A stretch of DNA of 64,000 bases, from NCBI RefSeq assembly GCF_037935975.1, contig NZ_CP149817.1, forward strand, positions 3,844,001-3,908,000, written 5' to 3'. Shown in pieces: positions 1 to 64,000 of this stretch; position 1 is the first letter of the stretch; the number at the start of each line of letters is the position of its first letter. Source of the stretch: Teredinibacter turnerae. Its GTDB lineage: Bacteria > Pseudomonadota > Gammaproteobacteria > Pseudomonadales > Cellvibrionaceae. The notes beneath the pieces are model-generated. The model did not search any database and was not told where the DNA came from. It worked only from the letters and a program-made list of their open reading frames with translations. Made by a program: the position numbers and the translations under genes.

Positions 1-514
1 CTAACGTTAACAGCTCATCAATATCCAGCAGAATGACCATTTTGTCTTCGACGTTAACCAGACCTTTTACAAAATCGGTATTCACAGCGTTCGATAAATC
101 GGGCGGTGGCCGCATATCTTTTTTGCCGAGTGAATACACATCCGATACTGCATCCACAACAATACCCATTACCCGATACTCACTGCTCTCTGATTTAACC
201 TTGAGCACGATCACCACCGTTACCGGGGTGTAATCAATGGCTTCCATGCCAAAACACTGCCGCAGGTCAACGATAGGAACAATAGTACCGCGCAAATTAA
301 TCACGCCTTTTATATGTGCAGGCGCATTTGGCAGGGGCGTGGCACTCTCCCAGCCGCGAATTTCCTGTACACATAAAATATCAACCCCGTACTCTTCACC
401 CGCCATAATGAAGGTCAGGTATTGATCTGTCTGGTGACTATCGGGACTGATACCGTCACCTGCATTCGCCACGTTTGCCGCCACGGCACTATCGGCATTT
501 GCGTTAGCCTGCAT
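1..514 (-). CDS. cheW: CheW chemotaxis coupling protein (3' end outside window)
   Basis: My own translation of the minus strand from an ATG at 514 gives 171 codons running off the left edge without a stop. After a low-complexity Ala/Asn-rich N-terminus of about 30 residues it shows a CheW fold: QYLTFIMAGEEYGVDI, then VQEIRGWE, then GVINLRGTIVPIVDLR and a second half with MGIVVDAVSDVY. A GAGGTGA ribosome site lies 3-4 nt before the ATG. CheW links chemoreceptors to CheA at the inner membrane. It follows cheA by about 125 bp on the same strand, so it is probably the last gene of the STAS-cheY-cheA-cheW unit. Confidence 0.9.
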   Translation of the reverse strand, partial: MQANANADSAVAANVANAGDGISPDSHQTDQYLTFIMAGEEYGVDILCVQEIRGWESATPLPNAPAHIKGVINLRGTIVPIVDLRQCFGMEAIDYTPVTVVIVLKVKSESSEYRVMGIVVDAVSDVYSLGKKDMRPPPDLSNAVNTDFVKGLVNVEDKMVILLDIDELLTL

Positions 515-621
515 ATTCACCTCACTATTTACCCGGCAGCCTCCGGGGCTACACGAAAAAAGTTGAACGCATCCTTGTTTCTACTTTCTTCGTTTCCTCA
601 TTTTTTAACGGAAAAACGCTT

Positions 622-640
622 CCGGGCTTTTTCAGCCCGA
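622..640 (-). terminator. small hairpin just after cheA
   Basis: CGGGCT/AGCCCG with a 5-nt loop begins directly after the cheA stop codon, followed by a short run of T residues broken by other bases on the minus strand. It may attenuate transcription between cheA and cheW. It is weak and without a clean U-tract. Confidence 0.3.
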
Positions 641-3127
641 CTAGCTGGCGAGCTGAGCCAGCCCCTGTAAGCCCTCTTGTGACATCCGCGCCCGCGCGCT
701 TGTTTGCACAAATTTATCACCAGCGAGTTTTACGATACCGGTTATATCCAGAATCAATGCAACAGTGCCATCACCCAATATTGTCGCACCAGAAATTCCA
801 TCAACCCTTCGGTAGTTTTGCTCCAGGCTCTTAATCACAACTTGCTGTTGCGCCAAGAGTTCATCCACAACAACGCCAACTTTACCACCTTCGTAATCGA
901 CCACCACGATGAGAGAATGGTCCATATCTATCGCATCCGGCTGCACACTGAATGTTTTGTACAATTCAATAATAGGCACATAATCATCACGAAGTTTAAA
1001 AACATTACAGCCACCAGCGACTTTGTTAATAAACTCGCGGCGACAATGCAGCGATTCAATAATCGACACAAGCGGAAAGATGTAGGTGTTATTGCCCACC
1101 CGCACCAACTGGCCATCCAAAATGGCAAGGGTTAGTGGCAAACGGATCGTAATGGTCGATCCTTTGTCTTTTGTTGAGCGTATTTCGACAATTCCGTTAA
1201 GGGCTTGAATATTGCGTTTAACAACATCCATACCTACGCCGCGACCAGATAAATCACTGACTGCCTGCGCCGTTGAGAAACCAGGCTGAAAAATCAGATC
1301 GTAAGCCTGTTCATCAGTGAAGGTTTCACATTCCAAGGGCGTTACCAGATTCTTCTCAATGGCCTTTTCAACTATTTTTTCTCGATCCAAACCCTTGCCA
1401 TCGTCACTGATTTCAATCACGACGTTGCCGCCCTGATGGTAGGCATTCAAGGTTATTTTACCGTTTGCGGGTTTGCCTTTCGCCAGCCGGTCCGCTGGCA
1501 TCTCGATGCCATGATCCACCGCATTTCTTACCAAGTGAACCAGCGGATCACCTATTTTTTCCATCACGGTTTTATCGAGTTCGGTGTGTTCACCGAGCAT
1601 TTCCAGTTGAAGATCTTTACCCAACGCCTGACCTAGATCTCGCACCATGCGCGGAAAACGGCTAAACGCAAAACTGATTGGGAGCATGCGAATTCGCATC
1701 ACAGACTCTTGCAATTCGCGCGTGTTTTGCTCGAGCTGGCTGAGACCCTCGAGCAATTTTGGCAGCCTGTTAACGTCGAAATCAGTGCCCAGTTGGCCAA
1801 GCATGGACTGGGTAATAACCAGCTCCCCAACCATATTGATCAGGTTATCTACTTTATCGATGCCGACCCGGATGGACCCCGTTTCCGCCGATTTTTTAGC
1901 GGGTGCCGGTTTGGCTTTTGGCGCACTGTCGGCAGGTTTCGCTGTTGGCACGCTAGCCCTACTTTCGGCCGCTACCTGCGGTTTGGTCTGCGGTATCTCA
2001 GGCGGTGATGCTGCTGCCACATTTGTCGCCGGGGTTTGGGCTTTCGGCGGGGTTTGGGCTTGCGGCGCCTTTTGCTCCTGAACCACATCCTTTGTTGCAC
2101 GATCTGAAACAGGTTTGGGTTTACTGTTGCTCTCTTGCGCAATAACCAACTCAGCGTCGTCAACTACCCATTCAAAAACAGCTTCGATACTTTCCTTTGT
2201 AGCAGTAGACGAAACCAGGCTGAGCTCCCAACTCATAAAACAGTTTTCACAGTCGAACAGGCTCAAGCGTGGAAGTTTGTCCACGAATGCCGTCGTAGTA
2301 AGCTCCCCCAACTCGGCGAGTGAGGTAAACAAGCGCAGGGGTTCGTTGCCTGTATGCAGGATTGTGGCACCGGGTTTAAATAAGATTTTCCAGTGACTCA
2401 AACCTTCGGTCTCACTGATGACCAACTCCGACTCGTCGATCACCCATTCAAAGATTTCCTGAATCGCCGATTTCTCGCAATCGGACTCAAGCAAAATACG
2501 CCAGCTCAAATAACAGGATTCAGCATCAAATGCGTTAAATGCCGGCAGGTTCGGCGTGCAGCTTACGCTCAACAGCTCGCCCAGATCGCCCATGTCACGG
2601 AGCATTCGCAGCACATCATTACCGGTTTTAAGAATGTCGCTACCGGGGGTAAATCGAATTTCCCACAGAGTCGTCCCCTGGGAGTCCAGCTCTGCTGCTT
2701 GCGCAGGAATGCTTTCCTGTGAGTCTGATACATCCGTGTCAGAAGATAGCATGCGCGCAAACTGCTGCTTCAACTCCTTGGACAAAGGTGTGTGCCCGTC
2801 GTCACCGCCCTGCAATAGCTGTAGCATCTCGCGCATACAATCTACGGACTTCAAGCATAGGTTAACGTCGTCGCCGGAGAACTTACGTGTGCCCGCACGC
2901 ACTTGATCCAATATGGTTTCCAGATCGTGGGTAAATTCCGAGACAGAGGTGAAACCAAAGGTGGCACTACCGCCCTTTATAGAATGTGCGGCACGAAAAA
3001 TTGCATTAATAGTTTCACTGTCGATATTGTCCGGATCGAGTTCCATGAGCGCGGACTCCATAACATCGAGCCCTTCGAAACTCTCTTCGTAAAACACCTG
3101 GTGAAATTGCGCGAGATCTATCGTCAT
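641..3127 (-). CDS. cheA: CheA chemotaxis histidine kinase with duplicated internal domain
   Basis: An 828-residue CheA. The N-terminal HPt domain carries the phospho-accepting His48 in the motif AAHSIKGGSATFGF. Next come two tandem repeats of about 80 residues (roughly 154-237 and 245-330) that match each other: WEIRFTPGSDILKTGND against WKILFKPGATILHTGNE. Both end in an FEWV(I/V)D-ELVI motif and may serve as response-regulator docking modules. After a Pro/Ala/Lys-rich linker come the dimerisation helices, the HATPase domain (HLVRNAVDHGIE, DDGKGLD, GRGVGMDVV) and a C-terminal CheW-like domain. It phosphorylates CheY and receives receptor signals through CheW. The upstream cheY lies 66 bp away on the same strand, consistent with one operon. 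Confidence 0.95.
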   Translation of the reverse strand: MTIDLAQFHQVFYEESFEGLDVMESALMELDPDNIDSETINAIFRAAHSIKGGSATFGFTSVSEFTHDLETILDQVRAGTRKFSGDDVNLCLKSVDCMREMLQLLQGGDDGHTPLSKELKQQFARMLSSDTDVSDSQESIPAQAAELDSQGTTLWEIRFTPGSDILKTGNDVLRMLRDMGDLGELLSVSCTPNLPAFNAFDAESCYLSWRILLESDCEKSAIQEIFEWVIDESELVISETEGLSHWKILFKPGATILHTGNEPLRLFTSLAELGELTTTAFVDKLPRLSLFDCENCFMSWELSLVSSTATKESIEAVFEWVVDDAELVIAQESNSKPKPVSDRATKDVVQEQKAPQAQTPPKAQTPATNVAAASPPEIPQTKPQVAAESRASVPTAKPADSAPKAKPAPAKKSAETGSIRVGIDKVDNLINMVGELVITQSMLGQLGTDFDVNRLPKLLEGLSQLEQNTRELQESVMRIRMLPISFAFSRFPRMVRDLGQALGKDLQLEMLGEHTELDKTVMEKIGDPLVHLVRNAVDHGIEMPADRLAKGKPANGKITLNAYHQGGNVVIEISDDGKGLDREKIVEKAIEKNLVTPLECETFTDEQAYDLIFQPGFSTAQAVSDLSGRGVGMDVVKRNIQALNGIVEIRSTKDKGSTITIRLPLTLAILDGQLVRVGNNTYIFPLVSIIESLHCRREFINKVAGGCNVFKLRDDYVPIIELYKTFSVQPDAIDMDHSLIVVVDYEGGKVGVVVDELLAQQQVVIKSLEQNYRRVDGISGATILGDGTVALILDITGIVKLAGDKFVQTSARARMSQEGLQGLAQLAS

Positions 3128-3193
3128 GATCGACTACTCGTTTGCCTCATTATTTCGAGCAAAACCCGCCATCAGTAAAGCTGGCGTGCGAAG

Positions 3194-3556
3194 CTACAAC
3201 ACTTTACCGATGGTGGCGAGCAGCTGGTCGGGGTTAAATGGCTTCACGATCCAACCAGTTGCCCCCGCCGCCTTACCTTCTGATTTTTTATCGACACCAG
3301 ATTCCGTCGTCAACATCAGGATCGGCGTAAATTTGTATTCAGGAAGCTGGCGTAGCTCTTTAATTAGAGAAATACCATCCATGTTCGGCATATTGATGTC
3401 TGAAATCACTAAATCAACACCAGATTCAGCCTTCGCAAGACTCAGAGCTTCGACCCCATCGGATGCTTCACACACTTGGTGACCCGCGCCTTTCAAGGTG
3501 AAACTGACCATCTGCCGCATTGATGCCGAATCGTCAACGGCGAGTATTTTTGCCAT
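3194..3556 (-). CDS. cheY: CheY-like single-domain response regulator
   Basis: A 120-residue receiver domain. The acidic pocket is DD at 8-9, the phospho-acceptor is Asp53 (ISDINMPNMDG), and Lys105 (VKPF) is conserved. I start at ATG 3556, which has GGAG 9 nt upstream, rather than a TTG five codons earlier. The phosphorylated form would act on the flagellar motor or as a phosphate sink. Its position directly before cheA and after a STAS protein resembles the che clusters in which CheY serves a CheA with a separate anti-sigma-antagonist-type partner. Whether this or a distant CheY drives the FliM switch cannot be told from the window. Confidence 0.92.
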   Translation of the reverse strand: MAKILAVDDSASMRQMVSFTLKGAGHQVCEASDGVEALSLAKAESGVDLVISDINMPNMDGISLIKELRQLPEYKFTPILMLTTESGVDKKSEGKAAGATGWIVKPFNPDQLLATIGKVL

Positions 3557-3699
3557 AGAGCTAATCTCCAATCATCGAACAAAGAAAACTCTGAACCTGA
3601 TTAACGTACATATTGCGTTTAATTTTTTTCAGCGGCTGCTTAGGTACCGGCATGATCACGCATAAAAAAACATTTCAACTGGCAACGTTTTCTCAAGTA

Positions 3700-3984
3700 C
3701 TAATGAATACCAATATAGGAGGCTACGCCTAATATTTCCGCTGCTTTGCATAACTTTTCTGAAGGGTGATCCCAGGTAACGTTGATCTGCCGTTCTTTTG
3801 TCGCCTGCACAAACGCAACCAACAGCTGCAACCCTGCGGTATCGGCTCGTGCTACTTGTTCTCCCTTTAACACCACTTCGTCACAATCCTGTTTATCCAC
3901 CAGGGCTTCGAACTCTTCGTGCATACTGTGGATATTCGCTATTGTCATGTTTTCTGGAAGATTAAAATCGACTGAATGGGCCAT
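3700..3984 (-). CDS. STAS-domain protein (anti-sigma-factor-antagonist type)
   Basis: A 94-residue single STAS domain. The signature around the usual phospho-site reads RADTAGLQLLVAF, with Thr49 at the position that is Ser or Thr in SpoIIAA-type antagonists. I start at ATG 3984 because GGAGG lies 6 nt upstream; a longer form starting six codons earlier is less likely. STAS proteins of this length next to cheY-cheA are common in gammaproteobacteria and are thought to scaffold or modulate the kinase, but the exact role here is unknown. It is the first gene of the minus-strand STAS-cheY-cheA-cheW unit. Confidence 0.8.
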   Translation of the reverse strand: MAHSVDFNLPENMTIANIHSMHEEFEALVDKQDCDEVVLKGEQVARADTAGLQLLVAFVQATKERQINVTWDHPSEKLCKAAEILGVASYIGIH

Positions 3985-4002
3985 TACGCACCTCCGAATC
4001 AC

Positions 4003-4379
4003 ACCACGTTACTGGAAGGTTCCAATCGCTGTTTCAAGGCGGCCTGGTTCCTTACCAGCATCATTCATTGGGGTATAGCCACAGGCAATAACCCATTTCA
4101 GACTAAGTCTAGTCTGTGTTGGTCAACTTTCTAGCCTGTTCATTTTTTATTTAATTCGTCTAAGACGAACACACACTAATAACTCAACACTCGGACTTTT
4201 TAGTGCTTATAACTTTTTAATGTCAAAAAGATCGCCGTAATTGTCGTATGCTTCTACTGACAAAAAATTAAGCGTTTAAGACGACGGAATTTATATAACG
4301 ACTGGTCGTAAGGCTGGTATTTTCAAATAAGGACTGCGAGAATTTCGCTGTGTTCAGCCGACGCTAAACTGGAGTAATT
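4003..4379. promoter_or_regulatory. divergent intergenic region with a 15-nt palindrome
   Basis: The spacer between the divergent STAS gene and the plus-strand sugar-binding/PAS gene holds both promoters. A perfect odd-centred palindrome, TTCGTCTAAGACGAA, lies at 4155-4169. A related half-site, TTTAAGACGACGG, occurs near 4275. This could be an operator. No sigma28 or sigma54 consensus was found here. Confidence 0.35.
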
Positions 4380-6092
4380 ATGTTGGATAACGCGGGAAGG
4401 AAACTTCATATCGGCGTGTTCGCCCCCTACCTGCAGGGCGACTACATGGGGGAGATCATCAACCAACTGCGCGCCAACTGCAACCTGAAGCACTACCGCT
4501 TCAGTGTGGTTCGCACGAACGGCTTTGGCGAGTTCAACCTGGGTTTGGGGCTCGATCAGTACGACGGCATTATTGTTATCCGCAACGCCGTTAACCCGAA
4601 GCTGATAGAGAGGATACAAAACCGTGGAATCCCGTTACTTGCTGTGGCCCACGACTATTTCCCTCTCGATGTCCCGATAGTGACCAGCGACAATGATGCG
4701 GGTACCGAGCTCGCCTTCAACTACCTGCGCGAACGCGGCCATAGCGAACTTTTGTTTGTGGGCGATATTACACAGTACGATTTGCGCAAACGCTACGAAC
4801 GCTTTGTTGAACTGAGTCGCGACGCAGGCTTGAACTGCGGCACCGATCATATTATTTGTACCCCGAACGCGATTTTTTCCGGTGGTCTTGCCGCAGGCCA
4901 GGAGTTTCTGGACAGAGCCACCCGTGCAACAGGCGTTATTTGTGGCGCTGGGCACACCGCAATGGGCTTCGTGCGCAAGCTTCACGATGCCGGCATAAAA
5001 TCTCCAGGCGACATAGACGTTATTACGTTCGACGCGATCCAGCTTATGCAGGCGATGACACCCGGGCTGCCCTATGTGGATCAAAATCTCGATGTGCTGG
5101 CACTTCGCTGTATCACGACTCTGGAAGGAATGATCCACAGCAGTACATTACCCACTCGGGTAATCACTATCGCCCCGACTATCTTCGATAACCAAAACGG
5201 GCAAGAAACCAAAGAATCCACTCAAGCTCAAACCGAACTGCACCAGCTTGCGCAAACTGGAGCCGTGCTCCACAACAGTCTTGAGATAACCCAGGACATT
5301 GTAGCGACCAGGCTCGATAAAATAATGACGGTGGCTCCACTGTTCGATCAGTTTATGGAATTCGGCGTTCTTTCGTGTCTGGTCCACGATGGTCAGCGCC
5401 GGGCTCACTTGCATGTGCACAAAATTTTTACGCTTACGGATGTTACCGTCATACGCAGTAATCAACGGGAATACACCTGTACACCAGACAGTTTTCCACC
5501 ACCAGCGATTCGTGATTCATTTAACGGCCAACACAAAGTCACAATTCACTTCCCGGTCTTTAGCGGCGACCACATTTGGGGGGTACTCACATTCTTTGCA
5601 GATAAAACCTGTGACAAAGACGCGACCAGCTTCGTGAACTTTTCGAGCTTTATCGACAATATTGTGTTCAGCTACGGCAAGGTTCTGGAAGTACTCACCC
5701 TTGAACAAGAACTGAAGAAAAACGAACGCAAAGCACCGCATATTAATCGCGGCCGCATGGCCAGTGGCAACCTGCCCAGCTTTGAGTGGGATCTGGAAAA
5801 AGGTTCGGTACAGTGGAGCGACATAGCGCTAGAGCTGCTCGGTTTCACCACCGAACTGGAAAAAACCATTTATCGGAAAATGGAAATTTTCGATAGAGTC
5901 CACCCGGACGATGAGCATAAGCTGCGCAAAGAGCTCACCGCCAGCCTTTCCAGTCTGGGTGCACTGGCAACTGCAGCCAGATTAAAAACCGCCGAAGGGG
6001 ATTACCGCTATTACAGTTTGCAAGGGGAAATTCTGCACGAGGAAGACAGTCGCGCTGTGCGTTATCGCTGCTGTCTGTCGTTGTTGAATTAG
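4380..6092 (+). CDS. LacI-type periplasmic-binding-like sensor with C-terminal PAS domain
   Basis: A 570-residue protein with no signal peptide, so probably cytoplasmic. Residues about 8-275 resemble the effector-binding core of LacI/GalR regulators (LHIGVFAPYLQGDYMGEI near the start; NYLRERGHSELLFVGDI; GVICGAGHTAMGF), but the DNA-binding helix-turn-helix that normally precedes this core is absent. A middle region of about 180 residues is not recognised. Residues about 460-570 look like a PAS fold (FEWDLEKGSVQWSDIALELLGF ... VHPDDEHKLRKEL) with no kinase, GGDEF or output domain behind it. It may be a sensing or scaffolding protein for the nearby chemotaxis genes; that link rests on position only. 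Confidence 0.65.
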   Translation: MLDNAGRKLHIGVFAPYLQGDYMGEIINQLRANCNLKHYRFSVVRTNGFGEFNLGLGLDQYDGIIVIRNAVNPKLIERIQNRGIPLLAVAHDYFPLDVPIVTSDNDAGTELAFNYLRERGHSELLFVGDITQYDLRKRYERFVELSRDAGLNCGTDHIICTPNAIFSGGLAAGQEFLDRATRATGVICGAGHTAMGFVRKLHDAGIKSPGDIDVITFDAIQLMQAMTPGLPYVDQNLDVLALRCITTLEGMIHSSTLPTRVITIAPTIFDNQNGQETKESTQAQTELHQLAQTGAVLHNSLEITQDIVATRLDKIMTVAPLFDQFMEFGVLSCLVHDGQRRAHLHVHKIFTLTDVTVIRSNQREYTCTPDSFPPPAIRDSFNGQHKVTIHFPVFSGDHIWGVLTFFADKTCDKDATSFVNFSSFIDNIVFSYGKVLEVLTLEQELKKNERKAPHINRGRMASGNLPSFEWDLEKGSVQWSDIALELLGFTTELEKTIYRKMEIFDRVHPDDEHKLRKELTASLSSLGALATAARLKTAEGDYRYYSLQGEILHEEDSRAVRYRCCLSLLN

Positions 6093-6238
6093 GCGCTGTT
6101 GAACTATTCACCTGGCGATTAAATAGATGATCCCATCTAATCGCGCGCCCTTGAAGTGCTGACGTAAATGTGTAAATTTTCCAATGCTTCAAAGGCTTAC
6201 ATTGCCCTTCGTGCAATGGTGAAGCTGCCATGCACCGC

Positions 6239-6274
6239 CTATTAACTTCGCAGTTTTTATTGCCAAGTTAATAG
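6239..6274. terminator. inverted repeat between convergent genes
   Basis: CTATTAACTT and AAGTTAATAG form a 10-bp stem with a 16-nt loop in the convergent spacer between the PAS gene and fliJ. It is AT-rich, so it is a plausible but not strong bidirectional terminator. A smaller ATTGC/GCAAT hairpin lies at about 6202-6218. Confidence 0.35.
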
Positions 6275-6286
6275 AGCCTGTCTCAT

Positions 6287-6721
6287 TCAATCTCGCTTCT
6301 GGGCGACCCACTCGTCCAGTGCTTTCTGCTCCAGCCGCTCGTCTGCATCGTGTTCTTCTCGAACATAGCGAGTGCGCAGATCTTCCAGCGAACGGGTTTT
6401 CAGGTGGCTTTTGTGCCACGCCAGCTGCCGCTGCTGCAGCTGTTGCTGCAAGAGGGCTATCTGGTGTTCCTGACCACGGATCGCCACACTCAATTGCTGC
6501 AGGAATGCCCGTGTTTGAATGAGCTCGCTCGGCTTAACCGCGCGGGTATTCGCCTGCATTCGCTCCACATAACCTTGATAGTATTGCGCTAGATCCCGCA
6601 GTTGCTCCTCTGCAAGTTCAAGCGCGCCTTTGGCCTGCGTGAAGTTATCTGCAGCCGTTTCTTCGGCTCGTCGGGCGAGATCGACAACAATTTCAATTCT
6701 TTTTGAGCGCTTGCTGGCCAT
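6287..6721 (-). CDS. fliJ: FliJ flagellar export chaperone
   Basis: A 144-residue protein, almost entirely charged helix with a two-stranded coiled-coil pattern and many Gln and Arg residues, as expected of FliJ. FliJ sits in the FliI hexamer of the flagellar type III export machine, helps couple ATP hydrolysis to export, and recycles late-substrate chaperones. It lies 8 bp after fliI and is the last gene of the fliEFGHIJ run. The next genes one would expect, such as fliK and fliL, are not in the window; an inverted repeat and a convergent gene follow. Confidence 0.85.
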   Translation of the reverse strand: MASKRSKRIEIVVDLARRAEETAADNFTQAKGALELAEEQLRDLAQYYQGYVERMQANTRAVKPSELIQTRAFLQQLSVAIRGQEHQIALLQQQLQQRQLAWHKSHLKTRSLEDLRTRYVREEHDADERLEQKALDEWVAQKRD

Positions 6722-6729
6722 AGCAACGA

Positions 6730-8172
6730 TCAGCGCCTATTGGCGCTGAGCGGCCGCTGCTGCCGTGATTGTGCTGTTTTTAGCGTGCCACCTTGCTGGG
6801 TTGGCTCAGGACTGGCTGCGGGTGTGTTCACCGCACCAGACTGCACTACCGTAAACAGCTGCGCAAGGCTCTGTGGATAGGGTGCGGCCTCACCAATGTG
6901 TTGGCCAATAAATTGTTGCAGATGAGGAAACCGTTCGATGGCTGCATCAATTTGTGGATCGGAACCTCGCGCATAGGCGCCAATAGCAATTAAGTCTTTG
7001 TTTTCCCGATAGCGGGCAAGAAGTTGTTTGAAACGCTGCGCTGCTGCCAAATGGTTGGCGTCGACAATATTCGGCATTACCCGGCTAATTGATGCTTCTA
7101 CATCAATCGCGGGGTAGATACCCTGCTCGGCCAGCTGCCGGGACAGGACAATGTGGCCATCCAGAATCGCGCGAGATGCGTCGGCGATAGGGTCTTGTAA
7201 ATCATCGCCCTCGGTCAGCACTGTATAAAACGCGGTGATTGAGCCACCCCCTTTATCGCCGTTACCAGCTCGTTCTACCAGATCCGGGATCTTGGCGAAC
7301 ACCGACGGCGGGTAGCCCTTGGTCGCAGGCGGTTCGCCAATGGCCAATGAAATTTCCCGTTGTGCCTGAGCGAACCGGGTGAGTGAGTCCATCAGCAACA
7401 GCACACTTTTGCCTTGATCGCGAAAATACTCGGCTATCCGCGTTGCCAATTGGGACGCCCGCAACCGCATTAAGGGCGCATCATCGGCGGGGGCAGCGAC
7501 AACAACCGATTTTTTTAATCCTTCCGGCCCAAGAATATGGTCGACAAATTCTTTAACCTCGCGCCCGCGCTCGCCAATCAGTCCGACCACAACCACATCG
7601 GCAGTAGTGAAGCGGGTCATCATACCCAGCAGCACACTTTTACCTACACCACTGCCGGCAAACAGTCCAATCCGCTGCCCCTTACCCACCGTTAGCAGGG
7701 AATTAATCGCACGAATACCCACGTCCAGCGTTTCATCAATAGGGTGACGGTGTAACGGGTTGATCGTGCTCGGTTCCAGGTCAACCTTGGCCCGACAACT
7801 CACTGGGCCGAGGCCATCGAGCGGCTGCCCGACACCATTCAAAATCCGGCCGCGCAAATGCTCACCCATGGATAAATTTTTATGCGCATCCACCGGGACG
7901 ACACGCGCGCCCGGCTGAAGTCCATCAACCTTTTGGACCGGCATAAGGAAAGTTTTGTCCTCGTCGAATCCTACTACTTCGGCTTCAATTTCCCGGCCGC
8001 TGGAGAGTACAACCTTACACTGACGCCCAACAGACACATTAAGGCCAACCGCTTCCAACGTAAGACCTACCATCCTGGTCAGTCGCCCTTGGGCGTGGGG
8101 TACCTGCTCTAGCGCGTCGTAATGCTGGTAGCGGGAAAGCCGTTTTAACAGGGGGGCCGCCAGCTTAGTCAC
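6730..8172 (-). CDS. fliI: FliI flagellum-specific ATPase
   Basis: An F1-beta-like ATPase of about 480 residues. Walker A is [13 protein letters not shown] and Walker B is [15 protein letters not shown]. The [18 protein letters not shown] stretch is typical of FliI/type III ATPases. I prefer the GTG at 8172 (AGGA 8 nt upstream), which overlaps the fliH stop by 8 nt; an ATG-led reading would add about 21 residues overlapping fliH. FliI energises export of axial flagellar subunits with FliH and FliJ at the cytoplasmic face of the basal body. The C-terminal 30 residues are a variable Gln/Arg-rich tail. Confidence 0.95.
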
Positions 8173-9010
8173 TTGTGGGTTCCTGATCTTCTTGTTCCGG
8201 GCGAACAGAGGCTCCGTTGTCTTCTTCATCCGCATCAGAAATAGCGGGCGACTGTTCGATTTCCCGAAGATAAGTGTCTAGGCGCTGATCCACGGAATAA
8301 TCAATCAGGCTCTCAGCCGTTTTTACGATACACCCGCCCTGATGCAGTTCGGCGTTTTCCGTTGCGCGCCAGTTACGTTTGCTCGCGGGTAAGTGCTCAT
8401 CCAAAAGCGCCATATCCGCAGGGCTCAGTTCCACCGTAATATTCTTCGCCCCCACCGGTAATTCAGTGAGTGCGCGCTTGACGACTGACGTTATCTTCTC
8501 TGGCTGTGAGTTGAGTTCGTTCACTAACAGACGCCGGGCCAGGTTTACCGCCATGTCGACGACGAGCGACTCGAGCTGCTCGTCCTGCTGCTGGGTGGGC
8601 TCGAACAGGCGATCTGCAATCGACTGTAAACGCGCTTTTTCGTCATCCATTTTTGCACGGGTTTCCGCGTAGGCCTTTTCCTCGCCGTGTTTGCGTCCGG
8701 CCTCTTCGCCCTGGTGTAATCCTTTTTCCATACCCTCCTTAAAGCCATCGGCGTAACCTTCCTGTTGCGCCTGATCGGCAATGGCTTTCAGCTCTTCTGC
8801 CGTTGGAAGTTTTGGAGGCTCAACCTCTTCCACTTCCTCGACAACAGGCTCCGGGTTTTCTTCGGGTTTTTTTTCAGCGGCTTCACGGCGAGCGCTTTTG
8901 ACAATCTGGCCGTCGTCGTTCCAGGCAGGTAAATCCCAGGCGGCAATCGTTTCGTCGGACTGCGGTTGCCACACACCAGCAGGGCTCTTTTTTTTATCGG
9001 TATCGACCAC
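8165..9010 (-). CDS. fliH: FliH flagellar export ATPase regulator
   Basis: A 281-residue acidic protein. An N-terminal region rich in Glu, Pro and Val leads to a glycine-spaced helix with repeated GxxxG-like steps ([20 protein letters not shown]), a hallmark of FliH. A conserved C-terminal domain ([17 protein letters not shown] ... [10 protein letters not shown]) follows. It starts at GTG 9010. FliH holds FliI inactive and docks it to the export gate. It lies 8 bp after fliG. Confidence 0.92.
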
Positions 9011-9018
9011 GGCCCTGC

Positions 9019-10050
9019 CTACATCATTTCTTCGCCGCCGCCGCCGAGATTAATCTCACCGGCATCGGCCATACGGCGGGCAATAACAAGAATTTCTTTT
9101 TGTGCACTTTCCACTTCGGATACTTTAACCGGCCCCTTCGCCTCCAAATCGTCACGCAGCAGTTCTGCCGCGCGCTTGGACATATTGCCAAATATTTTTT
9201 CTTGCAGTGTTTCGTCCGCGCCTTTAAGGGCGACGATGAGCACATCGGAAGAGACTTCGCGCAACAGGGCTTGAATACCCCGGTCGTCGACATCTTTGAG
9301 GTTCTCGAACACAAACATCAGGTCCGCAATCTGGTTGCCCATGTCTTCGTCTATTTCACGAATGGCATCCATCAGTTCGCTACCAATGGAGCTGTCCAGG
9401 TTATTAACAATTTCAGCTGCGGTTTTATAGCCGCCCATTTCTTTGGTTTGCGAACCGGCGCTGCCTGAGAATTGTTTTTCGAGAATATTGTTTAATTCCT
9501 GCAAGGCGCTGGGCTGTACCGTATCCAGAGCAGCTACCCGCATCATCACATCCAGGCGCACTTTTTCCGGGAAAAATGCCAGCACCTCGGCGGATTGGTC
9601 TGCGTCGAGATAAGCAATAACAATGGCCTGGATCTGCGGGTGTTCGTTGCGAATAATATCAGCGACGGAACGGGCTTCCATCCACTTCAAGGTATCCAGA
9701 CCGGTGGTGTTACCCCCAAGCAAAATTCTATCGATAAGACCGTTAGCTTTGTCTTCGCCCAGGGCAGAGACCAGCATGTTGCGAATATAATTGTCAGCGC
9801 CCATACCCAATCCGGTTTGGGTGCGCACTTCGTCAAGAAAATTCGCCAGCACCACTTCTACTTCGTACTGCTGAATATTATTCAGCGCAGCCATCGCCGT
9901 ACCCAGGCGCTGAACTTCTTTCGGGCCCATATGCTTGAGGATTTCTGCAGCGGCACCCTCACCTAATGTCATCAGCAAAATCGCCGCTTGATCCACCCGA
10001 CTGATTTTGACTTCCGGCTTGCCGTCTGCACCACCATTTTGTTCAGGCAT
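9019..10050 (-). CDS. fliG: FliG motor switch protein
   Basis: A 343-residue FliG. The N-terminal domain binds FliF (DQAAILLMTLGEGAAAEILKHMGPKEVQ). The middle domain includes the EHPQ motif (NEHPQIQAIVIAYLD). The C-terminal domain carries the charged torque helix (VDDRGIQALLREV and KRAAELLRDDLEAKGPVK). Together with FliM and FliN it forms the rotor switch that meets the stator. It is separated from fliF by 2 bp, so the two are translationally linked. Confidence 0.97.
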   Translation of the reverse strand: MPEQNGGADGKPEVKISRVDQAAILLMTLGEGAAAEILKHMGPKEVQRLGTAMAALNNIQQYEVEVVLANFLDEVRTQTGLGMGADNYIRNMLVSALGEDKANGLIDRILLGGNTTGLDTLKWMEARSVADIIRNEHPQIQAIVIAYLDADQSAEVLAFFPEKVRLDVMMRVAALDTVQPSALQELNNILEKQFSGSAGSQTKEMGGYKTAAEIVNNLDSSIGSELMDAIREIDEDMGNQIADLMFVFENLKDVDDRGIQALLREVSSDVLIVALKGADETLQEKIFGNMSKRAAELLRDDLEAKGPVKVSEVESAQKEILVIARRMADAGEINLGGGGEEMM

Positions 10051-10052
10051 AA

Positions 10053-11729
10053 CTACTCTTCATTAATCCAGCGTTTAATCACTTGCGCTACACGGCCTGG
10101 ATCTTCTGCGACCAAGCCTTTCACCGCATTTAATTGCTGCTCGTAGGTTTCTTCCGGGCTGGGTAGTGCCAGCGCATCGCCGCCAGTGAGAGTTACGGTT
10201 TCGTCAGACAGCGAATCAAACGAATCGATACCCGCAGCCTGCAACGCCTCCAGCTCTTTCGCTTCTTCTTCCGCCTTCGTTTTAGCGCCAGCGCCAGCAA
10301 GACTTTTCAGCACCGGTCGCATCAAGCCGAGAATCAGCGCGACGATAATGAGGAATCCAACCAGTTGTTTTGCCAGTGACAAAAACCAGTCTTCTTGCCA
10401 GATGGGTAAATCACCACTGTCAAAATCCAGTTGCGCGACAAATGGTTCATTGAGCACATTCACACTGTCGCCCCGCGCAGCAGAAAACCCGACGGCATCA
10501 CGTACCAGTATAGCCAGCCGCTCCAATTCGGCTTCCGTCCAGGGAACACGCGTGGCCTCGCCGGTCTCGGCGTTGCGCTGCACCTTATCGTCCACCACCA
10601 CAGCCACCGTCAATCGACGCAGGCGCCCCTTTTGATGCTTGGTATAGCTAACCGTACGGTCTAGTTCGTAATTGCGTGTAGCGCGACTCTGGCTCTGCTG
10701 CGGCGGCGTCTGCCCCTCTCCGCCACCACCAGGTACAGCCACTTCTGGCGCTGCGCCGTCGGCAGGCGGCTGATTGGTGAGCGCGCCGGGTATGCCGCCG
10801 GGGCCGCCAGCGCCGATACGTTGCTCTTCGGAGGTTTGTTCGCTGCGAATCGCCGGTAAATCGGGGTTAAAGGTCTCGGCGGCCTGCTCCATTTCGGTAA
10901 AGTCCAGATCCGCCGCCACTTCGGTTTTAAAATTGGCATCACCAATTATGGGCGTCAAAAGGCGGCGAATACGCAATACGATGTCGTCTTCCACTTTACG
11001 GGTGTAGTCGAGGTGTTGGCTCGCTTGAGCCAGCTTTTCGTCTTCTGGGGCGACCTCCATCAAATTGCCTTTTTGATCGACGATGGTCACATTGGTCGAA
11101 TCCAGTTCCGGTATACTGGCCGCTACCAGGTTGGCAATACCCGCAATTTGTTTGGGTTTAATAGGACGCCCCGGGTAGAGATCGAGAAACACCGACGCAC
11201 TGGGTTCGCGACCATCGCGAACAAACACGGATCGTTTGGGAATCGCGAGATGGACGCGCGCCGAGCGCACGGAATTAATACTGGCGATGGTGCGCGCAAG
11301 CTCGCCTTCCAGACTGCGGCGATAACGGGTTGCCTCCATAAACTGGGAGGTTCCGAGCGGCTGCTCCTGATCGAGCAGCTCAAACCCGATGGTCTTGTCG
11401 CCCTGAATCCCGTTCTCGGCTAACAGAATGCGAGCTTTCTGCAATTTGTCGACTGGCACCAGCAGGGCGCCGGTACTACCGTCAATTTTGTAGGGTATAT
11501 CGTTAAAATCCAGAACCTGCCCGACTTCTGCAGAGTCCAGACGATCAAGGCTGCCGTAGAGTGGTTTGTAGTCTTCTCCCTGGCTCCACAACACCACCGC
11601 AAAACCAATCGCAACGCTGGCCGCCAGTCCCACCATTAACCCGGCCTGACGAATTAAATTTAAATTGTTAAACCCTTCAATTAAGTCGCCCGCAGGGTTA
11701 GCGCTTGGAGGAGAGGCCGCATCTGCCAT
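10053..11729 (-). CDS. fliF: FliF MS-ring protein
   Basis: A 558-residue protein with a transmembrane segment at about 29-49 (AGLMVGLAASVAIGFAVVLW) and a second at about 450-470 (LVGFLIIVALILGLM). Between them lie the ring-building motifs (YGSLD near the start, then ELARTIASINSVRSARVHLAIP) and a Gly/Pro-rich insert near 310-345. The C-terminal tail (PEETYEQQLNAVKGLVAEDP ... VIKRWI) is the FliG-binding peptide. FliF is the inner-membrane platform on which the rotor and export gate are assembled. Confidence 0.97.
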   Translation of the reverse strand: MADAASPPSANPAGDLIEGFNNLNLIRQAGLMVGLAASVAIGFAVVLWSQGEDYKPLYGSLDRLDSAEVGQVLDFNDIPYKIDGSTGALLVPVDKLQKARILLAENGIQGDKTIGFELLDQEQPLGTSQFMEATRYRRSLEGELARTIASINSVRSARVHLAIPKRSVFVRDGREPSASVFLDLYPGRPIKPKQIAGIANLVAASIPELDSTNVTIVDQKGNLMEVAPEDEKLAQASQHLDYTRKVEDDIVLRIRRLLTPIIGDANFKTEVAADLDFTEMEQAAETFNPDLPAIRSEQTSEEQRIGAGGPGGIPGALTNQPPADGAAPEVAVPGGGGEGQTPPQQSQSRATRNYELDRTVSYTKHQKGRLRRLTVAVVVDDKVQRNAETGEATRVPWTEAELERLAILVRDAVGFSAARGDSVNVLNEPFVAQLDFDSGDLPIWQEDWFLSLAKQLVGFLIIVALILGLMRPVLKSLAGAGAKTKAEEEAKELEALQAAGIDSFDSLSDETVTLTGGDALALPSPEETYEQQLNAVKGLVAEDPGRVAQVIKRWINEE

Positions 11730-11748
11730 GGTCTATTACCGCAATCAA

Positions 11749-12111
11749 TTAAATAGGCATGTTCATAACATCGCGATAAGCCTCGACCAGCTTATTGCGC
11801 ACCTGGACCATCGCGTCGAACGCAACACCCGCTTTTTGCGACGCGATCATTACGTCGGTTACATCGACTGAGGAATCGCCCCGCACGTAGGATTCGGCCA
11901 TACTGCTGGAGGCCTGTTGTACCTCATTCACTTTATTCACGGCCTGTTCCAGCAGTTCACCGAACTGCGGACCGTTGAGTTTGCGCGCCTGGTCTGCGCC
12001 CTGCACGGCTCGATCGGCATTAATAGCACCAGGGCCACCGAATGCAGACGATTGCTGCTTAAGCGCACGCATCTCCAGCAGCAGTCGATTAATATCCATT
12101 TGATTACTCAT
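11749..12111 (-). CDS. fliE: FliE basal-body MS-ring/rod junction protein
   Basis: A 120-residue protein, near the usual 105-115. It has the FliE C-terminal signature [20 protein letters not shown] followed by [19 protein letters not shown] start at ATG 12111; a GTG four codons earlier lacks a ribosome site. It is the first export substrate and links the MS-ring to the proximal rod. It leads the fliEFGHIJ unit and is preceded by a sigma54-type promoter. Confidence 0.95.
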
Positions 12112-12215
12112 GATCGAACCCACATGTTATTTGCTTTGAGTACAAATATTTCTGTTGCCAGCCAACGACAATATTTTGTCGTTTATTCGGCTGCATTTAT
12201 CGTCAAATCAAATTT

Positions 12216-12231
12216 TGCACAAAGTGGGCCA
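12216..12231 (-). promoter_or_regulatory. sigma54 (RpoN) promoter for fliE operon
   Basis: On the minus strand the sequence TGGCCC-N5-GTGCA has the invariant GG and GC with the correct 10-nt spacing. It lies about 105 nt upstream of the fliE ATG. This fits FlrC-activated middle flagellar genes. The rest of the 12112-12439 spacer shows no gene. Confidence 0.7.
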
Positions 12232-12439
12232 AGAGTTTCCGCCGGCAATTTTTGTCCGCAAAATAGAAAAGCAGCTTTAAATACAGGGCTAGATGAACAC
12301 GGATGCGAACGGAATTTTTTGCAGAGGGTGTACGACCTAATCGCTGGGCAGAGGAAGGAAATTTGCTATGGGGGGAAGGACCGAATCACATGCTGCGATT
12401 CAGCCCGAAGAGAAGTTTAGAGCTGTAAGAAAATTTCGA

Positions 12440-12628
12440 TTAAATATCGAAATCGAATTCTTGAACTTCTTTTAACAACCGAAGTTCTTCGATTTTATTT
12501 TCCAGCTTACGACGGGCGTCAATCTCGGGAATACTGGTCGATAAATCCTCGTCGATTCCGGATTCCAGCGTATTTTCCAAGATCACATTTTCTAAGTCAG
12601 AAGAACTATCCAAAACCTCGATACCCAT
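12440..12628 (-). CDS. small charged PA3496-like hypothetical protein
   Basis: A 62-residue acidic protein. The C-terminal half (DARRKLENKIEELRLLKEVQEF) is a single charged helix resembling the small PA3496-type proteins of pseudomonads; the match is by eye and tentative. There is no signal peptide or membrane segment. It sits alone between flrC and fliE on the same strand. Function unknown. Confidence 0.55.
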   Translation of the reverse strand: MGIEVLDSSSDLENVILENTLESGIDEDLSTSIPEIDARRKLENKIEELRLLKEVQEFDFDI

Positions 12629-12890
12629 ACCGTCGACTCCCAGGTAATGCGCGTTAAAGAAAAAGGAAATGCATCAAAACTAACTGCCGCTATCCTGTCC
12701 GGTGAGTGTGACAACTGAATGACGACTTACCAAAAGCGGGCCTTCTTTTCGCGATAATACCAAAAGTATTTGCAAAGAAAAGCATTTTTGTGCGCTACCT
12801 GGCAGGAGTCTAAAAAGCTTGGTTACAGCACACAAAAATGTCGGGGAATGGTCGGCGCATGGCGCCAAAATACTGACTTTTCAATTTTTT

Positions 12891-14360
12891 CTAAAATAAT
12901 GCAACCGCGTCTAAATCGTAGCCTTCATCGCGCAAACGGGCGAGCTTATAGCGCAAGGTGCGCGCGCTGATCCCGAGTTTCTCGGCGGTATTTTTTTTGC
13001 TGCCGCGCTGTTCACGCAGGGTTCGCACAATAATTTCAAACTCGCGTTTCATAAGATCGCGCCCCAGCTGAGGGCCATCATCCAATGTCATTGCAGCACT
13101 TTCTGTGTGCCCCGGGCCGGCAATCGAGCCAGCGCCGGAAGTCTGCTCGCCGCCGGCCATTGCCACCTGCGGCGCCTGCTGGGATACAGCCACATCCACC
13201 AGCGAAGGCTTCTCGCTATACTGCTCGCCACCGTTCAACCCCAAATCCAGGGCGGTGATGTTATTACCGGGCTGCAGGATCAATGCACGTTGCATCACAT
13301 TGTCCAGTTCGCGCACATTACCCGGCCAGGGATATTGCAGCAGCGCTGCCCGCGCTTCGTCGGTCAGTATCACGCCGCCCCGGTGTTGTTTGCCCGCGTG
13401 GCGACTCAGCAGTTTTTCGGCGAGCGGTAAAATATCTTCTTTGCGATCCCGCAGCGGCGCCCACTGCAAGGGCAACACACTCAGACGAAAGTACAAGTCC
13501 TCGCGGAATTTTCCTGCTGCCACCTGCTGACGCATATCGCGGTTGGAGGTGGCAATTACCCGCACATCCAAGGGGATATTTTTTCTGCCGCCCAAACGTT
13601 CAACTTCTTTTTCCTGTAAAACGCGCAGCAGTTTTGCTTGCAGGCCCAGATCCATTTCCGATATTTCGTCCAGCAACAGGGTACCGCCGTTAGCCTGCTC
13701 AAATTTTCCCGGCGCCGCCTGATAGGCACCGGTGTAGGCGCCTTTCTCGTGACCAAATAACATGGCCTCGAGCATATTTTCCGGAATCGCCGCGCAGTTT
13801 ATCGCCACAAACGGACGATTGGCGCGAGGAGATTTTTCATGAATATAGCGCGCTAAAACTTCCTTACCGGTACCGGATTCGCCGATCAGAAGTACCGTGG
13901 AATCCGCCTGCGCTACACGGCAGGCCAGCTCGAGCAACTGCTTGCTGGACGGGGCTTGCGCCACGGGCTCGCTGTCGGATTTAGCGAGCGGCTCAACCAG
14001 CTTGTTTACCGTTTTCAGCAACAGCTTGCCTTCGAAAGGTTTTACCAGATAATCCACAGCGCCGTTGCGAATAGCTTCAACTGAATCACTGATGCTCGCA
14101 TAAGCGGTAACCAGCAACACTGGAATATGAGGGAAGTGTTGCTTAACATGAAGCAGTAAATCGTGACCACTCATCTTACCCATATTGACATCGGAAATAA
14201 TCAAGTCGAAGGCGGCATCCGCTTGTAGCATTTCCACAGCGGCTTCCGCGTTTTCGGCTTGGGCGACTGAAAACTTTTCCAGTTGCAGGGTATCCACGAC
14301 GGCCTCTCGCAGATCGAAATCGTCTTCTACGACAAGAATTTTTGCGCGCTTGGAACTCAT
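12891..14360 (-). CDS. flrC: FlrC/FleR sigma54-dependent flagellar response regulator
   Basis: A 489-residue NtrC-type activator: an N-terminal receiver with Asp57 (IISDVNMGKMSG), an AAA+ domain with Walker A GESGTGKE and the sigma54-contact loop GAYTGA (Tyr in place of the usual Phe), and a C-terminal Fis-type helix-turn-helix (NTAEKLGISARTLRYKLARL). I start at ATG 14360, which has GGTGGAG 6 nt upstream; a longer frame would run into flrB. Phosphorylated by FlrB, it activates RpoN promoters of basal-body and hook genes such as the fliE promoter seen here. flrB ends 16 bp upstream. Confidence 0.93.
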   Translation of the reverse strand: MSSKRAKILVVEDDFDLREAVVDTLQLEKFSVAQAENAEAAVEMLQADAAFDLIISDVNMGKMSGHDLLLHVKQHFPHIPVLLVTAYASISDSVEAIRNGAVDYLVKPFEGKLLLKTVNKLVEPLAKSDSEPVAQAPSSKQLLELACRVAQADSTVLLIGESGTGKEVLARYIHEKSPRANRPFVAINCAAIPENMLEAMLFGHEKGAYTGAYQAAPGKFEQANGGTLLLDEISEMDLGLQAKLLRVLQEKEVERLGGRKNIPLDVRVIATSNRDMRQQVAAGKFREDLYFRLSVLPLQWAPLRDRKEDILPLAEKLLSRHAGKQHRGGVILTDEARAALLQYPWPGNVRELDNVMQRALILQPGNNITALDLGLNGGEQYSEKPSLVDVAVSQQAPQVAMAGGEQTSGAGSIAGPGHTESAAMTLDDGPQLGRDLMKREFEIIVRTLREQRGSKKNTAEKLGISARTLRYKLARLRDEGYDLDAVALF

Positions 14361-14376
14361 GATTAACTCCACCCTG

Positions 14377-15624
14377 TTAGGCATATGTTTGTTCGTAAAC
14401 CGGAATTTGCAGGAGTGCAGTTACCCCTTCCCCCGGTTCCGAAAATAATTCAAATTGGCCCCCATGGGCCCGTGCAACCGATTGCACTACCGCCAGTCCC
14501 AGTCCAGTGCCTTGCGCTTTGGTAGTGACAAAAAGATCTTTCGCCTGCGCCAGTAAAGGCGCGGGTATCCCGGGGCCGTCGTCGCTGATTTCGATGGTCA
14601 GCATTGAGAATTCCTCAGCGCTCGCCGCCCGACCACTATCCAGAATGACTTCGAGATTAGCGCCCTCTCCCTTCGCCTGAATCGCGTTCGTCACCAGGTT
14701 CATAAGCGCACTGATCAGTGCTTCGCGGTGACACTTGATAGCGGCAGGCGTTTTCAATCGCCACTCGCAGCGACTCTTGGAGGTGGCGAGCGGAACTTCG
14801 GCTGCCGCCTGCAAGCCGGCGAGCAAATCGCCAGCGCCAACAATATCGTTGAGTGGCAGCTCGCTTTTTACGAATAACAACATATCGCGCACCTGGCGCT
14901 CCATGTGCTGCAGACGACCGTAAAGTTTGTGGGAAAACTCAGCGCGCTTGCTATCGTCGAGCTCGCCCTGTGTCAGGTGCTCTGCATACAGCATGGCGGC
15001 AGACAAGGGCGTGCGCACCTGGTGAGCCAGCGCCGACACCATTTTGCCCATGGCGGACAGACGCTCTGAACGGCTCACCCGCTGTTGCAGTTCGCGGGTT
15101 TCGGTAAGATCCGTTAGCAGTACAATCTGCCCACCCAGGCCGGTTTGCGCGGGCGAGCGATGCGCATCCAGTGAGCTGGTCGCGACGCTCAGACGCCGAC
15201 CGCTGCGCGTGGACACTTCCAGACCGTCGTCGTTCTTTGGCGCAAAGCACTCCGCGATCACTTCGCGCCACAAGCGCCCTTCCAGCGCGACCTCCAGCAA
15301 GCTGCGTGCAGCAGGGTTGCTTTCGACGATATAACCCCGGTTATCCAGCACAATCACCCCGGCGGGCAATACTTCCAACAGGGTTTGCATTTGGGTGGCA
15401 AGTTGTTCGCGCGAGGTTTGCTCTTGTATTTTTTCAGCCGAAACGCGGTCCAGCTCACCGGTGAGCTCCGCCACCTTACTCTCGAGCATATGGTAGGAAC
15501 GGGTCAACTGCGCCGACGTCTCGTTAAAAAATTGAAATGCTGCTGCGAGACTGTCTTGCTTATCAGCAAAAGAGTCCAGCAGTTCATCGCCGTCTTGGCG
15601 TTTAAGAAGGGCTTCACCTGACAT
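14377..15624 (-). CDS. flrB: FlrB/FleS flagellar sensor histidine kinase
   Basis: A 415-residue kinase without transmembrane segments, hence cytoplasmic. An N-terminal coiled coil precedes a PAS domain (LLEVLPAGVIVLDNRGYIVE), a HisKA helix with the phospho-His in ALAHQVRTPLSAAMLY, and a HATPase domain (NLVTNAIQA, DDGPGIP, GTGLGLAVVQSVARAHGG). I start at ATG 15624, with GAGGTGA 7 nt upstream, instead of the TTG one codon earlier. It autophosphorylates and passes phosphate to FlrC. A sigma54 promoter lies 36 nt upstream. Confidence 0.92.
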   Translation of the reverse strand: MSGEALLKRQDGDELLDSFADKQDSLAAAFQFFNETSAQLTRSYHMLESKVAELTGELDRVSAEKIQEQTSREQLATQMQTLLEVLPAGVIVLDNRGYIVESNPAARSLLEVALEGRLWREVIAECFAPKNDDGLEVSTRSGRRLSVATSSLDAHRSPAQTGLGGQIVLLTDLTETRELQQRVSRSERLSAMGKMVSALAHQVRTPLSAAMLYAEHLTQGELDDSKRAEFSHKLYGRLQHMERQVRDMLLFVKSELPLNDIVGAGDLLAGLQAAAEVPLATSKSRCEWRLKTPAAIKCHREALISALMNLVTNAIQAKGEGANLEVILDSGRAASAEEFSMLTIEISDDGPGIPAPLLAQAKDLFVTTKAQGTGLGLAVVQSVARAHGGQFELFSEPGEGVTALLQIPVYEQTYA

Positions 15625-15659
15625 CAAACCGTCACCTCAAACTAGTCTGAGGGTGATTT

Positions 15660-15675
15660 AGCAAGCCCAATGCCA
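15660..15675 (-). promoter_or_regulatory. sigma54 (RpoN) promoter for flrBC
   Basis: On the minus strand, TGGCAT-N5-TTGCT is a close match to the -24/-12 consensus TGGCAC-N5-TTGCW with exact spacing. It leaves a leader of about 25 nt to the flrB ATG. It is the expected target of FlrA (18610-20040). Confidence 0.85.
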
Positions 15676-15842
15676 GATATTTATATTTATATAAATCAAT
15701 AGGTTAGAGCGTTTCCACTTCAAGAAACCCGATTTGCGACGGGGAATTGACAGCTCTCACCGCCAGGGCCGGCGCCACGGCGACACGGAGCGAAGCGCAT
15801 AACTATGGGCCATTCGGCAGGCGCCTGCGTTTCTGGAAACAA

Positions 15843-16191
15843 CTAGGGCCTGTTAACACTAATTCGATTCATTCTGTTGCGGCTAAAATTTCGCTATCGA
15901 GTGATGCGGCACCCCGACGTTTGGAGCGCAGATTGTTCGGCATATCCCTATGCCTCACCCCTGCGGGGTTACACGCTAAAACGCTCCCGGCGTTTTAGTG
16001 GTTGTTCCAAATGAGCGATAAACAACGCTGAGAGCGGGATTTTAGCCGCAACCCGCAGGGCTGGGCCTGTATTTCCAGGCTGATGCGTTATTTTTCGCTC
16101 GTTTAGCCCGCTAAACAACGCCAAAAATGCCTTTCATCCTGAAAATACAGGCTCCAGCAGAGCGAATTGAATTAGTGTTAACAGGCCCTAG
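15843..16191. mobile_element. IS630-type MITE, copy A
   Basis: Terminal inverted repeats GGGCCTGTTAACACTAATTC / GAATTAGTGTTAACAGGCCC are flanked on both sides by TA inside CTAG, the target and duplication typical of IS630/Tc1-mariner transposition. The 349-bp element has no ORF. Compared with copy B it carries extra internal sequence at about 15900-15995, including a GC-rich hairpin (CCCTGCGGGG region). The right end is 7 nt downstream of the stop codon of the gene at 16199. Confidence 0.88.
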
Positions 16192-16198
16192 GTCGAGG

Positions 16199-16885
16199 CT
16201 AATAATAACTCGGCGTATTCCCTTCGCGGGTGATAAAAACGCTGGTTTCACCTACCGACAAATTGCGCAAGCTGGATGAATTCGCAGGTTTGTATTTGCC
16301 ACCTTCGTAGGCTTGTAGCGCATTATAGAGTTCACGAATAAAGTAATCCGCATCCCGCGCACTGGGCGTATAGGCGACCACGCGACACATGGTACTGCGG
16401 CACTCGACACCAGCCAGGCTCACCGTCTCCAGCCCCGGCCAGCTTTCCGCGGCTGCCTTTAACCCGGCCTCGTACTCTGTTGCCCAGTCGAAATCCACGG
16501 TCTGCTGCTCAAAATTCGCATTAGCTCGCTCATAGGTTTCTATCTCAGCCTTCTGCATCTCCTGGGTTCGGCTATCAGTTTCGGCCAACCGTTGTGGGGT
16601 TTGTTCGGCAACACTCGCCGCAGCCGCCTCCGGTTGATTCGGTGCGGCCGCAGCATCGGCTAGGGAAGAAGGTTCCGTACCGGTAGCTACAGGTGTCGGG
16701 CGTACATAGGTCACCGGGGGCGGCGCGGGGGCCACGCGTTTAGGCGCAGGCGCAAATTCCAAAGAAATGGGCGGCGCCGGGCGCACCGGACGAAAAATAA
16801 CCGCAATCACGCCTGCCAGCGCAACCAGCACAAGCAAGGCAAGAAGCGTAATTTGCGTTTGACCCCGGCTGAAAATAGCCCTCAT
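16199..16885 (-). CDS. membrane-anchored hypothetical protein
   Basis: A 228-residue protein not recognised as a named family. It has one N-terminal transmembrane helix (about 12-31, LLALLVLVALAGVIAVIF), a Pro/Ala-rich linker to about residue 110, and a compact C-terminal domain of about 100 residues with two nearby cysteines (VECRSTMCRVVAYTP) that could form a disulfide outside the membrane. A good ribosome site (AGGAG) precedes ATG 16885. It stands alone between purC and flrB on the same strand, and MITE copy A abuts its stop codon. Confidence 0.7.
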   Translation of the reverse strand: MRAIFSRGQTQITLLALLVLVALAGVIAVIFRPVRPAPPISLEFAPAPKRVAPAPPPVTYVRPTPVATGTEPSSLADAAAAPNQPEAAAASVAEQTPQRLAETDSRTQEMQKAEIETYERANANFEQQTVDFDWATEYEAGLKAAAESWPGLETVSLAGVECRSTMCRVVAYTPSARDADYFIRELYNALQAYEGGKYKPANSSSLRNLSVGETSVFITREGNTPSYY

Positions 16886-17296
16886 ATGCCACTCCTGTTA
16901 TCGTTTTTTTGGTTTTTGGAGAGTCGCTGTCAGCGAGAAGAGTTTCGCCTGAAGCCGCATTTTACACCAGAGAAAACAGTCTGAGACAAGCGGTCGCATC
17001 ATGGCTGCGAAATTAACGGCATCACAGACACAAGCGGTTAGTAGTACGGCACAGACGAAAGATGGTCGGTCGAGAAGTAAGAAGCTGCATGAAGAAGCTA
17101 TATGCGAAAGGTACACACGAGGTACGACAAGAAACTACATAAAAAACCACATTAAAAAAACGAAAAAGGGAATAGAGAGGGGATAACACTTCACGCGCGG
17201 TATCAAGGCTATCGTACAGCACGTGAGTCTCATGAACCCGGTGTACCCCTCTATTTAAACGAGGCAGGTCTATTTAAACGAGGCAGGGTAAATACT
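16886..17296. other. intergenic region with short tandem duplication
   Basis: About 410 bp between purC and the hypothetical gene. Small frames here show no ribosome site or family likeness. A 17-bp segment, TATTTAAACGAGGCAGG, is repeated directly at about 17251-17288. Upstream sequence near 17130-17180 is A-rich. Confidence 0.5.
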
Positions 17297-17339
17297 CCCG
17301 CATACACTGAATTCAAACACAGTCTTCAGTGTATGCGGG
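17297..17339 (-). terminator. strong hairpin downstream of purC
   Basis: A perfect 15-bp stem (CCCGCATACACTGAA / TTCAGTGTATGCGGG) with a 13-nt loop, about 30 nt after the purC stop. The stem is long and GC-capped, but no U-run follows on the purC strand, so it may act as an RNA 3'-end stabiliser as well as a terminator. Confidence 0.65.
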
Positions 17340-17368
17340 GCTTAATTATAGGCGGGCTACTTGGGCGA

Positions 17369-18475
17369 TCAGCCGTCAATCAGCCCGTACTGCTCTTTCA
17401 GGATGGCAATAATTTCGGCTTTTGGATTCTCCGACAACACGATTTTTTCGCCGGTAATTTTCTCAGCGATATCGGTGTAGGTTTTGGAGACTTCCATTAA
17501 CAACGCCTCCGGCAGGGCGTTATCGCGGGCAAGCGCGCTGCGCTCGTCCATGCGATCTTTGTTGAGCAGAATGTCTGGATCCGGGAAATAGTTCAGCAAC
17601 TGCTGACGGAACACTTCTTTGGAATTTTCGATCACTTTGCCGTCGCGGTAGTTCGGCCCATCCCAAATACGTGAGGAGTCCGGGGTACCTACCTCATCCA
17701 TGTAAATCAATTCTTCCTGGCCTTCGGCATCGGTGACGTAACCAAATTCAAACTTGGTGTCGACAAAAATCTGGTCCAGTTTGGCCAGTTCATCGGTGAT
17801 CACATCAAAGCCTTCTTTGAGCAGCTTTTCGTAGGTGTCGATATCACGTTTGTCGGCGAAGTTGAACGCAGCGTAGTTGTCCTCGATGTTCTGGCGGGTG
17901 ATATTAACGTCGTCCGCTTCTGGCACACCGGGAATCCCTTTTAATACACCTTTGGTTGAGGGCGTAATCAACAGTTCTGGCAGCTTTTGGTCTTTTTCCA
18001 GGCCATCTGGAATCTCAATGCCGCAAAATTCGCGCTCACCTTTAGTGTATGACCGCCACATAGAGCCGGTAATGTATTGACGACAAATCGCTTCGATCAT
18101 AACCGGGCGTGCTTTCTGCACTATCCACACAAATGGATGAGGAATGTCCAGAATATGGCTGTTCGCCAGGCCCTTCTCGCGGAACAGTCGAAACCAGTGG
18201 TTAGAAATCGCATTCAGCGCAGCACCTTTGCCTGGTACACCGTTCATACCGCCTTCGCCATGCCAAATGCAATCGAATGCGGAAATGCGATCACTGATCA
18301 CCATAATCGCCAGGGGGGCGTCAGAAGCGACTTTGTAACCCTTTTCCCTGATCAGTCGCTGACTGTCTTCGTCACTCAGCCAGTAGACCGAGCGGACTTT
18401 GCCACTGTGTACAGGTTGATTGGTGCGGATGGGGAGATCGTTATTTACTGATAGAACGCGCTCGGCAAGGCTCAT
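17369..18475 (-). CDS. purC: PurC, SAICAR synthase (long form)
   Basis: Phosphoribosylaminoimidazole-succinocarboxamide synthase, the ATP-dependent step joining aspartate to CAIR in purine synthesis. Landmarks: [10 protein letters not shown] near the start, [22 protein letters not shown], and [10 protein letters not shown]. At about 368 residues it is the long type rather than the roughly 240-residue E. coli type. I chose ATG 18475; a GTG three codons earlier is possible. It is a housekeeping gene lying inside the flagellar locus, between flrA and the membrane-anchored hypothetical gene, with its own downstream hairpin. Confidence 0.95.
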
Positions 18476-18609
18476 TGATATCACTCGCTCGGTTAACAGG
18501 ATGTTGGCCTACACAGGGGCAAAGGGCTTATGTGCAGGAAAACCGCCGATAATAGCAAAAGTGAGCGGCGGATATCATCCCCATTTTTTACCGGGCATTA
18601 ATCCAGGAA

Positions 18610-20040
18610 TCAGCTTCTCTGAAGGCCGTATTTGCGCATTTTTTCGACCAGCGTCGTGCGCCGTATGGCGAGCTGTTCAGCCGCTCGCGCCACCACACCA
18701 CCGGTGTTGTCCAGCGCTTGCTGGATCAGGCTCTGCTCCAAACCGGCGATGTACTCTTTCAGATCAATACCCGACTCCGGCAGCAACGCAATATCGCCTT
18801 CGGCCACTACCGTCGGCTTGCGTGTTTCTTCCAGGGGCTGTTCGAAGGATTCCACTTCAGGCACTTCACCGTGACGGTATTTCTGCGGCAGATCCTGTAA
18901 GCCCACGATACCGAATGGCTTCATAATCGCCATGCGCTCGACCAGGTTGGCGAGTTCGCGAACATTGCCCTGCCAGGGGTGATTGCACAGCGACATGACC
19001 GCCGCGCTGTTAAACCGGACCGAGCCGCGCTTCTCGCTTTCGAGACGGGAGATCAGCTCCTGGATCAGCAGCGGAATATCTTCTGCGCGTTCACGCAAGG
19101 ATGGCATTTCGATGGGAAAAACATTGAGCCGATAGTAAAGATCCTCGCGGAATTTGCCCTCTTCGATCATCTGTTCGAGGTTGCGGTGTGTTGCCGCAAT
19201 AATTCGTACGTTCGTATTGAACGTGCGGTTTCCACCCACCCGCTCAAATGTCCGCTCCTGCAGAACCCGCAGAATTTTTACCTGCATATGCAGTGGCATA
19301 TCACCAATTTCGTCGAGAAACAGGGTCCCGCCTTCCGCCAGCTCGAAACGCCCTGCTCGCGCATTAATCGCTCCAGTAAACGCGCCCTTTTCATGGCCAA
19401 ACAGTTCGCTTTCGAGTAGCTCGGCCGGAATCGCGCCGCAGTTTACCGGCACGAAAGGCCCGTCCCGACGCGTGGAATGGTAATGCAGATTGCGGGCAAC
19501 CACTTCTTTACCGGTACCTGACTCCCCCTCAATAAGCACCGTCACATCTTTATCGGCCACCTGGCTCATCATTGCCCGCACCGCCTGAATCTGGCGACTG
19601 GTACCGACAAGGCTGCGGAATAAATGCACCGGACGTTTCGCATCGCCCGCATCGCGGCGCCGCGCTTCGTTATATCGCTGCGCGCGATGAATAATATTGG
19701 TCAGAATGTTGTAGTTCACCGGTGCCGATAAGCGATCAATTATCAGGCTTTTAAGGTAATTATTGCTGCTGCTCTCCAGCGGGTGGGGCTCTCCGAGCAA
19801 TACGATAGGAGCGAGAAAACCCGCTTTCTGGATTTTATCCTGCAGCTCCGTCAAATGCGTTGCACTGTTGCAGGCGCCGAGAATCAGCATACCTGCGGAA
19901 TCGCCTTGTTCTAGCCAGGAGTCTACTTCGAGGAAAGAAGCGGATTCGACGTGCTCTCCCAAAAACTCAAAAATCACCTGAAAATCGCGGCGGGTTTGCG
20001 GGTTGTCGTCCAGCAATAAAATCGTTTGTTCGTTTAACAT
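18610..20040 (-). CDS. flrA: FlrA/FleQ master flagellar regulator
   Basis: A 476-residue sigma54 activator. The N-terminal receiver-like FleQ domain lacks the phospho-acceptor Asp. Residues 140-146 read LFRSLVG, the c-di-GMP-binding motif described for Pseudomonas FleQ. The AAA+ domain has Walker A GESGTGKE and loop GAFTGA. The C-terminus is a Fis-type helix-turn-helix ([20 protein letters not shown]). It would switch on flrBC and other early genes and link motility to c-di-GMP. It lies downstream of fliS/fliT, separated by 340 bp that probably hold its own promoter. Confidence 0.95.
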
Positions 20041-20380
20041 TCACTCTTTCCAAAACTCGATACTGCGTAAACACCAAGAGCGGCAGTCTACACCATCAGC
20101 ACCTGACTGTAATTTGACACGGGCCTAGCGGCGTCATTAACCTCATTATTAATAGTCAACAAACTGCCAAGGGTCAAATTTCCGACATTGAGTTTTTAGA
20201 CTAAATCAAGGTGAGCAATAAGTAAGCTTAGAACGGTGGCTGACGGCATGTACCAGGCCGCACGGGACCTGGCGATTGCGAGGCGCAAGCAGGCAAGGCA
20301 AAAAGCATGGTTAACGGCGACCGGCTGGAATATGCCGTTTGCAAAGAGCGCGTTTATTGAACAGAAGAGGTGAAACCCGG
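20041..20380. promoter_or_regulatory. flrA upstream region
   Basis: The spacer between fliT and flrA. I see no ORF and no convincing sigma54 or sigma28 element on the flrA strand, consistent with a sigma70-type promoter for the top-level regulator. No terminator was identified. Confidence 0.4.
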
Positions 20381-20677
20381 CTAGGCGTCATCGAGTTGTA
20401 CGCGTTTAGGACGCGGGACCGCTCGCAATATTTTAGCTTCGGCGCTGGCCTGTTCCGGCAATTGCGCCACGATTTCCGCATAGAGTTTAAGCACAGATTC
20501 CATTTCGTTTACCAGCGCAGAGGTGTCGCGCTGTGGGTCGTCGAGGGCATGAGACAGGCAATCACCGAGTTTAGTGTCCCAATCGCGCAGTGCGTCCCAG
20601 TCTTCTTCGCGAAACGATTTCTGTAATTCTTTGCGCGCACGTATCAAATTGAAATGGGCAGAAGAAATAACAGACAT
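20381..20677 (-). CDS. fliT: FliT-like flagellar chaperone
   Basis: A 98-residue all-helical protein with charged helices (LIRARKELQKSFREEDWDALRDWDTKL), placed between fliS and flrA exactly where pseudomonads and relatives carry fliT. I start at ATG 20677 with GGTGA 5 nt upstream. FliT binds the filament cap FliD before export. Sequence likeness is low, so the call rests mainly on size, helix content and synteny. Confidence 0.6.
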   Translation of the reverse strand: MSVISSAHFNLIRARKELQKSFREEDWDALRDWDTKLGDCLSHALDDPQRDTSALVNEMESVLKLYAEIVAQLPEQASAEAKILRAVPRPKRVQLDDA

Positions 20678-20871
20678 TAAGTTCACCAGGGGTTGAGTTG
20701 AAAACTGTAGAGTATTTAAGACTCTTCAATTTTACTAACGGCAACCCAAAGCAAAACTTTAGCGAAGGCGTGCGTAAATTTATCGGCGATGAACGGTATT
20801 GCCGGCAAACACACATGAGAAAAAAATGTATCCGGCTGCGGAAATACGCCCTTGCCGAGCGAACACAGACA

Positions 20872-21255
20872 TTACTCTGCGTTCGCGACTGATATCCCAT
20901 CCCAGCCCTGGCGTACGTTTTCGATAAGCTTGCCTACCTCAGTTAATGCCAACATTTCTTCTTTTTCCTGACAGGTTTGCAGGCGCTCGCTCATATAGCT
21001 GTAGAGCGAATCTAAATTCACAGCGATTTCACCCCCTGCCTCCATGTTCAGGCTCTCGCGCAATCCGTTAATAATGCCGAGAATCTTTTGTACCAAAAGC
21101 ACCTTATCCTGCTCGTTACCGTCGCGGATACAGGCTTTAGCTTGAGAAACGCGTTCCAGGGCACCGTTAAGCAACAGTGAAATCACCTGGTGTGCTGTCA
21201 ACTCGTTGACGTTTTCTTCCATCACAAGCGCAGCATTTGTTGGGGCCACTGCCAT
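20872..21255 (-). CDS. fliS: FliS flagellin export chaperone, paralogue 2
   Basis: A 127-residue FliS-family protein: HQVISLLLNGALERVSQAKACI, then GLRESLNMEAGGEIAVNLDSLYSYM. It starts at ATG 21255 behind a strong GAGGAGG site. It differs clearly from the neighbouring fliS at 21430: the tyrosine of the usual MLYEGAL motif is lost (SLLLNGAL). FliS binds the flagellin C-terminus in the cytosol and delivers it for export. Two fliS-type genes in tandem are seen in some gammaproteobacteria; this one may serve another substrate. Confidence 0.85.
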   Translation of the reverse strand: MAVAPTNAALVMEENVNELTAHQVISLLLNGALERVSQAKACIRDGNEQDKVLLVQKILGIINGLRESLNMEAGGEIAVNLDSLYSYMSERLQTCQEKEEMLALTEVGKLIENVRQGWDGISVANAE

Positions 21256-21429
21256 GGCTACCTCCTCTTTACTCAACATTCAGCGGCAGAAAATTGCCGA
21301 TTTTTACTCGTAGTAGTAACAATGCAGAAGAAATGCCAAGAATTAACAGCTGGAGAAACGAAAGCAGGGAAAAGAGAAAGATGCGGGGCCGGACCACCTT
21401 GCCCGGCGCGCGAAGTAAAAAAGCGGTCG

Positions 21430-21807
21430 TTAGCCTATTTGTTGCCAGGCATCGCGCATATTGGCCAACAACGAAGCCGCTTCATCGAGTAATTCGGCAT
21501 TAGCCTCGCGGTGTGCTTTAACCAGAATACTTTGGATATAGACGTAAAGCGCTTCCAGATTTGCGGAAATATCACCGCCTTCATCGTGGTTCAGGTTTGA
21601 ACGCAAACCACCCACAATCGCAATAGCGGAATTTATTTTCTTACCACGCAGTTCGATATTCTGATATTGAATAGCGCCTTTGGCTTGGGCAATACGTTCG
21701 AGCGCCCCTTCGTACAACATATCAATCAGTTTATGAGGTGATGCGACCTCAACGTTGGCGTTGCGGTGTACTTGAGCGTATGAATCTACGGCGAATTGAG
21801 CGTTCAC
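21430..21807 (-). CDS. fliS: FliS flagellin export chaperone, paralogue 1
   Basis: A 125-residue canonical FliS: YAQVHRNANVEVASPHKLID, MLYEGALERIAQAKGAI, GGLRSNLNHDEGGDISANLEAL, and YIQSILVKAHREAN. It holds flagellin in an export-competent state. It lies between fliD (with MITE copy B in the spacer) and the second fliS, 174 bp upstream of the latter. Confidence 0.95.
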   Translation of the reverse strand: MNAQFAVDSYAQVHRNANVEVASPHKLIDMLYEGALERIAQAKGAIQYQNIELRGKKINSAIAIVGGLRSNLNHDEGGDISANLEALYVYIQSILVKAHREANAELLDEAASLLANMRDAWQQIG

Positions 21808-22100
21808 GATAACCTCGTTTAAGAACCAACGGTGAATAACAAGTTGGGGATTAATGCTGCTATAACTTATATCGACCGCTTGGCGAGGAGCTTTAGCATT
21901 TTTCAGCGATATTATAAATACGCTTGAAGTAGAAAGAGTATGGCAGATTATACAGGCAGTGTGAGCCTGCCTGAGACCTGCGGGAAAGCTGCTGGGGCGA
22001 TTGTCGTCGCAGCGTTCACACCGTGGCGGGGGCGCGTACTCAACGCAGCACCACTTGCGCCCTAATTATTCACTTACAGCTTAAGGCAGCTCCGATCAAC

Positions 22101-22369
22101 CTAGGGCCTGTTAACACTAATTCGATTCATTCTGTTGCGGCTAAAATTTCGCTATCAAGGCGTTTAGAGCATAGTTTGGTTGTTCCAAATGAGCGATAAA
22201 CAACGCTGAGAGCGGGATTTTAGCCGCAACCCGCAGGGCTGGGCCTGTATTTCCAGGCTGATGCGTTATTTTTCGCTCGTTTAGCCCGCTAAACAACGCC
22301 AAAAATGCCTTTCATCCTGAAAATACAGGCTCCAGCAGAGCGAATTGAATTAGTGTTAACAGGCCCTAG
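22101..22369. mobile_element. IS630-type MITE, copy B
   Basis: 269 bp between CTAG target sites, with the same terminal inverted repeats as copy A (GGGCCTGTTAACAC...). It is nearly identical to copy A in both outer parts and lacks the extra internal block of A. No ORF. An internal ATTTTAGCCGC pairs with GCGGCTAAAAT near the left end, so transcripts would fold strongly. The right end lies 7 nt downstream of the fliD stop codon. Confidence 0.88.
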
Positions 22370-22376
22370 TGGTTCC

Positions 22377-24458
22377 TTAATTATTTTTGGCGGTAAACGG
22401 CAGGGTATCGATCAGGTTTTCGATAAATCCGCCAGACGTATTCAGCCCGTTCAGAATACGCTCCATGGCGATAAACTGATTCATCAGTCGCTCTTCGTAG
22501 GCTGTCATTCGGCGATCCAGCGCCTCCTGATCGTCATCCAGATCTTCCAGCGAATCCTCGAGATTGGTTTCACGGGTAGCAATCAAACCTTTACTGCCAA
22601 GAAAGCCATCGATCAGGTCTTCCAGTTCACCTGCAAACCCGCGCGAAAAACTCACCGTAGCGGAAGTCGCGTTGTCGCCAATAATAAGACCCAAGCCCTC
22701 CCCGGGCTGGCCGAGTGATGGCAGCAGTACATTGCCGGAACCGAACGCGGTCACACCATTCACGGTACCAGCAACGGTTGTACCGGCGGTGCCTGTCGCC
22801 ACAGACAGGCCGAGATCAGCGGTAAGGTCTGCGCTCGCTGTGGTAATCGAAACGTTTGAGGATGCGCCATATTTTGTGGATGTGAATTCGAATCGGTTAT
22901 TGTCCGCATCGTAACTGACAGTCACGCTGGCATTCGCGGCAGCGAGTGTGCTGTCGGAGTTAATCAGCGATTGCAGCGCCAGTGCCATTTCGTCCTGGCT
23001 CGCGTAAACATCCGGTGCCAGGGTGAGCGTACCGGAAGAAACGCCATTCACGTCTACCGTAAACTCGTGGGTTTTACCGGTAGTGTCAAAATCAGGAAAG
23101 CCCGCCGCAATGGCACCCCCGGCTAAACTGCCTTTACTTGGCTGGGTGGTAACAACAACATCGTAATCGCCACTGGCCGTGCGGGCATTGCTGCTGTTGA
23201 TAAAAATCTGGCTGTCAGTGGTATTGTTCGCAGGGGCAAACAACTTCTGCACGTCTTCGAAGTTTTTGTCCATCGTTTTGGCGAAGGTTTCTTCGTCAAT
23301 ACTCATGGTACCGTCAAGCTCCGTGCGAATACCGATAGCGCCCAGAGATGAAAAACTGGCGTCCCCGATGCCTGGCACCGCACTCGCAATAGTCGTTCGA
23401 ATTTGCGACATCATGGATTTGGCAAGCGCATCGTTAGCCAATGACCCTGTAACTTTAACGCTCTCGCCTTCGTCATTTTCCTGATCGGTAATCCCCATCG
23501 CCGGTTTCACCGCATCCAAAAACAGGTTATATGCCTCGACAAAATCGCGAATATTTTGTTCGGCAAAGGCTTTATCGTCGGAAACGGTAATCGTCACTTT
23601 TTCACCGGGCGCCGCTTGCAATACATCCATACTCAAGCCCTCGACAATATCGTCGATGGTGTTGGACTCGCGGTAAATATTTAGCCCGTTTAATGTGAGA
23701 TGCGCATCCGCTCCCGCTTGCAACTGAGTGAGCTGTGAGGCAGTTTCGTTAAACGTAAACCTGGACAAGCCGGTATTGTCATTGTCGGTTGGAGTACCGC
23801 CAGATTCCGCCGCCGAAATTTCCAACTGGTTATTAACCCCGGACTCCGCGGTAAACTGCAGCACGTAGCCGTTTAGACCATCGTTGACGATCGTCGCCTG
23901 TACGCCAAAGTCTGCATCATTGATGGCGTCGCGAAGCCCTTCCAGCGAATTGTTTTCGCTGTCGATGGTAATTTGGACCTCTTCAGTGTCCAGGTCTGGT
24001 GTAAAACCGTTAGTGCCCAGCATCGCGCCAGCGCCGTCCACGGCCACATTGCCAAAGCGGAAGGTCAAAACCCCTTCGCCCACGGCATCGGTTGGATCGC
24101 TGAAAGAGAGCGATGTTAACGACTGGGACGCAGCAATATCTTCCACGGTGAAGTTATAGCTGCCAGGTTGCACGGTGGTATCCAACCCCGTTGGTACCAG
24201 TGCGGTACTTTCGGTATAAGAGGCGGTTTTACTGAACATACCATCCGGGTCGGTCAGTACTTTTGCGGCATCCTGAAGGGTCGCCAGCGCACTGCTCAGT
24301 AAACCAAAATCAGAAATTTGCGACTCCGCTTTATCGCGCTTGGAGTCGATACGGTTTTGCGGCGCAGCGCGCTCGATTTCCGTTAATTGTTTGGTGAGAT
24401 TTTTGGTGTCAATACCAGAACCGGCACCCAACGATTGGATAATATTATTGTCGATCAT
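22377..24458 (-). CDS. fliD: FliD filament cap protein
   Basis: A 693-residue FliD, longer than the usual 450-480. N-terminal motif: IQSLGAGSGIDTKNLTKQL. The middle is a Thr/Ser/Asp/Gly-rich variable region of surface domains. The C-terminus (LEDSLEDLDDDQEALDRRM, then MNQFIAMERILNGLN) is the conserved coiled region. FliD caps the growing filament and folds incoming flagellin outside the cell. The expansion lies in the exposed domains (about 150-600). Confidence 0.95.
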   Translation of the reverse strand: MIDNNIIQSLGAGSGIDTKNLTKQLTEIERAAPQNRIDSKRDKAESQISDFGLLSSALATLQDAAKVLTDPDGMFSKTASYTESTALVPTGLDTTVQPGSYNFTVEDIAASQSLTSLSFSDPTDAVGEGVLTFRFGNVAVDGAGAMLGTNGFTPDLDTEEVQITIDSENNSLEGLRDAINDADFGVQATIVNDGLNGYVLQFTAESGVNNQLEISAAESGGTPTDNDNTGLSRFTFNETASQLTQLQAGADAHLTLNGLNIYRESNTIDDIVEGLSMDVLQAAPGEKVTITVSDDKAFAEQNIRDFVEAYNLFLDAVKPAMGITDQENDEGESVKVTGSLANDALAKSMMSQIRTTIASAVPGIGDASFSSLGAIGIRTELDGTMSIDEETFAKTMDKNFEDVQKLFAPANNTTDSQIFINSSNARTASGDYDVVVTTQPSKGSLAGGAIAAGFPDFDTTGKTHEFTVDVNGVSSGTLTLAPDVYASQDEMALALQSLINSDSTLAAANASVTVSYDADNNRFEFTSTKYGASSNVSITTASADLTADLGLSVATGTAGTTVAGTVNGVTAFGSGNVLLPSLGQPGEGLGLIIGDNATSATVSFSRGFAGELEDLIDGFLGSKGLIATRETNLEDSLEDLDDDQEALDRRMTAYEERLMNQFIAMERILNGLNTSGGFIENLIDTLPFTAKNN

Positions 24459-24521
24459 AACGCTTCTCCAAAATTATCCCCCGCTAAGTGCTGGTAGAAA
24501 GTGGGTTTTGTTGCAAGCCTG

Positions 24522-24788
24522 TATAGGAACCTCTGAGTAACCTAGTGATGCCACTGGCTTACAGGAATTTAACGTGAGTAGGGTTGCACGGCGAACGAGC
24601 GCAACACCCTCAAGTTAAATTCCTGTAAGCCCCCTAGCACCCAAGGGCATAAAGGCGCGGGCTGCGGCGATCATTTGTGGCGTTGCCTTTCTTATTAAGG
24701 ACAAAGGCCATTAACTGCGAAAGGCGCCTAACAACTAATCGCCGCAGATCACGCAGAGACATTACTAGGTTACTCAGAGGTTCCTATA
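24522..24788. mobile_element. 267-bp terminal-inverted-repeat element between flaG and fliD
   Basis: Perfect 25-bp inverted repeats at 24522-24546 and 24764-24788, beginning TATAGGAACCTCTGAG. If the outer TA is a target duplication this also fits the Tc1/IS630 type. A second, nested inverted repeat (GGCTTACAGGAATTTAAC and its complement, about 24556-24630) forms a long hairpin in the left half. It has no ORF and its ends differ from those of copies A and B. Confidence 0.75.
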
Positions 24789-24877
24789 GCAGAAAAGACG
24801 CAAAGAAATTTTCTTGGCGCCTTCCCCGTGTTTCCTATCTTAGACAACAATAGCCTAAGCGATAATGCTCTTTGTTT

Positions 24878-25285
24878 TTAACCTAGAGCATTCATTAACC
24901 GTAACTCTCCGTCTTCCTTCAACTTGCGTGCCAATTCAAGGAATACCTCTTCGGGTATCTGTCGAATCAACTCGCCGGAGTCACCATCAACCACTTTAAT
25001 TACGGTACGCTCAAGATCCTCGTCCACAGTGAACTGCAAGTCCCGATGAATGGTTTGCACGTAGTCATTAATCGTTGCCACCATCTTATTTAAGTCCACC
25101 TCCGGCTCTTTTGCAGCTTGTGGCTGCGCAGAGGAGATTTCGTCAACATCCTGGCTTTGCTGCACTTTATCTGTGGACACCGGCAATTTGTTGCCGCCAG
25201 TGGTCCGAGCCTCAACAGCCCCCTTTGATGAAGCAGAGACGGCCCCCAGTTGGCTGGCCGGTGCTGAATTTCTTACTTCAATCAT
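24878..25285 (-). CDS. flaG: FlaG family flagellar protein
   Basis: A 135-residue protein. The C-terminal half matches the FlaG family: INDYVQTIHRDLQFTVDED, then TVIKVVDGDSGELIRQIPEE. The N-terminal half is low-complexity. FlaG influences filament length and sits between fliC and fliD in pseudomonads and vibrios, as here. It follows fliC by 80 bp. Confidence 0.9.
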   Translation of the reverse strand: MIEVRNSAPASQLGAVSASSKGAVEARTTGGNKLPVSTDKVQQSQDVDEISSAQPQAAKEPEVDLNKMVATINDYVQTIHRDLQFTVDEDLERTVIKVVDGDSGELIRQIPEEVFLELARKLKEDGELRLMNALG

Positions 25286-25309
25286 GGGTTTATCCTCTCT
25301 TTTGCGTCA

Positions 25310-25326
25310 GCGGGCGCGAAGCCCGC
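25310..25326 (-). terminator. hairpin after fliC
   Basis: GCGGGC-loop-GCCCGC stem (6 bp or more, with a GCGAA/TTCGC loop) about 40 nt downstream of the fliC stop. The GC-rich stem suits a terminator or an mRNA 3' end for the highly expressed flagellin. No strong U-tract follows. Confidence 0.55.
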
Positions 25327-25365
25327 CGTTGCCTGTGTAATCTTCAGTATCTATTTAGCTGACGA

Positions 25366-27141
25366 TTACTGTAAGAGTGAAAGAACTTGTTGAGGTCTTG
25401 CGTTCGCCTGAGCAAGCATGGCTTGCGACGCTTGCTGCAGTACTTGCGCACGACTTAATTGCGCCGTTTCTGAGGCAAAGTCCGCATCCATAATCCGAGA
25501 CCGCGATGCTGCCGTTTTCTCAGAAATGTTTGCCAGGTTAGACACAGTAAAGTCGAGCCGGTTATTGATCGCACCCAAATCTGAGCGGGTGTCGTTAATC
25601 TGCTCCAGAGCGGAGTCGATAACATCAATCGCTCGCTGCGCGTTCGCCGCTGTGGAAATATCCACCCCGCGAATGGAACCAGCACCGACTGCCGCGTTCT
25701 GCTCGTTCAAACCGGTAATACCGTAAACGTTGGCTGCAGTGGCATTGGAACCGTACTCAATGGCAATGGGGTCGCCACTGGTCGCACGCAAACCAACTTT
25801 GTTGTTTGCACCGTCACCTGCTTCGAAGGCAACAACACCGGTTTCGCTCGACAGTTTGTTGATTTGATCAATCACTTCAGTAACAGTGCCTGCGATATCG
25901 GTACCGGCTTCAATTTTACCGATTTCCACACCGTTGATGATCAGATCGCCCGCATTAATATCGGCACTGGCGTTCGCTGTTAATGCCGCACCAAGCAGGT
26001 TGCCATCGTCGTCTTGAACGTTCAGACCCAGCGCGTCGATTTCCGCTGCAGTTGCACCGGTACCGGCTTCAATTTTAACGCCAGCGCCTGTGCCACTGGT
26101 GTCGGTAAATACCAGCGAGAATTTGTTGATAACGCCATCACCACCAACACCCGTACCGCTGAAACCAGAGGCTTCCTGGGCCGCCGTGGTGTTACCGGTC
26201 ACTTCAATCGATTCGACACCTTCGGCACTCAATACCAGTTTGCCGTCGTCCGACAGGCTGGCGCTCACGATGGTTTCATTATTAATCTTGTCGACCAGTT
26301 CATCCATGCTGGTTGTACCAGTAAGGATGAAGGTTTGCAGGTTGCCGTCACCGTCTTCCACTTCAATCTGCATGGTGTCGGTGCCTTCGATCAGCTGACC
26401 GTCACCGGCAGATGCCGCTTCCACGGAAACCAGTGTAGAGACTTCTGCGCCCTTACCTTCCAGGTCGGCATTGATAATTTCCAGCGCGTCGTTCACGGTT
26501 GCGGCGGTGCTCAGCGAGCTGATAGCCACATCGTTAATAACCAGTTCATCACCGCCAGCCAGCGCGCTCAACGAACCAACACCGGCGGTGCCGCTGCCCA
26601 CAGCCGCACCAATCACATCGCCGCCTGCGCCACCAAGATTGGAGGAATTAAAGCCGCGAATATTAAAGCTGATGGTCTGGTTGGATTCAGAACCCACCTG
26701 CAGATTCACATCGCCCAGGCTGCCGTCCAGAATATTCTGGCCGTTGAATGAGGTGGTATCCGCGATACGGTCGATTTCAGCTTTCAGCTGCTGTACTTCC
26801 GCATCCAGCGTGGTGCGGTCGTCATCAGAGTAGATACCGTTCGAAGACTGGATAGCCAGTTCGCGCATACGCTGCAGAATGTTGGTGGTTTCGTCCAACG
26901 CACCTTCAGCGGTTTGAATTAATGAAATACCGTCGTTCGCGTTACGTACCGCCTGATCCAAACCTCGGATCTGCGATGTTTGACGGTTAGAAATCGCAAG
27001 ACCCGCCGCGTCATCCGCAGCAGAGTTAATGCGCTTACCCGATGCCAGGCGTTCACTCGCTTTATCCAGAGCGGCACCGGACTGAAGCAGCTGACGCTGG
27101 GCATTCAGTGAGGGAATATTACTGTTAACGACTAAAGGCAT
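25366..27141 (-). CDS. fliC: FliC flagellin
   Basis: A 591-residue flagellin. The conserved D0/D1 N-terminus (SLNAQRQLLQSGAALDKASE, then ERLASGKRINSAADDAAGLA) and C-terminus (IMDADFASETAQLSRAQVLQ, ending VLSLLQ) flank a long Gly/Asp/Ala/Thr-rich surface region at about 170-470. This Ser/Thr-rich exposed part is the expected acceptor for the nonulosonate made by the adjacent operon. Transcribed from a near-perfect sigma28 promoter about 100 nt upstream. Confidence 0.97.
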   Translation of the reverse strand: MPLVVNSNIPSLNAQRQLLQSGAALDKASERLASGKRINSAADDAAGLAISNRQTSQIRGLDQAVRNANDGISLIQTAEGALDETTNILQRMRELAIQSSNGIYSDDDRTTLDAEVQQLKAEIDRIADTTSFNGQNILDGSLGDVNLQVGSESNQTISFNIRGFNSSNLGGAGGDVIGAAVGSGTAGVGSLSALAGGDELVINDVAISSLSTAATVNDALEIINADLEGKGAEVSTLVSVEAASAGDGQLIEGTDTMQIEVEDGDGNLQTFILTGTTSMDELVDKINNETIVSASLSDDGKLVLSAEGVESIEVTGNTTAAQEASGFSGTGVGGDGVINKFSLVFTDTSGTGAGVKIEAGTGATAAEIDALGLNVQDDDGNLLGAALTANASADINAGDLIINGVEIGKIEAGTDIAGTVTEVIDQINKLSSETGVVAFEAGDGANNKVGLRATSGDPIAIEYGSNATAANVYGITGLNEQNAAVGAGSIRGVDISTAANAQRAIDVIDSALEQINDTRSDLGAINNRLDFTVSNLANISEKTAASRSRIMDADFASETAQLSRAQVLQQASQAMLAQANARPQQVLSLLQ

Positions 27142-27235
27142 GGTAAGCCTCCCACAATATAAATGTTGAAATATGACCTACGCAGGCCAAGTGTTAGCTA
27201 TCCAAGGCGAATGTAACCAACCTCGTGTACCCAGG

Positions 27236-27262
27236 GTATCGGCCCTCACAATCAAAACTTTA
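27236..27262 (-). promoter_or_regulatory. sigma28 (FliA) promoter for fliC
   Basis: On the minus strand TAAAGTTT, then 11 nt, then GCCGATAC, matching the FliA consensus TAAAGTTT-N11-GCCGATAA at all but the last base. It ends about 95 nt before the fliC ATG at 27141. The rest of the 27142-27555 spacer must also hold the promoter for the divergent plus-strand operon; I saw no clear element for it. Confidence 0.9.
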
Positions 27263-27555
27263 GTAGTAATTTTGAGCAGATTGCTATCGCATAATTGGCA
27301 CTTTAAACTACATAAAACTGAGCAAAACCCGGTATTTATCGCTATATTTCAATAACTTAAGTCACAATAATGTATTCGCCGGGCGCGTACCCGTTCATAT
27401 CCAGCGCCATGAGGGTTAAGACGAAATTCGCATTGATACTAAACTTCTTAAGCAAATGAGAAATATCATGCCGCCTGGACTAACCTTCAATACAGTAGCG
27501 CCAAATACCCCTTTACCTCGCCCTACAGATCAACAATTGCTATACGGCACACCCT

Positions 27556-28554
27556 ATGAACACTACCGAAGATAATGTCCGCGTTCTGGTAACCGGCGCT
27601 GATGGCTTTATTGGCTCCCACCTGGTGGAGCGGCTCCTGCAACAAGGCTACAACGTCAGAGCCCTGGCGCAGTACAATTCGCTGAACCACTGGGGCTGGC
27701 TCGAAGACGTGCCAGCACACCCGCGTTTGGAAATCGTCACCGGGGACATTCTGGATGCGAGCTGCTGCCGCGAAATCACGCGAGACATTCACACCGTGTT
27801 TCATTTGGCCGCGCTGATCGCGATCCCGTTTTCCTACCGCGCGCCTTCCCGCTATATTGAGACCAACGTTACCGGCACACTGAATATGTGTCAGGCGGCG
27901 CTGGACCAGGGCGTGGTGCGATTTCTGCAGACCTCCACCAGCGAGGTTTACGGCACCGCGCAATACGTGCCTATCGATGAGGCGCATCCGCTGCAGGCGC
28001 AATCGCCCTACAGTGCGTCGAAAATTGGCGCCGATGCGCTGGCAACCAGCTTCCACCGTTCTTTTGAATTGCCGCTCACCATCGTGCGGCCGTTTAACAC
28101 CTACGGGCCGCGCCAGTCTGCGCGCGCAGTCATTCCCACCATCATTACCCAAATAGCCGCAGGTGCAGAATCTATCCAACTGGGTGACCTCTCCCCTACG
28201 CGGGATTTTTCTTTTGTTACGGATACCTGCGACGGTTTTATCGCGCTGGCAAACTGCCCGCAGGCAATTGGTGAAACGGTAAACGTGGGCAGTAACTTTG
28301 AAATATCGGTTGCCGATACATTGGAAAAAATTCGCGAATTTATGGGCAGCAACGTCAAGTTTGTAACAGACAATGCGCGACTCCGCCCAGCAGCATCTGA
28401 AATTATGCGGCTTTGGTGCGATAACCGTAAATACCGGGCTCTCACCGGCAAGCAACCCGAATTTTCAATCGACGACGGCTTAAGGGCGACCATCGAATGG
28501 TTCTGCAAGCCGGAAAACCTGGTGAAATATAAACCGGGTATTTACAACGTTTAA
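27556..28554 (+). CDS. legB: NAD-dependent 4,6-dehydratase of nonulosonate synthesis (LegB type)
   Basis: A 332-residue extended short-chain dehydrogenase. Rossmann motif VTGADGFIGSHLVE; catalytic YxxxK as PYSASKIGAD preceded by TSTSEVYG. The overall pattern (NVRALAQYNSLNHWGWLEDV, VRPFNTYGPRQSARAVIPTI) matches LegB-like dehydratases, which convert an NDP-GlcNAc to the 4-keto-6-deoxy sugar. It is the first gene of the plus-strand operon, and the aminotransferase follows 21 bp later. There is no obvious ribosome site before ATG 27556. Confidence 0.88.
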   Translation: MNTTEDNVRVLVTGADGFIGSHLVERLLQQGYNVRALAQYNSLNHWGWLEDVPAHPRLEIVTGDILDASCCREITRDIHTVFHLAALIAIPFSYRAPSRYIETNVTGTLNMCQAALDQGVVRFLQTSTSEVYGTAQYVPIDEAHPLQAQSPYSASKIGADALATSFHRSFELPLTIVRPFNTYGPRQSARAVIPTIITQIAAGAESIQLGDLSPTRDFSFVTDTCDGFIALANCPQAIGETVNVGSNFEISVADTLEKIREFMGSNVKFVTDNARLRPAASEIMRLWCDNRKYRALTGKQPEFSIDDGLRATIEWFCKPENLVKYKPGIYNV

Positions 28555-28575
28555 TTCTTTACAGGTAACAGCGCC

Positions 28576-29706
28576 ATGTACGACGCGTTTGTAGCGCAAC
28601 TTAGGGAACAGGCGGGAACAAAGGAACGCATCGCACTTCATCAGCCAGTATTCCCCGGCAATGAAAAACAGTATTTAAACGACGCAATTGATTCCACCTT
28701 TGTTTCCAGCGTTGGCCCCTATGTGGACAAGTTCGAAGCAGCCATGAGTGTTGTCACCCGTGCGCCCTACGCAATTGCCACAGCGACTGGCACTGCCGCA
28801 CTGCATGTCGCGCTCAAAACTGTCGGCGTCGGCCCTGGTGATTTGGTGTTAACCCAGCCACTGACTTTTGTTGCTACCTGCAATGCCATTCACTATTGCG
28901 GCGCCGAACCCGCGTTTGTGGATATCGACCCGCAAAACCTCGGCCTCGATCCGCACGCGCTGGAACGCTGGCTCGATGAATACGCCTATATCGACGACCA
29001 GGAAAACTGTCGCCATAAAGCGACGAATAAAAAAATTTCCGCTTGCGTCCCAATGCACAGCTTCGGTTTGCCTGCCGCTATTTTGCCGTTATTAAAAGTC
29101 TGTGAACAATGGCGAATTCCTATGGTTGAAGATGCCGCCGAAGCGCTAGGCAGTGAATTTCGCGGGCAGGCAATGGGCACATTTGGCCGCATGGGAGTGC
29201 TGAGTTTTAACGGCAATAAAATAGTTACCACCGGGGGCGGTGGTATGGTCCTTGCTCAAACCCCTGAGGATGCCGCCCGTGTCAAACATTTGACTACCAC
29301 GGCGAAACGCCTGGACGACTTTGCCATGTTTCACGATGAGGTCGGGTTTAATTACCGCATGCCGAATATCAATGCGGCAGTTGGCCTGGCGCAACTGGAG
29401 CAACTGAATAATTTTGTCGCACGCAAGCGTGGGTTGGCAAAACAGTACCAGCAGTGGCTACCGGAGTTCGGCCTGCAATTTGTGGATGAACCCGCAGATA
29501 CCCATGCAAACTTCTGGCTGATAACCGCTGTGTGCCAGAGCAAACAGCAACGGGATATGCTGCTGACACAGACGCAGGCGAACGGAATTGAAACTCGCCC
29601 CGCCTGGGCGTTAATGCATCGCCTGCCGATGTATCAACACTGCTTGCACGACGGTTTAACCGTGGCAACCCAATTGGCGGAGCGGCTTATTAATTTACCC
29701 AGTTAA
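28576..29706 (+). CDS. legC: PLP aminotransferase (LegC type)
   Basis: A 376-residue DegT/DnrJ/EryC1-family aminotransferase. It uses PLP to aminate the 4-keto sugar made by the preceding enzyme. Visible features: ATATGTAALHVALKTVGVGP, VEDAAEALGSEFRG, and the PLP-lysine segment LSFNGNKIVTTGGGG. The C-terminal end (QLAERLINLPS) is at the usual family length. Its order after legB is standard for legionaminic acid clusters. Confidence 0.88.
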   Translation: MYDAFVAQLREQAGTKERIALHQPVFPGNEKQYLNDAIDSTFVSSVGPYVDKFEAAMSVVTRAPYAIATATGTAALHVALKTVGVGPGDLVLTQPLTFVATCNAIHYCGAEPAFVDIDPQNLGLDPHALERWLDEYAYIDDQENCRHKATNKKISACVPMHSFGLPAAILPLLKVCEQWRIPMVEDAAEALGSEFRGQAMGTFGRMGVLSFNGNKIVTTGGGGMVLAQTPEDAARVKHLTTTAKRLDDFAMFHDEVGFNYRMPNINAAVGLAQLEQLNNFVARKRGLAKQYQQWLPEFGLQFVDEPADTHANFWLITAVCQSKQQRDMLLTQTQANGIETRPAWALMHRLPMYQHCLHDGLTVATQLAERLINLPS

Positions 29707-29728
29707 CACCCATTCCAGCAGGGGAAAC

Positions 29729-30361
29729 ATGAATAAAGTCGGTATTTTTGGTTGCGCAGGTTTTGCCCGAGAATGCGCCGACATCGCCTACGCGATGGGC
29801 CTGCACCCGATACTTATTGCCTGCAATGCCAACGAAAAAGCAGCGCTCAAAGGCGACTATGATTGCCTTCTGGAAAGTGAATTACCTGCAAATCACACTC
29901 TGCCGCTTGCCATAGGTATCGGCGACAACGGGGTGCGACGAAAAATAGCCGGGCGTTATTTTGAGCGGGACTTTATTAATCTCATTCACCCGAGTGCAAC
30001 TTTCGGGTATCAACAAAAAAACGCACTCGATCAGCAACGGGGATTAATTGTTGCCGCAGGTGTGCGCCTGACCAACCAGATCGCGCTGGGCGATTTCTGT
30101 ATTCTCAACCTCAACGCAACTATCGGCCACGACTGTACTCTGGAGGCATTTGTAAACGTCGCCCCGGGCGCCAATATCTCGGGCAACGTACATATTCAAT
30201 CCGGCTGCTGGATCGGCACCAATGCCGCTATCAATCAGGGCTCGGAGTCCGCAAAGCTCATTATCGGTGAAAATACCATCGTCGGTTCCGGTTCCGTGGT
30301 GACCAAACCGTGCGACAGTAATGCTGTTTACGCCGGTGTTCCGGCCGTGAGAAAAAAATGA
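29729..30361 (+). CDS. NeuD/PglD-family sugar acetyltransferase (LegH-like)
   Basis: A 210-residue protein with an N-terminal Rossmann-like half (VGIFGCAGFARECADIAYAMG) and a C-terminal left-handed beta helix of hexapeptide repeats (ALGDFCILNLNATIGHDCTL, GANISGNVHIQSGCWIGTNA). The active-site His is in TIGHDC. In this context it would N-acetylate the 4-amino sugar with acetyl-CoA. It overlaps the next gene by ATGA. Confidence 0.8.
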   Translation: MNKVGIFGCAGFARECADIAYAMGLHPILIACNANEKAALKGDYDCLLESELPANHTLPLAIGIGDNGVRRKIAGRYFERDFINLIHPSATFGYQQKNALDQQRGLIVAAGVRLTNQIALGDFCILNLNATIGHDCTLEAFVNVAPGANISGNVHIQSGCWIGTNAAINQGSESAKLIIGENTIVGSGSVVTKPCDSNAVYAGVPAVRKK

Positions 30362-31359
30362 GCACGCTGATTATCGCAGAGGCCGGGGTTAACCATAATG
30401 GCGATTTAGAGAAGGCGCTGGACCTGGTTCGCTGCGCGGCAGAGGCTGGCGCAGACTATGTAAAATTTCAGACCTTTGTAACCGGCGAAAATATCACCCG
30501 CGATGCGCCAAAAGCACGTTATCAGCAGGAGACCACCGGCAGCACAGAAAACCAATACGATATGGTTGCCGCGCTGGAACTAACGGCCACAGATTTTTAC
30601 GAAATTAAAGCCGCCTGCGATAAATACAATATCGGTTTTTTATCTACCGCGTTTGACTTTCCCAGCGCCGATCTATTACAGAAAATTGGTGTGGACTACA
30701 TCAAAATTCCCTCTGGTGATCTCACAAACTTACCCCTATTACGATACCAGGCGCAGTTTGCGCGGCCATTTTTAATTTCCACCGGCATGGCAACCTGCGA
30801 CGATATTCAAGGTGCAATTGTTGCGCTGGAAAACTGCTATATTCAACGCAGTAATATAACCCTGCTCCACTGCACGACTGAATACCCGGCGCCCTACAGC
30901 GAATTAAATCTGCGCGCGCTCCACACCATCGCGGAAACGTTCGGCACGCGTGTTGGTTATTCCGATCACAGTTTGGGTATTGAAGTCCCGATTGCCGCGG
31001 TGGCAATGGGCGCTTCGGTGATTGAAAAACACTTTACCCTGGACTGCAATCTACCGGGGCCGGACCACCGCGCCAGCCTTCCGCCAGACCAACTGGCGGC
31101 GATGGTCAGCGCTATCCGCCATATCGACACGGCCATGGGCGACGGAAAAAAACAACCGACCCACAGTGAACAGGCTAACCGGCTTATCGCGCGCAAATCT
31201 ATTGTCGCCCGCACCGCCATCAACGCAGGCGACATTTTTTCTATCGACAATCTCGCTGTAAAACGCCCAGGGACCGGGATCAGCCCGATGAACTGGGATG
31301 AAGTTATTGGCCGCCAGGCCAAGCGCGATTATTTACCCGACGAGTTGATAGAACTGTGA
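30358..31359 (+). CDS. legI: NeuB/LegI-type nonulosonate synthase
   Basis: A 333-residue synthase condensing phosphoenolpyruvate with a 6-carbon amino sugar. N-terminal TIM barrel motifs: IAEAGVNHNGDLEKAL, DYVKFQTFVTGENITRDA, IKIPSGDLTNLPLL, and STGMATCDDI. The C-terminal SAF (antifreeze-like) domain is at about 275-333 (RKSIVARTAINAGDIFSIDN). Between NeuB-type subgroups the neighbours (LegB, LegC, CBS-nucleotidyltransferase) favour legionaminate over sialate. Both ends overlap neighbours by 4 nt (ATGA, GTGA), a tight operon. Confidence 0.92.
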   Translation: MSTLIIAEAGVNHNGDLEKALDLVRCAAEAGADYVKFQTFVTGENITRDAPKARYQQETTGSTENQYDMVAALELTATDFYEIKAACDKYNIGFLSTAFDFPSADLLQKIGVDYIKIPSGDLTNLPLLRYQAQFARPFLISTGMATCDDIQGAIVALENCYIQRSNITLLHCTTEYPAPYSELNLRALHTIAETFGTRVGYSDHSLGIEVPIAAVAMGASVIEKHFTLDCNLPGPDHRASLPPDQLAAMVSAIRHIDTAMGDGKKQPTHSEQANRLIARKSIVARTAINAGDIFSIDNLAVKRPGTGISPMNWDEVIGRQAKRDYLPDELIEL

Positions 31360-32555
31360 AAACGCGCCTGTGTATTGTTACCGGCTCGCGCGCAGACTTC
31401 GGCTTGCTGCGCTGGCTAATGCAGGATATTACTGACAGCGATGACTTTGATCTGCAAGTGATTGCGGTGGGTTCGCACCTGAGTACCACCTTCGGCGAAA
31501 CCCGCGCAGAAATAACCTCCGCGGGATTTTGTCTGGATGCCACCGTCGATATTCCGATGACAGCCGACAGCCCCGCAGACATCTGCCGCTACACCGGCAC
31601 GGCCATGGCACGGTTTGCCGATACCTACCAACAGTTACAGCCGCAACTGATAATTGTGCTGGGTGACCGCTATGAAATATTTGCCGCCGCCAGCGCGGCA
31701 CTGTTTTGCGGTTACCCGCTCGCGCATTTAATGGGGGGCGAGCTGTCTGAGGGCGCAATTGATGAAGCCCTGCGCCACAGCATTTCGAAAATGGCCTCGC
31801 TGCATTTTGTCGCCAACGACACCTATCGCCAACGGGTGATACAACTGGGCGAGCCACCTGAGCGCGTATTTACTGTGGGCGGAATGGGAGTAGATGCATT
31901 GCATCGAAGCACACCCTTATCGCGCGCGGAGCTGGAGCAAAGCCTCGGCGCGCCTTTGTTGGAAAAGAACCTGCTGGTGACGTTTCACCCGGCAACCCTC
32001 GCTTCGGCTAGCGCTACGTCGGATGAAAGCGCCGAAGCGCAAATGCAGGCGCTGCTTGATGCACTGTCCGCGCTCGACAACACGCGTATCGTCATTACCT
32101 TCCCCAACGCAGATGCCGGGTACAAACCGATGATTTCTGCGATAACCCAATTCTGCGCAAACCATTCCAACGCCCTCCACTTTGCATCGCTCGGCCAGCA
32201 GCGCTATCTGTCGCTAATGCGTTATGTGGATGCGGTTGTCGGCAATTCGTCTAGCGGTCTGGCAGAGGCACCCAGCTTCGGCATCCCCACGGTCAATATT
32301 GGCGATCGCCAGCGCGGCCGCATGAAGGCAAGCAGTGTTCTGGATTGCCCGCCAGAGCCAACAGCTATACTTGAAGCAATACAGGTGTGCTATCAACCGG
32401 AAATTCGCGCACGGGCGAAAAACTGTGTCAATCCCTACGGCGACCCAGGCGCGGCAAAACGCATTGTCACCGCATTGGAATCTATTCCGCTTACCGGTTT
32501 ACGCAACAAACATTTCCACGATATAGCTGTGCCACCGTCGAGAACGGAGGCATAA
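31356..32555 (+). CDS. legG: NeuC/LegG-type hydrolysing UDP-sugar 2-epimerase
   Basis: A 399-residue 2-epimerase of the WecB/NeuC fold. Visible: VTGSRADFGLLRWLMQDI, LGDRYEIFAAASAALFCGYP, HLMGGELSEGAIDEALRHSI, and NSSSGLAEAPSFGIPTVNIG. It removes the nucleotide and inverts C2 to give the substrate for the nonulosonate synthase. It starts at GTG 31356 overlapping the upstream stop. Confidence 0.9.
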   Translation: MKTRLCIVTGSRADFGLLRWLMQDITDSDDFDLQVIAVGSHLSTTFGETRAEITSAGFCLDATVDIPMTADSPADICRYTGTAMARFADTYQQLQPQLIIVLGDRYEIFAAASAALFCGYPLAHLMGGELSEGAIDEALRHSISKMASLHFVANDTYRQRVIQLGEPPERVFTVGGMGVDALHRSTPLSRAELEQSLGAPLLEKNLLVTFHPATLASASATSDESAEAQMQALLDALSALDNTRIVITFPNADAGYKPMISAITQFCANHSNALHFASLGQQRYLSLMRYVDAVVGNSSSGLAEAPSFGIPTVNIGDRQRGRMKASSVLDCPPEPTAILEAIQVCYQPEIRARAKNCVNPYGDPGAAKRIVTALESIPLTGLRNKHFHDIAVPPSRTEA

Positions 32556-32561
32556 ACAACG

Positions 32562-33626
32562 ATGATTATGAATGTAACCAGCTGGCGCAGTGCACTAATC
32601 GACGCAAACGCATCAATCCGGGATGCGATTGAAAGTCTGGACCGCAGCTCCCTGCAGATCGCACTCGTTGTTTCGCCAGAATTACAACTGCTGGGCACCG
32701 TAACCGACGGCGATATTCGGCGCGCACTGATTAAAGGCGTAGAACTAACCAGCCCGATTAACGGCGTGATGAACCAGCGCCCTTTAGTCGTGCCACCCAA
32801 ATTGGGTAAGACCGCGGTATTGCAATTGATGCAAGCCAATAAAATTTTACAATTGCCCGAAGTGAATGAACACGGCCAGGTATGCGGCCTGCATTTACTG
32901 GAAGATATGGTCGCGCCGCCAGCGCTCGAAAATACACTCGTCATAATGGCCGGCGGCAAAGGTACACGGCTGCGACCGCTCACCCAAAACTGCCCGAAAC
33001 CCATGCTGCCAGTGGGTGGCAAACCCATGCTGGAGCATATTGTCCTTCGCGCTAAATCCGAAGGGATAGGCCGCGTAGTTATGGCGATCAATTATCTAGG
33101 CGAAATGATCGAAGAATATTTTGGCGACGGCAGTGCATGGCAAATGGACATCAGTTACTTGAGGGAACAAAACGCGCTCGGCACCGCAGGTGCACTCAGC
33201 ATGCTCCCAGATAAACCCGAAGCCCCTATTTTAGTGTGCAACGGCGATGTCCTTACCGATATTCACTATGCAGATTTTCTGGATTTTCATTATAAAAACC
33301 AGGCAATCGCGACCATGGCGGTTAAGCAACACGAGTGGAGGAATCCGTTTGGCGTGGTACGCACAGATGGTGTGGACATCATCAGCTTCGATGAAAAACC
33401 CATCAGCCGCTGCCACATCAACGCTGGAATATACGTGTTATCGCCTGCCGCCATGGCCTACTTGCAACCGAACAGCGCTTGTGACATGCCAGGGCTGTTC
33501 GAAAAAATTCAAGCTGATAGCGGCAAGATTATCGCTTACCCCATGCACGAACCCTGGCTCGATGTGGGACGCCCGGATGATCTCGCTCAGGCACGTCAGG
33601 CCCATACTACCGAGGCACGATTATGA
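32562..33626 (+). CDS. ptmE: CBS-domain sugar-1-phosphate nucleotidyltransferase (PtmE-like)
   Basis: A 354-residue protein: two CBS motifs at about 1-120 (VVSPELQLLGTVTDGDIRRA, MNQRPLVVPPKL) and a nucleotidyltransferase domain from about 125 (VIMAGGKGTRLRPLTQNCPK, PMLPVGGKPMLEHI). In Campylobacter the matching PtmE makes GDP-glucosamine to start legionaminate synthesis; by analogy this gene supplies the NDP-sugar for LegB. The CBS pair may give nucleotide-sensing control. It ends in ATGA overlap with the next gene. Confidence 0.82.
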   Translation: MIMNVTSWRSALIDANASIRDAIESLDRSSLQIALVVSPELQLLGTVTDGDIRRALIKGVELTSPINGVMNQRPLVVPPKLGKTAVLQLMQANKILQLPEVNEHGQVCGLHLLEDMVAPPALENTLVIMAGGKGTRLRPLTQNCPKPMLPVGGKPMLEHIVLRAKSEGIGRVVMAINYLGEMIEEYFGDGSAWQMDISYLREQNALGTAGALSMLPDKPEAPILVCNGDVLTDIHYADFLDFHYKNQAIATMAVKQHEWRNPFGVVRTDGVDIISFDEKPISRCHINAGIYVLSPAAMAYLQPNSACDMPGLFEKIQADSGKIIAYPMHEPWLDVGRPDDLAQARQAHTTEARL

Positions 33627-34915
33627 AAATTGCCCCCAGCCCTGAAACCGATCTATCGCGCTTTAACGCCCCGGCAGATCAACTGGACGTACTTTACGGG
33701 CTGCCACGTGATGTGCAATTTTGCACCCGCTGCAATATGTCGAACCAACAGCCCATGTCGAGTAACGAATACGCCCATGGCAAGGATTCAAAAAAGCGCA
33801 CCCTCGCTTTCGATGAACACGGTGTTTGCCATGCATGCCGTTTTAATGACTTAAAAGAAAGCGGCGAGATCGACTGGGCAGAGCGCGAAGCCGAGTTACA
33901 GGAACTGTGCGATCGGTTCCGGCGTAACGACGGCAGCTACGACTGCATCGTGGGCGGTAGCGGCGGCAAAGACAGCGGCATGCAGGCCCATTTACTAAAA
34001 TACAAGTACGGTATGAATCCGTTAACCGTGACCTGGTCGCCGCACTTATACACCGATATCGGCTGGAAAAATTTCCAAAACTGGATTCACGTCGGCGGTT
34101 TTGACAATTACCTCTATACCCCCAACGGTAAAATTCACCGGCTGCTCACCCGCAACGCCACAATCAATTTAATGCACCCGTTTCAGCCCTTTATTCTTGG
34201 TCAAAAAACCTTTGTCGCAAAAATGGCAGTGCGTTTTAATATTCCGCTAATTTTTTATGGCGAGATGCCCGGCGAATATGGCGAACAGATTTCTCACAAA
34301 ACATCGAGCTATGCCGCCCGTTCGGAGAATGCCGAAAGCGAAGGTTTCTCACTGGATTTTTTAGCCGGCAAAGACGTGCGCGATGTTCTTTTGGGCGGGA
34401 AACCTGTCGGCGAATACCTGGACGAAGGCGCAGCCCTGGTTGACCTGATGAGCTACCTTCCCACCGATCCGGACCTGCTCGAAAAGAGAGGCATTGAGTT
34501 TAAATACCTCGGCTACTACAAAAAATGGGTACCACAAGAAGCCTACTACTATTCTGTGGAACACAACGGCTTTGAAGCCAACCCGGTGCGCACCGAGGGC
34601 ACCTACTCCAAATACAACAGTCTGGATGACAAAGTCGATGGCTTTTTCTACTACACCCGCTGGATAAAATTTGGCGTTGGCCGCGCGATGATGGATTCCG
34701 CCCAGGAAATTCGCAACCACCATATTACTCTTGATGAAGGTCAGGCTTTAATGGCCCGCTTCGAAGGCGAATACCCAGCCCGTTACGAAAGTGAATTTCT
34801 CGATTACATCAGCATGTCCCGAGAAGAGCTGTTCGCCTTGATGGATAAATTCCGCTCGCCGCACCTGTGGAAAGTGGAAGACGGCTGCTGGACTCTGCGC
34901 CACACGCCCTACTAG
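33623..34915 (+). CDS. N-acetyl-sugar amidotransferase (PseA/WbpG family)
   Basis: A 430-residue PP-loop ATPase of the amidotransferase family. The ATP-binding loop is VGGSGGKDSGMQ. Zinc-binding cysteines occur in FCTRCNMSNQQP and GVCHACRFND. Family members turn an acetamido group into an acetamidino group using ammonia, usually supplied by HisH/HisF-like partners. Such partners are encoded two genes downstream, so an acetamidino-modified legionaminate is likely. Whether modification occurs on the NDP-sugar or the nonulosonate cannot be read here. Confidence 0.87.
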   Translation: MKIAPSPETDLSRFNAPADQLDVLYGLPRDVQFCTRCNMSNQQPMSSNEYAHGKDSKKRTLAFDEHGVCHACRFNDLKESGEIDWAEREAELQELCDRFRRNDGSYDCIVGGSGGKDSGMQAHLLKYKYGMNPLTVTWSPHLYTDIGWKNFQNWIHVGGFDNYLYTPNGKIHRLLTRNATINLMHPFQPFILGQKTFVAKMAVRFNIPLIFYGEMPGEYGEQISHKTSSYAARSENAESEGFSLDFLAGKDVRDVLLGGKPVGEYLDEGAALVDLMSYLPTDPDLLEKRGIEFKYLGYYKKWVPQEAYYYSVEHNGFEANPVRTEGTYSKYNSLDDKVDGFFYYTRWIKFGVGRAMMDSAQEIRNHHITLDEGQALMARFEGEYPARYESEFLDYISMSREELFALMDKFRSPHLWKVEDGCWTLRHTPY

Positions 34916-34939
34916 CCCCCACTTGCCCTGAATACACAC

Positions 34940-35632
34940 ATGAGTACACACAGTGTTTTAGCATTAATTCCCGCCCGCGCAGGCTCCAAAGGTCTGCCGG
35001 GTAAGAACGTTCGGCCATTAGCGGGCAAACCTTTAGTGTGCCACACCATCGAACAAGCCCTGGCCGCCCGCTGTGTAACGACAACCGTGCTAAGCTCCGA
35101 TGATCAGAGCCTGTTAAATCACACAAATAGTTACCCACAATGCAAAGCCCTGCTGCGACCAGAAGCCCTGGCCAGCGACGAAAGTCCGATGACATTAGTC
35201 GCAATGCACGCGCTGGAACAATTTCCCGACTACCGGTATTTGCTGCTATTGCAACCCACATCCCCCTTGCGCACCAGTGCAGATATCGATAAAACGTTCG
35301 ACCTGTTAACCCAAAATAATGCCACGTCGTGTGTTTCCGTCTGTACAACCCAGGAATCACCCTTTTGGATGTACTTGCAAGACGAACAGCACCGACTCGA
35401 GCCGATTATAGGAACCGATACTTTTACGCGACGGCAGGATTTACCCAAAACCTTCCGCCTTAACGGCGCGCTCTACCTGATTGACACGGCGCAATTTAAA
35501 AAAGCGCCAGTATTTGTACAACCGGATACCCTCGCCTATGAAATGCCAGTGGAGCGCTCCATCGATATAGACACACTCGATGACTTCACACGTTGCGAAA
35601 AATGGTTGCAACAAACGGGAGCGCAGCAGTGA
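34940..35632 (+). CDS. legF: CMP-nonulosonate cytidylyltransferase (NeuA/LegF type)
   Basis: A 230-residue CMP-sugar synthetase. N-terminal nucleotide motif LIPARAGSKGLPGKNVRPLA, then LQPTSPLRTSADIDKTFDLL and RLNGALYLIDT. It activates the finished sugar with CTP. Its stop overlaps the GTG start of the HisF-like gene. Confidence 0.92.
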   Translation: MSTHSVLALIPARAGSKGLPGKNVRPLAGKPLVCHTIEQALAARCVTTTVLSSDDQSLLNHTNSYPQCKALLRPEALASDESPMTLVAMHALEQFPDYRYLLLLQPTSPLRTSADIDKTFDLLTQNNATSCVSVCTTQESPFWMYLQDEQHRLEPIIGTDTFTRRQDLPKTFRLNGALYLIDTAQFKKAPVFVQPDTLAYEMPVERSIDIDTLDDFTRCEKWLQQTGAQQ

Positions 35633-36408
35633 AAAATCACAATCCGCCATCTACGCGCTTTATTGCACGCCTGGATGTTAAAGGCGATCAATTAATAAAA
35701 GCCATTCATTTAGAGGGCTTGCGGGTCGTGGGCGATCCACAGATATACGCAAAACGATATTACGAGCAGGGAGCAGACGAACTGCTTTATATCGATTTGG
35801 TTGCCAGCCTTTACGGTCGCAATAAACTAAAAGACATTGTAAGCCGCACCGCACAGGATATTTTTATACCGCTCACCGTAGGTGGCGGTATTCGCAGTGT
35901 GGAAGATGTAACAGAACTACTCGCAGCGGGCGCCGATAAAGTAGCTATAAATACTGCAGCGGTTGCCAAGCCGGCGCTGATCGACCAGGTGGCACTGCGG
36001 TTCGGTTCCCAATGCATGGTTCTTTCTATAGAAGCCAAAAGGCTTGGGGAAGATCGTTGGGAGGTTTACACAGACTGCGCGCGCGAGAGTAGCGGGCGTG
36101 ATGTTATCGCCTGGGCAAAAGAGGCGGTAGAGCGCGGAGCCGGAGAAATATTATTAACCTCGATTGACCAGGAAGGTACCCGCAAAGGTTTTGACACCGC
36201 TCTCACCGCCGCAGTTGCTGAAACCGTTAGAGTGCCGGTAATAGCCAGCGGTGGATACGGCCAGCCTGAGCATATTAAAGCGGTTACCCATCAGGGGTAC
36301 GCAAATGCAATTGCCTTTGCGGACGCGTTGCATTTCGAGCGCGAAACTATCGCCAGCTTGAAAAGCTATGGCTCTGAAGCCGGGTTACGCGTGAGGTCTT
36401 TACCGTGA
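35629..36408 (+). CDS. HisF-like amidotransferase partner (not histidine pathway)
   Basis: A 259-residue beta/alpha barrel of the HisF type, starting at GTG 35629 (GGGAG 7 nt upstream; overlaps the previous stop). The N-terminal Asp is kept (IARLDVKGDQLIKAIHLEG), as is the phosphate-binding LTVGGGIRSVEDV. At the position of the second HisF catalytic Asp the sequence reads MVLSIEAKR, a Glu. Together with the HisH-like gene it should pass ammonia from glutamine to the PP-loop amidotransferase, as in lipopolysaccharide clusters with hisH2/hisF2. Confidence 0.88.
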   Translation: MKNHNPPSTRFIARLDVKGDQLIKAIHLEGLRVVGDPQIYAKRYYEQGADELLYIDLVASLYGRNKLKDIVSRTAQDIFIPLTVGGGIRSVEDVTELLAAGADKVAINTAAVAKPALIDQVALRFGSQCMVLSIEAKRLGEDRWEVYTDCARESSGRDVIAWAKEAVERGAGEILLTSIDQEGTRKGFDTALTAAVAETVRVPVIASGGYGQPEHIKAVTHQGYANAIAFADALHFERETIASLKSYGSEAGLRVRSLP

Positions 36409-37028
36409 GAGTCGTAATTGTTGACTATGGTATGGGTAATGTATTCAGTGTCGCGCGCGCGCTCAAGTTTTGCGGCCACACAACAGAACTTACCGCAAAC
36501 GACGCGAGTATTCAGTCCGCCGATGCGGTGATATTACCGGGCGTGGGTGCTATTGGCGCAGCCATGCTGGAGCTTAAACAGCGCGGACTGGACGCAAGTC
36601 TGCGCCGCTTCGCGGAGCGCGAACGTCCACTGCTCGGCATCTGCTTGGGGATGCAGGCGCTCGCGACCATGAGTGAAGAATTTGGCACCCATGCCTGTTT
36701 AAATTTAATCCCCGGCCAAATCAAAAAGATTCAGCCGGAGCACGACGGGATGAAAGTGCCGAACATCGGCTGGTACGCAATGCACGGTTCGCCAGTCCAA
36801 GGCTGGCAAGGCACCCGTTTTGATGGCCTCGCAGAAAACGCCGAAACCTACTTTGTGCATTCCTATCAGTTTATTCCCGACAACACCGCTGATGCAATAG
36901 CGTGTTACCGCTGGGGCAATCAATCAATCACCGCGGCGGTTCAGCGAAACAATATCCTCGGCACCCAGTTTCACCCGGAGAAAAGCGGCCCGGTGGGCCT
37001 TAAATTATTGGAACACTTTTTTCGATAA
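36405..37028 (+). CDS. HisH-like glutamine amidotransferase subunit
   Basis: A 207-residue class I glutaminase. Catalytic Cys in LLGICLGMQAL; His and Glu in GTQFHPEKSG; N-terminus VIVDYGMGNVFSVARAL. It starts at GTG 36405 overlapping the hisF-like stop. It hydrolyses glutamine and channels ammonia through the HisF-like barrel. Location in a sugar cluster, not with other his genes, argues for the nonulosonate amidino step. Confidence 0.9.
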   Translation: MRVVIVDYGMGNVFSVARALKFCGHTTELTANDASIQSADAVILPGVGAIGAAMLELKQRGLDASLRRFAERERPLLGICLGMQALATMSEEFGTHACLNLIPGQIKKIQPEHDGMKVPNIGWYAMHGSPVQGWQGTRFDGLAENAETYFVHSYQFIPDNTADAIACYRWGNQSITAAVQRNNILGTQFHPEKSGPVGLKLLEHFFR

Positions 37029-37193
37029 GCGAGATACCGACAACCAGGGTCTGTTGACAATGGTTCAATCCGCCCTGCATGCAATCCCGAATAAGAAAGC
37101 GCCGCCAATAAATCGTGTGCACGTAAGAGCCGCACACGTTGAAATCCACTGCAGCGAGTAAACAATTCGCCCGAATTCAGAAGGTTTAAGAGT

Positions 37194-39263
37194 ATGTCCG
37201 AAGCGCTACAGCAATTACTACGACAAGCTGAACTGCAAAAGCTGCAATTGGAAACCAGCTTGATGTACCAAAAAAATCTGGCGCTGTTTAAAGAGCGTTT
37301 TCCCAGCATCCATCAGCTATTTGAAAAACACCAAAGTACAGACGTACAACTAGCGGTCGATAATCAGGGCAATCTGAATTTAATAAATCAGAAGGGGAAG
37401 CACTATGTTTATAATTCCTCACCGGCTGAACTCTCCAAAAAACAGGTCGACCGATTCAGCAAACACACAAAAGTACGAAAGTTCCGCATTCCTGAATCAC
37501 CTGTTTATAACCCTGAGCACCTCTACATCCCTAAGTTAAACGAGATGGTGCAAGAGTATCAAAAGTATTCTGCTGCAAGGGAAAACGCATGCCCACAATT
37601 TATCGTCAACCTGATGCTAAGCGGTATTGGACTTGGCTATCAAATACCCATGCTTCTGGAAAGGTTTGATATTCAACACCTGTTCCTCTACGAAAATTGC
37701 AAGGACACATTCCACGCGAGCCTGCACGTGATCGACTGGCAACCTCTACTGGATTACTTTCGCGAGAGCGGTCGCTCTATTACGTTCTGTATTGGTGTTG
37801 ACCCGCGCAAGGCCTTGGCCCAGGTGGAGTTTTCGATTCGCAAGCTCGGCTTGCACACCCACATGTTTACCTTTGTGTTTCAGCATTCGCAGCGCAAAGA
37901 AGAGCTCGACTTTATCAAGATATATGAAAGCGAAATTCGTTCATTTATTGGTGGCGTTGGCTATTTTGATGATGAGCAGATAGGTTTAGGGCACGCATAT
38001 CACAATTTGCGCAGTGACCATGCGGTATTCAAAATACCCGAATTTAGATCCCGCTTTGAAAGGCTGGCGGTAGTCGCAAATGGGCCGTCGCTCGACGACC
38101 ACCTTGGGTACCTGAAACAAAACAGCGATAAAATCTTGATTTTGTCCTGCGGTTCCGCACTGGGCTCACTTTACCGCGCGGGAATAACGCCAGATTTCCA
38201 CGTCGAAATGGAGCGGGACTATGCGATGACAGACTACATCAAATTCGATACACCTGCTGAATTCCGAAAGAATATCACCCTGCTCTGCTTGCACTCCGTT
38301 GCGCCAGAAACACTCAATCAATTTGGCGATGCCTGTTACGCGGTGAAAGTGCACGATGCTGGCGCCAGGTTAATCCACGACTACTACAAGCCGCAAAAAC
38401 TGGTGGAACTAGCCTTTTGCAACCCTACTGTTTCCAACTGTGCACTCGCGTTCGCCGTTTATATGGGTTTTAGCAATATTCATTTAATCGGCACCGATTT
38501 CGGGATACCCGACGACAGTCATCATCACTCCAAAAACAGTCTGCACTACCAAATGGAACAAGCACTGGAAGACGGTGAAACTTTTGATTATAGCTACAGC
38601 AACTCCGACGATCTGTTCCGGGAAGCCAACTTCGGCGGCACCATTAAAACCCACCAAGTACTGGATATCTCACGTGTCGCAATTGAAAGATTGTTGGATT
38701 TTGCAGTAAAGAAAACTCCCGAATTCTCCTGCGATAATAGCAACAAAGGGGCCAAAATCCGCCACGCCATGCCGGTTGATTTGGCGGATATTGAAGATTT
38801 TCCAGTATTGGACAAACCGTCGTTAATTAAGCAGATTAAACAAACCCACTTCCACCACTATACAAACAGCGCCTTCGAAAAAATCACCTCAGATGCCCTG
38901 CTAAAAAAATTCTATGCAGTGCAAGCGTCGGTGAAGCTGCGCGAAGATATTCCCAATGATAAAGCACTGGTGCAGGAGCTGGACCGCATCACCAAAACGG
39001 TATCCGAAGATTACGACCCCATTACACATCAACTATTGCGCGGCTCGCTCAGTTGCTTCTTCGGTAGCATTGTCGAAAACAGCCTATACGCGACCGATCC
39101 GGATCAATTCCAGCATCAACTCGACCTAGGTCGTAAACACTACAACCGGTTTATCGATTTAATTTACGAAAGAGCCCGGACTGAACCGTTTAAAGTCGAC
39201 GATTTCCCGCTACAACTACTGCAAAAAATGCGGGAGAAGAAAGGTACTGGAGCACACGGCTAA
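37194..39263 (+). CDS. Maf-type flagellin glycosyltransferase
   Basis: A 689-residue protein of the Maf/MptE-like (DUF115) family. The core motif RLAVVANGPSLDDHLGYLKQ leads to a Rossmann-like domain (LILSCGSALGSLYRAGITPD, FHVEMERDYAMTDY, HLIGTDFGIPDDSHHHSKN). Flanking helical domains are at the N- and C-termini. Maf proteins transfer CMP-pseudaminate or CMP-legionaminate to Ser/Thr of flagellin in the cytoplasm. It lies 165 bp after the sugar genes, and a degenerate MITE begins right after its stop. Confidence 0.88.
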   Translation: MSEALQQLLRQAELQKLQLETSLMYQKNLALFKERFPSIHQLFEKHQSTDVQLAVDNQGNLNLINQKGKHYVYNSSPAELSKKQVDRFSKHTKVRKFRIPESPVYNPEHLYIPKLNEMVQEYQKYSAARENACPQFIVNLMLSGIGLGYQIPMLLERFDIQHLFLYENCKDTFHASLHVIDWQPLLDYFRESGRSITFCIGVDPRKALAQVEFSIRKLGLHTHMFTFVFQHSQRKEELDFIKIYESEIRSFIGGVGYFDDEQIGLGHAYHNLRSDHAVFKIPEFRSRFERLAVVANGPSLDDHLGYLKQNSDKILILSCGSALGSLYRAGITPDFHVEMERDYAMTDYIKFDTPAEFRKNITLLCLHSVAPETLNQFGDACYAVKVHDAGARLIHDYYKPQKLVELAFCNPTVSNCALAFAVYMGFSNIHLIGTDFGIPDDSHHHSKNSLHYQMEQALEDGETFDYSYSNSDDLFREANFGGTIKTHQVLDISRVAIERLLDFAVKKTPEFSCDNSNKGAKIRHAMPVDLADIEDFPVLDKPSLIKQIKQTHFHHYTNSAFEKITSDALLKKFYAVQASVKLREDIPNDKALVQELDRITKTVSEDYDPITHQLLRGSLSCFFGSIVENSLYATDPDQFQHQLDLGRKHYNRFIDLIYERARTEPFKVDDFPLQLLQKMREKKGTGAHG

Positions 39264-39264
39264 A

Positions 39265-39394
39265 ACCGATTGACACGAATTTGATTCGTTCTGTTGTGGT
39301 TGAAATTTTGATATTGAGTGAACTGACGCTCCACTATCAATTTAAAAAAACCAGTCTCCAGCAGAGCGAATTAAATTAGTGTTAAAAGGCCCTA
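39265..39394. mobile_element. IS630-type MITE, degenerate copy C
   Basis: The left part (GACACGAATTTGATTCGTTC) and right part (AGCAGAGCGAATTAAATTAG, then TGTTAAAAGGCCCTAA) match the ends of copies A and B with many changes; the middle is deleted, leaving about 130 bp. It begins within a few bases of the glycosyltransferase stop and supplies the C-terminal codons and stop of the truncated integrase on the other strand. Confidence 0.75.
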
Positions 39395-39920
39395 ATAATT
39401 CGTGAGCAACAGTCACGGCAGGATGATTCCCTTTGCCATTCCAAACTCTGATAGAGCAGCATTCAAAATCAATATCATGCACAAGCAGTCGCACAGCCTC
39501 CATAAGCCTAAGACCACTGCCATACAATAAAGCCGCTGGTAAAAAATATACGGGCGATATACGCTCAAGCAGTGCTCTAACTTCAGCAGTAGTTAGCACA
39601 ACGGGTATCTTCCTTGGAGAACGGCGGTGAACAAAACTCAGCGTTTGAGAAAGCGGCATCTTGATGATATCGCGATATAAAAAGCTCAATGCATTCAATG
39701 CGAACGCTTGTGTTTGAACGGCAACATTCCGTTCCAAAACCAAGTATCTTAGAAACTTTTCGACCTCCCCGTCTCCCATAGACGCAGGATGCCTTTTGTT
39801 ACTGTAAAGAATAAAACGCCTAATCCACAAGAGATAGGAACCAATCGTACGCTTGGCGTAACGCCGCTGATGCATATAATCCTTTATAGACTTGAGAAAA
39901 GGCGAACGATCCATATTCAT
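39342..39920 (-). pseudogene. intI: integron integrase IntI, C-terminally truncated
   Basis: A 192-residue tyrosine recombinase N-terminal part with integron-integrase character: QTQAFALNALSFLYRDIIKM, SFVHRRSPRKIPVVLTTAEV, and LLYGSGLRLMEAVRLLVHDI, which carries the first catalytic Arg138. A full IntI has about 320-340 residues. The second catalytic box (HxxRH) and the Tyr are missing: after about residue 175 the frame runs into MITE copy C and stops. It is therefore predicted inactive. It faces away from the cassette genes, the classical integron layout. Confidence 0.82.
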
Positions 39921-40162
39921 TCCCGCAGCGAAATCGTTAATGCATACACAACAATACTGTGTATTTAAACAGCTTATACCAAATTTGTGAGATTTGCATT
40001 AGTATGGAATCAATACGTATTTCGCGTAAGGTGGTTTTGGCGCCAAACCCTCTTAAGGTTTTGATATATTTAGAGAGTTTTCTGAACAAAGCGACTAGAG
40101 ACGCCGGAGTTATGCGGAAATGCGCTGTGTTTAATCATGGATAAGTTTCATCTAATAAGATT

Positions 40163-40169
40163 GTTAGAC
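40163..40169 (+). other. putative attI recombination core
   Basis: GTTAGAC matches the integron core GTTRRRY. It lies between the start of the intI remnant (minus strand) and the first plus-strand cassette-like gene at 40183, where attI is expected. The region 39921-40182 would then also hold the divergent intI and cassette promoters; no clear -35/-10 was assigned. Confidence 0.45.
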
Positions 40170-40182
40170 GATAAGGAATACT

Positions 40183-40626
40183 ATGAACCAAAATGAATCC
40201 CAAGACAGCTTCATACGTTGGCAAGCGATAACTATTTCTCAACTTACCTATGCATTAAATTTGATCCTAGGGCTTTCCGTTGCCACTTTGGCGTTTCAAG
40301 TATCGTTGTTGCTAAATAAGGACTTTTGTCCTGTGTCGTGGCAAAAGATTACATTTCCGATTTCAATGCTCCTTTTATTGTCATCCGTCGCTTTTGGATT
40401 GTGGTGTGTAATCAATAGATTAAAGGACTTTCAAATCACAACGAAAATTGCAAGAAAACGAGAAAGTGGGGCTACAAAAGAAGAACTTCAAACTTTGCGA
40501 GACTTTTGTACAAAGCTAGGGAAAAGAACATGGGGGATATTTTGGTGCCAAATTGGCACTTTTGGCACGGGCGTCTTTTTAACAATAATATCAGTAGGCG
40601 GTTCGGTAGCATTCAAGGTTATGTAA
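40183..40626 (+). CDS. small membrane protein, first cassette-like gene
   Basis: A 147-residue protein of unknown family. Hydrophobic segments at about 19-45 (LTYALNLILGLSVATLAFQV), 55-80 (ITFPISMLLLLSSVAFGLWC) and 118-145 (FWCQIGTFGTGVFLTIISVG) give three predicted membrane helices, with a charged loop between the second and third. An AAGG site lies 8-9 nt before the ATG and the gene starts just after the putative attI core, typical of a first-position cassette. No attC was found directly after it. Confidence 0.6.
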   Translation: MNQNESQDSFIRWQAITISQLTYALNLILGLSVATLAFQVSLLLNKDFCPVSWQKITFPISMLLLLSSVAFGLWCVINRLKDFQITTKIARKRESGATKEELQTLRDFCTKLGKRTWGIFWCQIGTFGTGVFLTIISVGGSVAFKVM

Positions 40627-40665
40627 TACTCCCCTAATATATCATGGTCTTTTGGAGAAATAACA

Positions 40666-40803
40666 GTGCGTTACCCTTTTGCATCATTACTGATTGCTGA
40701 TATTGGCCCATCTATGGGGATATCAGTTGAACTTGAGCCGGAATACCAGTTTGCTGGTGAATTGGTATTTTCAAATGGTCGTCGTCATTTATTTAGAAAT
40801 ACA
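40666..40803 (+). pseudogene. N-terminal fragment of an ATP-grasp/cyanophycin-synthetase-like protein, cut by IS66
   Basis: From GTG 40666 (GGAG 8 nt upstream) the frame reads SVELEPEYQFAGELVFSNGR, then HLFRNT, then runs into the IS66 left end at 40804. The pattern 'EPEY-FAG-L-F-NGR--LFRNT' is like the N-terminus of cyanophycin-synthetase-type ATP-grasp proteins (by eye). The rest of the gene is not present on the other side of the IS, so sequence has been deleted. Confidence 0.6.
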
Positions 40804-40826
40804 GTAAGCGCCAATCCAACCCCACC

Positions 40827-42326
40827 CTACACAAGGTTGGTATTCCAAGGTAATAAAGCTTTAACATCCTCAATGCTATGCGCATTGGGTAGCTCTTTAA
40901 AAACGTGAGTTAAATAATCGTAGATATTGAGTTTATTAGCTTTAGCGGTTTCGATTAGACTATAGAGGTTTGCGCTGGCTTTCGCCCCTGCCTGACTTTT
41001 ACTAAACAACCAGTTCTTACGGCCAATGGTAAATGGCCTGATGGCGCGTTCAGCAGCGTTGTTATCCATCGGATATCGACCGTCCTCCAGATAGGCAACC
41101 AGCCGGCCCCACTGATTATTGAGATACACCAACGCCTTACCAATCGCCGTTTTTGGTGGCACGGTGTTCAGGCTCTTTTCCATCCAGTCTTTGAGTTTTT
41201 TGAGGACAGGTGCAGCTTCTTTGTGTCGAATCGCAAAGCGTTTATCGGGCGGTTTGTCTTTTATACGTTTTTCGATGGCATAAAGACGCCGTATAAAGGC
41301 CAGTGCTTGATCCGCTTTGCCGGTTTTTCCCTTTTTCTGGAGATCTTGCGCCTCTTTAAACTTACGCCGGGCATGCGCCCAGCACCCTAAGCGCGTAATA
41401 CCGTAGTCGTCACAGGCTTTTTGATACCCCTCATAACCATCAACCATAATGGCGGTGTTTTCGGCACTTAATAGGTTAAGCGGGATCTGTTGGCCGCGAC
41501 TGTCTGCGTAATGGAAGATGCATGCGGGTTGTTCACCGTCATGTGCCATGACCCACATGTAACTTTTGCTCTGAGCGGTTTTACCCGGCTCATCCAGCAC
41601 TTGTAGCGGCGTTTCGTCCAAGTGAAGGTAGGTTTGCTTATGCAGATGCTCAATCAACAGGTTGATCAAGGACTGGACCAGCTCACCACATGTCACCATC
41701 CAGTTTGCCATGTTGGTGCGATCCAGCTCGATACCGATACGTTTGAACATCTCGCTTTGGCGGTACAGTGGCAGTGCATCGCCGTACTTCTGCACGGCGA
41801 TAAACGCGAGTAAACCGGGACTGGCAATACTTTTTTCGATAGGCTGTTTGGGTTTAGCGGCTGTAACGATGTGGCCCTCACAGCAGGGGCAGGCATACTT
41901 TAATCGCTTATGCCGGATGACTTTGATCGTTGCGGGAACGATGTCCAGCTGTTCATGATCGTCGCTGCCAATATTTTTTAACGTGCTACCATCGTGCGGG
42001 CAGACTTTCTCCGATTCGGGGATATCGTGAATAATCTCTTCGCGTGGAAAGTGATCAGGAATGCTGACGCGGGGTTTTCGTGTACGGGTGTGGCCTTTAA
42101 CCGGGGTGGCTTCTGGTTCTGCTTCCGCGACGTCCTCGGCCAGAACATCTTCTGCTTCGTTAAATAGGCCCAATTGATCGGGTGAGCTTTTTTCGCTGGA
42201 TGCGCCAAAGCGTTTTTTAAAGAGCTTTTTAAGCTGCTCGTTGAAAACAGAAATCTGGGCATCACGCTCCGCTAATTGCGCGCGTAATAGCGCGTTTTCT
42301 TTTTGTAAATCAGCCACTCGATTCAT
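40827..42326 (-). CDS. tnpC: IS66 TnpC transposase
   Basis: A 499-residue IS66 transposase. An N-terminal leucine-zipper-like helix (LQKENALLRAQLAERDAQIS), a zinc-binding region (KVCPHDGSTLKNI ... YACPCCEGHI), and the DDE catalytic domain: Asp in HLDETPLQVLDE, Asp in MVDGYEGYQKAC, Glu in NNAAERAIRPF. The frame is intact, so the element may still be active if its ends function. Confidence 0.95.
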   Translation of the reverse strand: MNRVADLQKENALLRAQLAERDAQISVFNEQLKKLFKKRFGASSEKSSPDQLGLFNEAEDVLAEDVAEAEPEATPVKGHTRTRKPRVSIPDHFPREEIIHDIPESEKVCPHDGSTLKNIGSDDHEQLDIVPATIKVIRHKRLKYACPCCEGHIVTAAKPKQPIEKSIASPGLLAFIAVQKYGDALPLYRQSEMFKRIGIELDRTNMANWMVTCGELVQSLINLLIEHLHKQTYLHLDETPLQVLDEPGKTAQSKSYMWVMAHDGEQPACIFHYADSRGQQIPLNLLSAENTAIMVDGYEGYQKACDDYGITRLGCWAHARRKFKEAQDLQKKGKTGKADQALAFIRRLYAIEKRIKDKPPDKRFAIRHKEAAPVLKKLKDWMEKSLNTVPPKTAIGKALVYLNNQWGRLVAYLEDGRYPMDNNAAERAIRPFTIGRKNWLFSKSQAGAKASANLYSLIETAKANKLNIYDYLTHVFKELPNAHSIEDVKALLPWNTNLV

Positions 42327-42347
42327 GGAAGCTATTATACAGAATAC

Positions 42348-42704
42348 TTAAGCAACGTCGGTAAAATGGAGGGCGTGATGGGGTTTAAAGTTGCGATAAT
42401 CAAAGCCGCGTAACAGCCAACACCACTGCTCGTGAGTAAGCGTCACCGTAGAAAAGCGATCTTTGCGAGGCCATTTGAACTTGTCCCGCTCAAGACGCTT
42501 TTGCCAGAGTGCAAAGCCGGTTTGATCCCAGTAGAGCACCTTAAGCTGTGACCGGCTTTTGTTGCAGAAGACGAAAAGCGCGGAGCTGTACACATCCTGC
42601 TCCATCGATTCACTCACAATCACCGCCAGCCCGTTGATGGCCTTGCGGAAATCGACGGGATCACGGTGCAGATAAATGGGGATAGAATCTGGCCAATGAA
42701 TCAT
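42348..42704 (-). CDS. tnpB: IS66 TnpB accessory protein
   Basis: A 118-residue IS66 Orf2: IPIYLHRDPVDFRKAINGLA, ALFVFCNKSRSQLKVLYWDQ, and GFALWQKRLERDKFKWP. I start at ATG 42704, which overlaps the tnpA stop as ATGA, the translational coupling usual for IS66. A longer reading upstream is not supported. Confidence 0.92.
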   Translation of the reverse strand: MIHWPDSIPIYLHRDPVDFRKAINGLAVIVSESMEQDVYSSALFVFCNKSRSQLKVLYWDQTGFALWQKRLERDKFKWPRKDRFSTVTLTHEQWCWLLRGFDYRNFKPHHALHFTDVA

Positions 42705-42985
42705 GCCAGCGCTTTTACCAGAGCGACGAATGAGGGAATTGGCATGGTGCTGGGGCACAGGATTTTACAATGGCCAATGTGTAAAACCAGGCTGGTCGTG
42801 TACTCAACCTCAGGTTGTACAATCGCTTTCGCGAAAGGGCTACTCTCAGAGGCTTTGCGCTTTGAAAGCTTCAAGCTGAAGTACTTCGGAGTGATTCCGT
42901 GCTGTTTACAGAATTCTGTTTGCGACAGGCCTGATTGCTCATAGTCAGAAAAGAGCTGGGGCCAGTTGTACTTTTTGTTGGGCAT
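42701..42985 (-). CDS. tnpA: IS66 TnpA accessory protein
   Basis: A 94-residue IS66 OrfA. The helix-turn-helix-like N-terminus reads LFSDYEQSGLSQTEFCKQHG and ITPKYFSLKLSKRK. It is required for IS66 transposition together with TnpB and TnpC. Start ATG 42985 has GGAG 6-8 nt upstream. Confidence 0.88.
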   Translation of the reverse strand: MPNKKYNWPQLFSDYEQSGLSQTEFCKQHGITPKYFSLKLSKRKASESSPFAKAIVQPEVEYTTSLVLHIGHCKILCPSTMPIPSFVALVKALA

Positions 42986-43065
42986 GAGGGCTCCTTGTTA
43001 GATGGAGCCTTTACGTTACATTAACTTTTAAAGTCTGGGTAGGGTGTGGTTCGTTTGGCGCTTAC

Positions 43066-43520
43066 GGAGTTATGGCGCTTACGGAGTTATGGCGTTTGCG
43101 GCGCTTTTTTATGGATTGACGAAGGTATTTGTACATTTCGCCTCCATAGAATTTATCGTTCCAGATATATCGATAAATCGTTTCGTAGGAGGGGGTACGA
43201 AGACCTTGGCGACGAAGGTAGCCTGATACCTGTTCAGGGCTCCATTTTTGCTTTAAATATTGGCAGATTAGGGCAAAGTCGGCGGAGGTGAACTGGGCAT
43301 TGCGCCTGGACCGGCTACGTCGCGCACGAGTTCGGCGCTGAGCCTTAGACGGACGATATGCCCCGTCGATATGATGGCAGCTATTGCGCTTGAATTCACG
43401 ATAGATAGTACTTCGGTGGCGACCTAGTTGTTCAGCGATTTTAGCGTAGGATAGCCCTTGCCAACGCAGGTAAGACATGAGTACTCTTTCATCTTGGGTA
43501 AGCTGTGCGTACTTGTTCAT
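43066..43520 (-). pseudogene. IS30-family transposase, N-terminal part only
   Basis: About 150 residues of an IS30 transposase: YAQLTQDERVLMSYLRWQGL, YAKIAEQLGRHRSTIYREFK, and EQVSGYLRRQGLRTPSYETI. The catalytic DDE half is absent; the frame is cut at the right end of the IS66 element. The sequence upstream of its ATG, to about 43600, likely includes the remaining IS30 terminus. Confidence 0.88.
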
Positions 43521-43618
43521 CGTTGATCTCTCTTTGGTCGGAAAGAAAAACGACTAGTATTGCAGCTTGCCCACCTTATTTGGGTGGTTGTCGCACTTAG
43601 TTTATGAATTCGGCGCTA

Positions 43619-43718
43619 CTAATAAGGCTGTCAAATTGACAGTTTTTCCGTCGCACCTTTTTGTACTTAATAGCACAAGCGGGCTCCTCCAAAACTGCAA
43701 TTTACAACGGCGTTATAC
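43619..43718 (+). other. attC site 1 (integron recombination site)
   Basis: The outer arms form an imperfect inverted repeat (GGCTGTCAAATTGACAGTTT against AAACTGCAATTTACAACGGC) with one unpaired base per arm, ending in the core GCGTTATAC. The centre has the motif CTTAATAGCACAA shared with other sites in this region. The left core (CTAATAA) deviates from the usual AAC. It should belong to the cassette lost to the IS30/IS66 insertions. Confidence 0.65.
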
Positions 43719-43725
43719 CTAAATC

Positions 43726-44100
43726 ATGGATATAGTCATTGTCGAAGTAGAAGATGCTGGCTCACAGCTAAAAGTCACAGAGCTGCCAGATGGCAATATC
43801 GAAGTGAATCTTGATGTTACGTACAATTTCGCGACCTCATATCAAAAGAGTTGGTACAGGTTAAATTTCTCGAGAGAAAAATTCGAATATTTTCAGCACT
43901 GCTTAAAAAATGGAATCAAGTCTTGGCACGGCAACTCGTCAATTTGGCAAGCAAATAAGATATTTATCCAAAAACAAAATCACCCCAATAATTACCGTAA
44001 TGTTCGCGTGTATAGGCGCTTCTTTATTGTTGGTTTTAATATTGTTCCAGTGGCTTTCTCGCAGGTTATTGTGCGGGCAATTCTGGGGGTAAAGGTATAA
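43726..44100 (+). CDS. hypothetical cassette protein (possible frameshift near the end)
   Basis: A 124-residue protein with no recognised family, sitting between attC sites 1 and 2, so it is a gene cassette. The first 80 residues are a soluble beta-rich pattern (LPDGNIEVNLDVTYNFATSY). The last 40 are hydrophobic. Another frame over the same end (43910-44092) gives a cleaner membrane helix (FACIGASLLLVLILFQW), so a frameshift may have occurred or the true C-terminus differs. No ribosome site of note. Confidence 0.5.
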   Translation: MDIVIVEVEDAGSQLKVTELPDGNIEVNLDVTYNFATSYQKSWYRLNFSREKFEYFQHCLKNGIKSWHGNSSIWQANKIFIQKQNHPNNYRNVRVYRRFFIVGFNIVPVAFSQVIVRAILGVKV

Positions 44101-44215
44101 CAAACCGTTCAAGGCGCGAGCGGGGCTGGCTGGGACCTCCACTGCGTCACTTATTTTGTGCTTTAATAGCACAAAATAACCAACTACGTTGCGGCCCCTT
44201 GACGGAGCGTTAAGC
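44095..44215 (+). other. attC site 2
   Basis: A classical attC: left core GTATAAC followed by AAACCGTTCAAGG, right arm CCCCTTGACGGAGCGTTAAGC. Arms pair imperfectly with extrahelical bases, and the core is GTTAAGC. Central TTTAATAGCACAA matches site 1, and GGACCTCCACTGCGT matches site 3. Length 121 bp. It overlaps the end of the preceding gene. Confidence 0.85.
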
Positions 44216-44233
44216 ACTAAGAGTGAGGAAGCG

Positions 44234-44659
44234 ATGTCTAGAATAAAAAAAGCAAAAAAGCTGTTAGAAGACGAACTATCCAATTGCTATCAAAATCTCG
44301 ATATTGAAATTGGAAAATCAAAAAGGTACGCCAGAGACAATGATTTCTTTGAAAAAGGAGATTCAGTAAAGGATGTTGTAATTTTAGCTATTCAATATAG
44401 TGAAATTCTTGAGGGATCTATACATAAAATCCATAAAAGAGTCAGGAAGAGTGGTTTTTTAGGCCGTGAAAAATTTGACCAAGAATACTCACGTTTTGCC
44501 GCATACATATTTGAAAAGTTCAAAGATTATAGTCTAGCTATGTTAGAAGAGATCTCCTTAGTTAAGGGACAGAAACATCTTTATGGGCAAAATTATCCGG
44601 AATTGCAGCAAAGTTTAGATTCTGCGCTTACTGGCATTATAAATATCAAGGGGGAATAA
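44234..44659 (+). CDS. hypothetical helical cassette protein
   Basis: A 141-residue, largely helical, charged protein without signal peptide or membrane segment. I start at ATG 44234 with GAGG 5-6 nt upstream; an upstream extension would read through attC site 2. It has no family I recognise. Placed right after attC site 2, it is a cassette gene, though no attC was found after it. Confidence 0.6.
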   Translation: MSRIKKAKKLLEDELSNCYQNLDIEIGKSKRYARDNDFFEKGDSVKDVVILAIQYSEILEGSIHKIHKRVRKSGFLGREKFDQEYSRFAAYIFEKFKDYSLAMLEEISLVKGQKHLYGQNYPELQQSLDSALTGIINIKGE

Positions 44660-45911
44660 ATGCAGTGTTTGGCGAGTTGCTGCAGGGCGGCGGCCACCAC
44701 GGTTACGGTTCTTTCGTACCTTAAAGTTTTGTAATGTTCACCGGTTATGGATTCCCCGGTTTCGCCAATATCGAAGGGGGCGGGCACTACCAGTTCGGGA
44801 AAGTGTTGTTCTACACTTTGCGTGCTTATGCCGAATCCACCTGCGGTGGTTTTTTATTGTTTAGCCATTGCTGTGCGGTGACGTTGGGTGTGTTTTTAAA
44901 TATTTTCTATTGGCACAGTGCTGCCAGCGCATTTGTTAATTCGCCTTCATCAGTAGATATATGGCGCACGCTGTTGCCATCGTTATAAAAATACAGGTTA
45001 GAATTATCGCCAGTGGCGGCGTAGTAAATTCGCCAATCGGATTCTGTTTTATGGGTGGCGCCGTAAAAGCTAATTCCCCTGGCTCCTTATAAATTGCCGC
45101 CTCTGACAATATATGAGTCAATTTGTTACAGCCGCCGCACGAGTAGCGCGGCCACTTCCCTGCCGAGGCGGCTTTGTTTTTCGCTTCGGCGGTTTCCAAT
45201 TTGTTAAGTGCCGCATGCAGCCTGGTAATTAGACTGCTGTTGTAAGTTTGGCTGGCTCAAGTAAAGCTGGCATGCGTTCTGGTATAATCGCTTTAGCAGG
45301 ACCCGTTAGAGCGCGACCGAGAAATTTCCGTAACTAAGCTATCAATCGGATTGTATTAAAGGAGAGGATTAGAATGTGCCCAAAATGGGGGCGCTGGAGA
45401 ATAAACTAAAGCTTTTCACCGATTCCGGAAGTCAAGTCTTACACTGGGGGCTTTGAAAAGCATGGTAGCAGAAGCCGGATTCGACCTCTTGCGCCAGAAT
45501 TCTCACAGGGCAAATGTAACCTATTGATTTAAAAGGGGTTATGAATTCGGATATTTTCTACGAAACCGCGCCAGTGTACGACCTTTTTGGGTTAATTAGT
45601 AAAATTGTTGATCTAGGTAACCATATTGGTCTCAATCTTGGCTGATAAAGCGTAGTTGTACGTGAAAATAACTTAGATTTTCCTGCACGGTAAGGGAACA
45701 CAGTTAGGTCACTAATTTCTGAAGGTATCTTCATCGTTTTGAAATATAGAATTGTTGTGTTCAAAGGTTGTTATACTGGAGGGGCGAAATGCTGTAGAAG
45801 CGATCTTGGTACTATTGGTTGCTTTGAAAGCTAATTAATGGGCGTTATCGTCAGGAATCGTTTTTCAGCCGCTATTTTATGTAATGTTTCACGCTGCTCG
45901 GAGATACATTA
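44660..45911. other. gene-poor stretch
   Basis: About 1.25 kb with little coding evidence. A minus-strand frame of about 105 codons (44936 to about 45250) encodes a CGGC motif and a C-terminal membrane helix (PLAIILTCIFITMATACAIY); it may be a gene fragment, because no good start or ribosome site precedes it. A plus-strand frame of 34 codons starts at ATG 45541 behind AAAGGGG. Core-like GTTAAGT and GCGTTATC words occur near 45206 and 45841 without arms. No attC could be drawn. Confidence 0.4.
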
Positions 45912-46334
45912 ATGTTCTCAGAACGTAGGGATTTATTAAGCGGTGAGAAAGTTGTTTATATTGCTAGATTGAGCTTATGGCCACATTTTTTCGAATTATT
46001 ATTAGGGGTCTTGCTTACACCGTTGGTTTTGGGATTATTCATATTGGCTAGGATAGCTATCAATTACAAATCTACGACATACATAGTAACTTCTAGAAGG
46101 TTTATTGCTAGCAATGGCTTCTTTACGCGAAAAACTGAGTCAATAGCTCATACAAAAGCATTCGGTTTGGAGATAACACAAACTCTTTTGGGTAGGATAT
46201 TTAATTATGGCACGATTACTCTTCGAGCTCCCCAGGGCGGTGATGGCGCGTTTATGGGAATAAATATATCGTCCCCTAATACGTTCGATTCGTATTACAG
46301 TGAAGCGACGACTCGCTTCCAAAAAAAAAGTTGA
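45912..46334 (+). CDS. bacterial PH-domain (YdbT-like) membrane protein
   Basis: A 140-residue protein with a hydrophobic segment at about 27-50 (FFELLLGVLLTPLVLGLFIL) followed by a bacterial pleckstrin-homology-type domain: YIVTSRRFIASNGFFTRKTE, LEITQTLLGRIFNYGTITLR. Family members are membrane-linked and of largely unknown role. The start is ATG 45912. It lies on the plus strand in the cassette region. Confidence 0.7.
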   Translation: MFSERRDLLSGEKVVYIARLSLWPHFFELLLGVLLTPLVLGLFILARIAINYKSTTYIVTSRRFIASNGFFTRKTESIAHTKAFGLEITQTLLGRIFNYGTITLRAPQGGDGAFMGINISSPNTFDSYYSEATTRFQKKS

Positions 46335-46490
46335 ACTTATAAGAGCAGTTCAAAAGCTAGGATGTGATCGAACTTTTCTAGGTTAAGAAATATTTTGGCA
46401 AGATTGAGGAGAATTGCTCATAGGGAAGAATAAGGTTAATGCTAACCTAATCGAGAGATTACACCTAAAAATACAACAGAGGTATCAATC

Positions 46491-46730
46491 ATGGTATTTA
46501 TTGCTGGCGACGATGATTTGACTGACGATTTTAATGAAGCGGCAGAATCGCAATCTTGGGAAGCGGGGGATTTGACTGACGAGTTTAATGAAGCGGCAGA
46601 ATCGCAATCTTGGGAAGCGGGGGATTTGACTGACGAGTTTAATGAAGCCGCCAGTGAAGAAGAGTCTGAAGATAACCCTGATGATTTGGATCTCGATTTG
46701 GATCCTCCATGGGATGATTTCGATATGTAG
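46491..46730 (+). CDS. small acidic protein with three 18-residue tandem repeats
   Basis: A 79-residue, very acidic protein. The unit DLTDEFNEAAESQSWEAG occurs three times (the third diverges after NEAA), followed by an Asp/Glu-rich tail ending PPWDDFDM. The DNA repeat unit is 54 bp and units 1 and 2 are almost identical, so the array expanded recently. No signal peptide. It is convergent with the phosphorylation operon on the other strand, 75 bp away from the nearest minus-strand frame. Function unknown; the repeat looks like a short linear docking motif. Confidence 0.55.
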   Translation: MVFIAGDDDLTDDFNEAAESQSWEAGDLTDEFNEAAESQSWEAGDLTDEFNEAASEEESEDNPDDLDLDLDPPWDDFDM

Positions 46731-46804
46731 CTTACTCGAATTGAGCGTTGCTCACACCTAGGTCTATGGTAGCATAATTTTAAAAAATCAAAATTGAAGC
46801 TTAA

Positions 46805-47089
46805 TTAATTGTTAAAAACTTTGTTTATAAAAATTTTAAACTGCATTTTAATGACAGAAAACCATTTTATTTTAGTTGAGTAGGGGGTTGATGGCGCTCT
46901 TTCTCTCGATTTTTTATTTACTATTTTAGTAACGTAGTTTTCATCCGATAAATTGATAGTGTTCTGACTCTGTTTATCAATTGGATAAGATTTGTGTCGA
47001 TTTATTGACTCGGATACGGCTGCTTTTAGTTCCATTCGGTATTTTTTAAGTCGTCTTCGCGAAGATTCGAGATCTTTTTGTAAAACCAT
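46805..47089 (-). CDS. small basic hypothetical ORF at the end of the phosphorylation operon
   Basis: A 94-residue Lys/Arg-rich frame overlapping the last 64 nt of the MotB-like gene. The N-terminal half is a charged helix (LESSRRRLKKYRMELKAAVS). It could be a real sixth gene read by coupling, or a C-terminal extension separated by a frameshift. No family recognised. Confidence 0.35.
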   Translation of the reverse strand: MVLQKDLESSRRRLKKYRMELKAAVSESINRHKSYPIDKQSQNTINLSDENYVTKIVNKKSRERAPSTPYSTKIKWFSVIKMQFKIFINKVFNN

Positions 47090-47619
47090 TTTTCTATTAA
47101 CTCTATTTGTTTGGATTCGATAGACGCGGGTCTATGTAAATCAACAAAAAAAACACATTCCTTTGAGTCGGAAAGCTCCTTAATATTTTGACCAATCTTG
47201 GCGAATTCTTTTTGACTCATGGAGCCAAGTCTAATATTTTTTGTGATCTTTTTAAATTCATTGCTCCGGTAATCGGGAGCGGCAGATTCAACGAATAGTG
47301 AATCTTTTTCTATTATTTTTACTCTAAATAAAAATTCTATCGAGTTTGAGGGTGAAGTCCAGCACGAAGGTTTTCCTCGAGCCTTTTTTAAAACTTGAGC
47401 CAGATAAATATTTTCTTTTTTTAGCTCTTTGATATGGTCGGCATCTGTGTCAATCTTTTCTTTTAATTTCAAAATCTCTTTTTCTAACAGAATTGCTTGG
47501 GTCTCATTATCTTTTTTTTGCTCCAGTAAGCTTGCAATAAAAATTAATAAAATGAACAATACTATAAAGCTTTGTTCTGCCAATGTCATACCTAATATAG
47601 GGTTTTTAAGGCTGCTCAC
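47026..47619 (-). CDS. MotB/ExbD/ZorB-like single-pass membrane protein
   Basis: A 197-residue protein. Residues about 16-32 form a membrane helix (SFIVLFILLIFIASLL) preceded by Glu15, roughly where ExbD and MotB have their proton-carrying Asp. A coiled coil at 35-80 and a C-terminal domain of about 100 residues (IEFLFRVKIIEKDSLFVESA, CVFFVDLHRPASIESKQIEL) follow, likely outside the membrane. It overlaps the upstream ExbB/MotA-like gene by 4 nt, so the two are co-translated. Topology and pairing suggest the MotB role; sequence identity to known families is not visible by eye. Confidence 0.55.
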   Translation of the reverse strand: MSSLKNPILGMTLAEQSFIVLFILLIFIASLLEQKKDNETQAILLEKEILKLKEKIDTDADHIKELKKENIYLAQVLKKARGKPSCWTSPSNSIEFLFRVKIIEKDSLFVESAAPDYRSNEFKKITKNIRLGSMSQKEFAKIGQNIKELSDSKECVFFVDLHRPASIESKQIELIEKWFYKKISNLREDDLKNTEWN

Positions 47620-48908
47620 GCTTGATCTTTTATCCTATTCGCTAGCTCTTTTGCTGCAGATGCTAAGTCTACCATTATTGCGTTTAGGTGACCCTGTGCT
47701 TCGTAAATGGCGCTTGCGTGATCTTTTCGAGCACTTTCAACCAAACTGCTATATTTTTCAACTTCGCTTGTGATTTTCTCAACCGCTTTAGTTGCCGCGA
47801 GCACGTTTTTTGGAACATTTTGTGTGTTTTCTAATACGGAGAATAAGCTAGATTCAATTTTTTCTGCGATATTTAAGAAATCATAGGATTTGCTCATCTT
47901 ATTTCTAATATCATCCAGATTGATGTCAAACTTATGAGTATTCTCGATGACTTTAGACATCGCGATATTGAATCTTTCAATATCCCCCTTGACCATTCCT
48001 AAATGGCTGGAAACACTACCAACTTGATCATTTAGCATGCTAGTTGACTTGTGAAGCTGTTTTGTTTCATTTTTTGTTTCTTCTGTCGATTGTAAAATAT
48101 TTGAGTTTGCATTGTGCATGCTTGCACCAAGCTGCTTTAGCTCCTCTTTGATCGGATCTGTTAGCTTGGATAGGTTATCTTTGAAATCCGTTAAGCCCGA
48201 AGTTGCAATATCTTGGAGGTGAAAAGATGTTTTTTCAAAGGTGGTTTTCTGGGCTTCACTAAATGTTTGATAAATAGACCTTATTTGATCAAATGAATCG
48301 TTTGAATCTTCGGAAAAGTCTTTCAGGGCATCCGTTAGTTTGGTTTTTAATGATGAAATTTCGGGTTCAAACTCACTCATTACAAGGTTTTGAATGCCTT
48401 CTCGCTCGTGTACTATTGTGTCAGTTAGGTTAACTATTTCATTCTGAAGTTGGTTTAGTTTCGCTGATGTGTCTTCAAATTTTTGAGTAAAACTTTCCAG
48501 CGTATTTTCAATTTTTTCAGTCAAATCCTTACTGTTTTGTGGCTTTTTGTATTCAAAGGTTGTAAGTAGAACTCTAAATATTAGTCCATAGATAGTGGTA
48601 AACAGCGCGATCGCGAAGCTACCTATGATAGAGGATATTTGGAGAGTATCTTCGTTTAATGAGGCGAGCCCAGAAGCCATAGATATTAATGTAAATATAA
48701 ACCCCAAAAAGTACATTGAGTCTGCCTTCTGTTCATTTTCGAGAGATATAGAAGACATATATGAAAGGACAAAAAAGAAGATTGTCATTATTCCAGCAAG
48801 GATAATAGAAGTAGCAAAACCTTGAAAAAATTGCGCTGGTCCTAAAATGATATAAGCGCCTATTGTTACTGCGGTAATAAACGCGAAAGTAGGATTTATG
48901 GTCAACAT
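47616..48908 (-). CDS. ExbB/MotA/ZorA-like membrane protein with long coiled-coil tail
   Basis: A 430-residue protein. Four hydrophobic segments at about 6-23, 31-52, 65-84 and 91-117; the last (GSFAIALFTTIYGLIFRVLL) resembles the conserved third/fourth helices of MotA/TolQ/ExbB. From about 125 to the end it is a continuous heptad-rich, Ser/Thr/Lys/Glu coiled coil of 300 residues, which would project into the cytoplasm. A MotA-like channel with a long cytoplasmic tail is the hallmark of ZorA of the Zorya defence system. Here its upstream neighbour is a protein kinase. Confidence 0.6.
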   Translation of the reverse strand: MLTINPTFAFITAVTIGAYIILGPAQFFQGFATSIILAGIMTIFFFVLSYMSSISLENEQKADSMYFLGFIFTLISMASGLASLNEDTLQISSIIGSFAIALFTTIYGLIFRVLLTTFEYKKPQNSKDLTEKIENTLESFTQKFEDTSAKLNQLQNEIVNLTDTIVHEREGIQNLVMSEFEPEISSLKTKLTDALKDFSEDSNDSFDQIRSIYQTFSEAQKTTFEKTSFHLQDIATSGLTDFKDNLSKLTDPIKEELKQLGASMHNANSNILQSTEETKNETKQLHKSTSMLNDQVGSVSSHLGMVKGDIERFNIAMSKVIENTHKFDINLDDIRNKMSKSYDFLNIAEKIESSLFSVLENTQNVPKNVLAATKAVEKITSEVEKYSSLVESARKDHASAIYEAQGHLNAIMVDLASAAKELANRIKDQA

Positions 48909-48912
48909 AGCT

Positions 48913-50178
48913 TCAATTAATGGTTAATATTTTGTAATGATTACCTTCTATTGAAATTGTCATGCCCGTCATAAGTATAATTGATGCTGTCGGAGCGATG
49001 TTTTTAACCGTTTTGTCGGGAAGGTATGCTTTCCAAGAAGACTTAGAAATATTTTTTAACCCAATTTCATTGCGCTTTCTTGGATGATTGACCACTAAGC
49101 CTAATCCTTTATTTCCAAGAAAGTGTTTGTCTACTTGAAAAACCATTCCTTCAGTAAGTAGTACTTTTCTTTCGTCAAAGCTAATTTCGCAATGGCGGCG
49201 TAGTTTGTTTCCGCACGTATCGCATATGTCGGTATTTTCTGCACAAAAGAGCGTTTTACAATGAGAACATCGCACAATATTGTCTTGAAATTTGATTAGC
49301 GCTTTAACCCATGTGCCATCCGTAGTTCTTTCTTTAGGGTTATGTGCACCATCAACAAACGTCTTATAAAATAGCTTTCGCATGAAAACTGGAAGTCGAT
49401 CCCAGTTTCGAGCAGGATTGGTGTCTTTTGGTAAAGTGTTTTTATGATCGCTACCAAAAATAAATTTCGGTTTCGTGGCGTAGAAGGCACGTTCAGAGGT
49501 ATCATTTACGAGATTAATATCTTCCCATAAGGCACCTTGATAAGGGTGATGGCGCACTAATGTGTAAAATAGTAAGACGGCTAACGAATGATAATCGCTA
49601 TAGCGAGTACATGTAGTTTCTTCAAGTATTACTTCCGGCGCTGCGAACTCCGGGAAATATAATCGCTCACCGTTTGGGTCATTATCTATTCTAACATTGT
49701 CGCAGTCGCAAATAACAACTTCACCAGTTTTTGTGTCCAACGCAGGACCACCCAGATTGAGGTCTTTGTACACTAGGCCCTGAATGTGAAGATTAAAAAA
49801 TGCTTCACAGACGCTCCTGCACGCGAAAATTAAAGTATCCAGTTGAGGTACTGGCTTGACGCGCCCTTGAACTAGCTTTTCCCAGGACGAAAATCGAGCC
49901 TCTCTGAGTGGCATAACGTAACCAAATTGGTCGACATGCTCCACATAATTTGCCGGCCAAAGGAATCTATTATCTGGCGAATTTCGTTGCGTCACCTCTT
50001 CACTTAGAGCGACTTTTGTTTCTTGTGAGACAGCGTATGGAAAAAGCAGTTTAAGAGCTAAATGGTTTTTATTGTCGTCAGTGACTTCGTATACAATGCC
50101 TTGTCCGCCCTCACCTAGGAGACGAACTAACTTGTAATTATTCTTTTGGAAAGAAATAGTTGAACCTATTTGTAGCAT
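48913..50178 (-). CDS. Ser/Thr protein kinase with zinc ribbon
   Basis: A 421-residue kinase. Glycine loop LLGEGGQGIVYEV (21-32), Lys43 in ALKLLFP, catalytic Asp139 in LVYKDLNLGG, metal-binding Asp158 in CDCDN (DFG replaced by DCD), and AAPEVILE. A four-cysteine zinc ribbon follows (C304, C307, C319, C322: CSHCKTLFC ... DICDTCGNKL), then a C-terminal beta-rich domain of about 90 residues. It belongs to the kinases found with TerY-like vWA and PP2C proteins. It lies 6 bp after the PP2C gene and 4 bp before the membrane-protein gene. Confidence 0.85.
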   Translation of the reverse strand: MLQIGSTISFQKNNYKLVRLLGEGGQGIVYEVTDDNKNHLALKLLFPYAVSQETKVALSEEVTQRNSPDNRFLWPANYVEHVDQFGYVMPLREARFSSWEKLVQGRVKPVPQLDTLIFACRSVCEAFFNLHIQGLVYKDLNLGGPALDTKTGEVVICDCDNVRIDNDPNGERLYFPEFAAPEVILEETTCTRYSDYHSLAVLLFYTLVRHHPYQGALWEDINLVNDTSERAFYATKPKFIFGSDHKNTLPKDTNPARNWDRLPVFMRKLFYKTFVDGAHNPKERTTDGTWVKALIKFQDNIVRCSHCKTLFCAENTDICDTCGNKLRRHCEISFDERKVLLTEGMVFQVDKHFLGNKGLGLVVNHPRKRNEIGLKNISKSSWKAYLPDKTVKNIAPTASIILMTGMTISIEGNHYKILTIN

Positions 50179-50184
50179 AGTAAT

Positions 50185-51915
50185 TTAACCTTTAGTTTTT
50201 AGTAATGTTTCAAAAAGGTTCTTCCAATTTTCCGAGCTTGGTCTATTTTCTGGTGCAAATAAGCCTTCGCTAAATGTTTTAATGAAATATTGTTGTGCTT
50301 CTAAGGGGATTCCGTTCCAGTGTGGCAAGCTTCTCCAGTGGTTTAAAAGGTCGACACCATGTTTTTTATGGTCAAAAGAAGCACTATCAAACTTTCTTGT
50401 TGGAGAGGGGTGCCGGCCAACCCAAGTCCAGAATAATAGAACCGCTAACGCGTGATTTTCAGAATGGCGATTATACTTTCCCATTTGTTTTTTTGATATT
50501 TCCGGAGCTAAAAAACGGGAGTGAATATTTGGAGAGCCAATACTATTTTCTTTTCGGATGCTAACGAGTTCAGATATTTTTATATTTCCCTGTTTTGGGT
50601 CGAACGAAAAACTTCTTAATTCGAAACTTCCAAAAACTAGTCCAAGCGCGTGAATATATGAAAAGGCTTCACATAAATTTGCAAGTGCATTCATCAATAT
50701 TCTGTTACTCATTTTGGATTTTGCTCGCCCTCCCCATGGAATAAATCTAGTTTCTAGCGTAGGTGTGATATATATAAAAATATTGTTTTTCCAAAAGGAT
50801 TTAATCGGCCAAAGAAATAAGTCGAAATTAGCTTTATCTAACTTAGATAAATCTACTTCGTAACTTTTTCTTTCGTTGAATGTGCATAGCCTAAAAGTTT
50901 TGCCACTTTCATCTTTTACCTTGTAAAGGCCGCTTTTTGAGTCTTCATAAATTACTCCAAGTATTGTATATTTGCAGTCATCGTCTGAAGTTACTACGTC
51001 TCCTTCAGTATAGATTTTATGGTTTTTTGTTTCGCTTGAAGATGTTTTGTTTATATTGGCTGGGATCAGATTTCGATCTGTTTTTTCGTCGTTGTCGTTA
51101 TTGAGGTTTTTCTTTCTCCATACAGCTAATGCAAGGGATACGTCGTCACCACTTGTCTCTTCAGATAATACGCAAAGTCTTCGAGGAAGTGCGGCGATTG
51201 TTTTGATCCAATTATCACAAGAGGCATTGTATAGATTTTCCCCCATTTCAATTTGAAAGTCCTCTATCGAATCAAAAGGATCGTAAATTCCATCGCTAAC
51301 GAGTAGACATAACTTTATTTTCGGGTCTCGTTCTACACAAAAATCGCAATAGTCGGCGATGTTTGATTGTGATAAAGACAAAGTAGTACTGTTTGGTTTG
51401 TTTTTTTCTGATTTAAATTTAAGAAGGGAATTTTGATTTTCTTCAGAAACTAGAATCGCGCCATCTCCGATTTGTAGGAATACAGCGGTGGTCTCTGAAA
51501 AGCCTGCTGCGAGTAATGTAGTTCCATATTTCTTTAATGTTACATCTTTCGTAATGTCTAAAGGTTTGTTAAATAGCTCATGCTCAAGCTTCGCGTGTTC
51601 CAAGACTGTTCTATCCCACATCGTCTTCACTTTTTTTGGAAGCTGGCGCTCTTGAGGAACCTTATTTTTTTCGAGAAACTCTTTTAATAGCCTTACAGCT
51701 ATCTCTACTGCAAAGAGAGAACCATAGTGGCTATTTTCATGAAGGGAGCCTCCATGACCATCCGCTACTGCTAGTACCGTAATATTTTTATTTTTGTCGA
51801 CTACTGATCTGGCACAATCTTGGTTCGTCTTGCCATTTTCGGTAATATGAGAATGTCCCGGTAAAGAAATTGAAGTTACGTTGGGTAATTTCTGAATATA
51901 CATGTTTTTTAACAT
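50185..51915 (-). CDS. PP2C phosphatase fused to a degenerate kinase domain
   Basis: A 576-residue fusion. Residues about 12-270 are a PP2C phosphatase: GKTNQDCARSVV, AVADGHGGS (52-56), LQIGDGAIL, LLVSDGIYD, and GDDVSLAL, all metal-binding Asp present. Residues about 300-576 align along their length with the neighbouring kinase, but the catalytic loop reads GLVFGSFELRSF (Asp lost) and the DFG-equivalent reads SELV. A pseudokinase is therefore predicted, perhaps binding the partner kinase. The short linker is Ser/Asn/Lys-rich. It starts at ATG 51915; MYIQ four codons later is an alternative. Confidence 0.85.
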   Translation of the reverse strand: MLKNMYIQKLPNVTSISLPGHSHITENGKTNQDCARSVVDKNKNITVLAVADGHGGSLHENSHYGSLFAVEIAVRLLKEFLEKNKVPQERQLPKKVKTMWDRTVLEHAKLEHELFNKPLDITKDVTLKKYGTTLLAAGFSETTAVFLQIGDGAILVSEENQNSLLKFKSEKNKPNSTTLSLSQSNIADYCDFCVERDPKIKLCLLVSDGIYDPFDSIEDFQIEMGENLYNASCDNWIKTIAALPRRLCVLSEETSGDDVSLALAVWRKKNLNNDNDEKTDRNLIPANINKTSSSETKNHKIYTEGDVVTSDDDCKYTILGVIYEDSKSGLYKVKDESGKTFRLCTFNERKSYEVDLSKLDKANFDLFLWPIKSFWKNNIFIYITPTLETRFIPWGGRAKSKMSNRILMNALANLCEAFSYIHALGLVFGSFELRSFSFDPKQGNIKISELVSIRKENSIGSPNIHSRFLAPEISKKQMGKYNRHSENHALAVLLFWTWVGRHPSPTRKFDSASFDHKKHGVDLLNHWRSLPHWNGIPLEAQQYFIKTFSEGLFAPENRPSSENWKNLFETLLKTKG

Positions 51916-51926
51916 TCCATGACGTA

Positions 51927-52658
51927 CTAAAAAATCATATCTTCATCTTCTATTTGGCTCGAGGCATGATCTAGTGCGTCTTTTATCGTGGAATCCATAT
52001 CTTTTGTATTTGAGGAGCTGTTGATTTTACTCACAGTGACAGTAGCCAGTTTTATATACTCTTTCAGCTGGGTGCTATTGTTAGCTTCTAATACTAGCTC
52101 TGGATTCCCGGTAAACATCTCAAGTGTGCGCTTCGCTTCGCCTTCCTGAGCGTCATTGCCAATCGCAATTGCCATTCGAACACTTCGCCCTTTTTGTCCC
52201 CAAGGTAGTTGATTCAATTCGTCGATTTCTTTTCTCCAAGTGTCGTCGGTTGGGCCTCCATCGCTAACTAGAAGAAGTACAGGGGGTTTATTCTTTTTCC
52301 CCATATTCTCTTCAGTCAACTCATCTCTCAACAATCGAATCGCTGCTCCGAGGTTAGTTGCTCCTTCTATTTCAAGGTCATTCCATTGGTAGTCACGCAT
52401 AGTTTGAACTGGAATGTGCCAACTAGCTTCAGATTCGAATTTTATTACTCCTATGTTCATTTCCACGAAAGCGTTAGCATCGTGAAAATCCTTTAACATA
52501 AACTCGCATTCTTTCATTGCGGCATTTAGTGATTGTATTTTTCCGTAAGCTCCCATGGAGCCAGAGCAATCTGCAAGAACTATTATCTTTAGAGTTGCTT
52601 TGCTCACCCCTCCAAATCTGTCCGTTTCCTCTTCGTAGTTGCCCAAAATGTTATTCAT
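51927..52658 (-). CDS. TerY-like von Willebrand A domain protein
   Basis: A 243-residue vWA protein. Metal-ion site DCSGSMG (31-37), GATNLGAAI, and LLVSDGGPTDD complete the MIDAS. It lacks a signal peptide or membrane segment, so it is cytosolic, and ends in an acidic tail. It starts at ATG 52658 with AGGAG 6 nt upstream. As the first gene of the operon it has the TerY-P arrangement (vWA, PP2C, kinase), known to accompany tellurite/stress and phage-conflict systems. It would be expected to bridge the kinase and phosphatase. Confidence 0.88.
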   Translation of the reverse strand: MNNILGNYEEETDRFGGVSKATLKIIVLADCSGSMGAYGKIQSLNAAMKECEFMLKDFHDANAFVEMNIGVIKFESEASWHIPVQTMRDYQWNDLEIEGATNLGAAIRLLRDELTEENMGKKNKPPVLLLVSDGGPTDDTWRKEIDELNQLPWGQKGRSVRMAIAIGNDAQEGEAKRTLEMFTGNPELVLEANNSTQLKEYIKLATVTVSKINSSSNTKDMDSTIKDALDHASSQIEDEDMIF

Positions 52659-53466
52659 AGCTTGCTCCTAAGGTTGGTTTTTCAGGGATGTAGTAAATAT
52701 TCACCTACCTTCAGATTCTTTCGGCGGTGCGTATAAAATTCATACCTAGGGTAACTAAAGGTGTACAACCCATAGTTAATCACTCTTGCTCATTCTATTT
52801 GGGCGTCCAAGTTGGTGCGATTGCACAATCACTGAGCGTTGCTGGCCGTGTTATATTAAAAATCTGACTAAAGACTGAACCCCTGGTGTGGCAAACTTGG
52901 ATTAGCTCTCGCAAATTTAAAATTAATCATAAAATACAAAGTATGCAAAAAATGTGTCAATAGAATGACATTTCGGGCCACTCTCATTTGCTAAATATTC
53001 GGTTATATGTTGATTGAATATTAAAGACTACTTGCCGTTTGCGCTCTTGTCTACACCCTTTCTTGTTTTCCTCAACAGGAAGCCAGCTGAATTTTAAGAC
53101 TAACTAGGTTTCTTGATCTTCGGGTTTGTATTCTCTTCTTTTTTCTCCATCAAGATAATCCCATCCTAGGGCTACTGCTTTCTTACATGTAAAATACCAA
53201 TTTAGAGAAAAAGTATTTGAGTTCCAGGTTTTGTCACTATTCTCATATATCCCGTTTGTGGATAGGGTGTCGTTCGTTTGGCACTTACAAAAAAAACCTG
53301 AAAAATTCGCCATATCAGGAGTTAACCCTACGACCCCACTGAAAGGATTATTAAAAATAATATAGCTTTAAGAGAAATGTGTAAGTATGGGTATGAAGTA
53401 CAATTTTAGGGCGAGAGCAACCACTGGACTGAAACGGTGGCGGATAAATCGAAGGTGCTTTTGAGT
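52659..53466. promoter_or_regulatory. upstream region of the phosphorylation operon
   Basis: About 800 bp, AT-rich. On the minus strand a possible promoter reads TTGTAC, 18 nt, TATGAA near 52740-52770. A 69-residue minus-strand frame at 53104-53313 (NTFSLNWYFTCKKAVALGWD) has no family likeness or good ribosome site. The word GGGTGTCGTTCGTTTGGCAC at about 53270 resembles the IS66 right end (GGGTGTGGTTCGTTTGGCGC), so an IS66 end remnant may lie here. Confidence 0.35.
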
Positions 53467-54438
53467 TTAAGCTGAATTTCGTTGCAGAATGGGGCGTCTT
53501 CGAAAACGCTTCTGATAAATAAGTTCAAACTGCGTTGTATTGATCAGCCAAGTCTGTTCGTCAATGTGCAGTCGCTCGAGAATTGGTTTTAGATGCGCCG
53601 GCACGTAACCGCGCTTACCTTTGCGAATGCACCTTCCGGTGGCGTCAATCAGCTTAAGGTAATCCGAATAGCCAAATAATATACCATCTTGCACGTCATG
53701 TTTAACGCTGCCTTCAAAATGAAGAAGGGGCTTGACGGGCAGGTCAAAGCCTTGTAGGCACTCACTATCTTGCTGGCTACTGATAGCTTTTACCAAATCA
53801 AAACAGGGTTTTATGCGTTCTTTAATGCTGGTGTGATCGGATTTTTCCGGGCTGTCTGCCATGGACGCTCTGATAGGGTTAAGGTCTACGTATGCCATAG
53901 CTGATAACAGGGCTTCTTCGGTCAGTAGGGCTTGCGACTTATAGCGAGACTCCCAAAAATGACCGGAGCATTGGTCTTCTTTGTTGGCCATGCGTGCAAC
54001 AGGCTCTACGAGGCACTTCATAAACCAGCCGATATCCATTAGGCGGTTACGATACTGTTCTGCTATGTCAGACACGGTTTGTTGTTTTGCAGAATCAAGC
54101 TCTTCACCCTGTCGCCAATTTTGAACGAGTGTTGGTCCTTTAAACAGGCAGCACCATCGTTTCAGAATATTATCTGTGGACAAGTCTTTAATGGATTCAG
54201 GATGAAGTTTAACGACAATGTGTATATGGTTTGACATAACAGCATAGGCGCAAATATCAATAGCGAAGATTGACGACAATAGTCGAATACGGTCTTCAAT
54301 CCATTGCCTGCGGTGTTCGTAGCTTTTACCCGATGCCTTATCGAAACCGCAAAGATATGAACGCCGTACACAGCGTGAGACGATATGGTAGTACGGAGTA
54401 TCGCTAATACTGACTTGTTCTTTCCTTGGACGAGTCAT
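53467..54438 (-). CDS. REP-associated tyrosine transposase (RAYT, Y1 type)
   Basis: A 323-residue IS200-like Y1 transposase. N-terminal TPYYHIVSRCVRRSYLCGFD, the His-hydrophobic-His metal motif in AVMSNHIHIVVKL, and AMAYVDLNPIRASMA. The RAYT family is a domesticated, single-copy transposase thought to spread REP-type palindromes. The frame is complete. Repeated short GC-rich motifs lie directly upstream at 54511-54594, the expected partner sequences. Confidence 0.9.
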   Translation of the reverse strand: MTRPRKEQVSISDTPYYHIVSRCVRRSYLCGFDKASGKSYEHRRQWIEDRIRLLSSIFAIDICAYAVMSNHIHIVVKLHPESIKDLSTDNILKRWCCLFKGPTLVQNWRQGEELDSAKQQTVSDIAEQYRNRLMDIGWFMKCLVEPVARMANKEDQCSGHFWESRYKSQALLTEEALLSAMAYVDLNPIRASMADSPEKSDHTSIKERIKPCFDLVKAISSQQDSECLQGFDLPVKPLLHFEGSVKHDVQDGILFGYSDYLKLIDATGRCIRKGKRGYVPAHLKPILERLHIDEQTWLINTTQFELIYQKRFRRRPILQRNSA

Positions 54439-54510
54439 TTTGTTTCTCTTGCACTGTGTTTATATACAGTGTAACGAAGAAGCCTGTGTTGTCAAGAGGT
54501 CAGCAATAGG

Positions 54511-54594
54511 TGGGTACCTGTCCCCGAGAGAGAGACCAGTACCTGTCCCCGAGAGATGGGTGAGTGCCTGTCCCCGGCGCTTACCCCGGCGCTT
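54511..54594. repeat. REP-like short repeats beside the RAYT gene
   Basis: The motif (G/A)(G/T)(A/G)CCTGTCCCCG-AGAG appears three times, at about 54514, 54539 and 54564, with 25-nt spacing. A GGCGCTTA-CCCC-GGCGCTTA direct repeat follows. They lie about 75 nt upstream of the transposase start and are likely its recognition or substrate repeats. Confidence 0.6.
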
Positions 54595-54642
54595 ATAGGC
54601 TTCTGACTGTTCGTTGGTAAGTACGTCAGATGGACGGTAGAA

Positions 54643-54771
54643 TTACACGCCAATCCGTCGGATGGCCCGTGAGTACGCATCAATGGTCACCTCGGCTTTC
54701 ACTTGGCGCATTAGAGCGTTAACATGTTTGCGGTACAGCGTATCGAATCGTTTTTGCTGTGCTTTGTTCAT
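54643..54771 (-). pseudogene. N-terminal fragment of a tyrosine recombinase/integrase
   Basis: My own translation from ATG 54771 gives 42 residues: NKAQQKRFDTLYRKHVNALM, RQVKAEVTIDAYSRAIRRIG, then TAA. This is the SAM-like N-terminal helix pattern of tyrosine recombinases. After the stop the frame resumes with FYRPSDVLTNEQSEAYKRR, which is unlike the expected continuation. It is a remnant of a mobile element. Confidence 0.6.
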
Positions 54772-54840
54772 AGAGATATTCCTCTAGTTGTCGTGCTTCG
54801 GCTAACGCACATAGAGAAGTTATCTTTATTTTAGGAGGTA

Positions 54841-54978
54841 AGCTAACTTTGCGGCGCAGCGGCTTCGTTCTACAATCGGCTCAAACCGACCTCCACTGCG
54901 TTACTAGTTCTGCGCTTAAACGCTACGTTGCGGCAAAAACAATCAACTGCTTTTCGGCGGCCTAGCCGAGCGTTATGT
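54841..54978 (+). other. attC site 3
   Basis: Left core AGCTAAC, right end GCCGAGCGTTATGTG, 138 bp, with imperfectly paired arms. It contains GACCTCCACTGCGTTAC, almost the same as in site 2 (GACCTCCACTGCGTCAC), and CGCTTAAACGCTACG in the centre. It lies 13 nt before the acetyltransferase start, typical for cassettes. Confidence 0.7.
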
Positions 54979-54990
54979 GAAACTCTGAAC

Positions 54991-55521
54991 ATGACTCACG
55001 AACTTGAAACGGAAAGGCTAATTCTCTCGCAGTTAACAATAAAGGATTTCAATAATTTTGAAAATCTTATTACGAATAGTGATGTAATAAGATATTGTTT
55101 TGATCCATTGTCGCCGGCGGAAGTATGGGATTCCTTTGAATCACGAATAAAAGCTTGGGATACTAGACAGTCTCAGTGGTTGGCGCTGTCTGTTCACCAA
55201 AAAGGGTCGAATGAGTTCGTAGGGGTAACTGGTTTTAGGAATACCTCCAACCAGAAAGAAATCGAAGTTGGATTTATGTTCTTGCCGAAATATCAAGGTA
55301 AAGGTTTTGCTACAGAGTCGCTAAAGGCGGCATTAAGTTATGCTGTATTTCTTGGCTACGAAACGGTGGTGGCAAACGTTACAGAACCCAACGTCTCCTC
55401 GGCTAAAGTGTTAGAGAAATGTGGCTTTAAGCAATCTGGGAATCACGCTAAAGGAATTATTATTAGTGGTAGTGTATATACGAGCTTATCCTATTTGTTT
55501 AAAAAGCGTACGATCACCTAA
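54991..55521 (+). CDS. GNAT acetyltransferase (RimJ/RimL type), gene cassette
   Basis: A 176-residue GNAT: ETERLILSQLTIKDFNNFEN, the acetyl-CoA loop region FLPKYQGKGFATESLKAALS, and VTEPNVSSAKVLEKCGFKQS. It acetylates an amine, probably on a small molecule or protein N-terminus; the substrate is not readable. Start ATG 54991 follows attC site 3; an upstream in-frame start would lie inside the site. Its stop codon is inside the left core of attC site 4, as in compact cassettes. Confidence 0.9.
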   Translation: MTHELETERLILSQLTIKDFNNFENLITNSDVIRYCFDPLSPAEVWDSFESRIKAWDTRQSQWLALSVHQKGSNEFVGVTGFRNTSNQKEIEVGFMFLPKYQGKGFATESLKAALSYAVFLGYETVVANVTEPNVSSAKVLEKCGFKQSGNHAKGIIISGSVYTSLSYLFKKRTIT

Positions 55522-55614
55522 CTTGCTCCTGCTGACATTTTCTCCGTTGCTTCTTTTGCGCTTAATAGTACAAAGGTAACCATGTCAAAAATGCAGTAGA
55601 GGAAGACGTTAGGA
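55516..55614 (+). other. attC site 4
   Basis: Left core ACCTAAC, arm CTTGCTCCTGCTGACATTTT against AAAATGCAGTAGAGGAAGAC, right core GTTAGGA. 99 bp, centre GCTTAATAGTACAA shared with sites 1 and 2. It forms the end of the GNAT cassette. Confidence 0.8.
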
Positions 55615-55632
55615 TTAATAAGGATTTGAGTC

Positions 55633-55992
55633 ATGGAACCGCGAAAAGTAGTAGAAGCTTGGGTGGAGGCATTCAATAAAGCTGATGCGAGTCTTATCTC
55701 AAGCTATTACTCAGATACTGCAATAAACCATCAGGTCGCCAATAGTGAAGTATGTGGCAAGGAGAATATTCATGCTATGTTTCAAGAAGAATTTTTAGCG
55801 GCCGAAATGGTGTGCATTGTAGAAAACATTTTTCAAGACGGTGACTGGGCAATTCTCGAATGGAAAGATCCTCTCGGGTTGCGCGGTTGTGGATTTTTCC
55901 AAATTCAAAACGGAAAAATTGTATTTCAACGAGGATACTGGGACAAATTGTCATTTCTAAAGCAGCATGGACTTCCAATTCCTCATGATTAA
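55633..55992 (+). CDS. SnoaL/NTF2-like protein, gene cassette
   Basis: A 119-residue NTF2/SnoaL-fold protein: VVEAWVEAFNKADASLISSY, YSDTAINHQVANSE, and WAILEWKDPLGLRGCGFFQI. These folds act as isomerases, hydrolases or ligand-binding proteins; the activity is not predictable here. Start ATG 55633 follows attC site 4. A possible decayed attC lies at 55993-56105 (right end GCCATTAAAAG, where the core G is lost). Confidence 0.8.
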   Translation: MEPRKVVEAWVEAFNKADASLISSYYSDTAINHQVANSEVCGKENIHAMFQEEFLAAEMVCIVENIFQDGDWAILEWKDPLGLRGCGFFQIQNGKIVFQRGYWDKLSFLKQHGLPIPHD

Positions 55993-56112
55993 CAGAATCT
56001 AAATAGTAGCGAGACCAAGCACAATCGCCCAAAAAAACGGGCTGAACAGCCTATGCTGCACTTCGGCTGTTCGTATTGGCCGCGCTAGCCATTAAAAGTA
56101 AGGAGAGTCAAA

Positions 56113-56733
56113 TTGAACATTGAAGTTTGGATTGCATTTTTTTCGGCTGTTTTGGTTTTTTGTATCATTCCTGGGCCGACAGTTATCTTGGTTATGAGTC
56201 AAGCCTTATCTCATGGTAAAAAATCAGTTTTTCCTTTAGTTACTGGTGTTATTGCAGGAGACTTAACAGCAATGACATTGTCCCTAGCTGGACTAGGGGG
56301 GATCTTGGCAGCTTCATCAGAATTATTTCTGATATTAAAGTGGATTGGCGTTGCTTATTTAATTTATCTTGGCTGTAAAACATTTTTTGCTAAAGTGGAC
56401 GGCGCTCAAGAAGCCCCAAAGACATCAAGCGATAAATGGTCGATGTTTCGGTCGGCATATTTAGTGACCGCATTAAACCCTAAGGGCATTGTATTTTTTG
56501 TTGCATTCTTGCCACAATTTATTAATCCAGCAAACGATTTTCTTCCTCAAATATTAATATTAGTAGCGACATTCATTACGCTTGTTGCTTTAAATATAAC
56601 CTTCTATACATTATTCGCTGGGCAAGTAAGGGAGCGAGTTGAGTCGCATAACGCCAAGAAGTGGTTTAATCGCTTTGGAGGTTCGGCGTTATTTGGAGCC
56701 GGCGCCATTACAGCATCCCTTAAACACAGCTAA
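56113..56733 (+). CDS. LysE/RhtB-family exporter
   Basis: A 206-residue protein with six predicted membrane helices. Family motif FCIIPGPTVILVMSQALSHG near the N-terminus and ALNPKGIVFFVAFLPQFINP in the middle. It exports amino acids such as homoserine or lysine-like substrates. The start codon is taken from TTG 56113, with AGGAGAG 6-8 nt upstream. The AT-rich composition fits the cassette region rather than the flagellar locus. Confidence 0.9.
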   Translation: MNIEVWIAFFSAVLVFCIIPGPTVILVMSQALSHGKKSVFPLVTGVIAGDLTAMTLSLAGLGGILAASSELFLILKWIGVAYLIYLGCKTFFAKVDGAQEAPKTSSDKWSMFRSAYLVTALNPKGIVFFVAFLPQFINPANDFLPQILILVATFITLVALNITFYTLFAGQVRERVESHNAKKWFNRFGGSALFGAGAITASLKHS

Positions 56734-56882
56734 CAGATAAGGATATGTTCCGCTTGCCAGAACATATCTCATTGCCGAACGAGCCCAAGTCTCTTTATTA
56801 GGAATTAAATCGAATGCAGGTCAGACGATGACCACAGCCTGTGCAGTGCAGATTTCTTCGGAGCGAGCGGAAAATCCGAATT

Positions 56883-57626
56883 TTATATACGTTTCATCAA
56901 CTCACTTTTTTTGGTATTAAATTCTTCCTGTGTAAGAATTCCTGCATCAAGTAATTTACCTAACTGCTCTAACAACTGAATGACATCTCCTGATCCAGCA
57001 CTAGAAGGGGTGGCATCATTGACATAGGGGGCGGGTTCTTCAGGAGGATTAATAAAATTGGTCTGCGGAGAATTTTGAGACATCGCACCAGAAATAATAG
57101 GTAAACTGTTCACAGCGATAGTACCGTACTGGCTACTAAAGCATAGTGACGTATCTCCGCCTTGCTGCTGACTTACGCCACCAATGTTATGATCCAAAGT
57201 ATCATAAATTATTACGTTACCATTATTTTCCACAGCTAATCGGCCCGGAAAAATAGCGTAGCGAATGTTGTTTTGTGAGCCACTACTAAATGGAACCCCT
57301 AAATCAGTCGGCCACCATTGATTGCTGCCCGGAGCGCCGGCAGGGATAACGGGGAACATTTGATTATTAGCCAAGGCTGCCGACAGCTCATTACAGAGAT
57401 TAACCACTGTGCTTTGTAAGCCATAGTTGAACATGTCACCCACCATGACCATGCCACCTTGCATCCATTGGCCCGAGCCACCCAATTCTGGGCAGTTAAA
57501 TTGAGCCATAGTTCCGCCGCCATTATTGACGCTAACGAGCATATGGGTCACCGCATCGACAGATAAGTTGTATCGAAAAGCAATATCGTTAACGATGTTT
57601 TGGCCTGCAGGGGTTAGATTTTGCAT
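56883..57626 (-). CDS. SHOCT-domain protein
   Basis: A 247-residue protein. The last 30 residues (LEQLGKLLDAGILTQEEFNT, then KKSELMKRI) are a SHOCT domain, a short helical pair common at the ends of bacterial proteins. The preceding 200 residues are Gly/Asn/Gln-rich with no membrane helix or signal peptide. It also carries a repeating beta pattern (QNNIRYAIFPGRLAVENNGN) like that of PH-like sensor folds. Function unknown. It is convergent with the exporter upstream and divergent from the one downstream. Confidence 0.7.
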   Translation of the reverse strand: MQNLTPAGQNIVNDIAFRYNLSVDAVTHMLVSVNNGGGTMAQFNCPELGGSGQWMQGGMVMVGDMFNYGLQSTVVNLCNELSAALANNQMFPVIPAGAPGSNQWWPTDLGVPFSSGSQNNIRYAIFPGRLAVENNGNVIIYDTLDHNIGGVSQQQGGDTSLCFSSQYGTIAVNSLPIISGAMSQNSPQTNFINPPEEPAPYVNDATPSSAGSGDVIQLLEQLGKLLDAGILTQEEFNTKKSELMKRI

Positions 57627-57770
57627 GATCTTGGCCTAGTATGGGAAAGGGCTGGCAGTATAACACGGGAATATGGCATTCTGATAACGCACGGACAGCA
57701 CCTTTAAAAGTCAGCGCACAATGGCCCTTATGAGATCGGCCGTGTTGTCAGCCCCAATGGAGATATCTTA

Positions 57771-58409
57771 ATGTTCGAATACACCGTTGCTCACTGGACA
57801 GCCTTCTTCTTATCGGCACTACTATTGAACTTATCACCTGGTCCAGACATGGCGTACATTGTTGCCCAAACAGCGAAAAACGGTAAGCGGGCTGGAATTT
57901 TTGCCATGTTTGGCAGTTGGAGTGGCGCTTTCGTTCATGTGTTTTTTTCGGTTATTGGCTTGTCAGCAATTTTGGCCACCTCTGCCACTGCCTTCACAAT
58001 TGTTAAATGGGTAGGTGCCGCTTACCTCATTTGGCTAGGTATTAAGGCGTTACGCTCAAATGGTTCTACTCTTAGCACGGACGCGCCTACATCAAAGATC
58101 AATGACGGATCTATTTTTAGAGAAGGAATATTGGTATCAATTTTAAACCCAAAAGTGGCAATTTTCTTTTTAGCATTTTTGCCTCAATTCGTTGTCATTG
58201 GCGCTGGTCCTGAAAGCGCACAGCTTATGCTGCACGGAATGTTAATAATCTTAGTTGCCGCTTTCATAGAAGTGCCTATTGTCTTAATTGGCTCGAAGGT
58301 AAGGGATTTGATAAATAGCAGTACAAGCATTGGAAAATGGATGGATAGAACGCTAGGCACGTTATTTGTTAGTTTGGGTATTAAGTTAGCACTAAGCGAG
58401 CGCGGATGA
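57771..58409 (+). CDS. LysE/RhtB-family exporter
   Basis: A 212-residue LysE-type translocator, six predicted helices: LLNLSPGPDMAYIVAQTAKN, GAAYLIWLGIKALRSNGSTL, and ILNPKVAIFFLAFLPQFVVI. It is related to but clearly distinct from the one at 56113. It exports small amino-acid-like solutes. The start is ATG 57771. Confidence 0.92.
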   Translation: MFEYTVAHWTAFFLSALLLNLSPGPDMAYIVAQTAKNGKRAGIFAMFGSWSGAFVHVFFSVIGLSAILATSATAFTIVKWVGAAYLIWLGIKALRSNGSTLSTDAPTSKINDGSIFREGILVSILNPKVAIFFLAFLPQFVVIGAGPESAQLMLHGMLIILVAAFIEVPIVLIGSKVRDLINSSTSIGKWMDRTLGTLFVSLGIKLALSERG

Positions 58410-59395
58410 AATCTATTCCTTGTAGCAATTAATGATAGGTTTGCGCGAGGCTGCAACCTATCCGATTATTGATCGGGCCCGTAGCTTTTTCATACAGTGG
58501 ATACTGAATTGAGCGATGGATGTCTGCTTTGTAGTTTTAATGGCATAAGCTGCGGGGCGAACTACATCTTCACTCCGAGAGCAACCCGAGAGGTGATAAA
58601 AAAGTACATGTACATATTACTTTTCTAACTTCATTACTGTGTGGTTTTGAGAGTGTAGTTTACCCAGGGATTACCCTGAAGCTTGGGGATTATTGCTGCC
58701 CAGAACACATTCCATAGAATTATGGCACCGTCTACGAAGCAAACGGGAGACCTTTGATCCGGGCTTGGTGAGCGCCGAGGTGTATAACCGAACAACGCAC
58801 TACAAAACGCTTATAGTTTGATGTGCATTGCTGTGAAAAAGCGTTAATCTCAACTGCTGCGGAAACATTTCGGCAAGCATTGTGCGACTAATAGTTATAA
58901 AACCACGCCGCCGCTCAGGGTGCGTGTTTAGATTCAGTTGGATTCCCGGGATACGCGTGCAGTACTACCCGAAATCACAATCCGCCAGCCGCTTGGGCAT
59001 CGCAACGAAAAAAAGGTTTTCAAGGTTTCTGCGGAGACTAAGAGAAGCAAAACCAGCAGGGCTTCAGGACGCAGGTAACAGGCCCTAGGAAACCTAAAGG
59101 TGGCCATATAAGATGGTTACCGGCAGGTGCTGTAGACCAGGTGAGTTCACCGAATTGGCCTGTACGTCAATCTTGCGAAGCGCTCAGTGCCGAACATTGT
59201 ACAGGGGTTGGGTCTTGCCTTATTGTGCCCCCGGGTGCGAACGTTAGTTTCGAATCAGGGTTTGAGCGCTCGCATCACTCTCCCCCCTTTACGCGCGCAG
59301 CTTAGCAATCAATGCGTTGATAAGACGTCCAAGGTTACAAGCACTGGCCTAAAATGGTGACGGCTGTGATTAACTTATACATGCAAGTAACTTGG
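58410..59395. other. gene-poor stretch with a MITE end
   Basis: About 985 bp with no convincing gene. The small frame at 58882-59088 has no family likeness. GTAACAGGCCCTAGG at 59079-59093 matches the right end of MITE copies A and B, so a MITE fragment without its other end is present. Confidence 0.5.
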
Positions 59396-60823
59396 TTAGT
59401 GCGCAATTAATACGTGCCTTACCACTGTGTAATCTTCAAGCCCGTATACCGATAGATCTTTACCATACCCTGTTTGCTTCATGCCTCCATGAGGCATTTC
59501 ATTTGGTAGCATAAAATGCGTGTTTACCCAGGTGGCACCGTATTGTAGGCGAGCAGTGACCTTGTGGGCTTTGGTTACATCGCGAGTCCAAACTGATGAC
59601 GCTAGGCCATATTCACAATCATTGGCAAAGCTTACGGCCTGTTCTACCGTGTTATCAAATTTTGTCACAGACACCACTGGCCCAAACACTTCTTTTTGCA
59701 CGATTTCATCGTTTTGCAGCGCTCCCTTAAGCACCGTTGGCTGGTAAAAAAACCCCGGACCGTCGGCAACTTTACCGCCGCATAGCAATTCAATATGGCC
59801 GGTATCGAGTGCGCGCTTCACAAAACCATCGACACGCTCTCTATGTTTCGCCGAAATTAACGGCGGAATTTCTGATACGCCATCCTGGGCATTACCGTAT
59901 TTGATGGTTTGAGCAGCTGCGGCTAATTTTGCTGAAAATTCTTCATAAATTTTTTCGGCTGCGTACACACGACAAGCAGCAACGCAATCTTGACCAGCAT
60001 TGTAATATCCGTAGGAACGGATAGTTTCCACGGCATTGTCTATATCCGCGTCATCAAAAATAATTACCGGCGCTTTGCCACCTAGCTCGAAGTGAGTGCG
60101 CTTTAAATTTCCCGCCGCCAAGCGCAAAACCTCTTTTCCTGTTTCAACCGAGCCAGTTACTGAAATCATCCGTACGCGAGGATGTTTTGCCAAAGTAGCA
60201 CCAACGCTCGCACCCTGCCCGGCTACAATATTGAGTACACCCGCAGGAAATATTTCGTTGAACACTGGCACCAACTCTAAAATACTGAGCGGTGTATTTT
60301 CTGATGGTTTAAAAATTACACAATTACCGGCTGCAATGGCCGGTGCTATCTTCCATGCTGCCATCATCAACGGATAGTTCCATGGTGCAATCTGTGCGAC
60401 TACACCAACTGGATCACGACGTATCATACTGGTCATGTTTTCGAAGTACTCTCCTGCGGCAGAGCCCGACGGTAATCGGCTAGCCGAGGCATAAAAGCGG
60501 AAACAATCCGCTATGGCAGGAATTTCTTCATCTATAACAAGGTTGAGAGGCTTGCCCGTATCCAGAGATTCAATACGGGCTAGTGTTTCGGCGCGGCGTT
60601 CGATTTCATCCGCCAGAGTATAGAGCAATTGACTACGTTCACTAGGTGTTGTTAGCGACCATTGGCAGAACGCCGCTTCCGCCGCTTGCACTGCAGTATC
60701 AACCTGACTCTCATCGGCCGCGCTTATTTTTATAATCAATTCGCCGTTTTCTGGGTTTATCACGTCATCGGCAGATCCTTTACCTTCAACCAACGTGCCG
60801 TTGATCAGTAAATGTTGCTGCAT
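59396..60823 (-). CDS. aminobutyraldehyde dehydrogenase (PatD/PuuC-like ALDH)
   Basis: A 475-residue aldehyde dehydrogenase: [20 protein letters not shown], the NAD-binding [15 protein letters not shown], catalytic Glu in FELGGKAP, and catalytic Cys in [12 protein letters not shown]. The sequence resembles gamma-aminobutyraldehyde dehydrogenase (E. coli PatD, 474 residues). With the preceding aminotransferase it would oxidise the aminoaldehyde from putrescine to GABA. It lies 68 bp after the aminotransferase. Confidence 0.85.
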
Positions 60824-60891
60824 GGATTTCTCCGTTTTTTATCGACTTAACATTCGTAATGACACTATAAAGAGCTTTAGGAGCAATTTGT

Positions 60892-62298
60892 CTAGATGCA
60901 TTTGGCTTGTAAGGTATATTTTTCAGCTACCACTTCAGTCGCGCGCTCAATACTCTGAGCTAAAATAGAAACTAGTTTATCTATCCCCTCTCGATCAATA
61001 ATGAGGGGGGGCGATAAAATCAGCAGGGCCTCGTAGGGGCGAATAATAAGCCCGGCTTTATCACAAAACTGATCAACAATCAGGGCTGTTGCCATGTCTT
61101 CTTCTTGGGCTGCTGTCTTGTTGCCGCTAATATTGCATTCAACGCATGCCATTAAATGGTTACCCCGTATCTCGCCAATAATATCAAAGCGCTCTAGGGT
61201 TTTAAGCTGTTCAATAAAATAGGGACCAACGTCTTTGACGTGTTCGCAAAGTTTATCGCGCTTGATTATTTCAATATTTTTCAACGCCGCTGCGCAGGCA
61301 ACTGGGTGCCCAGAGTAGGTGTAGCCGTTGGTAAAGTAGGCATCTTTAGGTGCGTTAGAACCGGATATTTTGTCAAATAGTGCGTCGGAAATTATTGTCG
61401 CACCAAGAGGCTGATAGCCACTCGTTATACCTTTGGCACACACAATAATATCGGGCACAATTTCCCATACCGCTTCCGCTGAGAAGAATTCGCCTAACCG
61501 ACCAAACGCTGTAACAACTTCATCAAGAATATAGAGAATGTTGTACTTTTCACAAACTTGCTTCATCGCTTTGTGATAGCCAGGTGGAGGAATCAATACG
61601 CCACCGGAGCCCATAATTGGCTCTGCGATAAAACAAGCCACCTTCTCTGGGCCTACCTCAAGTATTTTTTGCTCAAATTCATCCACCAATTGTTGGCGAT
61701 ATTCCTCCTCCGAAAGTTCTTTATTGCGCCGAAAAAGATTAGGACCGGAAACGTGATGCACGATGTCCGTCATATATTTAAAATAGGTACGATCCACAGC
61801 CTTACCGGATAATGATGCGGTAAGATATGTGCTGCCATGGTAACTATCGGTACGAGAAATAATAACTTGTTTTTCTGGTTGACCGAGCGCATTAAAGTAG
61901 AAGTGGATAAACCGAACCGCAGAATCAACCGCAGTAGAGCCACTATTAGTGAAATGCACTCTGTTGAGGTCACCTGGGGTTAACTCTGCTAAAACCTTGG
62001 CCAGTTCCGCTGCATGCGGGTTTGTCATTGCACCGAAAGGCGTATAGTACGGCATTTCTTCGGCTTGATGAGCGATAGCCTGTGCTATCTCGCGATTGCC
62101 GTAGCCAACATTGACGCACCACATGCCAGCGATGCCATCTAGGTATTTTTTCCCGTCGCTGTCGTAGACGTGATAGCCCTCGCCCCTGCTAATAACTAAA
62201 TCACCCTGGCTGGGTGCGGTAGCAAAGTCTGCCCATGGGTGGACTATGTGGCGCTTGTCTATTTCAGTTATATCTTCAGTGCTTTTGGAAACAGTCAT
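60892..62298 (-). CDS. class III aminotransferase (putrescine/polyamine type)
   Basis: A 468-residue PLP enzyme: GMWCVNVGYGNREIAQAIAH, HFTNSGSTAVDSAVRF, ILDEVVTAFGRLG, and the PLP Lys in CAKGITSGYQPLGA. The pattern resembles the putrescine-pyruvate aminotransferases (SpuC type). I start at ATG 62298 (GGGGAG 4-5 nt upstream); a longer frame would read into the SET gene. It is part of the minus-strand polyamine-like cluster. Confidence 0.85.
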   Translation of the reverse strand: MTVSKSTEDITEIDKRHIVHPWADFATAPSQGDLVISRGEGYHVYDSDGKKYLDGIAGMWCVNVGYGNREIAQAIAHQAEEMPYYTPFGAMTNPHAAELAKVLAELTPGDLNRVHFTNSGSTAVDSAVRFIHFYFNALGQPEKQVIISRTDSYHGSTYLTASLSGKAVDRTYFKYMTDIVHHVSGPNLFRRNKELSEEEYRQQLVDEFEQKILEVGPEKVACFIAEPIMGSGGVLIPPPGYHKAMKQVCEKYNILYILDEVVTAFGRLGEFFSAEAVWEIVPDIIVCAKGITSGYQPLGATIISDALFDKISGSNAPKDAYFTNGYTYSGHPVACAAALKNIEIIKRDKLCEHVKDVGPYFIEQLKTLERFDIIGEIRGNHLMACVECNISGNKTAAQEEDMATALIVDQFCDKAGLIIRPYEALLILSPPLIIDREGIDKLVSILAQSIERATEVVAEKYTLQAKCI

Positions 62299-62309
62299 TA
62301 CACTCCCCT

Positions 62310-62825
62310 TTACGCGGTACCGGTGATAATCTGTGATGACTCGCGACCGTGTAATGCTAGCTGCTTCTCGATATGCCGCTGACCTTCTTCGTTTACCTCT
62401 TCTTTTCGGCCGGTAATCCAATGACGACAATTGGGTGTATTGCACAAGCACGGAAACTGCTTAAACAATGTATCTTCAGTTGTTGCATAATCCATTGTCA
62501 ACGCTTGCCCTGCTTCAATATCGCGGAGCGCCCAAATTTCGAATTCAGTCATATCAAGATAAATATTGGGGGAGCACGAGTGCAGCAAAAATCCAGTGAA
62601 GTACAAGTCGTGCATATGAGTGGTTGGTGTCATTTGCAACGTGTGTTGATTGACTTTTGGCACAATATTGCCGGTAATTCGTGCAACTAGATCACCACGT
62701 TTTATGTCCTTTTTCGTATATACACCGTAGCCTTTGCCAGATTCTCTGGACCCAACATGAAAGTCTTCTTGGGAAGGATAACCGTAATCGGGATCAAGAC
62801 GAAACTCTGGCGGGTATATCAACAT
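62310..62825 (-). CDS. SET-domain protein
   Basis: A 171-residue single SET domain: GKGYGVYTKKDIKRGDLVAR, the lasso region LLHSCSPNIYLDMTEFEI, and ALRDIEAGQALTMDY. Cys residues at the end (PCLCNTPNCRHWITG) look like a post-SET zinc cluster. SET domains methylate protein lysines using S-adenosylmethionine. The start has GGAG upstream. The gene lies 11 bp before the aminotransferase start, between polyamine-type enzymes. Its target is not evident. Confidence 0.8.
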   Translation of the reverse strand: MLIYPPEFRLDPDYGYPSQEDFHVGSRESGKGYGVYTKKDIKRGDLVARITGNIVPKVNQHTLQMTPTTHMHDLYFTGFLLHSCSPNIYLDMTEFEIWALRDIEAGQALTMDYATTEDTLFKQFPCLCNTPNCRHWITGRKEEVNEEGQRHIEKQLALHGRESSQIITGTA

Positions 62826-63006
62826 TGCTTTTCTCCAGCTTAGTTAAAGTTTACGTACGCACTGCGTCTTGAGAAATAGCAAAAAGAAATTTACTCGGGC
62901 GCAGCGGCAGTAGATAAAAACATGTTAGAGCACGCTCGAACATGCCAAATAAAATTGTCGTCCGTCTCAATTTTTAGCGAGGATATTAGCGTTTTCGTTG
63001 TTTACG

Positions 63007-64000
63007 CTAGCAGTTATGCGTTGATTCCAAGAATAGATATTCTGTAAATTCACCACGCATACAATGATTGGAACTCATCGAAACGGTATAGGCGCCAGCA
63101 TTGATAAATGCAAGCAAATCACCTTCTTTTACTTCGGGATATGCTTTTGATTCATGCAACACGTCAAGCGCTTCGTTAATGTGCCCTGCAATAATTGCGG
63201 GCGAAGTAGATGTCTCAGTAAAACTGCTGTCCTTAGAACCACGTAGCACACAGGGGTATGGTTCACTCGGAAGGTCATAAAAAACAGGCTCCATAGAAAG
63301 ATGAAAACCACCATTAACCCCGATAAAGCGTGCACCAGCTTTTGTTTCTACCGTATTAACCTCCAGCACTAAAATACCGGCGTCCTTAACAAGATAGGTC
63401 CCTGGTTCTACGCAAATTTCGTAGGGCTTGCCACTAAATATTCGCTTAACAACCGCACTCCAATCGCTAAGGTCGAGCGAATTATCGTTTTCTGTGAGTG
63501 GTATGCCCAGCCCGCCACCAAGATTAACTGACTTAACAGACGGAATTTTTTCGATCATGGTAAGACATGTTTTTAATATTTCCTCCCACACCGAAAGCTG
63601 CTCATTAAGATAGCCACAACCCGTGTGAAAGTGCACTCTATCAATGGTGAGCCCATACTGTTTCGCAAGTGCGATCGCTTCTTCTAGCTCCGTGGCATAG
63701 ATGCCAAACTTGGTGGGTTTTTCGCCACTGTAGCGAAGCAGTTCATTCGAGCCATAGCCCGTTCCCATTGCGGGATTAATCCGGATACCAATAGACCGCC
63801 CAGGCGCGCGTTCGCCTATGCGTCGAATCATGCTAAGACCATCTGCATTCAACTTTAGCTCAGAAAACTGAGTAAGAAAATCGAGGTCCGTGTTTGAAAC
63901 TGATGTTCCAGTATACGAGATATCGGAAGGAATGAAACCGCAACTCAGTGCCAGACGCACCTCAGCAGGAGAACATACATCCACACCGCATGAAGTAGAC
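63007..64000 (-). CDS. LysA/ODC-fold PLP decarboxylase (5' end outside window)
   Basis: At least 330 residues of an alanine-racemase-fold decarboxylase, open at the right edge (upstream frame STSCGVDVCSPAEV). Visible: HFHTGCGYL, NLGGGLGIPL, CVEPGTYLVKDAGILVLEV, and the C-terminal INAGAYTVSMSSNHCMRGEF, similar to the diaminopimelate/ornithine decarboxylase group. It decarboxylates a basic amino acid; given the neighbours, a diamine product is likely. The 62826-63006 spacer to the SET gene has no other gene. Confidence 0.85.
   Translation of the reverse strand, partial: STSCGVDVCSPAEVRLALSCGFIPSDISYTGTSVSNTDLDFLTQFSELKLNADGLSMIRRIGERAPGRSIGIRINPAMGTGYGSNELLRYSGEKPTKFGIYATELEEAIALAKQYGLTIDRVHFHTGCGYLNEQLSVWEEILKTCLTMIEKIPSVKSVNLGGGLGIPLTENDNSLDLSDWSAVVKRIFSGKPYEICVEPGTYLVKDAGILVLEVNTVETKAGARFIGVNGGFHLSMEPVFYDLPSEPYPCVLRGSKDSSFTETSTSPAIIAGHINEALDVLHESKAYPEVKEGDLLAFINAGAYTVSMSSNHCMRGEFTEYLFLESTHNC

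Follow-up and report, generated by a model that had tools for sequence, protein, structure and literature searches.

A TerY-P-like triad and a minimal MotA/MotB-like membrane pair share one operon in Teredinibacter turnerae

Two kinds of described systems come closest to the locus analyzed here. In Zorya (PMC11890865), a ring of ZorA Ser/Thr residues encircles an Asp of ZorB. Defence is lost without this Asp, without the ZorA tail or without binding to peptidoglycan, and, in Zorya II, ZorAB draws the effector ZorE to the membrane upon infection. TerY-P is reported to be active against T7-like phages (PMC7699616), and PMC11090510 describes a zinc-ribbon-type TerY-P triad as a module added to CoCoNuT systems (II/III-A). 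The combination of a TerY-P triad and a MotA/MotB-like pair in one operon was not found in the portions of the open-licence literature that were accessible, in line with the original prediction that no described system joins the two halves; an earlier mention is possible.

Such a combination occurs in the window, the 64,000-nucleotide stretch of Teredinibacter turnerae DNA that was analyzed (contig NZ_CP149817.1, positions 3,844,001 to 3,908,000). The ORF list holds five tightly packed minus-strand frames at 47026..52658, as predicted (Table 1), with intergenic gaps, in gene order, of 11, 6, 4 and -4 nucleotides (the last an overlap). A candidate sixth gene at 46805-47089 had no convincing relative and was rejected. 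Promoter-like sites were not in excess (20, compared to 18.8 in shuffles), and no terminator-like site was found 3′ of it.

Table 1 Genes of the operon and mobile-element features in the window.
Feature	Coordinates	Strand	Description	Basis
Gene 1	51927..52658	-	TerY-like vWA protein, 243 aa	Pfam, alignment
Gene 2	50185..51915	-	PP2C phosphatase-pseudokinase fusion (predicted), 576 aa	Pfam, alignment
Gene 3	48913..50178	-	Ser/Thr kinase with C-terminal zinc ribbon, 421 aa	Pfam, alignment
Gene 4	47616..48908	-	Minimal MotA/TolQ/ExbB-like A subunit, 430 aa	Pfam, helix prediction, alignment
Gene 5	47026..47619	-	MotB/ExbD-like B subunit, 197 aa	Family alignment, one hydrophobic segment
Truncated integrase	39342-39920		Phage_int_SAM_4 domain	
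IS66 genes	40827-42758			

The GC content of the operon (0.378) is lower than that of the left 39 kb of the window (0.517) or of its right end (0.463). A Y1-type transposase gene, IS66 genes and a truncated integrase share its stretch, which is flanked by flagellar and glycan genes on one side and by ordinary metabolic genes on the other, and the A gene (gene 4) had no match at E 0.001 in seven other genomes of the genus. Because it is AT-rich, lies among mobile elements and has an A gene unmatched in these congeners, the operon looks like horizontally acquired DNA. The mobile, AT-rich setting of the original prediction was thus recovered, but its "decayed integron" only in part: the integrase remnant and the IS66 genes are there, whereas a crude motif scan of the window found no attC sites.

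Genes 1–3 are a TerY-P triad of the zinc-ribbon type, not of the PADLOC STK_OB type, and their Pfam matches and kept residues agree with the vWA, PP2C-pseudokinase and zinc-ribbon kinase products first proposed. Gene 1 matches VWA_2 (1.9e-11) and has a complete MIDAS (D30, S32, S34, T101 and D133), invariant in all eight aligned sequences; no hydrophobic segment was predicted in it, and neither gene 1 nor the PP2C part of gene 2 had a PDB sequence match at 0.01. Gene 2 carries a phosphatase domain at residues 20–220 (PP2C_2, 6.1e-30), and its acidic active-site residues D52, D151, D208 and D257 are invariant in 7/7 aligned sequences. Its C-terminal kinase-like domain (398–562) matches Pkinase at 2.1e-4 (21.2 bits, under the 31.7 cut-off), residues 318–565 align with gene 3 (30% identity, 1e-17), and no catalytic-loop Asp was seen on reading its sequence; this domain is a predicted pseudokinase. 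No match to gene 2 was found at E 1e-10 in 368 other genomes of the class. Gene 3 matches Pkinase (8.4e-13) and, weakly, a zinc ribbon (0.062), of which cysteines C304, C319 and C322 are invariant in 3/3 sequences. It keeps K43, D139 and D158 and has a Gly at the position of the catalytic-loop Asn (three-sequence alignment and PDB alignments), a residue that its Methylomonas and Prevotella relatives retain. As this Asn is missing, the predicted kinase activity of gene 3 is doubtful.

The triad shares with that of CoCoNuT II/III-A a vWA protein, a PP2C and an STK-zinc ribbon in one operon, and is homologous to triads of Methylomonas, Prevotella and IMG/VR contigs. It differs from the CoCoNuT type by the putative pseudokinase on its PP2C, the Gly in place of the catalytic-loop Asn and the MotA/MotB-like pair downstream. 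The PADLOC version (TerY/PP2C/STK_OB; Gao et al. 2020, via PMC11090510 and PMC7699616) combines the same three activities, but its kinase has an OB fold where that of the window has a zinc ribbon. Genes 1 and 2 matched no PADLOC family up to E 1, and STK_OB was absent among the PADLOC matches of gene 3, which were mad6 (5.6e-13) and PD-T4-6 (1.1e-11) and which we read as general kinase similarity.

Genes 4 and 5 are, judging from their alignments, a MotA/MotB-like pair that keeps the putative ion-path residues T73, T105 and E15. Gene 4 matches MotA_ExbB in Pfam (2.1e-5, 24.7 bits against a cut-off of 22.9) over profile positions 58–126 of 127 only; the TM3–TM4 channel region of the MotA/TolQ/ExbB type is present and the first 57 positions are unmatched. 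In a whole-genome PF01618 scan, it was the weakest (22.9 bits) of 16 places. Four membrane helices are predicted (6–22, 30–50, 58–85 and 91–117), followed by a tail of ~300 residues that is helical in a low-confidence structure prediction, which bears out the long-tailed ExbB/MotA-like protein of the original prediction. D63, T73, T105, G108 and R112 are invariant in the family alignment, T73 and T105 in 14/14 A subunits, and, in an hhalign comparison with nine MotA/TolQ/ExbB-type proteins from the 16 PF01618 places of the same genome, T73 and T105 pair with the Thr-containing TM motifs of these proteins (71%, E 3.7e-5).

Gene 5 had no meaningful Pfam match (best 0.01, under the cut-off), and its assignment as the single-pass MotB/ExbD-like partner rests on the family alignment and on one hydrophobic segment (7–36), a predicted membrane helix followed by a coiled coil and a periplasmic domain. 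E15 is invariant in 13/13 and in 10/10 rows of two overlapping alignment sets, and the periplasmic domain, which we call PxC, has invariant P84, C86, F139 and C155. The residues singled out from the start for mutation (Asp139 of the kinase, the vWA MIDAS and Glu15 of the MotB-like protein) are hence all present and conserved in aligned relatives. Foldseek gave no match below E 0.001 for the model of either subunit; most fold matches of the MotA-like model were to helical bundles and fell on its low-confidence tail, and these searches were discounted.

The original prediction called this pair Zorya-like. The MotAB-type ion-path residues and the long A-subunit tail are indeed common to both, but the parts that define Zorya are missing. 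ZorB has an OmpA-like peptidoglycan domain, whereas gene 5 had no OmpA match in Pfam at E 10 and has a different, two-cysteine domain instead; OmpA-like domains were not listed in a VIA-align comparison with the B-subunit model either, which is no proof by itself. The acidic residue of the B subunit is Glu in the window and Asp in Zorya, the large cytoplasmic (TM2–TM3) loop of the Zorya A subunit is missing from gene 4, and none of the five genes is a nuclease or an effector of the ZorC/ZorD or ZorE kind. In PADLOC, the best ZorA score of gene 4 (2.3e-5) covers residues 111–387, essentially the tail, and gene 5 had no match at all, with ZorB searched to E 1; NCBIfam ZorA_1 scored 18.8 bits on gene 4 against a cut-off of 190. 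A PADLOC ZorA search of 115 genomes of the order gave no match anywhere, controls included, and was therefore disregarded. By these predicted features, the pair is not Zorya.

Relatives of the pair were sought with A-subunit profiles in genomes of the order, class and phylum and in GTDB contigs; E-values throughout stem from small data sets. Matches were found in 5 of 292 other genomes of the order and in 1 of 273 of the class; among 213 other genomes of the phylum, 30 passed E 1e-5, with the channel region covered in only three (G784, G691 and G795), and the other 27, whose matches begin no earlier than model position 131 and lie in the tail, were dropped. In the GTDB contigs, 247 of 262 candidates were confirmed, and the best 80 of these loci were taken; as the scan pattern needed a "YY" motif absent from the window A subunit, window-like members may be missed. 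Gene 4 had no match among phages, and a single-protein search with gene 5 had no confirmed match in genome contigs or in plasmids (E 0.01). A second gene 4 match in the genus search (L002), by eye a phosphate-transporter-type protein, was dropped.

In 79 of 85 loci (L022–L106, not deduplicated, with 52 of the 82 distinct tree rows in one mostly rhizobial clade), the A gene has, no more than 4.5 kb away, both a gene for a TM-coiled-coil protein and one for a membrane-anchored vWA-like protein. Three of the other six (L051, L068 and L081) sit at the end of a contig; different partners accompany the pair in L026 and L083, and none could be made out in L033. The same operon, in the order TM-coiled coil, membrane-anchored vWA-like, MotA-like and MotB-like, is found in L134 and L167–L169 (4/4), giving 83/89 loci in all. 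Its last two genes are homologous to genes 4 and 5, while its first two are absent from the window, where the TerY-P triad takes their place. Comparison of its second protein with the TerY vWA gave no support for kinship (hhalign 0.6%, no Pfam match), and it is "vWA-like" by motif only. In PADLOC, tested members of this four-gene operon had only low ZorA (best 2.9e-7), ZorB (best 8.2e-6) and coiled-coil scores. In the tree, the window A subunit stands on a long branch within a long-branched set of 15 rows (support 95/81), whose B subunits carry the PxC domain where examined (L081 left out). The two-cysteine domain is found in gammaproteobacterial, campylobacterial, some alphaproteobacterial and other members, and an OmpA domain is present in the aligned rhizobial B subunits.

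In L026, a DUF4011 helicase with an MTES_1575 nuclease domain, scoring 3.7e-276 with PDC-S37 and 6.4e-175 with Hhe in PADLOC, is encoded directly upstream of the A and B genes. That the pair directly follows an effector-like gene there, and that ZorAB brings ZorE to the membrane, speak for the main rival to the mechanism proposed below, in which the Zorya order would hold: the pair would sense that the envelope is disturbed, and rotation of its tail would recruit the triad, the kinase and phosphatase being the output, with no ion-leak effector. We consider this order rather unlikely, as the gene 3 kinase lacks its catalytic-loop Asn and no OmpA-like peptidoglycan domain was found in the B subunit, while Zorya needs peptidoglycan binding.

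The triad was surveyed in the same way. At E 1e-25, the kinase profile matched in 2 of 292 other genomes of the order and 9 of 377 of the phylum; a single-protein kinase search of viral contigs gave no confirmed match. Twenty triad loci were scanned (12 from genomes, three from plasmids and five from IMG/VR, L150 repeating L148), and a MotA/MotB-like match was found in 0/20, six of which (L120, L121, L123, L124, L147 and L150) end at contig ends. Three large genes lie downstream of the triad in L125, L127, L130 and L131, the first of them encoding an MkoA-like helicase in L125 (3.2e-95, the only locus tested), and our guess is that these four resemble the CoCoNuT gene order. Other neighbours were TerD-like genes by eye (L126 and L129), PglZ and BrxL just upstream of the triad with one 121-aa gene between (L148), and a type IIG restriction enzyme (L149). 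L147 is on a phage contig, which also carries genes for a terminase and a portal protein.

The original prediction proposed a candidate five-gene system, with conserved co-occurrence as a check, and the neighbourhood survey largely went against such a conserved system: homologues of the membrane pair stand with other partners in 83/89 loci, and a second five-gene operon was found in 0/96 pair loci and 0/20 triad loci. No window-type triad was present in the 96 pair loci at E 1e-3 (L006 and L052 being the same place). A conserved five-gene system is hence unsupported, and a single instance was seen. In 2/96 loci, a PADLOC-type TerY-P set does lie near the four-gene operon but distinct from it, at 3.5 kb in L078 (a Pseudomonas MAG; TerY 1.3e-171, PP2C 3.6e-100, STK_OB 4e-252) and at 3.8 kb in L168 (PP2C 1.4e-76, STK_OB 6.3e-188), where the stretch ends within the vWA gene, which matched only that of L078. 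With the window triad alone as query, 0/85 loci were found, since these two divergent sets escape it.

These counts bear on the explanation that two mobile cassettes fused by chance and have no joint function. Each half has other partners in the loci examined, and the combination was seen once, as such a fusion would have it. However, genes 3 and 4 are only four nucleotides apart, all five frames are intact, and functional residues are kept in the PP2C, the vWA protein and both membrane subunits. Given the tight operon and the two loci with a TerY-P set 3.5–3.8 kb from the pair's operon, pure accident is disfavoured, and we regard this explanation as quite improbable.

In a PADLOC scan of 126 flanking ORFs (E 1e-20, no control), only a minority matched, to 30 families with one ORF each. 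Among the matches listed are models of type IIG restriction, BrxH, AbiLi, OLD/GajA-like proteins and DISARM methylases and the L078 triad, together with families of other roles, e.g., RtcR and WYL. This gene content is compatible with defence islands. A role outside defence, in which the pair would generate force in the manner of TolQR/ExbBD and be controlled by phosphorylation, energizing a response to envelope or metal stress, appears unlikely: some relatives lie near defence genes, the operon is AT-rich with an A gene unmatched in seven congeneric genomes, and none of the five genes is TolA/TonB-like.

What the operon encodes, how closely its genes are spaced, their homology and the conservation of the ion-path, MIDAS and PP2C residues are firm. 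The reading that we tentatively prefer, at somewhat less than even confidence, is that of a composite operon, gained by horizontal transfer, in which a TerY-P switch feeds a minimal MotAB-type ion-driven unit, probably in defence. Five A and two B subunits, we infer, would form a stator-like unit. At rest, the pseudokinase domain of the PP2C would hold it to the kinase, and the PP2C would keep the long cytoplasmic tail of the A subunit, or something docked on this tail, unphosphorylated. Infection, or a metal or nucleic-acid signal read by the vWA protein and the zinc ribbon, would shift the kinase/phosphatase balance, and phosphorylation would open up the path for ions along E15, T73 and T105. 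Either the inflowing ions or the rotation of the tail could then arrest growth or bring the triad to where the attack occurs. Phosphorylation may in this way gate the ion-driven device. Two points favour an order in which the triad gates the membrane unit: the modular, regulatory nature of TerY-P and a gene 3 kinase that looks too weak for a toxin. Counted in favour of this composite reading were the operon spacing, the low GC content, the kept PP2C, MIDAS and ion-path residues, the Zorya analogue, the reported anti-phage activity of TerY-P and its place in CoCoNuT systems, and the defence-gene neighbours of relatives; counted against it were the single instance, the catalytic-loop Asn missing from gene 3 and the scarcity of PADLOC matches among the flanking ORFs and the five proteins. 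From the neighbours and by analogy, anti-phage or mobile-element defence would be the most likely role.

We rate as new the combination of known kinds and the minimal MotAB family, the combination having one instance. A bolder and rather doubtful proposal is that the operon is a new kind of immune device, with a switch made of kinase, phosphatase and vWA protein that gates a minimal rotary unit driven by ions. The MotAB family of this unit would be one that bacteria combine with different partner modules: a vWA-like/coiled-coil pair, a helicase-nuclease or a TerY-P triad. Were this so, a stator-type membrane motor of conflict systems would be under the direct control of reversible phosphorylation, for which the open-licence literature, to the extent that its text was accessible, gave no precedent. 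Should the joint operon prove unique, the survey still assigns the membrane pair to a MotAB family in which the A subunit is minimal and the B subunit often has the two-cysteine domain; this family rides a recurrent four-gene operon, tested members of which are unrecognised by PADLOC 2023.

Among the loci collected through homologues of the membrane pair of the window, a four-gene operon recurs (L022-L025, most of L027-L106, L134 and L167-L169), encoding a TM-coiled-coil protein (mostly about 460-540 aa), a membrane-anchored vWA-like protein (about 260-330 aa), a minimal MotA, and a MotB with an OmpA or two-cysteine domain. A thermonuclease-like gene adjoins it in several loci, and the 2023 PADLOC defence-system models recognised it in none of the members tested.

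The loci collected through relatives of the TerY-P triad presented other settings. BREX-like PglZ and BrxL genes lie just upstream of the triad in L148, an IMG/VR contig, and in L149 a type IIG restriction enzyme precedes it. In L122, a methyl-accepting chemotaxis receptor gene sits between the vWA and PP2C genes, and an FGE-sulfatase gene follows the kinase.

In the window, the five-gene operon lies between two direct repeats, which are 90% alike, are separated by 10.2 kb and may be the end marks of an inserted segment. A truncated integrase was the only integron-like trace found there. Convergent with the end of the operon is a very acidic ORF, left out of the ORF listing of the window because it is shorter than 80 aa. 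Gene 5, which encodes the MotB/ExbD-like subunit, is overlapped at its end by a basic ORF, a possible sixth operon gene; a search for relatives of this ORF found none convincing.

In L026, a helicase-nuclease gene (DUF4011/AAA/MTES_1575 domains; PDC-S37/Hhe-like in PADLOC) stands before genes for minimal MotA and MotB and for a 169-aa protein. With a VapE/RepB-type primase gene adjoining, this set looks like a Zorya-like system carried by a mobile satellite.

Coordinates of the features (window positions unless a locus is named)
Feature	Position	Strand
Tyrosine integrase, truncated, Phage_int_SAM_4 domain	39342-39920	-
30-nt direct repeat	43036-43065	
30-nt direct repeat	53259-53288	
Acidic 79-aa ORF, 18-aa repeats	46491-46730	+
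54-nt DNA repeat inside acidic ORF	46515-46676	
Basic 94-aa ORF	46805-47089	-
Helicase-nuclease/MotA/MotB set	L026:1080-12351	
TerY-P triad	L122:3954-10078
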